From Bacteroidales bacterium OttesenSCG-928-B11 (GTDB lineage Bacteria; Bacteroidota; Bacteroidia; Bacteroidales; WCHB1-69): a stretch of DNA of 46,224 nucleotides. Below, piece after piece: positions 1 through 46,224 of this stretch (the stretch's first letter is position 1; every line of letters starts with the position of its first letter). The notes below the pieces were generated by a model. It worked only from the letters and a program-made list of their open reading frames with translations, searched no databases and was not told where the DNA came from. Where the stretch lies: NCBI GenBank assembly GCA_030267125.1, contig JAJDJJ010000009.1, positions 1-46,224 of the forward strand, in the 5' to 3' direction. Made by a program: the position numbers and the translations under genes.

Positions 1-78
1 TAATGGATTAACTTCCCGCCGTATTTCTCTTTCGCAGCAATTCCATTTTTATTTGCGTGTTTTGATAAGGTGCTATAA

Positions 79-774
79 CTATAAAAATCCCATTATTCTG
101 AGAATGGTAGGTGTCAGCAGTGCGGTCAACATACCGTTCAACGTAAGCCCCAACCCGGCGTAAGCACCATACTTACTACTGATCTCCAGTGCCGTGGAAG
201 TTCCCAGGGCATGGGCTGCCGTTCCCATAGACAATCCTTGTGAAATCGGTTGTTTAATTCTCATCAACTTCATCAACTGAAACCCGGCAATACCACCGAA
301 CAATCCTACACATACAACAACAGCCGTTGTAAGCGAAGGAATACCTCCGATCGTTTGGGAGATTTCCATGGCAATAGGCGTTGTCACCGATTTGGGTGCC
401 AAAGACAAAACAACTTCCCGGCTAGCTCCCAATAAATGAGCAATAAGCACCACAGATACTACACCTACGACACATCCGGCCAATTGGGATAAAAGAATAG
501 GAATAAGTTGTTTCTTTATTTGTTGAAGTTGAAGATACAAGGGAACACCAAGTGCCACGACAGCAGGTTTGAGCCAGAACTCGATCAGATCGCCCCCCTC
601 TTTGTATGTTTCGTAACTAATGCCGGTTAGTTTAAGAAATACAATTAATGTGGCAATTGTGAGTAAGATCGGGTTTAGCAATACCCAACCGGTTTTCTTT
701 TGCACCTGTTTAGCAATAACAAAAATGGCGAATGTTATAAATAACAGGAAGAATTTATTTTCGAGATAACCCAT
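79..774 (-). CDS. lrgB: LrgB/CidB family membrane protein
   Basis: 231-aa hydrophobic ORF with LrgB-like 'SLAPKSVTTPIAMEISQTIGGIPSLTA' and 'SMGTAAHALGTSTALE' segments; overlaps lrgA-like gene. Confidence 0.93.
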   Translation of the reverse strand: MGYLENKFFLLFITFAIFVIAKQVQKKTGWVLLNPILLTIATLIVFLKLTGISYETYKEGGDLIEFWLKPAVVALGVPLYLQLQQIKKQLIPILLSQLAGCVVGVVSVVLIAHLLGASREVVLSLAPKSVTTPIAMEISQTIGGIPSLTTAVVVCVGLFGGIAGFQLMKLMRIKQPISQGLSMGTAAHALGTSTALEISSKYGAYAGLGLTLNGMLTALLTPTILRIMGFL

Positions 775-1117
775 TTTTCTTCATTTTTTTCCGGGCAATC
801 TGATGAACCCATCCGGTAACAAATAACACCAATATTGTACTGACTATGGTAGCGACAGCGATAGGAACTATTTCCGCAGCTATCAGATCAAAGTATAGCA
901 TCAAAGCAACTCCGGGAGGAATAAAAAAGAAGCTCAGGTTTGCAGACAGGAAATCCGCTATGCTTTGCACCCATTGCAGTTTTATCCAACCTAATTTAAG
1001 AAAGAGGGTAAGAAGTAACATCCCTATGATGCTGGAAGGTAGTTTTACTCCCGTGAGATAAACAATCAGCTCCCCCAATGCTAAACAGCCAAATATGATG
1101 GCACATTGTCTTATCAT
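755..1117 (-). CDS. lrgA: LrgA/CidA family membrane protein
   Basis: 120-aa ORF, four hydrophobic segments, 'LPSSIIGMLLL' and 'FFIPPGVALM' typical of LrgA; directly upstream of lrgB. Confidence 0.92.
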   Translation of the reverse strand: MIRQCAIIFGCLALGELIVYLTGVKLPSSIIGMLLLTLFLKLGWIKLQWVQSIADFLSANLSFFFIPPGVALMLYFDLIAAEIVPIAVATIVSTILVLFVTGWVHQIARKKMKKNGLSRK

Positions 1118-1139
1118 TTCACTCTATTTTAAAACCATG

Positions 1140-1147
1140 CAAAAGTA
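1140..1147 (-). promoter_or_regulatory. candidate -7 box TACTTTTG (Bacteroidota TAnnTTTG) for lrgAB
   Basis: + strand CAAAAGTA, 23 nt upstream of the lrgA start. Confidence 0.5.
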
Positions 1148-1228
1148 TGAAATATAATTCTGCAACTGTTTTTCCATCGTTTTTTATGGATCAAAGACAA
1201 ATTTCAATTCATTTTCGCCCTTTTATGG

Positions 1229-1236
1229 TATCTTTG
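1229..1236 (+). promoter_or_regulatory. candidate -7 box TATCTTTG
   Basis: TAnnTTTG match 27 nt upstream of the ATG at 1263. Confidence 0.5.
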
Positions 1237-1262
1237 TCCCTTCGTTTTAAAACCAAAAATCT

Positions 1263-2555
1263 ATGAGTAGGAAAGTATCGGATAAGATAAGACCAGCTAT
1301 TGATATCCTGACAAAACATACTGACAGCAAATTAATTACACATCTCAATTCCTGCGTGCATTGCGGGCTGTGCCAAACGAGTTGTCTTTTTTGGCTCACT
1401 GACCGTAAGCCGGAATTTATGCCAGGCAAGAAGGTGGATTTAGTGGCTTCAATCTATCGGAAATATTGCACTTTCGTTGGACGTGTTGCCCCGGGGCTGG
1501 TAAATGCGAAAGAGTTGGACGAAGAGATGATCGCCATGATGGTGGATCAACTGTTTGGCGCTTGCACGATGTGCGGGAGATGCGTGAAACACTGCTCTAT
1601 CGGAGTAGACATTCCCTTTGTGGTGAAAACCGGACGGCGAATGCTGGCTGCGATGGGATATGTACCGGCAACATTGCAAGCTACTGTAGATGCGGCAGTT
1701 AACACCGGAAACAATATGGGGATAGCAGAGGATGAGTTTGTGGATACGATCCAGTGGATGGAGGAAGAGCTCCAAGATGAGATGGGCGACGAGAATGCGC
1801 GGATCCCGCTGAACGAATCCGGCAAGGAGATCCTTTATACGCTCAATCCCAGGGAACCGAAATTCTTCCCGCTATCCATTACGGCGGCAGCGAAAATCTT
1901 CTATGCAGCCCAAGCAAGCTGGACGCTATCCAGCAAAATGTATGATGTCACCAACTACGGTTACTTTTCCGGCAATGACGATGAAGCACGGACGATCGCC
2001 AAAAATATGTTCGATGAGGTTGAAAGACTGGATTCCAAATTGTTGGTCTTGGGAGAATGCGGCCATGGATCACGGGCTTTGCGTTGGGAATCACCTAACT
2101 ACATGAAACAAAAACCCGACTTTAGCATGACAACGTTGGTGGAACTGATCGAAGAGTATATCAAATCTGACAAAATAAAATTGGATAAAAGTCTGAATAC
2201 TAAGAAATATACCATTCATGATCCTTGTAACCTGACACGCAACGGCGGGCTTTTTAACAGTTTGCGTTTCGTTGTAAGAAGTGCTGTTCCCGAATTGATC
2301 GAGATGGAACCTTATGGCAACGATAATTTCTGTTGCGGTGGTGGCGGCGGCATGTTGGCAATGAGCGAATACAACGAACGTCGCATTTCCGCCGGTAAAA
2401 TTAAAGCCGATCAGATCAAAGCTACCGGTGCGCAGGTTGTAATTACTCCTTGCCATAACTGTGTGGATCAATTAGTTCAACTGAACCACACCTATAAATT
2501 AGGTGTTGAAGTGAAATCCGTGGCGGAAGTTGTCGCGGATGCGTTAGTCGTTTAA
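1263..2555 (+). CDS. (Fe-S)-binding protein, HdrD/GlpC-like with CCG domain
   Basis: Two CxxCxxCxxxC clusters (CVHCGLCQTSC, CTMCGRCVKHC) plus CCG-type motifs 'HDPCNLTRNGG', 'CCGGGGG', 'TPCHNC'. Confidence 0.88.
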   Translation: MSRKVSDKIRPAIDILTKHTDSKLITHLNSCVHCGLCQTSCLFWLTDRKPEFMPGKKVDLVASIYRKYCTFVGRVAPGLVNAKELDEEMIAMMVDQLFGACTMCGRCVKHCSIGVDIPFVVKTGRRMLAAMGYVPATLQATVDAAVNTGNNMGIAEDEFVDTIQWMEEELQDEMGDENARIPLNESGKEILYTLNPREPKFFPLSITAAAKIFYAAQASWTLSSKMYDVTNYGYFSGNDDEARTIAKNMFDEVERLDSKLLVLGECGHGSRALRWESPNYMKQKPDFSMTTLVELIEEYIKSDKIKLDKSLNTKKYTIHDPCNLTRNGGLFNSLRFVVRSAVPELIEMEPYGNDNFCCGGGGGMLAMSEYNERRISAGKIKADQIKATGAQVVITPCHNCVDQLVQLNHTYKLGVEVKSVAEVVADALVV

Positions 2556-2688
2556 AGAATGAGCATCAATTTGCGATCAATCATTTAGTTACACCAAAGT
2601 GAATTATTTTGGTTAAGCCTTTTTTTGGGGCGCCATACAAGATTCTGAATTTTAAAATTGAGTCCGATACTCTATGATTGATATTTAT

Positions 2689-2903
2689 TTACCACGACAT
2701 AGAGAGCATGGAGATGAGCTCGGTTCTATTCCTTTTTCAGTTGTGCAAATTGTTCGATAACCATAGACACTATTTGTGATTTTATATATTCACAATTGAA
2801 ATTTATCAACAATTATAGATTTTTGTGTTTGCATGATGATTCTACTTGTAAATGACAGATTATGAATATTTTATTCTCTATGCTCTCCGTGGCTCCGTGG
2901 TAA
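2689..2903. repeat. inverted pair of dispersed 'TTACCACG..GAGAGCATrGAG' boilerplate repeats
   Basis: TTACCACGACATAGAGAGCATGGAG at ~2689-2713; CTCTATGCTCTCCGTGGCTCCGTGGTAA at 2876-2903 is an inverted relative. Confidence 0.5.
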
Positions 2904-3053
2904 CAATAAGCTAATAATTCAAATTTTGATGTTCCATTCCCAATAATTATCTTTACGTATTTCTTTGCGCACTTACGCTTTAATATCTTTTGAGCCAGCC
3001 TGGTGGCTGCTAAAGTAGTTTTTTATTGCTTATTTTGCAACTGCTTTTTATGG

Positions 3054-3315
3054 AGGTGTGAAGCACCGGCATGCATCAGCTTAATCCGTGAGAATTAAGG
3101 GAGGATGAATAATGGCAATACATTTGAGCTCTGAAAGAGCGATACATATTGTTAATGTTTTATGTGTTTATATTCCTCCATAAAAATGAAATACGATCAA
3201 TTATATTTTTTTAACGAATAATCCGCTGTGCCGCTCTTTCAGAGCTTAATAAATGAATGACACACATTTATCCAATCCTCACGGATTGGGCTATATATGC
3301 CGGTGCTTCGCACCT
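3054..3315. repeat. REP/BIME-like inverted doublet, each arm with three small hairpins
   Basis: Arms share perfect 13-mer GAAGCACCGGCAT (3060-3072 / rc 3297-3309), hairpin around CCGTGAG (3080-3099 / 3272-3289) and perfect 15-mer AGCTCTGAAAGAGCG (3127-3141 / rc 3232-3246). Confidence 0.8.
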
Positions 3316-3437
3316 TATTTGTACGAATATTTGGTGTTTTCTGCGGCGAATTGATGCTGTTATCATTTCAATGCGTTGCCCTTCATATCACCTCTTCCGT
3401 CAATAACCAAGAGACTAAATTTTTATTCGTTTTGCCC

Positions 3438-4448
3438 CTATTCAATCACCACCACCAAGCTCTGCTCCGTAGGCGCCCAGTTGAAAATAAATTCGGCGTG
3501 AGAACTTGCGTTGCGGACACATTTGTGCGACCGGGGTATGGTGCCCAGCGTATTGCTGTATTCGATGATCGCCTGGCGGGGATAATTAACCGGAATACCA
3601 TGGATGTAGCCCCCATTACTGAATCGACTGGCATGCGGCGAATAACCGGCAATCTCGTTGGTGCCATCAACCAAAAAATACATCTTCACCTTCTTTTCTT
3701 GGACGACAAAAATACCCAATGGCGTTTCATGCTGGTAGGGTGGTCGTTTCACACCGGTAGTCGCGGGATTCATGCTTCGAATGAGCCATTCTCCCTGCGA
3801 TTTTTTCTCTATCGCCGCAATATTTTGGTTTGTGCGATCTACAAAAACCACTTGGCTGAAAGTCACGGTATCGGAAATCAACTTTACAAATTTTTTCGGC
3901 ACCATCCATTCGCCTCCGATATAAACATGTTCAACCAATAGAAAAGCGGACGAATCTGTATCTTTTATAACACGAAGCAAGGAGCCGTCTTCAGCATACC
4001 TGATCGGAGTCACGGTATCTCCGGGGTTGAATAATGGCGCGGATTGGAAACGTTCCACCCCAAACTCATCCTCCATATTCCCATAACGGTTTCGTTTTGC
4101 ATCTTGCGTCAATTCCGCTTCGCCGTTTATATTTTGCCGGTTCCGAACAACTCCCCACCACGTGGGCGTCAACTGTGCCTTTTCGATCGTTTTTAACAAT
4201 TTTTCAACCTGATCCCACTGAAAATGACGGACAGTATCTTTATAGGGATAAGTGTCAAGTAATGTATACTTGTCATACAATAACTCTTTTTTCAAACTGA
4301 TTGTGATGACCGGCTCAACAGGCAGCGTATCTTTCAAAACCGTAGTGTCGACCGTTGTTTCCAGCACCAACTGTTTGTGATTACTTTTTTGAGTACACGA
4401 GTTAACCAGCAAGATCAAGAGGGCGAAAAAATAAATCAACTGCTTCAT
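3438..4448 (-). CDS. L,D-transpeptidase (YkuD) family lipoprotein-like protein
   Basis: Signal 'MKQLIYFFALLILLVNSCTQ'; C-terminal YkuD-like 'IHGIPVNY...GTIPRSHKCVRNAS'; start ATG at 4448 overlaps the upstream stop (ATGA). Confidence 0.8.
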   Translation of the reverse strand: MKQLIYFFALLILLVNSCTQKSNHKQLVLETTVDTTVLKDTLPVEPVITISLKKELLYDKYTLLDTYPYKDTVRHFQWDQVEKLLKTIEKAQLTPTWWGVVRNRQNINGEAELTQDAKRNRYGNMEDEFGVERFQSAPLFNPGDTVTPIRYAEDGSLLRVIKDTDSSAFLLVEHVYIGGEWMVPKKFVKLISDTVTFSQVVFVDRTNQNIAAIEKKSQGEWLIRSMNPATTGVKRPPYQHETPLGIFVVQEKKVKMYFLVDGTNEIAGYSPHASRFSNGGYIHGIPVNYPRQAIIEYSNTLGTIPRSHKCVRNASSHAEFIFNWAPTEQSLVVVIE

Positions 4449-5086
4449 AAAGCGGTATCCCACTGATTATAATGCACTTTTGACGGATCGTATTTTTGTT
4501 TGGGTTTATATTCGCCTTTAACATGCCCCATTGGTATAACACACAAGGGTTTGATATTTTCCGGCAGTTTGCAATTTTCAGACACGACATCCATGCGATC
4601 CTGGTAAGGATATGCCGCCGTCCAAACCGCACCTAACCCCAACGCTTCCACTGCCAACAGGATATTTTCCGTAACCGCTGAACAATCAATTTCCCAGTAG
4701 GATGATTGCGTCGTGTCGCCACAAACCACGATGGCAACGGGCGCTTCTTTTAACATCTTTGCGTATGGCAGCCTCTCCCCCATATCATCCAAGATTTCCC
4801 GTTGATCCACCACGATAATTTCCCACGGTCGGGCATCGCGACCGGAAGGCGCTGCCATACCCGCTTTAACGATCGTCTCCAGATCCTCTTTCGAAATCTC
4901 TTTGCCCGGAATATAATCCCGCACACTCTTGCGTTCGTGGATATTGGCCAATACCGCCTCTTTGTTTGAAATAGGTTCCATAATTTCTGTTTTTTTAACA
5001 TTCTTCAATCTGATAAAAAGCACGATGGATAATGCGATAAATAGCAAGCATAGCACTTGATAAACGATGGTGGTACTATTTTTCAT
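4445..5086 (-). CDS. nitroreductase family protein with N-terminal membrane anchor
   Basis: 'ERKSVRDYIPGKEISKEDLETIVKAGMAAPSGRDARPWEIIVV' nitroreductase fold motif; N-terminal TM 'VYQVLCLLFIALSIVLFIRL'. Confidence 0.88.
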   Translation of the reverse strand: MKNSTTIVYQVLCLLFIALSIVLFIRLKNVKKTEIMEPISNKEAVLANIHERKSVRDYIPGKEISKEDLETIVKAGMAAPSGRDARPWEIIVVDQREILDDMGERLPYAKMLKEAPVAIVVCGDTTQSSYWEIDCSAVTENILLAVEALGLGAVWTAAYPYQDRMDVVSENCKLPENIKPLCVIPMGHVKGEYKPKQKYDPSKVHYNQWDTAL

Positions 5087-6251
5087 TTTTTTTGCTTTTG
5101 ATATTTTTTAAAGAAAAGGATCGGACTATTTCCAACAATTGACCGGTTGGGCATAAAATATGGCACCACGGCCGGCTAATGAAAACGGAAAGGATAGTGA
5201 ATAATCCCGCAATCACTAATGAAGCAGCCGAAGCTGATTTAATCATAAAGGCCGAAAAAGGTTCAAAAGATGCCAAATCGGAAATCACCCCAATCAGTAA
5301 TAAAAAAATGATGATAAAAAGATAACACCTCCTGATATTGTAAGCTTTTCGGGGCAATTTGATCTTTTTCTTTTTTATTTTCCCCGCTATTTCCTGAACG
5401 GCGCCAAAGGGACAGAGCCAAGTACAATAGAAGTGTTTCCCGAAAATAAGCGGGATCAGGACAGCAACGAGGGCGAGCAGAAGCAACATCCATTGTGTAA
5501 ATGGCGGGAAACCGTGCGCAATCCAAGTCTGAAAAGTAGCTAACGAAAGAAAATTTCCTTGCCAAAAACCGAGCACAACGACAGAAGCACCCAACAGTAT
5601 AATTCTCGTTTTTTTACATTTTTTTGGGTTGAAAAAGGCGAAAATTGCCCATGCGATTACTAATAACGCCATAATATTCCGGATAATTTTCGAGATTTCC
5701 GATTTACCAGCATAGGAACTCTCATCATAAACTGTCAATCTCGTTCTCAACGAGCTACTAATAGCATTGGAGCTAAGCGTTGCACCTGAAATAGCGTCAA
5801 CATCCTTTGCAATAGCTTCTCCAACAGTACATCCATTCCACGAATCAAAAAATCCTTTACGGGTGATCCGGTTAACATAACTTACGGTTTCCCTATTCTC
5901 AAGGAGTTGAGTGCCAATAATTTTCCCATCATTGTCTAATGCTATCAATAATGGAGTAGGTCCGGCGAATCCGTAAATTCCATCGGAGTAAGGTGATGAG
6001 AAGAGCAGACGCCCTAACGGTTGATTCTCCGCATCATAGACTTCCACGTATGATGAATCAATGGCGGCTAATGATGCGGCATCGGGGAAAAAAGTGATGA
6101 CACGATCATCGATGCTGGGAGTCTGCGGCATATTTTGTGGTAGTTCATCCACATTACCAAACTCCTTGTTGCTAATCGCGACAAGCACAATGACACCAAC
6201 AAAAATTGCCAATCCTAATAATTTGGAAAGAATGGCGCTTCTTCTCGACAT
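5076..6251 (-). CDS. FMN-binding domain / NosR-NapH-like membrane Fe-S protein
   Basis: FMN_bind motif DAISGATLSS, several TM helices, two CxxxCP motifs (CTWLCPFGAV, CHILCPTGQL); likely start MSRRSAIL at 6251. Confidence 0.85.
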   Translation of the reverse strand: MSRRSAILSKLLGLAIFVGVIVLVAISNKEFGNVDELPQNMPQTPSIDDRVITFFPDAASLAAIDSSYVEVYDAENQPLGRLLFSSPYSDGIYGFAGPTPLLIALDNDGKIIGTQLLENRETVSYVNRITRKGFFDSWNGCTVGEAIAKDVDAISGATLSSNAISSSLRTRLTVYDESSYAGKSEISKIIRNIMALLVIAWAIFAFFNPKKCKKTRIILLGASVVVLGFWQGNFLSLATFQTWIAHGFPPFTQWMLLLLALVAVLIPLIFGKHFYCTWLCPFGAVQEIAGKIKKKKIKLPRKAYNIRRCYLFIIIFLLLIGVISDLASFEPFSAFMIKSASAASLVIAGLFTILSVFISRPWCHILCPTGQLLEIVRSFSLKNIKSKKNEK

Positions 6252-6253
6252 AT

Positions 6254-6904
6254 CTACCTCATCCAACAATTAACGATTTCGCCAATATAGAATTTGTGGA
6301 CATCTTGTTCTTCGGGATAGAGAGAAGACTCTTTTGTCAAGATGTCATTCGTTGTAAAATATTCTTTCTTAAATAAATCCGCATATAATTTCTTGCATTC
6401 GATCACAAGATACGCTTCTTTAAAATAGACTGTGCCGTTTTCAGTAAACTGCGGGGTTAGTCCGGCAACCTCTGCTTTATTCTTATCCTGATGATCCCGC
6501 CCTGACGTTGTGCCACAATAGTTTAACACTTCTCGGTACTCCTCGTCGAAGAAACAGAGCGTGTAGTATTCATTTTCCTCCATAAAACCGAAAGTATGGC
6601 GGCTTGGTCTCACGTAACAAGTAGCTACGGGCCGGCTCCACAATTCGCCAAGTGTTCCCCAACTGGCAGTCATCGTGTTATACATTTCTTGGTTACCGGC
6701 GGAAATCAGCATCCATTGATCTCCTATAAGTTCGATCGGATTACCGGGGATTTCCGCAGGATTGATCGCACGGAATGTCTCCCCGCGTAAGGTGTTCGCA
6801 ACATCCTCAGTTTCGGAAGTTACTTCCGGCTTGGGATTATTGTGGCAAGAAAAAGTGAAAACAACTATTAAAATGCCCAATAAAAAGAGGGGTAATTTTT
6901 TCAT
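6254..6904 (-). CDS. flavin reductase-like domain lipoprotein
   Basis: Lipoprotein-type signal 'MKKLPLFLLGILIVVFTFSC'; 'MTASWGTLGELWSRPVATCYVRPSRHTFGFMEENEYYTLCFF' resembles flavin reductase/flavoredoxin family. Confidence 0.8.
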   Translation of the reverse strand: MKKLPLFLLGILIVVFTFSCHNNPKPEVTSETEDVANTLRGETFRAINPAEIPGNPIELIGDQWMLISAGNQEMYNTMTASWGTLGELWSRPVATCYVRPSRHTFGFMEENEYYTLCFFDEEYREVLNYCGTTSGRDHQDKNKAEVAGLTPQFTENGTVYFKEAYLVIECKKLYADLFKKEYFTTNDILTKESSLYPEEQDVHKFYIGEIVNCWMR

Positions 6905-6906
6905 AC

Positions 6907-7476
6907 TTATTTCCAGCTATTCAGATGAATTTTACTCTCATCATATTTATCTTTCGGTTTTTCATCCGAGTCCGGATAACCCAAAGAGATTACATTCAAC
7001 GCAATCACACTCCCCGGCAGATTTAACACTTTATTCATCTTGATCACATTCTCCACACCAATAAATTTGTTTGGATAGATGCCAACCCATACGGCACCTA
7101 AGCCAAAAGCCTGAGATGCGATCATGATATTTTCGGATGCGGCAGCACAATCCTGAATCCAAAAATCGCCGCCTGCGCCCTCCAATGTTTGGGTCATATC
7201 ACCGCAAACCACGATTGCTCCGCCGGCTTCAGCTAACATTTTCCCATGAGGCAAAATATTGCCTAATTTTTTTAAGATATTACTATCCGTAATGGCAATA
7301 AAAGCCCACGGTTGACGGTTTTTTGCCGTAGGAGCCGCCATACCGGCCTTAATTAATTCATATAAAACATCTTGAGGTATGGGTTTATTGGGAATATAGT
7401 TCCGAATACTGCGACGGTTCAATATTGTTTGAAGTACGATTTTCCCGTCATTACTGATGGTGGTTTTATGATCCAT
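6907..7476 (-). CDS. nitroreductase family protein (cytosolic paralogue)
   Basis: 'NRRSIRNYIPNKPIPQDVLYELIKAGMAAPTAKNRQPWAFIAI', no signal/TM; paralogous to 4445..5086. Confidence 0.9.
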   Translation of the reverse strand: MDHKTTISNDGKIVLQTILNRRSIRNYIPNKPIPQDVLYELIKAGMAAPTAKNRQPWAFIAITDSNILKKLGNILPHGKMLAEAGGAIVVCGDMTQTLEGAGGDFWIQDCAAASENIMIASQAFGLGAVWVGIYPNKFIGVENVIKMNKVLNLPGSVIALNVISLGYPDSDEKPKDKYDESKIHLNSWK

Positions 7477-7542
7477 AGCTTGTTATTGTAAATTGTTTAA
7501 TTTAAAAGAACGAAATAAAGGATTAACATGTTCAACAATCGG

Positions 7543-7574
7543 CAAAAGTACTCTTTTTTTTCTATTCATACAAA
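7543..7574 (-). promoter_or_regulatory. candidate promoter of the nitroreductase/flavin operon
   Basis: On the minus strand: TTTG (7574-7571), 20-nt spacer, TACTTTTG (7550-7543); fits the -33 TTTG / -7 TAnnTTTG consensus. Confidence 0.6.
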
Positions 7575-7764
7575 AAACAAGGCGAAAAAACACAGGGCAA
7601 AATCATTAAAATTCCCCCAATATAATTTCCTGATAAGGCAGCCATTCCCCTTCAAAACGATGAACTCTCTTTTGCGATCTTTGTGTAAAATTTTGCGCTC
7701 TTGCTGTTAAAAAGATAAACTTATCAACTCATTCTGATATTTGATGAAAAAGTATAAACAAAAA

Positions 7765-7790
7765 TAGCATTGCAAAAAAGAGGTATGCTA
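7765..7790 (-). terminator. weak intrinsic terminator candidate after the GT2 gene
   Basis: Minus strand TAGCAT-14 nt-ATGCTA followed by TTTTTG. Confidence 0.4.
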
Positions 7791-7817
7791 ACAAATCCAT
7801 TTGCCAACAACCGCAAT

Positions 7818-9041
7818 TCAGTCGCCGAGCACAGTATCATTGCCTCTTCGGATTTTTTGTTCCTCTTCAAAAAGCATATCCCGCAGTTGAGCAAGTTGCT
7901 CCGTGGATAGATTTGTTAAAATGAAAGGGGAAGTAATGAAATCGGGTGATTTCTCTCCAAAAAAATGACGAAAGTTATCCCGTACACTTTCTTCATCGCT
8001 GTAAGACAAATTCTCGTTTTTCTGCTTGACATACTGCAAGATGCGAAGTCCGTCCGCTTTTTCGTGGAAAGCGCGTGCGAAGCGAGTAATATTTTTTGAA
8101 TTTTTACGAAGCGGGGTTAAAAAATCGGGATCGTTAAATTGTTTGGACAGAAAATCCAAGAAAGGGGTGTTGATATTCTCTGTAAACAATTGCGGAATAA
8201 GATTGTAAGTAGCTGCAATATCGCCAAACAGCGAATGATGATAGATGGGATAGCTCCCCCAATCTCCGGCATCTCCTTTGATCATCGCGGGACCGGTTCC
8301 GAAACAGACACGGTCGGAGAAGCGAGCAGCAGGATAAACCACCTCTCGGTTATAATTACTTACTTCACTCATCTTTCGCAACTTCTGCACTAAATAGAAA
8401 TCCTCGCCGCTCTTCATGGGCGTGATGCCTCCTATTTTTCGCAACGCACTAATTTTAACCGCAATCGCAGAACCAATCGCAGTAAATGCATAAGGGCTGT
8501 TGATGTTGTGCATGTTCAAAAACCACAACCGCAAATAGAGTTCATATCGCAGTATGGCGCGATTGGCGCGATCATCATCCGTAAGCCTGTGATAATAAGG
8601 AATTGAAATCGTATTCAAGCCGGGATTCTGGTTGAAATTATCGGCAATACTTTGCAGATAATCCTTCGAGAACAAGGTGTCGGCATCCAAACTGACAAGG
8701 ATATCATCCGCCTTTGCGATGGTGAGGATATGGTTAAAGAGCATTTTCCGCGCCCAACCTACACCATGCCGTTTGCCAATCCATCCTTTGCCGGCTGAGG
8801 AAAAATCTAAAACAGTAAGATCAATATTATCTACCGTTTGCAACCAATCCATCGTCTGACTATTGTGTCGACACACCTCGATATTTTCAGAATCATTCCA
8901 CCATTCATCAGGTTGATTCACGCAAACATAAACAGAAAACCGGCAATCACATTTTTGTTCCGCCAATGCTTGCATGGTGTGGGGTAAAAATTCCAATTCA
9001 TCCATAGCGGGAATGGCGATATGCAGCGTAAGATCACTCAT
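7818..9041 (-). CDS. family 2 glycosyltransferase
   Basis: 'LHIAIPAMDELEFLPHTMQAL', 'ADDILVSLDADTLFSKDYLQSI' (DAD motif), 'GGITPMKSGEDFYLVQKL'. Confidence 0.85.
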   Translation of the reverse strand: MSDLTLHIAIPAMDELEFLPHTMQALAEQKCDCRFSVYVCVNQPDEWWNDSENIEVCRHNSQTMDWLQTVDNIDLTVLDFSSAGKGWIGKRHGVGWARKMLFNHILTIAKADDILVSLDADTLFSKDYLQSIADNFNQNPGLNTISIPYYHRLTDDDRANRAILRYELYLRLWFLNMHNINSPYAFTAIGSAIAVKISALRKIGGITPMKSGEDFYLVQKLRKMSEVSNYNREVVYPAARFSDRVCFGTGPAMIKGDAGDWGSYPIYHHSLFGDIAATYNLIPQLFTENINTPFLDFLSKQFNDPDFLTPLRKNSKNITRFARAFHEKADGLRILQYVKQKNENLSYSDEESVRDNFRHFFGEKSPDFITSPFILTNLSTEQLAQLRDMLFEEEQKIRRGNDTVLGD

Positions 9042-9101
9042 GATAACGGGAAGATTTTAACAAAAAAGAGAGGTTATTCAAACTGTTTTTCACAAACAGG
9101 T

Positions 9102-9482
9102 TTATTTCACTGTGACCGTAACTGTGCGCTGGCGAGCCACTTCATTTTTATCCCAAGGTCTGCAATAGTCGAATTTCAGCGTGTCGGTTCCTCTCTTCGC
9201 ACCTTTAAATTGCCAGTAGCGGTTAACGCTTCCGCCCACATAACCCTCGGGGTTGTTATCCACCGTCCGGATTCCTACAGAATCCACAACGGTAACATCG
9301 CCCTTGTTTGTCCACTCCCAATGGAAACCGGTGGAGGCATTCGTCACCAGATTAATTTCAAAAATCTCGCCCTTTTTAATGGCGAAATGATCACCTTTGG
9401 CATCGTTTGAGGTCGTGTTTTTCGGTGTATTGCAAGAAGATAAAAAGAAAATTACAGATAAAAATAGAAAGAATTTCTTCAT
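9102..9482 (-). CDS. protease inhibitor I42 (chagasin-like) lipoprotein
   Basis: Lipobox 'FFLSSCN'; 'NASTGFHWEW', 'GYVGGSVNRYWQFKGAKRGTDTLKFDYCRPW' match chagasin-family loops. Confidence 0.75.
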   Translation of the reverse strand: MKKFFLFLSVIFFLSSCNTPKNTTSNDAKGDHFAIKKGEIFEINLVTNASTGFHWEWTNKGDVTVVDSVGIRTVDNNPEGYVGGSVNRYWQFKGAKRGTDTLKFDYCRPWDKNEVARQRTVTVTVK

Positions 9483-9578
9483 GTTTCGTTTGGTTTTAAT
9501 CGTTATCAATCGGGTGCAAAACTACGAAATTAATGATTCACGTTATTTCAATATCTTCGCGATCAAAATTGATTTTTC

Positions 9579-12500
9579 ATGTTTAAAAGTTACCAAGCGT
9601 CTGCCGGTTCCGGGAAAACCACCCATCTTGTTGCGGAATACCTTGCAATCTGCTTCAACTCCATCAACCGGCATGGCTTCAAGCACATTTTGGCTATCAC
9701 CTTCACCAACAACGCTACCGCCGAGATGAAAGAGCGCATTGTCTCCACACTCTCGCACTTTGCCTTCACAGAAGATTATTCTTCGCTATCTAACTCACAC
9801 AAAGCTATTTTAAAGATGACGCTCGACAATCTTGGTGATTCTGAGAAGTGGGATTATCAAACCATACAGTCTTCCGCAACCATGCTGCTGAAAGAGATAT
9901 TATACAATTATAATGATTTTTCAATCAGCACAATAGATAGTTTTTTCCAACGAATTACGCGAGGTTTTGCCATTGAATTGGGTTTGAAGTTGGATTTTAA
10001 ATTAGAGATTGATCAAAGGGAGTTCTATAATCAGGCTATTGATTTGTTGCTAAGTAAAATATCCAAGCAAGAGTATAAAAACCGCTTTTCGCTATCCCGG
10101 CAAATCATGAATATCGTTGATCATAATATCGCCAATTCGGGAAAGAGTAAATTGGAAAAAGAGCTGCGCGATTTTCTTGATATTATGCACAAAGAAGAGG
10201 CGTATTATCCATTAAAAAGCTTGCAACATGTAGATCGGCAAATTTTTAAAAGGTATTGCGTAGATTTAGTGGCCAAAAGGGAACAAGCGAAGAAAAAGCT
10301 ATTGGAAATCGCCAAACAAGGAGATGATCTGTTCAAAAACTCGGGCTTGGACCACACTGCTTTTGACGGAAAATCCAAAGGCGTCTATTTTTGGTTTGAA
10401 AAAGTATTGAAACAACCCGAAGAACCGCTTGCGGCTTCGATGGGAAAAGCCAAGGCTAAAGAATCTTGCTTACATAAAGACACTTTGAAAAACGGCGCAA
10501 TATCCTTTCCTGATGAGCTGGTCTTCGAATTAGCTGAAAAAGTGGCGATTGCACAAGAGTGCTATCTGGAATTGAAAATCCTCGCTGAAAACATTAACAC
10601 TTTTTCACTTATTTTTGATCTGCAAGAGATCTTAAATGATATAAAAGTGCATGATAATCTTTTTTTCTTGTGCGATACGAATACCTTGGTAAACGAGGAG
10701 ATCAAGGACAACGACACACCGTTTATTTTTGAGAAGATCGGGAATAGATACAACAATTTTTTGGTCGACGAGTTTCAGGATACCTCCAAGATGCAGTGGG
10801 AAAATTTATTACCCTTGGTAAAAAACGCGGTTTCGGGAGGTTATTCCCAACCCGGAAAAAGCATCCTTTTCGGTGATACGAAGCAGGCTATTTATCGTTT
10901 CCGATCGGGTGAAGTTTCTTTATTTCAGAATCTTTCGACCGAAGAAGGGTATAAAAAAGCGATGGGATGGCAAACCGACGAACCGGTAGACTTTCACCGT
11001 GAAGCATTGAATACCAATTATCGTTCTGCCAATGCTATCGTTGATTTTAACAATAAATTCTTCTCTTTCTTGAAAGAAATAACCCATAAGGAGACACCGG
11101 TTTTCGCCAAGGCCGCGATCTATTACAATGATCTTGAACAGCTGAATCCCGAAGGAACTGTAAAAGAAGGATTTGTTTCCGTGAGATTTAAAGATGACAA
11201 CGACGGCGAAGACTATTTGGAAAACGAAGTGCTCGATGCCGTTCGGAATGCGGTAGCACGCGGTTTCGACTATCAAGATATTGCCATTTTGAGCCGCGGA
11301 GTAGACAAAAGCGCAAAGTACGCCCGCCATTTATCCGAAAACGGCTACCCTGTAATCTCCTCCGACTCTTTGCTACTCAACGCTTCTGAAGAGGTTCGCG
11401 TGATCATCGCCTCACTGCAATATCTTCTCGAGCCAAAACATGAAATCGCCCAAGCTGTAATCCTAACCTATCTGGGCCGTCATCTTGACATCAATTATTC
11501 AACCGATAATTTGTTATTTCTGCTGAAAACAAAACCGTTTCTTCAAATTTTGAACGAGCTTTCTTTTAATTTTAACAATAAAAAACTACTCGATCTCCCA
11601 TTATATTCTCTCATTAAAGAGTTGATGCAGCTATTTGGTTTTCGATCTGCTAACGCATATATCACCACATTCTTAGACAAAGTCCTTCATTTTGTCAGCA
11701 CAAAAAATCCATCTATTTCAACATTTTTGGATTGGTGGGAGGAGAAAAAGGAGACCTTGTCGCTCTCTTCGCCAAAAAATCTCAATGCTATCACAGTAAC
11801 AACCATCCACAAGTCGAAAGGGCTACAATATCCCGTCGTGATTTTCCCATTCACCCGCTATAACTCCTTCTTGACAAAAGAGACCGCATGGCTCAAAATG
11901 GAGGACAATGAAATCCTTCCGTACTTCCCCATCAAGATATCCTCCGGTTTAAAAGGGACTGCCTTAGAGAATATTTATACAGAAGAGTATGATATGAGCC
12001 GGCTTGATGATCTGAATACATTATATGTTGCGCACACCCGTCCGGTTTCTTGCCTTTATATTATCACAGAAAAGAAAAACGGACATAATTACGCCAAGTT
12101 TTTGGCGAAATTTATAGAAGAGAACTCGACCGAAACCCAAGAAGAAGTTTCTCATTATTATTTTGGGCAAGAAGATTTTTTTGTTAAAAAGGATAAAATA
12201 CAGGAAAAAGAAGAGGCTATACGACCATTACCTATTGCTAACTTTTCACCCAATGAAGAGCAATTACTTTATACCAAAATCGTTAACGAGAACGAGCAGC
12301 AGGTGCTGGGGATTGCCATCCACGACTACTTGGCTAAACTGAAGGATTTTCCGCAATCAAAATCGGAAATCGACCAACTAATTATTAATTTGGATGAAGA
12401 TAGTGTGCAACGGATCAAATCTGCTTTGGAAACCATTTTGAATGATGAGACAATCTCTCCTTTTTTTTCTCCCGAGGCAACTTCATTGCGCGAAGTCTCT

Positions 12501-12686
12501 ATCATGACCGGCGATGGGCAACTTTTCCGTCCCGATCGCATTGCCATCTTAAACGGCCAAGTGTTGGTGGTCGATTATAAAACCGGTATAGAAAAAACAA
12601 GAGATCATCAGCAACTACAACATTATGTCGAATTGGTTCAAGAAATGGGTTATCAGAATGTGAAAGGGAAATTAATCTATATCTAA
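9579..12686 (+). CDS. AddA-like UvrD-family helicase with C-terminal PD-(D/E)XK nuclease domain
   Basis: Walker A 'ASAGSGKT', 'LVDEFQDTSKMQW', 'TIHKSKGLQYPVVIFP', C-terminal 'FRPDRIAILNGQVLVVDYKTG'. Confidence 0.9.
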   Translation: MFKSYQASAGSGKTTHLVAEYLAICFNSINRHGFKHILAITFTNNATAEMKERIVSTLSHFAFTEDYSSLSNSHKAILKMTLDNLGDSEKWDYQTIQSSATMLLKEILYNYNDFSISTIDSFFQRITRGFAIELGLKLDFKLEIDQREFYNQAIDLLLSKISKQEYKNRFSLSRQIMNIVDHNIANSGKSKLEKELRDFLDIMHKEEAYYPLKSLQHVDRQIFKRYCVDLVAKREQAKKKLLEIAKQGDDLFKNSGLDHTAFDGKSKGVYFWFEKVLKQPEEPLAASMGKAKAKESCLHKDTLKNGAISFPDELVFELAEKVAIAQECYLELKILAENINTFSLIFDLQEILNDIKVHDNLFFLCDTNTLVNEEIKDNDTPFIFEKIGNRYNNFLVDEFQDTSKMQWENLLPLVKNAVSGGYSQPGKSILFGDTKQAIYRFRSGEVSLFQNLSTEEGYKKAMGWQTDEPVDFHREALNTNYRSANAIVDFNNKFFSFLKEITHKETPVFAKAAIYYNDLEQLNPEGTVKEGFVSVRFKDDNDGEDYLENEVLDAVRNAVARGFDYQDIAILSRGVDKSAKYARHLSENGYPVISSDSLLLNASEEVRVIIASLQYLLEPKHEIAQAVILTYLGRHLDINYSTDNLLFLLKTKPFLQILNELSFNFNNKKLLDLPLYSLIKELMQLFGFRSANAYITTFLDKVLHFVSTKNPSISTFLDWWEEKKETLSLSSPKNLNAITVTTIHKSKGLQYPVVIFPFTRYNSFLTKETAWLKMEDNEILPYFPIKISSGLKGTALENIYTEEYDMSRLDDLNTLYVAHTRPVSCLYIITEKKNGHNYAKFLAKFIEENSTETQEEVSHYYFGQEDFFVKKDKIQEKEEAIRPLPIANFSPNEEQLLYTKIVNENEQQVLGIAIHDYLAKLKDFPQSKSEIDQLIINLDEDSVQRIKSALETILNDETISPFFSPEATSLREVSIMTGDGQLFRPDRIAILNGQVLVVDYKTGIEKTRDHQQLQHYVELVQEMGYQNVKGKLIYI

Positions 12687-12687
12687 A

Positions 12688-13968
12688 ATGAAAACCCACT
12701 ATTTTAACATATTTCCACTTGTTTTTATCCTGTTTTTCTCCGCATGTAAAAAGAAAGACAGCGAACCGCCGGGCATCGTCATCATTGCTCCTTCCGATAA
12801 TACAAGTTGGGAAATCGGGGGATGTATTCCCTTCCATGTTGAAATCACGGACAACAAGAATATAGAATACGCGAGAGTCACGCTTCTGGATGTAAACTCC
12901 ATGCCCATAGGGGAGCAGTTGGTCTTTTCACTATCGGGTGAAAAATGTGTCATCCGCGATGAACTCTCCTTGACGAGTAGCAGATTGAAAAACGGGAAAT
13001 ATAAACTGCTGGCAACCGCGGGAGACGGATACAACGAAGTGCGAGCTTCTGTGGATGTGAAGTTATTCGGCGCTATTGAATCGGATAAACTGCTGGTTGT
13101 GTTCACGGAAAACAGCGATGCCACCATGATCCATTTTGTCGATTCAACGGCAACACCCAACCTATGGATGACCTTGAACGGAGATTTCTTAGACGCAAAG
13201 TGCGACGAGGAGAACCGGACCCTGTTCATCGCTCCGAAAACCCGCGGAAAACTACTCGCCATCAATGTGAACGGACCTATGACCAACTGGGAAAAACCGA
13301 TTCAAAGTTCCCTCTCTCAAAACTGGTTCCAAAGCATAGAGGTGATCAACCAATCGCTTTACGTTGGAGATTACAGCGGGACAACCAATGTATATGACTA
13401 CTGGGGATACACAACCCGTGTCATTAATAGTCAAGTCAATTACATTCCGAAAAGTTTTCTCCGGTACGATCAAAATACGTTCGTCTACTCCGAACCGCGC
13501 AGTTCGGCAGAAAAAGGAAAAATCACGGCTTACAACTATGGTATGGCTTTAATCAGAGATAGTTACGCACAGTATAATGTCAGAAAAATATATGAGAAAG
13601 ACGCAAATCACCTACTGCTTTTCTCCAACTTTTCCGGCGGCACCGTGATCTCTTCTTTCTATTGGTTGTATGGAAACGAAGACAACTTGAAAATCATTGC
13701 CGACGAGCAACTTAACGACGTAATTGCGCTTGATGCCGACAACTATCTCTTAGCCACCGATCAAGCGATACACCGCTACAATGCCCAACAAAACAGTTTG
13801 GTGAAGATCATCGACTCCGGTGCCCGTAACATCGCTTTTGAACCTGAAAGGCGCTTCCTCATCTGCAGCCAAGGTCAAACGCTATACTACTATTATAATT
13901 ATACAACAAATGCCTTGGTAAGAACGGTGTCGTTTTCTAATGATATTGTCAAGGTGCTTTGTATGTGA
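12688..13968 (+). CDS. lipoprotein with N-terminal Ig-like domain, otherwise uncharacterised
   Basis: Signal 'LVFILFFSACKKKDSEPP'; Ig-like 'IEYARVTLLDVNSMPIGEQ...LKNGKYKLLATAGDG'; C-terminal part resembles repeated beta-propeller-like blades by eye. Confidence 0.6.
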   Translation: MKTHYFNIFPLVFILFFSACKKKDSEPPGIVIIAPSDNTSWEIGGCIPFHVEITDNKNIEYARVTLLDVNSMPIGEQLVFSLSGEKCVIRDELSLTSSRLKNGKYKLLATAGDGYNEVRASVDVKLFGAIESDKLLVVFTENSDATMIHFVDSTATPNLWMTLNGDFLDAKCDEENRTLFIAPKTRGKLLAINVNGPMTNWEKPIQSSLSQNWFQSIEVINQSLYVGDYSGTTNVYDYWGYTTRVINSQVNYIPKSFLRYDQNTFVYSEPRSSAEKGKITAYNYGMALIRDSYAQYNVRKIYEKDANHLLLFSNFSGGTVISSFYWLYGNEDNLKIIADEQLNDVIALDADNYLLATDQAIHRYNAQQNSLVKIIDSGARNIAFEPERRFLICSQGQTLYYYYNYTTNALVRTVSFSNDIVKVLCM

Positions 13969-15283
13969 GAGGTACAGATGTATCACTCATTTTGATCTCA
14001 AACCTTGTGATTCCATCCTCACTTCGCAGGTCAAAATGCGCTTTATGGTTCGTAAGCACCTCTCTGACAAACATTAAACCAATCCCCTGTCCATTACTTT
14101 TGGTAGTAAAAAAGGGGGTAAATATCTTTCGCCGGACCTCATCGGAGATACCACCGCCATTGTCTTCCACAATAATGGTCGTAGGATTAGCGGCAGTGAT
14201 GATCTTGATTTCACCTTCTTTCCCAATTGCTTCATAGCTGTTTTTCAAAATGTTAAGCAATACTTGTTCTATTTGAATCTCGTCAATGAACGCAAGATTC
14301 GCTTCCGGTGAAAGCTGTAGGGTAAACCGGATACCACGGGCTTGACATTCACTTTGGGATAGTGATTTCACTTTTTTAACCAATTGGTTTACATCAACTT
14401 CCGATCTCATTGGTTTAGGTATCTTCACCACATTGGAAAGGTTATTGATAAAATGACTCAGATGATAACACCGTTCGATAGAAGCGTCGACAACAGGTAA
14501 TACATCATTGTAATCATCATTACCAGCGGAACTTATCGAATCAAAAATGACCGATAGCGTAGCATTGATCGCTCCTACCGAATTATTTACCTCATGCGCC
14601 ATCATCCTGATCAAACTCTCGTAAGACTTCTTCTCCGCCTCCATGATCTCCGAAGTCAGTTCTTCGATGAGAATGAAAGGATGGGCAAAACCTTTATCAA
14701 AAAATGAATTACGACTACAACGATAAGCTGTCATATTGGCTTCGCGCACGATAACCTCTTCATCTGGTTTCAATTGAGCGATGCGGTTTCCCATTTCTGT
14801 GGAAAGATCGGTGAATTCTTTTCCGATAAGATCTTCCGCCGTACTGATTTTCAATAATTTAACCGCAGCCGGATTCAAAGAGGCAATCTTGCCATTAAAA
14901 TCGAGGATCGCCACGCCTTGTGGGGAAGCCTCAATCAGCAGGTCCAGAAAATGATTCTTTTCGCGTACCTGTATGCGTTCATTACGCAACTGCTCCATCA
15001 TCTTGTTGAACATATCGATCAACTTATTTGCCTCGCTATCGGGCAGTTGTCCCAATCGTGACGAAAAGTCTTGTTCTTTCATCAATTCCATCCCCGAAGT
15101 AATTACATAATAAGGCTTTATCAATCTTCGGTAGAGCACAATAAAAAGCACAACCGAAATGACCATAATCCCCTCCACAATGAAAAAGAAAAGCGGTTGG
15201 ATTTTATAAAACGAAACTCCTATCACCAAAAGTGATGCAAAAACGATAAATGCCAAAATCCAAAAAATATACTTCGATTTCAC
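13949..15283 (-). CDS. sensor histidine kinase (NtrB-like, PAS domain)
   Basis: Two TM segments, HAMP-like region, PAS-like region, H-box 'MMAHEVNNSVGAINATLS', ATPase 'VEDNGGGISDEVRRKIFTPFFTTKSNGQGIGL'. Confidence 0.93.
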   Translation of the reverse strand: MKSKYIFWILAFIVFASLLVIGVSFYKIQPLFFFIVEGIMVISVVLFIVLYRRLIKPYYVITSGMELMKEQDFSSRLGQLPDSEANKLIDMFNKMMEQLRNERIQVREKNHFLDLLIEASPQGVAILDFNGKIASLNPAAVKLLKISTAEDLIGKEFTDLSTEMGNRIAQLKPDEEVIVREANMTAYRCSRNSFFDKGFAHPFILIEELTSEIMEAEKKSYESLIRMMAHEVNNSVGAINATLSVIFDSISSAGNDDYNDVLPVVDASIERCYHLSHFINNLSNVVKIPKPMRSEVDVNQLVKKVKSLSQSECQARGIRFTLQLSPEANLAFIDEIQIEQVLLNILKNSYEAIGKEGEIKIITAANPTTIIVEDNGGGISDEVRRKIFTPFFTTKSNGQGIGLMFVREVLTNHKAHFDLRSEDGITRFEIKMSDTSVPLTYKAP

Positions 15284-16635
15284 CGCTCTTTTTCGTTATA
15301 ATTGATATTGTATTTATCTAATCTTCTATATAATGCTTGCCGACTTACTCCCAGCACATTTGCCACTTTCGATAAATTACCCTGATACAACTCCATTGCA
15401 TTTTTGATCATCTTGATTTCCATCTCCTCTAGCGGATAGACAGATTGATCCGCAACAACTTGCAGATTCGGAGTGATCATAGATTGTTCCAGCAGGTCTT
15501 CTTCTGTGATCACATCATTTGATGAAACCAGTAACGTTCTATCAATCAAATTCTTCAATTCACGTATATTACCCGGGAAAGGCAATGATTGTAAGAATCG
15601 GATCGCTTCTTTGGTAAAAGAGAGCTTGCCTGAATTAACTAATTTTCGCTGTTTTTCAGCAAAGAAATCGACCAACAGAGGGATATCCTCTTTTCGTTCC
15701 CTCAGCGTTGGCATCTTCAATGTTATCAAGTTAATCCGGTAAAAAAGATCCTCGCGAAACCGGCCTTCCGTCACTTGCGTTACCAAATCCCGATTTGTGG
15801 CACTAATTACCCGGACATCGACTTGGCGGGTTTTGCTGTCACCCAATGCCTCAAAGGTTTGATCCTGCAATACGCGCAACATCTTCACTTGCGAAACCAA
15901 ATCCAATTCTCCGATTTCGTCCAAAAAAATAGTGCCTTCGTTGGCTTTCTCAAACCGCCCTACCCTATCGTACAGCGCATCAGTAAACGCACCTTTTTTG
16001 TGTCCGAACATCTCACTCTCAAATAACGATTGCGAAATTCCTCCCAAATTGACCTTCACAAACGGTTTGTCCGCACGGCTGCTCTTTGCATGTATTGCTT
16101 CGGCAATCAACTCTTTACCCGTTCCACTCTCACCCATGATCAACACCGAGGCGTTAGTCGGGGCGATGCGATCGACCGTCTTAAAAATGTTTAATAACAG
16201 AGGAGATCTGCCAATAATCTTTTCGGAATAATAGGAATTTAACAATTGGCTCGATGTATTTTCCGGTTTGGAAATATCAATAGCTGTTTGTATTGTGCTG
16301 ATTAAAAAGTGATTATTCCAAGGCTTCGTAATAAAATCGAAAGCTCCCGCTTGCATTCCTTTGACCGCCAAACTAATTGTACCCCAAGCTGTGATCAAGA
16401 TGACTGGGATATCCGGTTTAAAAATCTTCACTTGTTTCAACAGCACCAAACCTTCTTCGCCATCGGTTTCGCGAGAGTAATTCATATCCATCAGGATCAC
16501 TTTCGGATCGTTATTTCGCACAAAATCAATGGCTTCTTTAGGTGAAGCTACGGCCGCCGTGTCATACCCCGCCCGTGAAAGTACCAACCCCAACGAGGAT
16601 CGAATCGCCGCATCATCATCACAAATTAAAATCAT
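15280..16635 (-). CDS. sigma-54-dependent response regulator (NtrC family)
   Basis: Receiver domain, 'GESGTGKELIAEAIH', 'GHKKGAFTDA', 'GTIFLDEIGELDLVSQVKMLRVLQ', C-terminal Fis-type HTH 'NLSKVANVLGVSRQALYRRL'. Confidence 0.95.
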   Translation of the reverse strand: MILICDDDAAIRSSLGLVLSRAGYDTAAVASPKEAIDFVRNNDPKVILMDMNYSRETDGEEGLVLLKQVKIFKPDIPVILITAWGTISLAVKGMQAGAFDFITKPWNNHFLISTIQTAIDISKPENTSSQLLNSYYSEKIIGRSPLLLNIFKTVDRIAPTNASVLIMGESGTGKELIAEAIHAKSSRADKPFVKVNLGGISQSLFESEMFGHKKGAFTDALYDRVGRFEKANEGTIFLDEIGELDLVSQVKMLRVLQDQTFEALGDSKTRQVDVRVISATNRDLVTQVTEGRFREDLFYRINLITLKMPTLRERKEDIPLLVDFFAEKQRKLVNSGKLSFTKEAIRFLQSLPFPGNIRELKNLIDRTLLVSSNDVITEEDLLEQSMITPNLQVVADQSVYPLEEMEIKMIKNAMELYQGNLSKVANVLGVSRQALYRRLDKYNINYNEKER

Positions 16636-16657
16636 AGTCCGTGTTTTTTTAGGTTAG

Positions 16658-16665
16658 CAAAAATA
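16658..16665 (-). promoter_or_regulatory. candidate -7 box TATTTTTG upstream of the NtrC-family gene
   Basis: + strand CAAAAATA 23 nt upstream of the ntrC-like start. Confidence 0.35.
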
Positions 16666-16681
16666 ACATTTATTGCGAACT

Positions 16682-18118
16682 TCAAATCTCGCAAAGTGTC
16701 AATGCTCTGATTCTATAATAATAAGACCATAGCCGGTAAACGTGTTCCACATAGTTTCTACGAGCTTCGTCTTTAGAGAGTTGCGCATCATTGAGGTTGA
16801 GCATGTCGGTTTTGCCCAGGAGATAAGTTTCGACATTTATAGCATACCGTTTCCGGGCGATCTCATCAGTCATTTTTGCCAACTCCAGCTGTTTGAACTG
16901 ATCATTGAAAAGCTGCACAATCATATAAACATTTTGATCAAACTCCTGCTGCTCCTTTGTCAATGAAGCCTCCACAATCTCGCGATTCGCCTCAGCCATT
17001 TTCACTTTCCCCTTCCCTTTCCCCCAATCCAAAATCGGAATGGAAAGTCCCAAATTCACAATCTGGTTATCTCGCCAATGTTCATGATTCAATGCTGTGG
17101 CAAGTTGTTCATCAACTCCGGAAAACCCCAAAGAAACAAAAAGATTCGCACTCCATCTGCTGGTTTTCGCTTGCCGAACCAATGCTTCGGATTCAATCAT
17201 TTCTCGTTGGATTTGCAATGTAAACGCGCTGTTTTCCAATGCTTTTTGAAGAACCACTTTGTAATCCAACGGATCGTTATCGTATGGAAAATGATTCGGA
17301 ATCTCCACTTTAATATAAACATCGTCTCCATAGCCCAGAAACGAACAGAGTTGCATCATTTTCGCCTTCACAGAAGACTCTGTGTTAGCGAGGGCAATCT
17401 CGGCATTCAATAGCGAAACCTTCAATCCCATCAAATCGTTTTCAGGAAACTGTCCGATAGCATGCTTCGCAGTAGCCACGGTATAAATTTTCTCTGTATT
17501 TAACAAATTTTGCCGCGCAATATCTGCGTTAATCTCGCAAAGCAGAAGATCAAAATAGTGTTGTATAGCTTGTAATGAAACCTGTTCCATATTGGCAGTT
17601 AATTGACGTTGAGCTTCTTGATATTTCAGTGGCTCCACCTTCCGCGACCATTTAAAAGGATTGTAGGCAAAGAGCGGTTGCTCTATTCTGATTGCTGCCG
17701 GAACCACCACGAAGCTACGGTAGCCATTGCTTCCAAACTGTCGAAGTTGTTGGAAGCTTGTCTCCAACGAAATACGACCACCAGTAAAAGGAATATGCTG
17801 AGAAATAAATAGTTCCGTTGCAATACTACTATAATAATTGCTTATATAACTGTAATTTCCCTCTGAATCTTGAAACTGGTTGTACGATTTGGAGTAGTAG
17901 GGCAATGTGGCACTAATACCGATCTGTGGCAACATGCCCGCTTTGTAACTCCTGAATTGCCAGTAGGATGCGAGGTAGCTGTTTTGCGCCACCAACGCAT
18001 CCAACGAAAACTCCTTGCTTCTTTCAATAACCTGATCCAATGAAAGATATAACGTATCCACCGCAAAAATCTTCATCGTAAGAAAAACAAAGAGAAAAAG
18101 GCAACCCAGTCGTTTCAT
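16682..18118 (-). CDS. TolC family outer-membrane efflux protein
   Basis: TolC-like heptad-rich coils 'LNAEIALANTESSVKAKMMQL', 'LGLSIPILDWGKGKGKVKMAEANREI'; signal peptide starting MKRLGCLFLFVF at 18118, so the upstream ATG at 18160 is probably not used. Confidence 0.88.
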   Translation of the reverse strand: MKRLGCLFLFVFLTMKIFAVDTLYLSLDQVIERSKEFSLDALVAQNSYLASYWQFRSYKAGMLPQIGISATLPYYSKSYNQFQDSEGNYSYISNYYSSIATELFISQHIPFTGGRISLETSFQQLRQFGSNGYRSFVVVPAAIRIEQPLFAYNPFKWSRKVEPLKYQEAQRQLTANMEQVSLQAIQHYFDLLLCEINADIARQNLLNTEKIYTVATAKHAIGQFPENDLMGLKVSLLNAEIALANTESSVKAKMMQLCSFLGYGDDVYIKVEIPNHFPYDNDPLDYKVVLQKALENSAFTLQIQREMIESEALVRQAKTSRWSANLFVSLGFSGVDEQLATALNHEHWRDNQIVNLGLSIPILDWGKGKGKVKMAEANREIVEASLTKEQQEFDQNVYMIVQLFNDQFKQLELAKMTDEIARKRYAINVETYLLGKTDMLNLNDAQLSKDEARRNYVEHVYRLWSYYYRIRALTLCEI

Positions 18119-18149
18119 GTAAAATATAAATAAAGGCGATAAACCTAAA

Positions 18150-18166
18150 GCAACGGGCATGCCAAA
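18150..18166 (-). promoter_or_regulatory. sigma-54-type promoter upstream of tolC
   Basis: Minus strand TTTGGCATGCCCGTTGCTTT: GG-N10-GC spacing, matches TGGCACG-N4-TTGC with one mismatch. Confidence 0.7.
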
Positions 18167-18205
18167 GCATAAGCTATTATTTTATAGATAGTTAAAAATT
18201 GCATG

Positions 18206-18223
18206 TTGTCCGAAAATGGACAA
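18206..18223. promoter_or_regulatory. 18-bp palindrome TTGTCC-GAAAAT-GGACAA, candidate upstream activator site
   Basis: Perfect 6+6 inverted repeat centred ~55 bp upstream of the sigma-54-like element. Confidence 0.55.
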
Positions 18224-18254
18224 TAGATGTACGAGAATGAGGGCGCTGGAAGTT

Positions 18255-19889
18255 TTATTCCACCTGGCTCTTCGCATACGCCAGCGCCGCATCGAAGTTA
18301 TCGAAGATATGCTCTTTTCCCAATAGGTCGGCGATGCCACTCTTTTCTAACTCTTTGCGCACATCGGGCTGCACACCTGACAAGACAATCTGTTTATCTT
18401 TAGATTGTAACGACTTGATCGCTTCCTTGAAATTGTGCGTACCGGTGGCATCAATGAAGGGAACATAGCGCATCCGGATGATCTGAACCTTGGTGGAATC
18501 GGCGCTTCTTTTCAACACTTCGCTGTAGTGCTTGGCGGCGCCAAAGAAAAACGGCCCGCTGATCTCGTATATGTTAATACTCTTGGGAACATCGCGGTAA
18601 TTTTCCATCACATCGTTCTCCTTATCGTTGAGGATCGCTTGCCCGTTGTCAGCCATACGTTTCATGAAAAGAATGGCTGAGAGGACAATACCTATCTCGA
18701 TCGCCACGGTGAGATCAACTAACACGGTGAGGAAAAAGGTGGTGAGCAGGATGATGATATCGAAGGCGGAACCGCGCAAAATGGAAGTAAACGAACGCCA
18801 TTCACTCATATTATAACATACCAAAATCAAAATACCGGCCAAACACGACATCGGTATTAACTTTGCCCATTTTCCAAAGAAAAGCATGATCAGGAGTAAT
18901 GTGACAGCATGAATCATACCGGCCACCGGAGTACGGCCACCGTTCTTGATATTGGTCGCGGTGCGGGCAATGGCTCCGGTTGCGGGAATCCCCCCAAACA
19001 GCGGCGTCACAATGTTGGCAATGCCCTGCGCAATCAACTCCGTATTACTGCGGTGGTTTGTCCCGATCATACCATCGGCAACAACGGCAGAGAGTAGCGA
19101 TTCGATAGCACACAACAGCGCAATAGTCAATGCGGGCTGAAAATAGTAACGGATATTACTCCAATCAATGCCAGGGACAGCGAGCGATATTTTGTTGGGA
19201 ATTTCTCCGTAGAGCGTCTCGATAGTGGTCACCGGAAGGTTGAAAATGGCGACAATGGCGGTCATCAAGATGATGGCGACAAACGAGCCGGGTATCTTAT
19301 TGGTGATCTTGCTAAAAAAGATACTGATCAACAATGTCACAACGGTGATCACCACCGCAATCGGGTTGATTGTCCCCAACGCTTTAAAATAGACGCTCCA
19401 TTTGCTAAGGAAGTCGGCGGGCACCTCGGCGATATCAAGACCTAACGCATCTTTGATCTGTGTGGAGAAGATAACGAGAGCTATACCGCTGGTAAAACCC
19501 ACGATGAGCGGGTGTGGGATAAATTTTAACAACGACCCCAATTTCAACAAACCGAAAATAACCAACATAATACCGGCAAGGACAGTGGAAATAAGCAATC
19601 CATCCATGCCATATTGCGACAACACACCGAAGACGATCACAATGAAAGCACCGGTGGGGCCGCCGATCTGCACACGGCTCCCCCCTAGAAAAGAGATGAG
19701 AAAACCGGCGATGATAGCCGTAATCAACCCTTTCTCGGGCGAAACACCCGATGCCACCGCAAAGGCGATCGCCAATGGCAACGCCACAATTCCCACAATG
19801 ATCCCCGCAAAGAGATCCTTCATGAACAACTCTTTGGTATAACCTTGTTTTAACACACTGAAAAACTCCGGCTTAAAAATATCCTTCAT
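18255..19889 (-). CDS. SulP family inorganic anion transporter with STAS domain
   Basis: 'GIVALPLAIAFAVASGVSPEKGL', 'GGIPATGAIARTATNIKNGGRTPVAGMIHA', C-terminal STAS 'MRYVPFIDATGTHNFKEAI'. Confidence 0.95.
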   Translation of the reverse strand: MKDIFKPEFFSVLKQGYTKELFMKDLFAGIIVGIVALPLAIAFAVASGVSPEKGLITAIIAGFLISFLGGSRVQIGGPTGAFIVIVFGVLSQYGMDGLLISTVLAGIMLVIFGLLKLGSLLKFIPHPLIVGFTSGIALVIFSTQIKDALGLDIAEVPADFLSKWSVYFKALGTINPIAVVITVVTLLISIFFSKITNKIPGSFVAIILMTAIVAIFNLPVTTIETLYGEIPNKISLAVPGIDWSNIRYYFQPALTIALLCAIESLLSAVVADGMIGTNHRSNTELIAQGIANIVTPLFGGIPATGAIARTATNIKNGGRTPVAGMIHAVTLLLIMLFFGKWAKLIPMSCLAGILILVCYNMSEWRSFTSILRGSAFDIIILLTTFFLTVLVDLTVAIEIGIVLSAILFMKRMADNGQAILNDKENDVMENYRDVPKSINIYEISGPFFFGAAKHYSEVLKRSADSTKVQIIRMRYVPFIDATGTHNFKEAIKSLQSKDKQIVLSGVQPDVRKELEKSGIADLLGKEHIFDNFDAALAYAKSQVE

Positions 19890-19930
19890 GACATTTTGCT
19901 TTTTTATATTGAAAAAAAAATCTTGTTTTT

Positions 19931-20350
19931 TTATGCCTTTGCTTGGAAAGCCAGCGCATACATCTTCATTTGTTTGATCATGGAAACCAATCCGTTGGAA
20001 CGAGTAGGCGAAAGATGTTCCTTGAGACCGATTTTGTCAATGTAGTCCATAGGAGCATCGATGATCTCTTGGGGCGTTTGACCGGAGAGTACCCGCACAA
20101 GCAGGTTGGCAATCCCCTTGGTGATGATGGCGTCGCTGTCGGCGGTGAAATATACCTTCCCGTCTTTGTAATCGGCGTGCAACCACACCTGCGACTGGCA
20201 ACCCTGAATCAGATAAGAAGGGGTTTTGTACTTGGTATCAATCATGGGAAGCTCTTTTCCCAATTCGATGATATAATTGTACTTATCCATCCAGTCATCA
20301 AAATAACCGAATTCTTCAATAATCTGATTTTCAGCTTCTTTAATGGTCAT
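19931..20350 (-). CDS. SufE family Fe-S assembly protein
   Basis: 'YKTPSYLIQGCQSQVWLHADYKDGKVYFTADSDAIITKGIANLLVRVLSGQTP'. Confidence 0.95.
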   Translation of the reverse strand: MTIKEAENQIIEEFGYFDDWMDKYNYIIELGKELPMIDTKYKTPSYLIQGCQSQVWLHADYKDGKVYFTADSDAIITKGIANLLVRVLSGQTPQEIIDAPMDYIDKIGLKEHLSPTRSNGLVSMIKQMKMYALAFQAKA

Positions 20351-20395
20351 TTCTCTTTGCGTATTTACAATGTGATTTTGGCGCGAAAATACACT

Positions 20396-21670
20396 TTAAT
20401 CCTTCAATACCATCTGTATCGTGGTACGGTTTTTCTGCTCCACCAAAACCTCTTTATCTGCCACGATTTTGGCCACGGAATCCTCGGTATAGTGACGGAT
20501 CGTGGCTAACTCAACCTTGTCGTTATATTTCACTTTATACTTCACTTTCAACTCTTTGAGTGCCGGTTCCACACGATCCCAATGGTTATCCAAACAGATG
20601 GAAAAACTGAGCGCCGAGTTTTGCATCAGATTGATTTTCAATCTATATTGTGAAAGGATATTAAAAATCTCCGAAAGATTCTGCACAGCAATAAATGAGA
20701 AATCTTTTGGAAAGATGGAGATTAATATTTGGTTTTTCTTGAAAATGAGCGAAGGTGTCGGATTAATGAGCGACGACGAAGAGATAACAGAACCCGGTTC
20801 TTCGGGAAAAAAGAACGGCTTGACAAGAAGTGGTATTTGCTTATTCTGCAACGGTTTCAAGGTTTTTGGATGGATGATGCTTGCGCCGTAATACGAAAGT
20901 TCAATCGCCTCTTCATAAGGAATTTCATCTAGCTTGATCGCATCGGGGTAGATTTTCGGATCGGCGTTGAAAAGTCCGGGAACATCTTTCCAAATTACCA
21001 CTTCGGTTGCTTGCAATGCAAAGCCGAAAATAGCGGCAGTGTAATCGGAGCCTTCCCTTCCCAGTGTAACAGTCTCACCGGTTGCTGTGCCGCCGATAAA
21101 CCCTTGCGTCACAAAAAACTTAGTCTTACGTTCATTGATCCCCGCATCAATTCTATTTCTGATAGCGGGCGTGGTCGTTTTCCAATCCACATGTGCTTCG
21201 CGAAACGAATCATCGGTTTGAATCAACTGTCTTGCATCCAGCCACTCATTTTCAATACCTTTCAGATTGAGATAAGTGGAAATGAGAGCGGTGGACAGCA
21301 ATTCGCCGTGGCTGACGATCCGGTCGTAATCGTAGTCATAATTATCGGTTGGATTTTGGGAAAGTTGTGCCCGTAAAGACATCTCAATCATATCAATAGC
21401 AGCTGTAATCACACTGTTTCCGGGTAATAAATCCTGCGCTATAGCCTTATGATTTTGAAGAAGTTGTTGGATATGCATTTCCATCTCGGTAGAATTACCG
21501 GCTTGATATGTCGCCACTATTTTCTCCATCAGATTAGTCGTTTTTCCGATGGCCGAAATAATCACCACGACCGGAATCTCTTGCCGGGTGATAATGTTTT
21601 CCAACTGCCTAACCCCGGTGGCATCTTGTACTGATCCACCTCCAAATTTATAGACTTTTATTTTTTGCAT
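20396..21670 (-). CDS. lysC: aspartate kinase
   Basis: 'VYKFGGGSVQDATGVRQL', 'TLGREGSDYTAAIFGFAL', C-terminal ACT-like region. Confidence 0.92.
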   Translation of the reverse strand: MQKIKVYKFGGGSVQDATGVRQLENIITRQEIPVVVIISAIGKTTNLMEKIVATYQAGNSTEMEMHIQQLLQNHKAIAQDLLPGNSVITAAIDMIEMSLRAQLSQNPTDNYDYDYDRIVSHGELLSTALISTYLNLKGIENEWLDARQLIQTDDSFREAHVDWKTTTPAIRNRIDAGINERKTKFFVTQGFIGGTATGETVTLGREGSDYTAAIFGFALQATEVVIWKDVPGLFNADPKIYPDAIKLDEIPYEEAIELSYYGASIIHPKTLKPLQNKQIPLLVKPFFFPEEPGSVISSSSLINPTPSLIFKKNQILISIFPKDFSFIAVQNLSEIFNILSQYRLKINLMQNSALSFSICLDNHWDRVEPALKELKVKYKVKYNDKVELATIRHYTEDSVAKIVADKEVLVEQKNRTTIQMVLKD

Positions 21671-21716
21671 GATTGTTTCTTAAAACTTAAGGCGCCAGAT
21701 CGCACCTCTTTTCGAC

Positions 21717-22118
21717 TTAAAAAGTGTTAAAATAGATTTTATCCGTTACGATAAACGCTCCGGGAAATTGCAATCTTACGGTTTCCAGATGTCGATAGGC
21801 TTCGGTTCTGGTTCTGAAATCGCCGATACGAATACGGAAATTAGGTTCCAGATAGGAAATATAACAAGGTAAGTTTTTGAAGATTTTCTCCACGTTTTCT
21901 TTCTCCTTTTCTGCCTTTTCACTAGCATGACTTCCCGAAATCGCTGCAATTTGGATGCGGAAACCGTCGATTTTTTTCACTTTCGTCCAAGCGGCTTTAT
22001 GTAACGCCAACACCTCTTCGATACCATTTTCCATCTCTATTGAAACAGAAGGAGTCTGTGCGGGAATTAGTGTTGCATATAGGAAAATGGCTATGAAAAA
22101 GATGACAGTTTTACCCAT
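21717..22118 (-). CDS. SPOR domain-containing secreted protein
   Basis: Signal peptide; SPOR-like 'GFRIQIAAISG...ISYLEPNFRIRIGDFRTRTEAYRHLETVRLQFPGAFIV'. Confidence 0.85.
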   Translation of the reverse strand: MGKTVIFFIAIFLYATLIPAQTPSVSIEMENGIEEVLALHKAAWTKVKKIDGFRIQIAAISGSHASEKAEKEKENVEKIFKNLPCYISYLEPNFRIRIGDFRTRTEAYRHLETVRLQFPGAFIVTDKIYFNTF

Positions 22119-22132
22119 AAAAATAATTTTCG

Positions 22133-22140
22133 CAAAAGTA
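22133..22140 (-). promoter_or_regulatory. candidate -7 box TACTTTTG for the SPOR gene
   Basis: + strand CAAAAGTA 15 nt upstream of its ATG. Confidence 0.4.
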
Positions 22141-22198
22141 GTTATTTTTCATTTTGCTCACAAAAAAAATCCAGCTACCTCCCCGTTTCTTTTTTCTC

Positions 22199-22206
22199 TA
22201 CTTTTG
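22199..22206 (+). promoter_or_regulatory. candidate -7 box TACTTTTG upstream of the ATG at 22229
   Basis: TAnnTTTG match 23 nt before the ATG that opens a signal-peptide-like reading frame. Confidence 0.45.
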
Positions 22207-22228
22207 TGCATTGATATTATTGTCTTTT

Positions 22229-22557
22229 ATGAATAAATTTTTGCCAACAGCTCTTTTACTATTTTGCATACTCCGAACTTGCGCACTATCACTTCAAAAA
22301 ACGGATTCGAGACGAATTACATAACCGATGGCAAACAAGTGATCTTTGGCGGAGGAAAAACCGGTTGTTCCGTCATAAAAAAGAATGGTAAAGAGTATGT
22401 TTTAGCGAAAAACTGGATGATTGACGGCATCGATCTACCGTCATTGCGCATATTGGGCAGAGATTTATTGATCGATAAAAATGCGTTGTATTACGGCGAA
22501 AACGTAATCCCTCTAAACAAACTGAATGGGCTAAAATTGATTATTAAAGAATTATAA
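22229..22557 (+). pseudogene. small secreted DKNYY-like protein gene, apparently frameshifted
   Basis: ATG at 22229 encodes MNKFLPTALLLFCILRTCALSLQKTDSRRIT-stop; the body 'YITDGKQVIFGGGKTGC...DKNALYYGENVIPLNKL' lies in another frame with no ATG at its head (ORF track uses TTG 22264). Confidence 0.6.
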
Positions 22558-22794
22558 CAGAAAAACAAGGAAAAACATACAAATTGTTGCCGTTGTTATA
22601 TCAACGGTAATCTGTACTTGACAAGACACTATATCAAATAGTAGCAAAAAATCAAAGCTTTGCGATCGCCACCCGCTCTGCCAAAATCTCTAAAGCAGAC
22701 AGCATCGTGCAAAGCCATTGCTTACACACAGGGGTAATGATGAGCTTGGGAGTGGTTGAAAAGTTGAAAAGGGCCGTGTGAGTTGTTGTCCTTT

Positions 22795-22852
22795 CAGTTT
22801 TCAATTCCCAGTTTTCAATTCCCAGGTTCTCCGTGCTCTCTGTGTAACCTCT
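22795..22852. repeat. 14-bp tandem duplication plus 'CTCCGTGCTCTCTGTG' boilerplate repeat
   Basis: CAGTTTTCAATTCC x2 from 22795, followed by TTCTCCGTGCTCTCTGTGTAACCTC. Confidence 0.5.
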
Positions 22853-22934
22853 TATGAATTTCTTCCCAAAATAACATACTGAGTGATAGGGGTGAGCAAT
22901 TTTTCAAATTAGCACTTTGCTAAATACAACCCAC

Positions 22935-23480
22935 TTAATCGATCACATACCTTGCAGAGAGGGTGAATGCGTAATCAAAAAACGGATCGGCTCCTTTACG
23001 CGTGACGAATCCTATGCCCGGACGAAGATCTGCTTGCACGGTAAGCGGCATATCTCTAAATGTTAACTCCACTCCGCCCATAGCATTCAGTCCAAATTTG
23101 AACGCCGTCGGATTTAATGCGCAACCGATACTAGCGCCCCCTCCGGCAAACCAATAGAAGTTTGCAAAATCCCACTGCGTAATATCTCCTTGGTATAAAA
23201 CATTGGGATTAAGCTCCAAAGATGTGAAAAAAATCATTTGAGATAAAGTGTAATAGTTATATCCATAAGTGTACTTATATCTATATGAATTGCCAAATTT
23301 GAATCCAAAATCCGCTTGTAAAGCAACTTTATCGCTAAAGAACATCTTAAACGAAGCTCCATTCAGGTTTCCAATCACACCACCGATGCTATGATTATAG
23401 GGACCTTGCGCATACGCTGGATGACCTAAAAATAACGTCAGTAAAATAGTGTACACCAATACGTTTACTTTTAATTTCAT
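22935..23480 (-). CDS. secreted/outer-membrane beta-barrel-like protein of unknown function
   Basis: Signal peptide '...LFLGHPAYAQ', alternating hydrophobic strands, 'GGVELTFRDMPLTVQADLRPGIGF'. Confidence 0.65.
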   Translation of the reverse strand: MKLKVNVLVYTILLTLFLGHPAYAQGPYNHSIGGVIGNLNGASFKMFFSDKVALQADFGFKFGNSYRYKYTYGYNYYTLSQMIFFTSLELNPNVLYQGDITQWDFANFYWFAGGGASIGCALNPTAFKFGLNAMGGVELTFRDMPLTVQADLRPGIGFVTRKGADPFFDYAFTLSARYVID

Positions 23481-23520
23481 GACAATCATTTTTTATGAAT
23501 ACTTAAAATCTTTTTTGTTC

Positions 23521-25569
23521 TTAACTCACTGAGCTTCCAGCTTTAACGGTTTTTCCCGGTTCAACAACAACCAGTTCGCCATTGGTATTTTCGACCATCA
23601 AAACCATACCGTGTGAGGATACGCCTTTGATCTCTTTGGGTTGCAAATTAATAAGCATCAGCACTTGCTTACCGGGCATATCTTCAGGCGCGTAGTATTC
23701 AGCAATGCCGGAAACCACCTCTCGTATATCCACTCCGGTATCGATCTTCATTTTGAGCAATTTCTTGGTTTTCGGAATTTTTTCGGCTTCCATCACAGTA
23801 CAAATGCGGAGATCCATCTTTTGAAAATCATCATACGTGATATCTTCTTTGGCCTCTTGCGCCGGTGTTTGTTCTAACAACGCTTGAGCTTTAACATGCT
23901 GAAGTTTTGCCTCTTGCTCTTCAATCACCTTATCTTCGATTTTGTCGAAAAGGTATTGCGGTTCACCGATTTTGTCGCCGTCGCTCAACAGGTTCATATC
24001 GGCACCATGCTCCCAGCGATTTTCGGTCACGTTCAGCATCTCTTTCAATCGTTTGGAGGTGAACGGCAGGAATGGTTCCGACAGCACCGACAATGCTGCC
24101 GCAATCTGTAATGAAAGATGCAAAATCGTCTCCACCCGTTCGGGATCCTCTTTCACCTTTTTCCAAGGTTCTGTATCGGTGAGGTATTTATTACCGATAC
24201 GCGCCAAATTCATCAACTCCATTTGCGCTTCTCGGAAACGGAATTTTTCTAACGCCTCCCCTATTTTCGCAGGGAAAGTCTTGATCTGCTCAATCATTTC
24301 TTGTTCTTCAGCAGAAAACGCGTGGGCAACAGGGATAACTCCTCCGTAATACTTATGGGTTAAAACCACCGTTCTATTCACTAAATTTCCGAAAATCGCC
24401 AACAGTTCGTTGTTGTTTTTCGCTTGGAAATCAGCCCAAGTGAAGTCGGAATCTTTGGTTTCAGGAGCAATGGATGTGAGTGTATATCGCAACACATCTT
24501 GCTTATCTTTAAACTCTTCCAAATACTCGTGAAGCCAAACCGCCCAGTTTCGAGAGGTCGAAATTTTGTCACCCTCTAGGTTGAGAAATTCATTGGCGGG
24601 CACATTCTCGGGAAGGATGTACGATCCTTCGGCTTTCAACATCGCCGGAAAGATGATACAATGGAATACGATGTTGTCTTTGCCAATGAAATGGAGTAGT
24701 TCGGTATCATCGGCTTTCCACCACTCTTCCCATGTTTTGCCGGTTTGTTCCGCCCACTCCTTCGTTGCGGAGATGTAACCAATGGGAGCGTCAAACCAAA
24801 CGTAGAGCACCTTGCCCTCTGCCTCTTGCAGCGGCACTTTCACACCCCAATCCAAATCACGTGTCACAGCTCTCGGATGCAATCCTTGCTCTATCCATGA
24901 TTTACATTGCCCATAAACATTGATCTTCCAATCCTCTCTATGCCCTTCGAGAATCCACTCCTTCAACCATCCTTCGTATTGATCCAATGGCAGATACCAG
25001 TGTTTCGTTTCTCTAAGCACCGGCACGTTCCCGGTCAATGCCGACCGCGGGTTAATCAGATCGGTGGCGCTGAGGCTGGTTCCACATGCTTCACACTGAT
25101 CTCCGTATGCTTTCTCATTGTTACAGTGAGGACAACCTCCGGTGATATAACGATCCGCCAAAAACTGGTGTGCTTCAGCGTCATAATACTGCATCGATGT
25201 CTTTTCGATCAGCTTGCCATCTTCGTAAAGTTTTGTGAAAAACTCGGAAGCGGCTTCATGATGAATGGGGCTGGATGTTCGGGAATAGATATCGAACGAT
25301 ATGCCAAACTCGGCAAACGACTTTTTGATCATTTCATGATAGCGATCCACAATAGCTTGCGGCGTAGTGTTTTCATTTTTCGCCTTAATGGTGATAGGTA
25401 CACCGTGCTCATCGGATCCACCGATAAAAAGCACCTGCTCACCTTTCATTCGGAGATATCTAACATAGATGTCGGCCGGAACATAAACCCCAGCCAAATG
25501 ACCAATATGTACCGGACCGTTTGCATAAGGCAGGGCGGTTGTAATCGTGTGTCGCGCAAATTTTGACAT
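23521..25569 (-). CDS. metG: methionine--tRNA ligase
   Basis: '[31 protein letters not shown]', '[17 protein letters not shown]' (KMSKS-region variant), C-terminal tRNA-binding domain. Confidence 0.97.
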
Positions 25570-25735
25570 AATTTTTTACTGATTAATGGTTAGTGATTGA
25601 CGATTGATGTGATTGTCCATTTTCTAATTATCGCATATTCAAACTATTAGATAACCATTTTCAACCTTCATTAACAAGTTGCAAAAATACGTAATAATTG
25701 GGAATTTTCTCTTTTTTCTCCTTGCTCATTTTTTG

Positions 25736-25743
25736 TACCTTTG
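25736..25743 (+). promoter_or_regulatory. candidate -7 box TACCTTTG upstream of rfbC
   Basis: TAnnTTTG match 20 nt before the ATG at 25763. Confidence 0.5.
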
Positions 25744-25762
25744 CCCTCCCAAAATTTTGAGC

Positions 25763-26305
25763 ATGGAAATTTGTAAAACTCATATTGACGGACTGTTAGT
25801 CATAAAACCCGATATCTATTCGGACGAAAGAGGTTATTTTTATGAAAGTTATAATGAGAACCGCTATCGCGAAATGGGTATCGACGTAGCTTTCGTGCAA
25901 GATAACCAATCTTGCTCTAAGAAAGGAGTGGTAAGGGGACTGCATTTTCAGAGACCGCCTTATGCTCAAGATAAATTGGTGCGCGTACTCCAAGGCTCCG
26001 TCATCGACGTGGCTGTGGATTTGCGGAAAAACAGCCCTACTTACGGAGAGCATCACGCTGTGCTGCTTTCTGGAGAGAACCATCTGCAATTCTTTATCCC
26101 TAAAGGATTTGCTCACGGTTTTGTGGCATTGGAGGACGATACGGTTTTCGCTTACAAATGTTCCGCTTTCTATCATAAGGATTCGGAGGGAACCATACGT
26201 TTTGACGATCCGGATTTGAACATCGATTGGAAAACCGGCCATCCGATTGTCAATGAAAAGGATTTGCATTCCGAAAATTTCAGAACTTTTAAAACCATGT
26301 TTTAA
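25763..26305 (+). CDS. rfbC: dTDP-4-dehydrorhamnose 3,5-epimerase
   Basis: 'DERGYFYESYNENRYREMGI', 'KKGVVRGLHFQ', 'FIPKGFAHGFVAL', 'FRTFKTMF'; true start at 25763. Confidence 0.95.
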   Translation: MEICKTHIDGLLVIKPDIYSDERGYFYESYNENRYREMGIDVAFVQDNQSCSKKGVVRGLHFQRPPYAQDKLVRVLQGSVIDVAVDLRKNSPTYGEHHAVLLSGENHLQFFIPKGFAHGFVALEDDTVFAYKCSAFYHKDSEGTIRFDDPDLNIDWKTGHPIVNEKDLHSENFRTFKTMF

Positions 26306-26306
26306 T

Positions 26307-26966
26307 ATGATAAGATTAGTTATTTTCGATATGGACGGGACAATTTTAGACACGCTACAAGATTTGGCGAATTGCACCAACCATCTTCTGCATAGTCACG
26401 GTTTTCCCGAACACCCCACAGACGCATATCGTTATTTTGTGGGAAACGGCATCCGAAAGCTCATCGAACGGGCAATCCCCGAGAGTGAACGCACTCCCGA
26501 AAAAATTGACGCTTATTATGAGGAATTTCTACCTTACTACGAAAGGCACAAGGAGGACAAAACCCGTGTATACCCCGGCATTTTAGATCTATTGCAAAAT
26601 TTGCAAAGTCTCGGCATTATGACAGCCATTGCCTCCAATAAAGTGCAAGAAGCTATGGTACCGTTGACGGATCACTATTTCCCGGATATCGTTTTTACCA
26701 CAGTGTTGGGCAACCGGAAGGGGGTTCCTCCGAAGCCGCATCCCGCTATCGTCGAAGACATTCTGAAAATGACGGGCGTGGAAAAACCGGAGGTTCTATA
26801 CGTGGGTGATACGGCGGTGGATATGGAAACCGCAACCCGAGCCGGTATCACGAAAGTTGGTGTTCTTTGGGGATTCCGTGATCGGAAAGAGCTGGAAAAC
26901 GCAGGGGCAGATTATATTATCGAAGAACCGAAAGAACTGTTGCAAATTATAGAAAAACAATCTTGA
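26307..26966 (+). CDS. HAD family hydrolase, phosphoglycolate phosphatase-like
   Basis: 'MIRLVIFDMDGTILDTLQDL', 'KPHPAIVEDIL', 'LYVGDTAVDMETATRAGI'. Confidence 0.92.
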   Translation: MIRLVIFDMDGTILDTLQDLANCTNHLLHSHGFPEHPTDAYRYFVGNGIRKLIERAIPESERTPEKIDAYYEEFLPYYERHKEDKTRVYPGILDLLQNLQSLGIMTAIASNKVQEAMVPLTDHYFPDIVFTTVLGNRKGVPPKPHPAIVEDILKMTGVEKPEVLYVGDTAVDMETATRAGITKVGVLWGFRDRKELENAGADYIIEEPKELLQIIEKQS

Positions 26967-26998
26967 TGACTCATACTTGTCACTAAAAACTAAAAACT

Positions 26999-27964
26999 AT
27001 GATCGTTATCACCGGGGCCGCCGGATTTATCGGAAGTTGTATGGTTGCAAGGCTTAATGAAGCCGGAATCGAAGACCTGATTTTGGTAGACGATTTCAGC
27101 AACGAAAAAAAACGACCGAATTGGGAGCATAAAAAATACATAGACAAGATCGACCGCAAGGATTTTTTCCTGTGGGCGGAGAAGAACGCTCTACATATTA
27201 ATTATGTGATCCATTTGGGCGCCCGCACCGACACTACCGAGACGAATTACGCCATATTAGAGGAGTTGAATTTGGATTATTCGCGACGGCTTTGGAGTTT
27301 TTGCACATATCGCAGCATCCCGTTATTGTATGCTTCATCTGCTGCTACTTACGGAAATGGCGAATTTGGCTATAAAGACAGTCTTGAGACCACGCGGAAA
27401 ATCACACCGCTCAATCTTTACGGAAAATCGAAACAAGAATTTGATCTTTGGGTGAGCAAACAATCTTCCGAGCCTCCCTACTGGGCTGGCTTCAAATTCT
27501 TTAACGTTTATGGCCCGAACGAGTACCACAAAGGGCGAATGGCGTCTGTCATCTTTCATGCTTTCAACCATATAAAAGAGCATGGCAACATGAATCTTTT
27601 TCGTTCGCACAACCCGGAGTTTGCCGACGGCGAGCAGATGCGCGATTTCATCTACGTGAAAGACGTGACAAATGTGCTGTATTGGTTTCTACAGAAACCT
27701 CGTCAAAGCGGGATTTATAATTTGGGAACCGGCTATGCCCGTCCGTTTTTAGCCTTGGCTAATGCCACTTTCGCAGCATTGAAAAAAGAACCGAATATCA
27801 ATTTTATCGATATCCCGGAAGATATCCGCGATAAATACCAATATTATACAGAAGCCGATATGCGCAAACTGCGAGATGCAGGTTATCGGAAAAAAGCTCG
27901 CTCCCTTGAGGACGGAACAAAGAACTATGTTCAGAAATATCTTGCGAATGGGGATATTTTATAG
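26999..27964 (+). CDS. hldD: ADP-glyceromanno-heptose 6-epimerase
   Basis: 'MIVITGAAGFIGSCMVARLNEAGIEDLILVDDFS', 'HLGARTDTTE', 'FFNVYGPNEYHKGRMASV'. Confidence 0.93.
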   Translation: MIVITGAAGFIGSCMVARLNEAGIEDLILVDDFSNEKKRPNWEHKKYIDKIDRKDFFLWAEKNALHINYVIHLGARTDTTETNYAILEELNLDYSRRLWSFCTYRSIPLLYASSAATYGNGEFGYKDSLETTRKITPLNLYGKSKQEFDLWVSKQSSEPPYWAGFKFFNVYGPNEYHKGRMASVIFHAFNHIKEHGNMNLFRSHNPEFADGEQMRDFIYVKDVTNVLYWFLQKPRQSGIYNLGTGYARPFLALANATFAALKKEPNINFIDIPEDIRDKYQYYTEADMRKLRDAGYRKKARSLEDGTKNYVQKYLANGDIL

Positions 27965-28045
27965 CTATAAATAGTTGATAATCAAAATAATATGATTAAT
28001 AATAAAAAAAGAGCGGGGATTATGCAACATATCGAAACTATTTAA

Positions 28046-28053
28046 TACTTTTG
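28046..28053 (+). promoter_or_regulatory. candidate -7 box TACTTTTG upstream of recQ
   Basis: TAnnTTTG match 87 nt before the recQ ATG. Confidence 0.35.
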
Positions 28054-28139
28054 TTAAGCAATTCTGAATGAAAAATAGGAATAAAAAATACTACGAATCA
28101 ATATGATTAAAAAAAGTATCATTAAATAATTGAGTTAGA

Positions 28140-30338
28140 ATGCAAAACTATACGACAAAGGATTTACAAGCAATGTTGAAAAAGTTTTTTGGTTTTAATT
28201 CATTTAAAGGGAACCAACAAAAAGTAATCAAGGCATTGCTAAAGAACAAGGACTGTTTTGTTATTATGCCCACGGGAGGAGGAAAATCATTATGCTATCA
28301 GCTACCCGCATTGATGCTTGATGGCACAGCAATCATCATTTCTCCACTTATTGCGCTAATGAAAAACCAGGTTGACGCCATCCGGAATTTCGGCACGGAT
28401 ATTGGCATTGCGCACTTCCTTAATTCATCATTAACGAAAACGGAAATCAAAAAGGTGCACGAGGATCTTTTGTCCGGAAAGACAAAATTATTGTATGTTG
28501 CACCGGAATCATTGACCAAAGAAGAGAATGTGGATTTTTTCAAAACAATCGACATCTCTTTTTACGCCATCGATGAAGCGCATTGTATTTCAGAATGGGG
28601 ACACGATTTCCGCCCTGAATACCGCAGAATCAGAAGCACGGTAGACATGATCGGGAAGAATGTGCCGGTGATGGCGTTGACAGCCACGGCTACGCCTAAA
28701 GTACAAAGCGACATCCAAAAGAATTTAGGCATGGATAAAGCGGAAGTATTCATATCCTCTTTCAACAGGGCCAATTTATACTATGAGATCCGTGAAAAGA
28801 CCAAGAATGTTGATAAAGATATCGTGAAGTTTATTCGCGAAAATGAAGGCAAATCAGGTATTATTTATTGCTTAAGCCGCAAAAAGGTGGAAGAACTCGC
28901 CAGTTTTCTGCAAGTCAATAAAATCAAGGCGCTACCCTACCATGCGGGGCTTGATTCGCAGACACGCGTAGCAAACCAAGACGCCTTCCTGATGGAAAAC
29001 GCCAACGTCATCGTAGCCACAATCGCTTTCGGAATGGGAATCGACAAACCGGACGTACGTTTTGTGATCCACTACGACATGCCTAAAAGCTTAGAGGGGT
29101 ATTATCAAGAAACAGGCCGGGGCGGCCGCGATGACGGCGAAGGGCAATGCGTTGCCTTCTACGATTATGCCGACCTCCACAAGTTGGAAAAATTTTCAAA
29201 TAAAAAAAACGTTTCCGAACAAGAAATCGTGAAACAACTGCTGGCTGAAACCGCTTCTTACGCCGAATCAACCAGCTGCAGAAGAAAACATTTGCTAAGT
29301 TATTTCGGAGAAAATTACGAAGAAGAAAATTGCAATAATTGTGACAATTGTAATCATCCTAAACCAAAAATGAATGCTTCAGAATACATCCAGCTCGCTT
29401 TAGAAGTTATACAAACTGTAAAGCAACAATTTAATGAAGAACACATCATCGACATCCTGACCGGAAACAAAACGACTTCGATTGTCAAATTTAAACACAA
29501 CAAACTGAAACAGTTTGGAGAAGGTCAGGAATACGACGCTAAATTCTGGTCCAACGTTATCCGGTTGGCTATTTTTGAAAAACTACTCGTGAAAGACATC
29601 GAGAACCATTCGTTAGTGAAAATCACTGACAAAGGGAAAAAGTACATCGACAACCCTTATACACTGCAGATTGTAAAACCCGTGAAAGAGGATCAGGACG
29701 ACGACAGCGAAATCTCCGACAGTATCATCCCCAAAGGCGATGCCATGGATAAAACGCTATTCTCACTCCTCAAAGATTTACGGAAAGATATCTCCCAAAA
29801 AGAAAATCTGCCTCCATACATCATATTCCAAGACCCTTCGTTAGAGGACATGTGCATCCAATATCCCACAACACTCGAAGAGATGACGCACATCTCCGGT
29901 GTAGGAACCGGAAAGGCACAAAAATACGGCAAACCGTTCGCTGATCTTATCAAAAAATATGTTATTGATAATGAGATCGAAAGACCGCAAGATTTTGTTG
30001 TAAAATCAGTGGTTAAGAAGTCGGCGATCAAAGTATATATCATACAAAGTATTGATCGGAAATTGAACTTTGAAGATATTGCTATCGCCAAAGGATTGGG
30101 TATAGATGAGTTACTGACGGAAATTGAAAATATCGTCACCTCGGGAACAAAATTAGACATTGATTATTATATCGATGAATTTATCGACCCGGGTCATCAA
30201 GATGATATTTTAGACTATTTTGCCGAAGCTGAAACCGACTCTTTCACTGACGCATTAGAAGAATTGGGTGAAGACGAGTATACCTTGGAAGAGATCCGGA
30301 TTATGAGAATAAAATATCTCTCAGACGTAGGAAATTAA
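28140..30338 (+). CDS. recQ: ATP-dependent DNA helicase RecQ
   Basis: 'MPTGGGKSLCYQLPAL', 'DEAHCISEWGHDFRPEY', 'GMGIDKPDVRFVIHYDMPKSLEGYYQETGRGGRDD', Zn-binding Cys set, HRDC-like C-terminus. Confidence 0.97.
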   Translation: MQNYTTKDLQAMLKKFFGFNSFKGNQQKVIKALLKNKDCFVIMPTGGGKSLCYQLPALMLDGTAIIISPLIALMKNQVDAIRNFGTDIGIAHFLNSSLTKTEIKKVHEDLLSGKTKLLYVAPESLTKEENVDFFKTIDISFYAIDEAHCISEWGHDFRPEYRRIRSTVDMIGKNVPVMALTATATPKVQSDIQKNLGMDKAEVFISSFNRANLYYEIREKTKNVDKDIVKFIRENEGKSGIIYCLSRKKVEELASFLQVNKIKALPYHAGLDSQTRVANQDAFLMENANVIVATIAFGMGIDKPDVRFVIHYDMPKSLEGYYQETGRGGRDDGEGQCVAFYDYADLHKLEKFSNKKNVSEQEIVKQLLAETASYAESTSCRRKHLLSYFGENYEEENCNNCDNCNHPKPKMNASEYIQLALEVIQTVKQQFNEEHIIDILTGNKTTSIVKFKHNKLKQFGEGQEYDAKFWSNVIRLAIFEKLLVKDIENHSLVKITDKGKKYIDNPYTLQIVKPVKEDQDDDSEISDSIIPKGDAMDKTLFSLLKDLRKDISQKENLPPYIIFQDPSLEDMCIQYPTTLEEMTHISGVGTGKAQKYGKPFADLIKKYVIDNEIERPQDFVVKSVVKKSAIKVYIIQSIDRKLNFEDIAIAKGLGIDELLTEIENIVTSGTKLDIDYYIDEFIDPGHQDDILDYFAEAETDSFTDALEELGEDEYTLEEIRIMRIKYLSDVGN

Positions 30339-30360
30339 AAAACGGAAATTAAAATTAATT

Positions 30361-31119
30361 ATGGAAATAATAAACGAAATGACAGATAAAGGGACTGAAA
30401 ATCAAGTTGAATTTGGAATGTATGCCGAAACCGAAATAAAATCCGACAAAAAACCGGATAGCGGATCCGGAAATGGAGATAAACCGGAAGAAAAATCGAC
30501 AAAAAAATCGCCGGGGCTTATCATTCTCAACATGATTCTTTTGATTGGATTAGTCGTTTTATACATATTGCACTTCACGAGCGACAAGAAAACGAAAAGC
30601 GAAAGCACCTCATCATTAGCATCTTACCAACCCATCATCTCTAATGAACCGGGAAATGGGGATATGCTGTTCGTCAATTTGGATACCATTAATGAATACT
30701 ATGCGCTGGTTGAGATTTTGATGGGCGATATTGAACAAGAAAGCAAACGAATGGAGGCCTCTTTGGGTAACCGCCGCCAAGCATTCCAACAAAAAGTGAA
30801 CCAGTTTCAACAAAATATGCAAGCGCAAATCCTGACCGAACAGCAAGCCATGAATGCTGAGCGATTGCTCTCCGAAGAGATGGAAAAACTGCAATCTGAT
30901 TTCGAGGCGGCAGATATGAACATCCAAAGCCGTCAACTGGCCGCGCTACGACAGATTCAAGATTCTATCATCGTGGCCACTCAAATCGTAAATGCCGAAT
31001 TGAACGCTTCTTACGTTGTCGCACATCAATTTGGCGGAGCTTTCATCTGCGTTGATCCCACAAAAGATATTACAAAATTAGTACTTGATCAACTAAACGC
31101 TTATTACGAAAACAAATAG
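30361..31119 (+). CDS. OmpH/Skp-like coiled-coil protein with N-terminal cytoplasmic tail and TM anchor
   Basis: TM 'PGLIILNMILLIGLVVLYIL', then 'FVNLDTINEYYALV' and long Gln/Glu-rich coiled coil typical of OmpH. Confidence 0.75.
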   Translation: MEIINEMTDKGTENQVEFGMYAETEIKSDKKPDSGSGNGDKPEEKSTKKSPGLIILNMILLIGLVVLYILHFTSDKKTKSESTSSLASYQPIISNEPGNGDMLFVNLDTINEYYALVEILMGDIEQESKRMEASLGNRRQAFQQKVNQFQQNMQAQILTEQQAMNAERLLSEEMEKLQSDFEAADMNIQSRQLAALRQIQDSIIVATQIVNAELNASYVVAHQFGGAFICVDPTKDITKLVLDQLNAYYENK

Positions 31120-31122
31120 TCT

Positions 31123-31680
31123 ATGAAACGAGTTTCTATCATCCCTTTTCTTTTATTACCATTCCTCTTTTTTTATTCTTGCCAGCAAGGCGGGAAATCG
31201 GGGAAAGCAGCAGCCATTGATCCGGACGACACACTGCCCGGTCGAGTGGTTATCGCCTTAAACCCTGACAGTACTCCGAAAATTGTAAACTATTATCCCG
31301 TTGATGCCCAAGGTAATCCGATCTTAGGTGAGCATAACCGCGAGGTACATTATTATCCCGGCAAGAAAAAATACGCGGAAGGAGCTGTCAAGGATAAAGA
31401 AAAAGAAGGGGAATGGAAATCCTATTTTGAAGATGGCGTAACCGTTAGATCTGTAGGAAATTATAAAAATGGCGAACTCAATGGGATTTATCAGATTTTT
31501 CATGAAAACGGACAAAAGTACGTAGATGGTCGTTATAAGGAGGGCATGTGCGATGGAAAATGGTCTTATTATGACCAAGGCGGAAATCTGACAAAGGAGT
31601 TTACAACAGATGAAAACAGCATTGGCTGTAAAAATTGTCCGAAATGCCACGGAATAGAAAGACATAACCCTACAAAATAA
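31123..31680 (+). CDS. YwqK-like MORN-repeat lipoprotein
   Basis: Lipobox 'FFYSCQQ'; repeats 'GEWKSYFEDGVTVRSVGNYKNGELNGIYQIFHENGQKYVDGRYKEGMCDGKWSYYDQGGNL'. Confidence 0.85.
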   Translation: MKRVSIIPFLLLPFLFFYSCQQGGKSGKAAAIDPDDTLPGRVVIALNPDSTPKIVNYYPVDAQGNPILGEHNREVHYYPGKKKYAEGAVKDKEKEGEWKSYFEDGVTVRSVGNYKNGELNGIYQIFHENGQKYVDGRYKEGMCDGKWSYYDQGGNLTKEFTTDENSIGCKNCPKCHGIERHNPTK

Positions 31681-31701
31681 TATTAACAAAAACATACAAT
31701 T

Positions 31702-33078
31702 ATGGAATTACCATTCGCAGAATCTTGGAAAATTAAAATGGTGGAGCCAATCCGCAAAAGCACGCGCGCAGAACGCGAACAGTGGATCAAAGAGGCTTAT
31801 TACAATGTGTTTCAACTCAAAGCGGATCAGGTTTATATCGATTTGATTACTGATTCGGGAACCGGTTCAATGACCGACCGCCAATGGTCTGAAATGATGT
31901 TGGGTGACGAAAGTTACGCCGGCGCAACCTCTTTCTTTAAAATGAAAGATATGGTGACTAAAATCACAGGGTTCGAGTACGTTCTACCCACTCACCAAGG
32001 ACGCGCGGCAGAAAATGTAGTCTTCTCCTTCTTAGTGAAAGAGGGCGATCGCGTACCCGGAAACTCTCATTTCGATACCACCAAAGGGCATATCGAATCC
32101 CGAAAAGCCTTCGCAATCGATTGTACTATTGATGAAGCGAAAGATACACAGTTGGAAATCCCTTTCAAAGGAAATGTAGATGTGGCTAAATTGGAAAAAG
32201 AGCTGATCGAAAATGGCGATAAAGTTCCCTTTATCATCGTGACGGTTACAAACAATACCGCCGGGGGACAGCCTGTCTCTATGCAAAATCTGAAAGAGGT
32301 TCGGGAATTATCTAAAAAATATAACAAAAGAGTGATTTTCGACTCCGCTCGCTTTGCTGAGAATGCTTACTTTATTAAAACTCGTGAAGAGGGTTACGCC
32401 AATAAAACCATCAAAGAGATCTGCTTAGAGATGTTCTCTTATGCTGATGGAATGACCATGAGCGCGAAAAAAGACGCGATCGTGAACATGGGCGGTTTCT
32501 TCGCTACTCACGTGGAAGAGTGGTACGAACAAGCGAAAATCAAAGGAATTATTTACGAAGGATATGTGACTTATGGTGGTATGAATGGCCGCGATATGAA
32601 CGCATTGGCAGTAGGCTTAGACGAAAACACCGAATTTGAAAATCTGGAAACCCGTATCAAGCAAGTGGAATATTTAGCACGACTGTTAGATGAATACGGT
32701 ATTCCTTACCAACGCCCCGCTGGTGGCCACGCTATTTTTGTGGATGCTCCGAAGGTGTTGACACATGTTCCCAAAGAGGAGTTCCCGGCGCAAACACTGA
32801 CCGTTGAGTTATATCTGGAAGCCGGCATCCGCGGTTGCGAAATCGGTTATTTGTTAGCCGACCGTGATCCGGTAACGCGCCAGAATCGCTTCAATGGATT
32901 GGATCTGTTGCGTTTGGCAATCCCAAGACGCGTTTATACCGATAACCACATGGCCGTTGTTGCCGCTGCATTGAAAAATGTATACGACCGTAGAGAGACG
33001 ATCACCCGCGGTGTGGAAATCGCTTGGGAAGCTCCGATCATGAGACACTTCACTGTGAAGTTGAATAGATTGAAATAA
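31702..33078 (+). CDS. tnaA: tryptophanase (tyrosine phenol-lyase is the close alternative)
   Basis: 'IDLITDSGTGSMTDRQWSEMMLGDESYAG', 'VIFDSARFAENAYFIKTRE', PLP Lys 'MSAKKDAIVNMGG', 'CEIGYLLADRDPVTRQ' closer to TnaA than TPL. Confidence 0.9.
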   Translation: MELPFAESWKIKMVEPIRKSTRAEREQWIKEAYYNVFQLKADQVYIDLITDSGTGSMTDRQWSEMMLGDESYAGATSFFKMKDMVTKITGFEYVLPTHQGRAAENVVFSFLVKEGDRVPGNSHFDTTKGHIESRKAFAIDCTIDEAKDTQLEIPFKGNVDVAKLEKELIENGDKVPFIIVTVTNNTAGGQPVSMQNLKEVRELSKKYNKRVIFDSARFAENAYFIKTREEGYANKTIKEICLEMFSYADGMTMSAKKDAIVNMGGFFATHVEEWYEQAKIKGIIYEGYVTYGGMNGRDMNALAVGLDENTEFENLETRIKQVEYLARLLDEYGIPYQRPAGGHAIFVDAPKVLTHVPKEEFPAQTLTVELYLEAGIRGCEIGYLLADRDPVTRQNRFNGLDLLRLAIPRRVYTDNHMAVVAAALKNVYDRRETITRGVEIAWEAPIMRHFTVKLNRLK

Positions 33079-33085
33079 TTAAAAA

Positions 33086-33129
33086 TCCCGTACTTCGTGC
33101 AGTATTAACGAAAAATACTGCATTCGGGA
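33086..33129 (+). terminator. stem-loop downstream of tnaA
   Basis: TGCAGTATT (33098-33106) / AATACTGCA (33114-33122), extended by TCCCG...CGGGA. Confidence 0.45.
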
Positions 33130-33148
33130 CGATTGTTCACCGAAAAGG

Positions 33149-33193
33149 AAATGGAGTTTGGAGCGGGCTCACCGTATCAAACTCCATTTTTTT
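33149..33193 (+). terminator. intrinsic terminator
   Basis: 12-bp perfect stem AAATGGAGTTTG / CAAACTCCATTT, nested GAGC-GG-GCTC, followed by T tract. Confidence 0.8.
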
Positions 33194-33243
33194 AATAGCC
33201 CTGAAAATCACTCGTTTTTGATTTGAAGTAGTTTATATTTTTT

Positions 33244-33282
33244 ACCGCAAAGCACAAAGAATGCACAAAATTCACAAAATTT
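33244..33282. repeat. periodic 'ACCGCAAAGCACAAAGAATGCACAAAATTCACAAAATTT' boilerplate repeat
   Basis: Quasi-periodic CACAAAA/CGCAAAG units just upstream of the GH88 gene. Confidence 0.45.
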
Positions 33283-33288
33283 AACAAT

Positions 33289-34482
33289 ATGAATACAGGA
33301 ACCTTTATTTTATCCATTCTATTTACTCTTTTCAGTTTCTCCATTTTTGCACAAGACAAACAGGAGCTGAACACAATGATTAGTCATGGATTGGAAACGG
33401 CGAAAGAACAATCTTTATTGATGGCGAAAGAGTTGGAAAGTGTAGATGGAACTTTCCCTAAATCGGTTAAAAACGGCAAATTAGAGACCAGTACACATAC
33501 ATGGTGGTGTTGTGGGTTTTTCCCGGGAACACTTTGGTATCTCTATGAATATGACCATGATCCTTCGTTGAAATCGTATGCCGAGTTATACACGGCACGG
33601 GTCGAGCCAGTAAAAAACATCACGCACACCCACGATTTGGGTTTTATGCTCTATTGCAGTTTTGGAAATGGTTATCGGATAACGCAAAATCCCCAATATC
33701 TGGACATTATGAAAACCGGAGCCCAATCTCTCGCCACGCGATTCAATCCCGAAATAGGGGCTATTCGTTCGTGGGATTTTAATCGTAAAAAATGGCAATT
33801 CCCGGTAATTATCGACAATATGATGAATCTGGAATTTTTCTCGTTCATTTCGAAAGAGACGGGGGATCAATCCTATATTACTATCGCTAATGCTCATGCT
33901 CTCAAAACTATGGAGCACCACTTCAGGGAAGATTACAGCTCCTGTCATGTCGTTTCCTACGATACATTAACAGGACTTCCACATCTGAAACAGACACACC
34001 AAGGTATTGCCGACAGTTCGGCGTGGGCTCGCGGGCAGGCTTGGGGATTATACGGTTTTTCGATGATGGCTCGCGAAACCGGCAACGATCTCTATCTTCA
34101 GCACGCCCGGAATATTGCACAATTCATCATAAAACACCCCTCTATTCCGGAAGACAAGATCCCCTACTGGGATTTTGATGATCCGGCAATTCCAAATGCT
34201 CCCCGCGACGCCTCCGCAGCCGCAATCATCGCCTCCGCCCTCATCGAAATGAGCCAATTGCTCAATAACAGCGAAGGAGAAGAGTATCTCCGTTTTGCAA
34301 TTCAGATACTGACTTCACTCTCTTCCCCCGAATATTTAGCCGAAATCGGCACAAATAACTACTTCATCCTCAAACATGGGACCGGTAATAAACCCCAAAA
34401 TGGCGAGGTGGATGCACCGCTAAGTTATGCCGATTACTATTATGTAGAAGCACTGCTACGATTGAAAGAATTAGGGAAATAA
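33289..34482 (+). CDS. glycoside hydrolase family 88 (unsaturated glucuronyl hydrolase-like)
   Basis: 'HTHDLGFMLYCSFGNGYRIT', 'HQGIADSSAWARGQAWGLYGFSMMARETGN', 'IPYWDFDDPAIPNAPRDASAAAI'. Confidence 0.93.
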   Translation: MNTGTFILSILFTLFSFSIFAQDKQELNTMISHGLETAKEQSLLMAKELESVDGTFPKSVKNGKLETSTHTWWCCGFFPGTLWYLYEYDHDPSLKSYAELYTARVEPVKNITHTHDLGFMLYCSFGNGYRITQNPQYLDIMKTGAQSLATRFNPEIGAIRSWDFNRKKWQFPVIIDNMMNLEFFSFISKETGDQSYITIANAHALKTMEHHFREDYSSCHVVSYDTLTGLPHLKQTHQGIADSSAWARGQAWGLYGFSMMARETGNDLYLQHARNIAQFIIKHPSIPEDKIPYWDFDDPAIPNAPRDASAAAIIASALIEMSQLLNNSEGEEYLRFAIQILTSLSSPEYLAEIGTNNYFILKHGTGNKPQNGEVDAPLSYADYYYVEALLRLKELGK

Positions 34483-34486
34483 ATTG

Positions 34487-34519
34487 TTTGCGAAAGTACT
34501 ATAAAAAATAGTACATTTG
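34487..34519 (+). promoter_or_regulatory. abiE promoter with embedded inverted-repeat operator
   Basis: -33 TTTG (34487-34490), 21-nt spacer, -7 TACATTTG (34512-34519); palindrome GTACTAT-AAAAA-ATAGTAC (34496-34514) overlaps the -7 box. Confidence 0.7.
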
Positions 34520-34534
34520 CAGACAAATTATTGC

Positions 34535-35362
34535 ATGATAATGAAAACAATATTTAATAATATTCCCCACTGGATTATTTATCATTCAAAACGTGGCAAA
34601 TTAACGTTTTCGAGACGTGAACTCGTTGCAGATTTTCCCCAACTGTCGGAACAAACTATAAAAAACAACTTAAACTTATTGATAAAAAAGGGAGAAATAT
34701 TTCCTGTTTTTAGGGGTTTCTACTCTGTAATTCCTATCGGCTATGCCCTTATAGGTATTGTGCCCCCCGAATTTTATATTGACGATTTAATGAAATATCT
34801 CAATCGCCCCTATTATGTCAGCCTGTTAAATGCTGCAGCACTTTATGGCGCTGCACATCAAAAGCCTCAGGTATTTTCTGTAATTACAACGTTGCCTACA
34901 TTGAGAAATACAACAAAGGGAAACACTCAAATTAATTTTATTTCTACCCGTAAAGATATTCCAAAAGAATGGCTCAAATCATTCAGAGGGGAAAATGGCG
35001 ATTTTTATGTTTCAAAACCAGAATTAACTGCAGCCGATTTAATTACCTTTCAAAAAGAAATTGGCGGACTAAATCGAGCTTGTACTGTGCTTTATGAACT
35101 TATGGAAATTGTAAGATTTGGTAAATTAGATAAATCCTTTTTTGATTATGTTCCTACCTCTACAATTCAGCGACTGGGTTATTTACTTGAGAATGAATTA
35201 GAACAAGTAAAACAAGCTGATATTTTATTTGCTAAAGCACAAACGCATAATTGTAAATTTCAAAAAATCCCTTTAAAGTATAGCAAGCCTACGATTGATT
35301 GTGGAACAAATAAAAAATGGAAAATTATTATTAACGAAGATATTGAAATTGATAATTTATGA
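34535..35362 (+). CDS. type IV toxin-antitoxin system AbiEi family antitoxin
   Basis: N-terminal wHTH 'KLTFSRRELVADFPQLSEQTIKNNLNLLIKKGEIFPVFRGFYSVIP', 'YYVSLLNAAALYGAAHQ'; ATGA overlap with AbiEii. Confidence 0.9.
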   Translation: MIMKTIFNNIPHWIIYHSKRGKLTFSRRELVADFPQLSEQTIKNNLNLLIKKGEIFPVFRGFYSVIPIGYALIGIVPPEFYIDDLMKYLNRPYYVSLLNAAALYGAAHQKPQVFSVITTLPTLRNTTKGNTQINFISTRKDIPKEWLKSFRGENGDFYVSKPELTAADLITFQKEIGGLNRACTVLYELMEIVRFGKLDKSFFDYVPTSTIQRLGYLLENELEQVKQADILFAKAQTHNCKFQKIPLKYSKPTIDCGTNKKWKIIINEDIEIDNL

Positions 35363-36147
35363 TACCTGAAAGAGCAATAAAAGAATGGTCGGAATTTCTT
35401 CCATGGAAAATAAAGGAATATGTTGAACAAGACCTTGTGATTTGTCGTGCTTTATGTGCCATATTTAATGATGAATATTTGGCAGAACATTTAGCATTTC
35501 GCGGTGGGACAACACTTAATAAATTATATTTGAATCCACAACCGCGATATTCGGAAGACATTGATTTAGTACAAATCAATGCAGAGCCAATCAAGAAAAC
35601 AATGGAAAGAATACGTAATGTATTGGAATTTCTTGGGAAACCTGTAGTTAAACAAAAACTCCACAATAATACTTTGATTTTTCGTTTTTACTCTGAAATT
35701 CCTCCTATAATTCCAATTCGACTAAAAGTTGAAATCAATACTCGTGAGCATTTTAATGTTTTAGGACTGATACATTATGATTTTCACGTAAACAATCAAT
35801 GGTTTTCAGGAAATTGTAAAGTAACAACATACCAATTGGAAGAATTACTCGGAACAAAACTTCGAGCATTGTATCAACGCCGCAAAGGACGCGATTTGTT
35901 TGATTTATGGAAAGCAATGACTACGCAAAGAGTCGATATAGGGAAAATTATCCATTGTTATCGTGAATATATTGATTTTGCGGTTGATAGCCCACCTACT
36001 CAAAAAGAATATTTGTTAAATATGGAACAAAAAATCAAAGACGAAGAATTTTTAGGTGATATCGAAATGTTATTACGTCCAAATGAAGAATACAATCCAC
36101 AAGAAGCGTGGGAGTTTGTAAAAAAAGAATTGATTGAAAAATTGTGA
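35359..36147 (+). CDS. nucleotidyltransferase AbiEii/AbiGii family toxin
   Basis: 'HLAFRGGTTLNKLYLNPQPRYSEDIDLVQI', 'LLGTKLRALYQRRKGRDLFDLWKAM'. Confidence 0.93.
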   Translation: MIPERAIKEWSEFLPWKIKEYVEQDLVICRALCAIFNDEYLAEHLAFRGGTTLNKLYLNPQPRYSEDIDLVQINAEPIKKTMERIRNVLEFLGKPVVKQKLHNNTLIFRFYSEIPPIIPIRLKVEINTREHFNVLGLIHYDFHVNNQWFSGNCKVTTYQLEELLGTKLRALYQRRKGRDLFDLWKAMTTQRVDIGKIIHCYREYIDFAVDSPPTQKEYLLNMEQKIKDEEFLGDIEMLLRPNEEYNPQEAWEFVKKELIEKL

Positions 36148-36170
36148 TTATGTAATTAATATCGGAAAAA

Positions 36171-37385
36171 ATGAAATTAACAATTACCCTCTCCCTATTG
36201 ATCACCCTTTTTTCAATTTTCAGTTGTAAAGAGGTGAAATCTCAAAACTCAGATCGCCAGTTTTGGATAGAGACCATGCTTCAGGTTGCCGATCCGGTAT
36301 TGAAAAACCTGAGTGAAGGCACACTGAAACAGAATATGCCGTTTGAATCACTGTCTATAGACTCTAACCGGCGGAAAGTTTCCTACTTAGAGGCCACCGG
36401 TCGTTTGATTTGCGGTATGGCTCCCTGGTTGGAATTGGGCGCGGATGAAACCGAAGAGGGTGCATTGCGGGCCAAATATATCGACTTGACAGTCAGGTCG
36501 ATCACTCATGCTGTAGATCCCGATTCTCCCGATTATCTCACTTTCGGATTGTTAGCCATCCACCAGCCGTTAGTTGACGCGGCATTTCTGGCACAGGGTT
36601 TATTGCGAGCACCAACGCAACTTTGGGGAAACCTGTCGCCACAAACCCAAGAGCAGGTAATCACCGAACTACGACGTTCCCGCGAGATTAAAGCATGGAA
36701 TAACAATTGGTTACTCTTCGCCTCAATGGTGGAAGCTGCTTTGTTGGAATTTTCAGGAGAGTATGATTCGGCACGCCTCTATTATGGTGTTGATAAATTT
36801 AAAAATGAATGGTACAAGGGGGATGGATGGTATGGCGACGGGCCGAATCTGAAGATCGACTACTATAATAGTTTCGTCATTCATCCCATGCTAACCGACA
36901 TTTTGAAAGTTATGCGAAAACACCAGCTTCCCGGATATGATTTTTTAGAGACACAGATCGAAAGACATGCTCGCTATGCGGCTCAGCTGGAGCGTTTTAT
37001 CTCTCCCGAAGGAACATATCCCGTTGTAGGACGTTCGATTGTTTACCGTTTTGGGGCCTTCCATGCGTTGTCACAAGCGGCATTATTGGAGATTTTGCCG
37101 CCGGCCTTGGCACCGGAACAAGTGCGTTGCGCCCTGACGTCCGTTATTCGTCGGCAGATGGAATCTCCCCGCAATTTTGATCCTGACGGCTGGTTGCGGG
37201 TTGGCTTCACCGGCGAGCAGATCAACATGTCGGAAAGCTATATCAATACCGGAAGTTTATACTTATGTGCTACCGTTTTCCTTCCGTTGGGACTGCCGCC
37301 TACGCATCCTTTCTGGGTAAATCCAGGCAAGGATTGGAGTAGCAAAAAAGCATGGAATGGAGAAGATATTGGGAGGGATCGTTGA
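36171..37385 (+). CDS. DUF2264 domain-containing lipoprotein
   Basis: Lipobox 'FSIFSCKE'; 'LEATGRLICGMAPWLELG', 'NNWLLFASMVEAALL', 'YKGDGWYGDGPNLKIDYYNSFVIHPML'. Confidence 0.88.
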   Translation: MKLTITLSLLITLFSIFSCKEVKSQNSDRQFWIETMLQVADPVLKNLSEGTLKQNMPFESLSIDSNRRKVSYLEATGRLICGMAPWLELGADETEEGALRAKYIDLTVRSITHAVDPDSPDYLTFGLLAIHQPLVDAAFLAQGLLRAPTQLWGNLSPQTQEQVITELRRSREIKAWNNNWLLFASMVEAALLEFSGEYDSARLYYGVDKFKNEWYKGDGWYGDGPNLKIDYYNSFVIHPMLTDILKVMRKHQLPGYDFLETQIERHARYAAQLERFISPEGTYPVVGRSIVYRFGAFHALSQAALLEILPPALAPEQVRCALTSVIRRQMESPRNFDPDGWLRVGFTGEQINMSESYINTGSLYLCATVFLPLGLPPTHPFWVNPGKDWSSKKAWNGEDIGRDR

Positions 37386-37473
37386 GAATTTTCTATAAAA
37401 GAATTTTTTATGCATTTGCTGTGTTTGCCTTTTCCCCATGCTCTTGGATCACCTTTCGTTCATCTCTTTTCCG

Positions 37474-37481
37474 TACTTTTG
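37474..37481 (+). promoter_or_regulatory. candidate -7 box TACTTTTG upstream of polyprenyl synthetase
   Basis: TAnnTTTG match 26 nt before the ATG. Confidence 0.5.
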
Positions 37482-37507
37482 CAAACCATTTTAAAACCTA
37501 AAATTTC

Positions 37508-38464
37508 ATGAATTTAGAAGACATTTTTTTAGCATCTACACACGGGAAAGAGCCCAAACAATTATATCAACCTATTGAGTATGTGATTATGCAACCGGGA
37601 AAACGAGTGCGTCCGCGCTTAGTACAGCTGAGCGCCGAGCTTTTTGATGGGGATCCCACTTGCGCGCTATACATTGGGGCGGCTTTCGAAATGCTCCATA
37701 ACTTCACCCTCATCCATGACGACATCATGGACAAAGCACCCATCCGTCGCGGAAAAGAGACTGTCTATAAAAAATGGAACAGCAATATCGCCATCTTGTC
37801 CGGTGACGCATTGGCTAACATGGCGTTGCAACAAATTCTCAACGCCGATATGGAGTGCGAAGCTCGCTTCAAAGTGATTGACATTTTCATAAAAACTTCG
37901 TTGGAAGTGTGCGAAGGGCAACAATATGACCTTAACTTTGAAACTTCCGACCACGTCACAATCGAGGAGTATCTGAAGATGATCCGGCTGAAAACCGCGG
38001 TGATGCTGGCCGGTTGTTTAAAAGCCGGCGCCATTCTTTCGGGCGCATCCGCTGAAGATCAAGAAACAATCTACAAATTCGGCATCGACCTCGGCATCGC
38101 ATTCCAGCTGAAAGACGATTTGCTGGATCTCTATGCCGATCATGAGGTTTTCGGCAAGAAAAAGGGAATGGATATTCAAGATAATAAAAAGACATACCTC
38201 TATTTGCAAGCATTGGAAGATGCCTCACCGGAACAACACAAAGAATTAAAAACGCTTTTTGCCTCCGATTCCGGGAACTTCAACGAGAAACTTTCCCGCG
38301 TGATGGCTATCTATGAATCGTTACGAATCAAAGAGAAAATAGAGGCGGTTGCGGATGGCTATATCGAAAACGCATTATCCACATTAGAGGCGATCAATCT
38401 ACCCTCTTCTAAAAAAGAAAACTTGAAAGAGATGACATTGCAACTTTGCAAAAGGACAAAATAA
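37508..38464 (+). CDS. polyprenyl synthetase family protein
   Basis: 'GKRVRPRLVQLSAEL', 'HNFTLIHDDIMDKAPIRRGKETVYKKW', 'FQLKDDLLDLYAD'. Confidence 0.95.
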   Translation: MNLEDIFLASTHGKEPKQLYQPIEYVIMQPGKRVRPRLVQLSAELFDGDPTCALYIGAAFEMLHNFTLIHDDIMDKAPIRRGKETVYKKWNSNIAILSGDALANMALQQILNADMECEARFKVIDIFIKTSLEVCEGQQYDLNFETSDHVTIEEYLKMIRLKTAVMLAGCLKAGAILSGASAEDQETIYKFGIDLGIAFQLKDDLLDLYADHEVFGKKKGMDIQDNKKTYLYLQALEDASPEQHKELKTLFASDSGNFNEKLSRVMAIYESLRIKEKIEAVADGYIENALSTLEAINLPSSKKENLKEMTLQLCKRTK

Positions 38465-38465
38465 G

Positions 38466-40271
38466 ATGCCCGAATTGCTTAATAAACGAATATATATTAT
38501 CTTCGGCATCATGCTGGTCTTTGCGGTAATCTATATTGTCCGTCTTTTTTCATTACAAGTAACCGATGATTTTTACAAACGTTCGGCCGATGAGAATGCG
38601 TTACGCTACATCACCGAACATCCCGTCAGGGGACTGATTTATGATCGGAACGATTCGCTGTTAGTCTATAACGAACCCGTTTACGACTTGATGGTTGTGC
38701 CCCATGAGTTACGTGAATTCGATACTGCCGACATGTGCCGTTTGTTAGAAATCGACAAGGAAACATTGCTCAAGCGAATCGAAAGAGCCCGAAGTTATTC
38801 ACCCCGATTGCCGAGCACATTCGAACAGCAGATGTCGAAAGAGGATTTCGCTTATTTGCAGGAAAAACTATACCAATTCCCCGGATTTTTCGTACAAAGC
38901 CGAACGTTGCGCTACTATCCCGAGCCAATCGCAGCGCACGTGCTCGGCTATGTGGGCGAGGTAAACAATGATGTCTTGGAAAATGACGCATACTACCAAT
39001 TGGGAGATTACATCGGGATCAGCGGTATTGAAAAGACTTACGAACCGGAGCTGCGCGGCGTGAAAGGGAAACGGATCGTGTTGGTGGATGTGCACAACCG
39101 GGAAAAGGGACGTTATCGCAACGGCGAAGAAGATGTGATGGCGATTCCCGGACAGCCTCTCTGGAGCACGCTAGATCTTAGCCTTCAAAAATACGGAGAG
39201 GAATTGATGCGTAACAAACGGGGCAGCATCGTAGCTATTGAACCCTCCACCGGTGAGATCCTCTGCATTGTTTCCAGCCCGGGATACGACCCGAATCTGT
39301 TAGTTGGGAAAAACCGCAGTAGGAATTATGCCAATCTGATAAACGACAATGTCAATAAACCGATATATAACAGAGCTCTGCAGGCGATGTATCCGCCCGG
39401 TTCCACTTTCAAGTTGATCAATGGATTGATTGCACAACAAGAGGGGGTTTTGGATCAGAACACGGTTTACCCTTGCCCCGGTGGCTACCAAATTGGCAGC
39501 CACACCATTGGTTGCCACCACGGCGGTGCCACTAATTTAGTATCGGCAGTGCAAGTCTCTTGTAACACCTATTTCTGCAAAGCTTTCTATAATATCATCT
39601 CCAACAAGAAGAAATACCCGACCATACAGGAGGGCTATCAGGCTTGGAAAGATCATGTGAACCGGATGGGCTTCGGCGTAACATTCGACACCGATTTACC
39701 CTTTGAGAACAAAGGGATCATCCCGTCGGTGGATTATTTCGATCGTATTTACCATGGACGATGGAATGGTAACTCTGTGGTTTCCATGGGAATCGGGCAG
39801 GGAGAAGCAGCCACCACGCCGTTGCAGATGGCCAACTCGATAGCCATCATTGCCAATCGCGGCTATTATATCAAACCGCACATCATTAAGGCGATCGGAT
39901 CAAAAGACATACCTAACGACCGTTTCAACGACGTAATTGAATCAGGTATTAACGAAGCGCATTTTGACCCGATCATCCGGGGCATGGTTGCCGCGGTAGA
40001 GGCAGGAACCGGTAGACAGGCAATCATCCCTGGCATCAAAGTGGCCGGCAAAACGGGAACGGCACAGAACCCGCACGGCAAAGACCATTCGGTTTTCGTT
40101 TGTTTCGCCCCTGCAGAAGATCCGAAAATTGCGATTTTCGTTTTGGTTGAAAACGGCGGGTGGGGCGGTTCCGTAGCGGCACCCATAGCCAGCCTCGTCG
40201 TAGAAAAATACCTCAAAGGTGAAATCGGTCGTACAGACCTCGAAAAAAGAATCTTGGAGTTGAAACCGTAA
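38466..40271 (+). CDS. mrdA: penicillin-binding protein 2
   Basis: N-terminal TM, 'PVRGLIYDRNDSLLVYNEPVYDLMVVP', 'YPPGSTFKLI', 'SCNTYF', 'KTGTAQNPHGKDHSVFVCFAP'. Confidence 0.96.
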   Translation: MPELLNKRIYIIFGIMLVFAVIYIVRLFSLQVTDDFYKRSADENALRYITEHPVRGLIYDRNDSLLVYNEPVYDLMVVPHELREFDTADMCRLLEIDKETLLKRIERARSYSPRLPSTFEQQMSKEDFAYLQEKLYQFPGFFVQSRTLRYYPEPIAAHVLGYVGEVNNDVLENDAYYQLGDYIGISGIEKTYEPELRGVKGKRIVLVDVHNREKGRYRNGEEDVMAIPGQPLWSTLDLSLQKYGEELMRNKRGSIVAIEPSTGEILCIVSSPGYDPNLLVGKNRSRNYANLINDNVNKPIYNRALQAMYPPGSTFKLINGLIAQQEGVLDQNTVYPCPGGYQIGSHTIGCHHGGATNLVSAVQVSCNTYFCKAFYNIISNKKKYPTIQEGYQAWKDHVNRMGFGVTFDTDLPFENKGIIPSVDYFDRIYHGRWNGNSVVSMGIGQGEAATTPLQMANSIAIIANRGYYIKPHIIKAIGSKDIPNDRFNDVIESGINEAHFDPIIRGMVAAVEAGTGRQAIIPGIKVAGKTGTAQNPHGKDHSVFVCFAPAEDPKIAIFVLVENGGWGGSVAAPIASLVVEKYLKGEIGRTDLEKRILELKP

Positions 40272-40274
40272 GTT

Positions 40275-41528
40275 ATGTTCATAGAAAACAGACAAAAAAT
40301 ATCAAAGGGCTTCGATGTCCAACTGATCATCCTTTATATCATTTTCGTGATGATCGGCTGGTTTTCGATCTTCTCTTCTTCCTACGATCCCGTTGCGTTT
40401 AATGGTATCTTCAACTTGGACACACCTTATGGCAGGCAGCTGGTTTGGATAGGAACATCTATCCTCATCGCCATCGTCATCCTCTTCCTTGATAGCCGTA
40501 TTTTTCAAAACTACGCCTATCATATCTACTTGACATGCTTGATTTTGCTGATTTTAGTCCTCTTTGTGGGCACCGAGATTTCGGGAGCAAAGGCGTGGAT
40601 TAAGATCGGCCCGTTCAGCTTGCAACCCAGCGAGTTCATGAAAATGGCAACCGCATTGGCATTAGCAAAGTTCCTGAACGAAGGGAAAACCGGATCAGAA
40701 AAACGGAACACATGGTTGCTCTGTTTCGTCATCATCCTGATTCCCGTATTAGTCATCATGCTCCAAAAAGACACTGGATCGGCATTAGTCTATGCTTCTT
40801 TCATTGTGCTTTTTTACCGTGAAGGAATGAGTGGGCGCTTCTTTATCTGGGGCGCATTCATCGCCGTCATTGCCATTGTCACACTGTACCTCAATGAACT
40901 ATACGCTGTCGGATTATTAGTGATCATCTTCTTGATTTACATACTCGCTAATAAAAATGCAAGAAGAAATATTAGGAAACCATTGGTCGTATTAGGCATT
41001 GGTATCGCATTTGTCTTTATGGTCAATGTGATATATGAGAATGTTTTCGAGCCTCATCAAAAACAACGTATCGATTCACTGCTGGGCAAAACATCTGACC
41101 CAAAAGGTATTGACTTCAACCTCAACCAGTCGAAAATCGCCATCGGTTCCGGTGGTTTTGCGGGCAAGGGTTTCTTGAAAGGCACGCAAACTAAATTCAA
41201 CTTCGTGCCTGAACAGAGCACCGACTTTATCTTTTGCAGTATCGGCGAAGAGTGGGGTTTCTTAGGTTCATTAGCGATCGTCTCTCTGTTTGTCTATTTG
41301 GTTTTCCGGATAATCTGGTTGGCAGAGAAACACCGCAACCCCTTCGTCCGTTACTATGGCTACGGCATCGCCGGCATCTTCTTCTTCCACTTCCTCATCA
41401 ATATCGGTATGACGATTGGTTTGGTGCCTATCATCGGTATTCCGTTGCCATTCATCAGTTACGGTGGTTCCTCCCTGTGGGCATTCACAACAATGTTGTT
41501 TGTGTTTATTAATTTGAATGACGCTTGA
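40275..41528 (+). CDS. rodA: rod shape-determining protein RodA (SEDS family)
   Basis: 'GAKAWIKIGPFSLQPSEFMKMATALALA', 'FVPEQSTDFIFCSIGEEWGFLG', 'GIPLPFISYGGSSL'. Confidence 0.96.
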   Translation: MFIENRQKISKGFDVQLIILYIIFVMIGWFSIFSSSYDPVAFNGIFNLDTPYGRQLVWIGTSILIAIVILFLDSRIFQNYAYHIYLTCLILLILVLFVGTEISGAKAWIKIGPFSLQPSEFMKMATALALAKFLNEGKTGSEKRNTWLLCFVIILIPVLVIMLQKDTGSALVYASFIVLFYREGMSGRFFIWGAFIAVIAIVTLYLNELYAVGLLVIIFLIYILANKNARRNIRKPLVVLGIGIAFVFMVNVIYENVFEPHQKQRIDSLLGKTSDPKGIDFNLNQSKIAIGSGGFAGKGFLKGTQTKFNFVPEQSTDFIFCSIGEEWGFLGSLAIVSLFVYLVFRIIWLAEKHRNPFVRYYGYGIAGIFFFHFLINIGMTIGLVPIIGIPLPFISYGGSSLWAFTTMLFVFINLNDA

Positions 41529-41582
41529 TGGATGTTAAGAGCACCTTAAAAGACAGTTAGCTTGAAATCTTAAAATAAAATT

Positions 41583-42824
41583 ATGATAATAATAAATATC
41601 GGTGACGAACTTCTTATTGGTCAGGTAATCAATAGCAACGCCGCTTTTATTGCGGAGAGAATGAACAGTATCGGCATCCCTGTCGAGGAGGCCGTTGTGA
41701 TTAGCGATCAGGAAGAGGCGATGAAGAATAATATACTTGAAGCATTGGGTAAGACTGACTTGGTGTTAGTTACGGGCGGGTTAGGCCCTACGAAGGACGA
41801 TCGCACCAAGAAGGTGCTCTGTGAGATTTTCGGTATGTCGCTAAAAATAGACCAGCCTTCGTTGGATCGGATCACAGCTATGTTTAACCGAAGGGGGATA
41901 ACACTTTCCGAAAATAACCGCTTGCAAGCCGAACTCCCTGATGGTGCGGATATCATCCCTAACGAAAACGGGACAGCACCGGGAATGTGGTTTGAGAAAG
42001 ATGGCAAGGTGTTGGTTTCGATGCCGGGTGTGCCCTTTGAGATGAAAGCGATGATGGGCGACATTCTCCCTAAGATTGTCGAACGTTTCCACCCCGACGC
42101 GGCAATCCTGCATAAAGTGGTACAAACCTCAGGCATCGGTGAAAGTGATCTTTCCGATCTGCTGGAGGATTGGGAAACCGCTTTGCCGAAAGAGATCTCG
42201 CTGGCATACCTGCCTCGTCCGGGCATCGTTCGCTTACGCCTCACCGCAACGGGTAATGACAAAACACTACTCGAAAACTTATTGCAAGATGAGATCAGGA
42301 AATTGAAAAAAATCGCAGGACAATATATTTGGAGTTACGAGGATAACCAATTAGAGGATGAGATCGGAAAACGGTTGACGAAGATGAAGAAGACGTTGAC
42401 GCTGGCCGAGAGTTGCACCGGTGGCTACATCGCCCACCGCATCACTTCCGTTCCAGGCAGTTCCAACTATTTTAAAGGTTCGATCGTGAGTTATTCCAAT
42501 GAGATCAAGCGGAACATACTCAACGTGCGGGAGGCAAATCTAAAGAAACATGGTGCAGTAAGCGAACCGGTAGTTTCCGACATGGCGATCAACAGTATGG
42601 ATCTTTTCGACGCCGATTTCTCTATCGCGGTTTCCGGCATCGCCGGCCCGGATGGTGGAACCGTCGATAAACCCGTTGGTACTGTGTGGATTGCCGTGGC
42701 AACACCCACCCGTTTATACACCGAACAGTTTCATTTTCTTGCCGCCGGCGGCCGCGCAACCATCATCGAAAGAACTGCAGCAGCAGCAATGAGTATGCTA
42801 TTGAAGATCATGATTAATGGTTAG
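41583..42824 (+). CDS. cinA: CinA family protein (competence/damage-inducible, NMN deamidase-like C-domain)
   Basis: '[25 protein letters not shown]', '[14 protein letters not shown]', '[39 protein letters not shown]'. Confidence 0.95.
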
Positions 42825-43659
42825 TCATCGACCTCAACAACTCGATTTCTGATTTCCAAAGGGTTTCATCGGGCGTTTCAAGAATAACCGGCATATCATC
42901 AAAACGATCGTCGTTCATAAAACGTTTGAAGAAATCAAGCCCCAAAAACCCTTTTCCGATACTATCATGACGGTCCACTTTGCTGCCGTATGTTTTTTTA
43001 GTATCATTTAAATGTATGGCTTTCAGATATTTCTTACCAATAATTTCATCAAATTTTTTGAACGTGGCAGCATAACCTTTTTCGGTTTTGATGTCATAGC
43101 CGGCAGAATAGACGTGGCAGGTGTCAATACAAATCCCTATTCTATTTTTATCTTCTACTTTATCAATGATATGCGCCAACTGTTCGAAAAGGAAACCCAC
43201 ATTACTCCCTTGCCCCGCGGTGTTTTCAATCACCGCCGTCACGCCACGGGTTTTGTCCAGCGTGATATTGATGGTTTCCGCAATGCGATCCAGGCATTCA
43301 TCCATCGAAATCGCATTGAGGTGGCTGCCCGGATGAAAATTGAGCATCTGTAGCCCCAGTTGTTCACAACGTTGCATCTCGTCCAAAAATGCCGCCCGCG
43401 ATTTTTCCAGCGCCTCCTTCTCAGGATGCCCCAAATTGATGAGATAGCTGTCGTGGGGCAAGATGTGTGACGCACTTAATCCCAGTTTCTCGCAATGCTC
43501 TTTGAAGGCGGCGATACTCTTTTCGGTGAGCGGAGCCGCTTTCCATTGTCGTTGGTTTTTGGTGAAAAGAGCGAAAGCATTCGCCCCTAATTCAGCAGCA
43601 TTGAGCGGTGCATTCTCCACGCCACCCGCCGCACTTACATGTGGTCCAATAAATTTCAT
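42814..43659 (-). CDS. nfo: deoxyribonuclease IV
   Basis: '[16 protein letters not shown]', 'LNFHPGSHL', '[16 protein letters not shown]', '[25 protein letters not shown]'. Confidence 0.96.
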
Positions 43660-43691
43660 TTGGTTCTATTTTTTACTCAATATTCCATTAA

Positions 43692-45527
43692 TCACCGGTC
43701 ACCAACCACTATCTTCATTTCACACTTCCCACAATCGAACTTCAATTTGAAGGTGTGCTGTTTGTGTTTCAGGTAGAGTGGTTCATTAATTTGTTGAGGG
43801 TTATCCTCTTTTGGACAAGCGTTTAGAACATGCTTGATACAATATTTACAATTCATCAGCGTGATATCCTTGGGCATTTGCTGCTCCATAGCAGGTTCAA
43901 TCTCCTTGGCACCATGATTACGATAAAAATTTTTAGCACTGCTATTCAATACATTCGCCATATAATCCAGCGTTTGTGCATCGAAAAAATTGGTTTTCGT
44001 TTTCGAAGGAATACGAAGATGTTCGGTTTTGGATTTTTCAAAATTACGAAGCCTTTCTTTCATCAGCAAATCAACACCTTGTGTTTTCCATTTTGCTACT
44101 GATGAGGCTGGAATAAACCATGGTTTTGAAAAATAGTGTTCAAATGAGCCCAGGTAGAAGATGGTATTTCCTAATTTCGAGAAAGTCTTTTTCAAATTCC
44201 CCATCGCCTCTTCACCTTTCACGGCTTCTTGTTTTTCAGCATCTACGGCAAACGAAACGCTGTTTTCATCTTCATCCGAAAAGGTAAGATAAAAGCCCTC
44301 GCTTGTCTCCTCTGCAATAATGCCAATGGCAATCTCCCTGCGGGTTTTCGCCTTCTTCAGCAAATTATTAAAATAGTGGTCATCGTTGCGGTAGATTACT
44401 GTCTCTTTGAATAAAACAGGCATTTTTTCGGGATAGAGTTTACCGTTCTCCACCTTATTAATCCGAAATCCTTCCAGCTCACCGGCTTTGTTAAAAAAGC
44501 AAAGCCCATCACCATTTGCAAAATTATAATCACCGTTTATCGTCAGAAAATCAGGATGAATAGCATCTACTTTCCCCACTTTTTCGCCAATCGATTTTGG
44601 TGTATCGAACCAATAGTTTTCCCGCTCCCGACCGTTTAAGAAATAGCTGGAAGAACCTCGATGGAAAGTCTTCGTCAATTGGGGCTTGAAGGTAAAAATT
44701 TCCTGTCCTGAAGAAGCACGGCTATAGTCTTTATTTTCCAAAACTTGGTCTAAATGCTGCCTGAACCATGCGGTCACATTTTTCACATAATTCACCTCTT
44801 TCAGTCGTCCTTCGATTTTGAAAGAGGTAATTCCTGCTTCAATCATCTGTTGCAAGTCCTTGGTTCGGTTCATGTCTTGCAATGAAAGCAGGTGTTTATT
44901 GCTGATCAACGGGTGTTGATATTTATCCGTCAATGTGTAAGGCAATCGACAAAACTGCGCGCAATTTCCGCGGTTAGCACTCCGTCCCGCACAATATTGA
45001 CTCATATAACAACGCCCACTGTAACTAACACATACCGCACCATAGACAAATGCTTCCAATTCTATTTCCGTTTGTGACGATATTTCCGCAATTTGCTGCA
45101 ATGACAATTCACGGGCAAGTACAACACGTTCAAAACCAACATCTTTTAAAAAATTAATTTTATCAATGGATCGGTTATCTGTTTGGGTGCTGGCGTGTAA
45201 TGGTATCGGTGGGAGATCCAACATCAGAAGCCCCATGTCTTGAATAATCAACGCATCCGCACCCATATCGTAGAGTTGGTTAACCAGCAGTTGAGCTTCT
45301 TCCAACTCCTTGTCGGTCAAAATGGTGTTGAGTGTGACAAAAACTTTTCCGTAGTATTGGTGGGCATAATTACACAGCTGTTCGATATCTTGCAGCGAAT
45401 TTCCGGCAGCCGCCCTTGCCCCGAACTTACTTGCACCAATATAAACCGCATCCGCTCCATTATTGATCGCTTCTATTCCGCATGTCAAATTCTTCGCCGG
45501 TGCCAGCAACTCTATTTTTTTCATCAT
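43692..45527 (-). CDS. U32 family peptidase / RlhA-like protein
   Basis: 'ELLAPAKNLTCGIEAINNGADAVYIGA', 'AVCVSYSGRCYMSQYCAGRSANRGNCAQFCRLPY', 'GITSFKIEGRLKEVNYV'. Confidence 0.93.
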   Translation of the reverse strand: MMKKIELLAPAKNLTCGIEAINNGADAVYIGASKFGARAAAGNSLQDIEQLCNYAHQYYGKVFVTLNTILTDKELEEAQLLVNQLYDMGADALIIQDMGLLMLDLPPIPLHASTQTDNRSIDKINFLKDVGFERVVLARELSLQQIAEISSQTEIELEAFVYGAVCVSYSGRCYMSQYCAGRSANRGNCAQFCRLPYTLTDKYQHPLISNKHLLSLQDMNRTKDLQQMIEAGITSFKIEGRLKEVNYVKNVTAWFRQHLDQVLENKDYSRASSGQEIFTFKPQLTKTFHRGSSSYFLNGRERENYWFDTPKSIGEKVGKVDAIHPDFLTINGDYNFANGDGLCFFNKAGELEGFRINKVENGKLYPEKMPVLFKETVIYRNDDHYFNNLLKKAKTRREIAIGIIAEETSEGFYLTFSDEDENSVSFAVDAEKQEAVKGEEAMGNLKKTFSKLGNTIFYLGSFEHYFSKPWFIPASSVAKWKTQGVDLLMKERLRNFEKSKTEHLRIPSKTKTNFFDAQTLDYMANVLNSSAKNFYRNHGAKEIEPAMEQQMPKDITLMNCKYCIKHVLNACPKEDNPQQINEPLYLKHKQHTFKLKFDCGKCEMKIVVGDR

Positions 45528-45606
45528 AAAAGGATATGATTATGGAAACGCAAAAATATCACTTTTTGTTGAAGTTTGTGAAGCATGGGAAATTGCAAAA
45601 AAATCT

Positions 45607-45614
45607 TACTTTTG
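45607..45614 (+). promoter_or_regulatory. candidate -7 box TACTTTTG upstream of the TonB-domain gene
   Basis: TAnnTTTG match ~97 nt before ATG. Confidence 0.4.
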
Positions 45615-45710
45615 CAATCACTACTCTACTAATAGATAAAAAACTTACAGACTCAAAAAGCTCAACAAGCACCATATAGAAAATTATACACCCATAAAAA
45701 CCAATATCTT

Positions 45711-46217
45711 ATGAAAAATTGCAACCCTCTAAAGAAAATACCGGCTCTTTTTGCATTCCTGTTTTGTGGTTTTATCACGCTTAATGCGAATGAAGTTGTG
45801 ACAAAGGAAACAGCCACCATTGAAGATCATTTTTCATTTTTTAGCGTGGATGACGACACTACGAAGAAAGAATCCCTCGATAAGACCTATTCCCCTCCAA
45901 AATTTCCGGGAGGATTGGAAGCACTTTATGCTTTTATGGGTAAGAATCTGGAATATCCTCAAAAGGCAGTTGATCAAAATATTGAAGGCATGGTAATTCT
46001 CGAATTTGTCGTCACAAAAGAGGGAAATGTAGATGAAGCCAGAATTTATTCCAGCACGAATGATGTTTTTAATGAAGAAGCGCTTCGTCTCGCAGCGATC
46101 ATGCCTCAATGGACTCCTGCTATACATAATGGAAAGCCCGTTAAGAGTTACTATCAGCTTCCTATGCAATTTAAATTTGAAGGAAAAGCGAAAAAAGGAA
46201 AGAAAAAGCGGAATTAA
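45711..46217 (+). CDS. energy transducer TonB C-terminal domain protein with signal peptide
   Basis: 'FPGGLEALYAFMGKNLEYPQKAVDQNIEGMVILEFVVTKEGNVDEARIYSSTNDVFNEEALRLAAIMPQWTPAIHNGKPVKSYYQLPMQFKF'. Confidence 0.88.
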   Translation: MKNCNPLKKIPALFAFLFCGFITLNANEVVTKETATIEDHFSFFSVDDDTTKKESLDKTYSPPKFPGGLEALYAFMGKNLEYPQKAVDQNIEGMVILEFVVTKEGNVDEARIYSSTNDVFNEEALRLAAIMPQWTPAIHNGKPVKSYYQLPMQFKFEGKAKKGKKKRN

Positions 46218-46224
46218 TCCCTGG

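Follow-up and report, generated by a model that had tools for sequence, protein, structure and literature searches.

A predicted flavinylated NapH-like membrane protein as a probable electron source for exported nitroreductase and flavin-reductase-like proteins in a Bacteroidales bacterium

The main text of Meheust 2021 (PMC8238504) reports NapH-like FMN_bind systems in 2465 clusters and leaves the reaction of the majority undescribed. These systems are proposed there to act as electron modules, and quinol is the donor usually proposed. Here we describe a related locus in a window of 46,224 nucleotides (the whole stretch of DNA that was analysed; contig JAJDJJ010000009.1 of Bacteroidales bacterium OttesenSCG-928-B11, assembly GCA_030267125.1). 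Its membrane protein, P0003, shares with the systems in that text an N-terminal extracytosolic FMN_bind domain, a Fer4_5 transmembrane part and an apbE gene in the same genome. We propose that P0003 probably forms one extracytosolic electron-transfer unit with the products of the two flanking genes, P0002 and P0004, and powers these exported enzymes, which belong to the nitroreductase (NTR) and flavin-reductase-like (FR) families.

Table 1. Coordinates of the operon and of the sites within it, numbered from the first base of the window
Feature	Position	Strand	Description	Basis
Promoter TTTG-N20-TACTTTTG	7543..7574	(-)	Bacteroidota-type, predicted	Read from sequence
P0001	6907..7476	(-)	Predicted cytosolic nitroreductase lacking signal and anchor	
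P0002	6254..6904	(-)	Flavin-reductase-like (FR) lipoprotein, predicted extracytosolic	PF01613, lipobox
P0003	5076..6251	(-)	TM1, extracytosolic FMN_bind and five further TM helices, two CxxxCP motifs; NapH-like	
T158 codon	5778..5780	(-)	Predicted flavinylated Thr of DAISGAT	Motif and homologue alignment
CxxxCP no. 1 (C276, C280)	5412..5426	(-)		Cysteines invariant among 13 homologues
CxxxCP no. 2 (C363, C367)	5151..5165	(-)		Cysteines invariant among 13 homologues
P0004	4445..5086	(-)	Nitroreductase (NTR) with N-terminal signal anchor, predicted extracytosolic	
P0005	3438..4448	(-)	YkuD L,D-transpeptidase lipoprotein	Pfam E 4.2e-12

Five overlapping or abutting minus-strand open reading frames span positions 7476 to 3438 (Table 1). 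The overlaps amount to 11 bases between P0003 and P0004 and 4 bases between P0004 and P0005, and the GC content of the operon (0.432) is close to that of the remaining window (0.423). In the predicted promoter, TTTG (7574-7571) is followed by 20 bases and then by TACTTTTG (7550-7543), an arrangement that fits the TTTG/TAnnTTTG consensus of Bacteroidota. The first-pass annotation had read the same five genes behind this one promoter, and the product types that it gave in order were recovered as the Pfam domains Nitroreductase, Flavin_Reduct, FMN_bind with Fer4_5, Nitroreductase and YkuD, all of which exceed the gathering cut-off. Its proposal that the five genes together constitute an electron-transfer operon holds for P0002, P0003 and P0004, on the strength of conserved co-occurrence and gene fusions, but not for P0001 and P0005. 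The three findings that it had named as contrary to its proposal were all absent. Elsewhere in the window, a plus-strand gene downstream of the operon (1263-2555) encodes an HdrD-like protein in which a CCG cysteine-rich domain is accompanied by cysteines of the ferredoxin type, and a homologue of the AbiEii-type nucleotidyltransferase toxin (type IV toxin-antitoxin) lies at 35359-36147.

P0003 combines an FMN_bind domain (PF04205, E 2.8e-12) with a Fer4_5 domain that matches in two stretches (PF12801, E 3.9e-18), and hydropathy gives it six transmembrane helices. The flavinylation motif reads DAISGAT, and the CxxxCP motifs previously noted in this membrane protein could be placed at C276/C280 and C363/C367. 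Among 13 homologues G156 and A157 are invariant and residue 158 is T or S, leaving SGA(T/S) conserved. The protein falls below the NapH/MauN cut-off (56.1 vs 213 bits), and AlphaFold returned a pLDDT of 43 for P0003 (from a two-sequence alignment) and of 38 for P0002 alone. We infer that P0003 would carry covalent FMN at T158, attached by ApbE of the same genome. Whether such a gene is present had been posed as a question, and one apbE was found elsewhere in the source assembly, unlinked to the operon (C92:58004-58831, E 5.5e-84). The assembly also encodes a second FMN_bind protein, which is NqrC-like and lies beside an NqrB-like gene; because NqrC is another likely client of ApbE, the presence of apbE alone is no proof that P0003 is modified.

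P0002 (PF01613, E 6.8e-14, 52.7 bits vs a cut-off of 27) starts with the lipobox-type signal FTFSC, and its extracytosolic site would argue against the use of NAD(P)H. The sidedness of P0004 (PF00881, 80.3 bits vs a cut-off of 23.5) is less direct. Its N-terminus is one hydrophobic helix with one K/R residue before it and four after it, a charge pattern that, taken alone, suggests the opposite, non-exported orientation. However, among its nearest relatives in other genomes of the order, L081, L082, L083 and L084 start with lipoprotein signals and L173 with a signal peptide; P0004 and these proteins sit in a supported clade. Because we weigh these relatives above the charge bias, P0004 is predicted, very probably, to face the outside, which agrees with its original description as envelope-exposed. 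NTRs with lipoprotein signals are also found with no P0003-like neighbour in the fetched stretches (L081-L084, L086, L089, L090, L093 and L095).

Order-level genomes were searched with P0003 and its alignment, and the neighbourhoods of the core relatives were fetched; the core loci number 41, of which 40 satisfy the stricter threshold set for tree building. An NTR is adjacent (within 3.5 kb) or fused in 17 of these 40 loci and an FR domain in 11, eight of which are FR-NTR fusions. One locus (L176) has an anchored Old Yellow Enzyme (OYE) instead of either, and an NTR, FR or OYE is adjacent or fused in 20 of the 40, plus the window. The chance of an NTR per locus, taken from the NTR density in the window's own genome, is ~1.9%, which gives the NTR linkage a P of ~2e-19 across loci that are not fully independent and of ~1e-9 when they are collapsed to families. 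The partner-bearing loci are scattered over the P0003 tree: explaining the presence of a partner takes 5 changes on the best tree, and no fewer than 3 when only supported branches count. The neighbourhood comparison that the first-pass annotation had recommended thus finds the FMN/NapH-like protein with an anchored NTR and FR across many family-level groups. In the other half of the P0003 relatives NTR and FR are absent nearby, and the module therefore also serves other partners. The P0003 profile at E 1e-45 has no match in five further genomes of the family to which the window belongs, and the distribution is therefore patchy.

Fusions join the same three protein types. In addition to the FR-NTR fusions, a P0003-like protein is fused to an NTR in L039 (603 aa) and to an FR domain in L178 (622 aa), so all three pairings of the P0002, P0003 and P0004 types occur as single polypeptides somewhere. 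Each of the two membrane fusions is known from one genome; the junction in L039 is gap-free, with nine N further on, within the NTR part, and the L178 sequence contains no N. Both have exactly one extra (seventh) transmembrane helix ahead of the enzyme domain. If the N-terminus is inside and the FMN domain periplasmic, the seventh helix puts the enzyme domain on the FMN side.

Several relatives of P0003 lie in other settings. In L176 (3437-6067) the FMN_bind/NapH-like gene is followed by a gene for a TM-anchored OYE (PF00724), with a divergent HxlR-like gene; this is the same module with a different enzyme. Searches of the class and the phylum at E 1e-40 returned solely distant relatives, in other contexts. 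A distant P0003 relative in L187 (2541-9307) is part of a run that also encodes an HmuY protein, a TonB receptor and a CbiX chelatase-like protein, which suggests a heme- or metal-linked flavinylated system, and L186, L188 and L189 appear by sequence to resemble this run. Further distant relatives (L185:3187-6110 and L184:4986-8071) lie beside proteins that open with a Tat-like RRDFLK sequence and carry double 4Fe-4S domains, putative enzymes resembling the reductive-dehalogenase type.

We hypothesize that P0003 would accept electrons, probably those of quinol, at the membrane and that these would run via the NapH-like helices and the CxxxCP metal sites to the covalent FMN that ApbE would attach at T158, on the outer face. 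From the FMN, electrons would pass to the exported FMN enzymes P0004 (the anchored NTR) and P0002 (the FR-like lipoprotein), which could thereby function in the absence of NAD(P)H. Since this cofactor is not expected beyond the cytosol, exported NTR and FR proteins would need another donor, for which P0003 is the obvious candidate. Neither menB nor PF02621 (futalosine pathway) has a match in the 75.7%-complete source assembly, despite its NqrB/NqrC-like genes; because these searches of an incomplete assembly were negative, a menaquinone pool of the organism's own is unproven. Judged by midpoint potential, flavin is not a clearly favourable acceptor for electrons from menaquinol. The final acceptor would probably be a small electrophilic organic compound of the nitro, quinone or enone type, and its reduction may represent detoxification or a respiratory sink. 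HxlR regulators adjoin L040 and L173 (by Pfam), and a similar protein adjoins L176 (by eye, from sequence similarity). In B. subtilis, regulators of the HxlR/DUF24 type act as sensors of quinones, diamide and aldehydes, and the nitroreductase YodC is under their control (PMC6943732). By analogy, the HxlR-type neighbours at these three loci give a weak lead that substrates may be electrophiles.

The fact that five genes with overlapping frames form a single operon, and that P0001 resembles P0004, could indicate that all five cooperate, with P0001 oxidising NAD(P)H and feeding P0003 from inside while the L,D-transpeptidase targets the cell wall as part of that process. We consider this improbable. 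P0001 (PF00881, 77.3 bits vs 23.5) is 44% identical to P0004 and is a P0004-like paralogue without an export signal. The NTRs of other P0003 loci, including both of those in L163, are anchored or signal-bearing, with no unanchored counterpart to P0001, and P0001 as a cytosolic donor is retained as a weak rival. No YkuD homologue occurs in any other P0003 locus examined (41 core loci), and on this ground we reject the L,D-transpeptidase as a member of the module; P0005 is a lineage-specific passenger. The best explanation treats both P0001 and P0005 as passengers in the same transcript or as local additions.

It is likewise improbable that the exported NTR and FR are independent of P0003, clustering with it through the same stress response and using diffusing reduced flavin or some other donor. 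Many genomes that lack a strong P0003 match do have lipoprotein NTR relatives, so an NTR can have another donor, but the P0003-like fusions to NTR and to FR, with a helix count adjusted for the same side, speak against such independence. Most characterised NTR, FR and OYE proteins are reductases, and the HxlR-type regulators suggest electrophile stress; both points make it unlikely that electrons flow in reverse, with the NTR and FR oxidising an envelope substrate and P0003 passing electrons into the quinone pool or the cytosol. In favour of reversal, the main text of Meheust et al. mentions the possibility and also associates NapH-like modules with ethanol oxidases (PMC8238504). We favour the unit of P0002, P0003 and P0004 in which P0003 supplies the exported enzymes.

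As a tentative generalization, which we regard as a serious possibility, one flavinylated NapH-like module may power interchangeable exported NTR, FR-like and OYE enzymes in envelopes of the Bacteroidales type. In such a scheme, enzyme families described elsewhere as dependent on NAD(P)H would reduce electrophiles outside the cytosol without it. A NapH-like flavinylated system would thereby gain named partner enzymes, backed by the fusions in all three pairings, and there would be a possible electron source for nitroreductases that are exported in the order, apparently Bacteroidales, to which gut bacteria belong. Reduction of nitro compounds and quinones outside the cytosol of gut bacteria would matter for the metabolism of drugs and for tolerance of stress.

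The first-pass annotation had suspected that this combination is under-described. The membrane part belongs to a class already described (PMC8238504). For the pairing with NTR and FR, the literature searched, with subscription journals mostly outside it, held no relevant earlier account of exported nitroreductases or of NTR, FR or OYE paired with an FMN/NapH-like protein, and the word nitroreductase is absent from the main text of PMC8238504. Compared with the NapH-like flavinylated systems of that text, the partners here are exported NTR, FR-like and OYE proteins. Structures 3KWK and 3M5K match P0004 strongly (E 3.8e-64 and 1.4e-54) and were deposited as a putative NADH dehydrogenase/NAD(P)H nitroreductase, under record titles that name no electron donor or export role. 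NosR and PceC, of nitrous oxide and organohalide respiration, resemble P0003 in that an FMN_bind and CxxxCP membrane protein is thought to feed an extracytosolic reductase. P0003 differs from NosR in scoring 54.4 bits against the NosR equivalog cut-off of 1000, in having no match to the extra ferredoxin domain and in having no nosZ-like gene seen in its neighbourhood. In the flavinylated fumarate-reductase-like enzymes (urocanate, methacrylate and fumarate reductases) FMN_bind likewise passes electrons to an extracytosolic flavoenzyme; their enzymes belong to PF00890, whereas those described here belong to the NTR, FR and OYE families.
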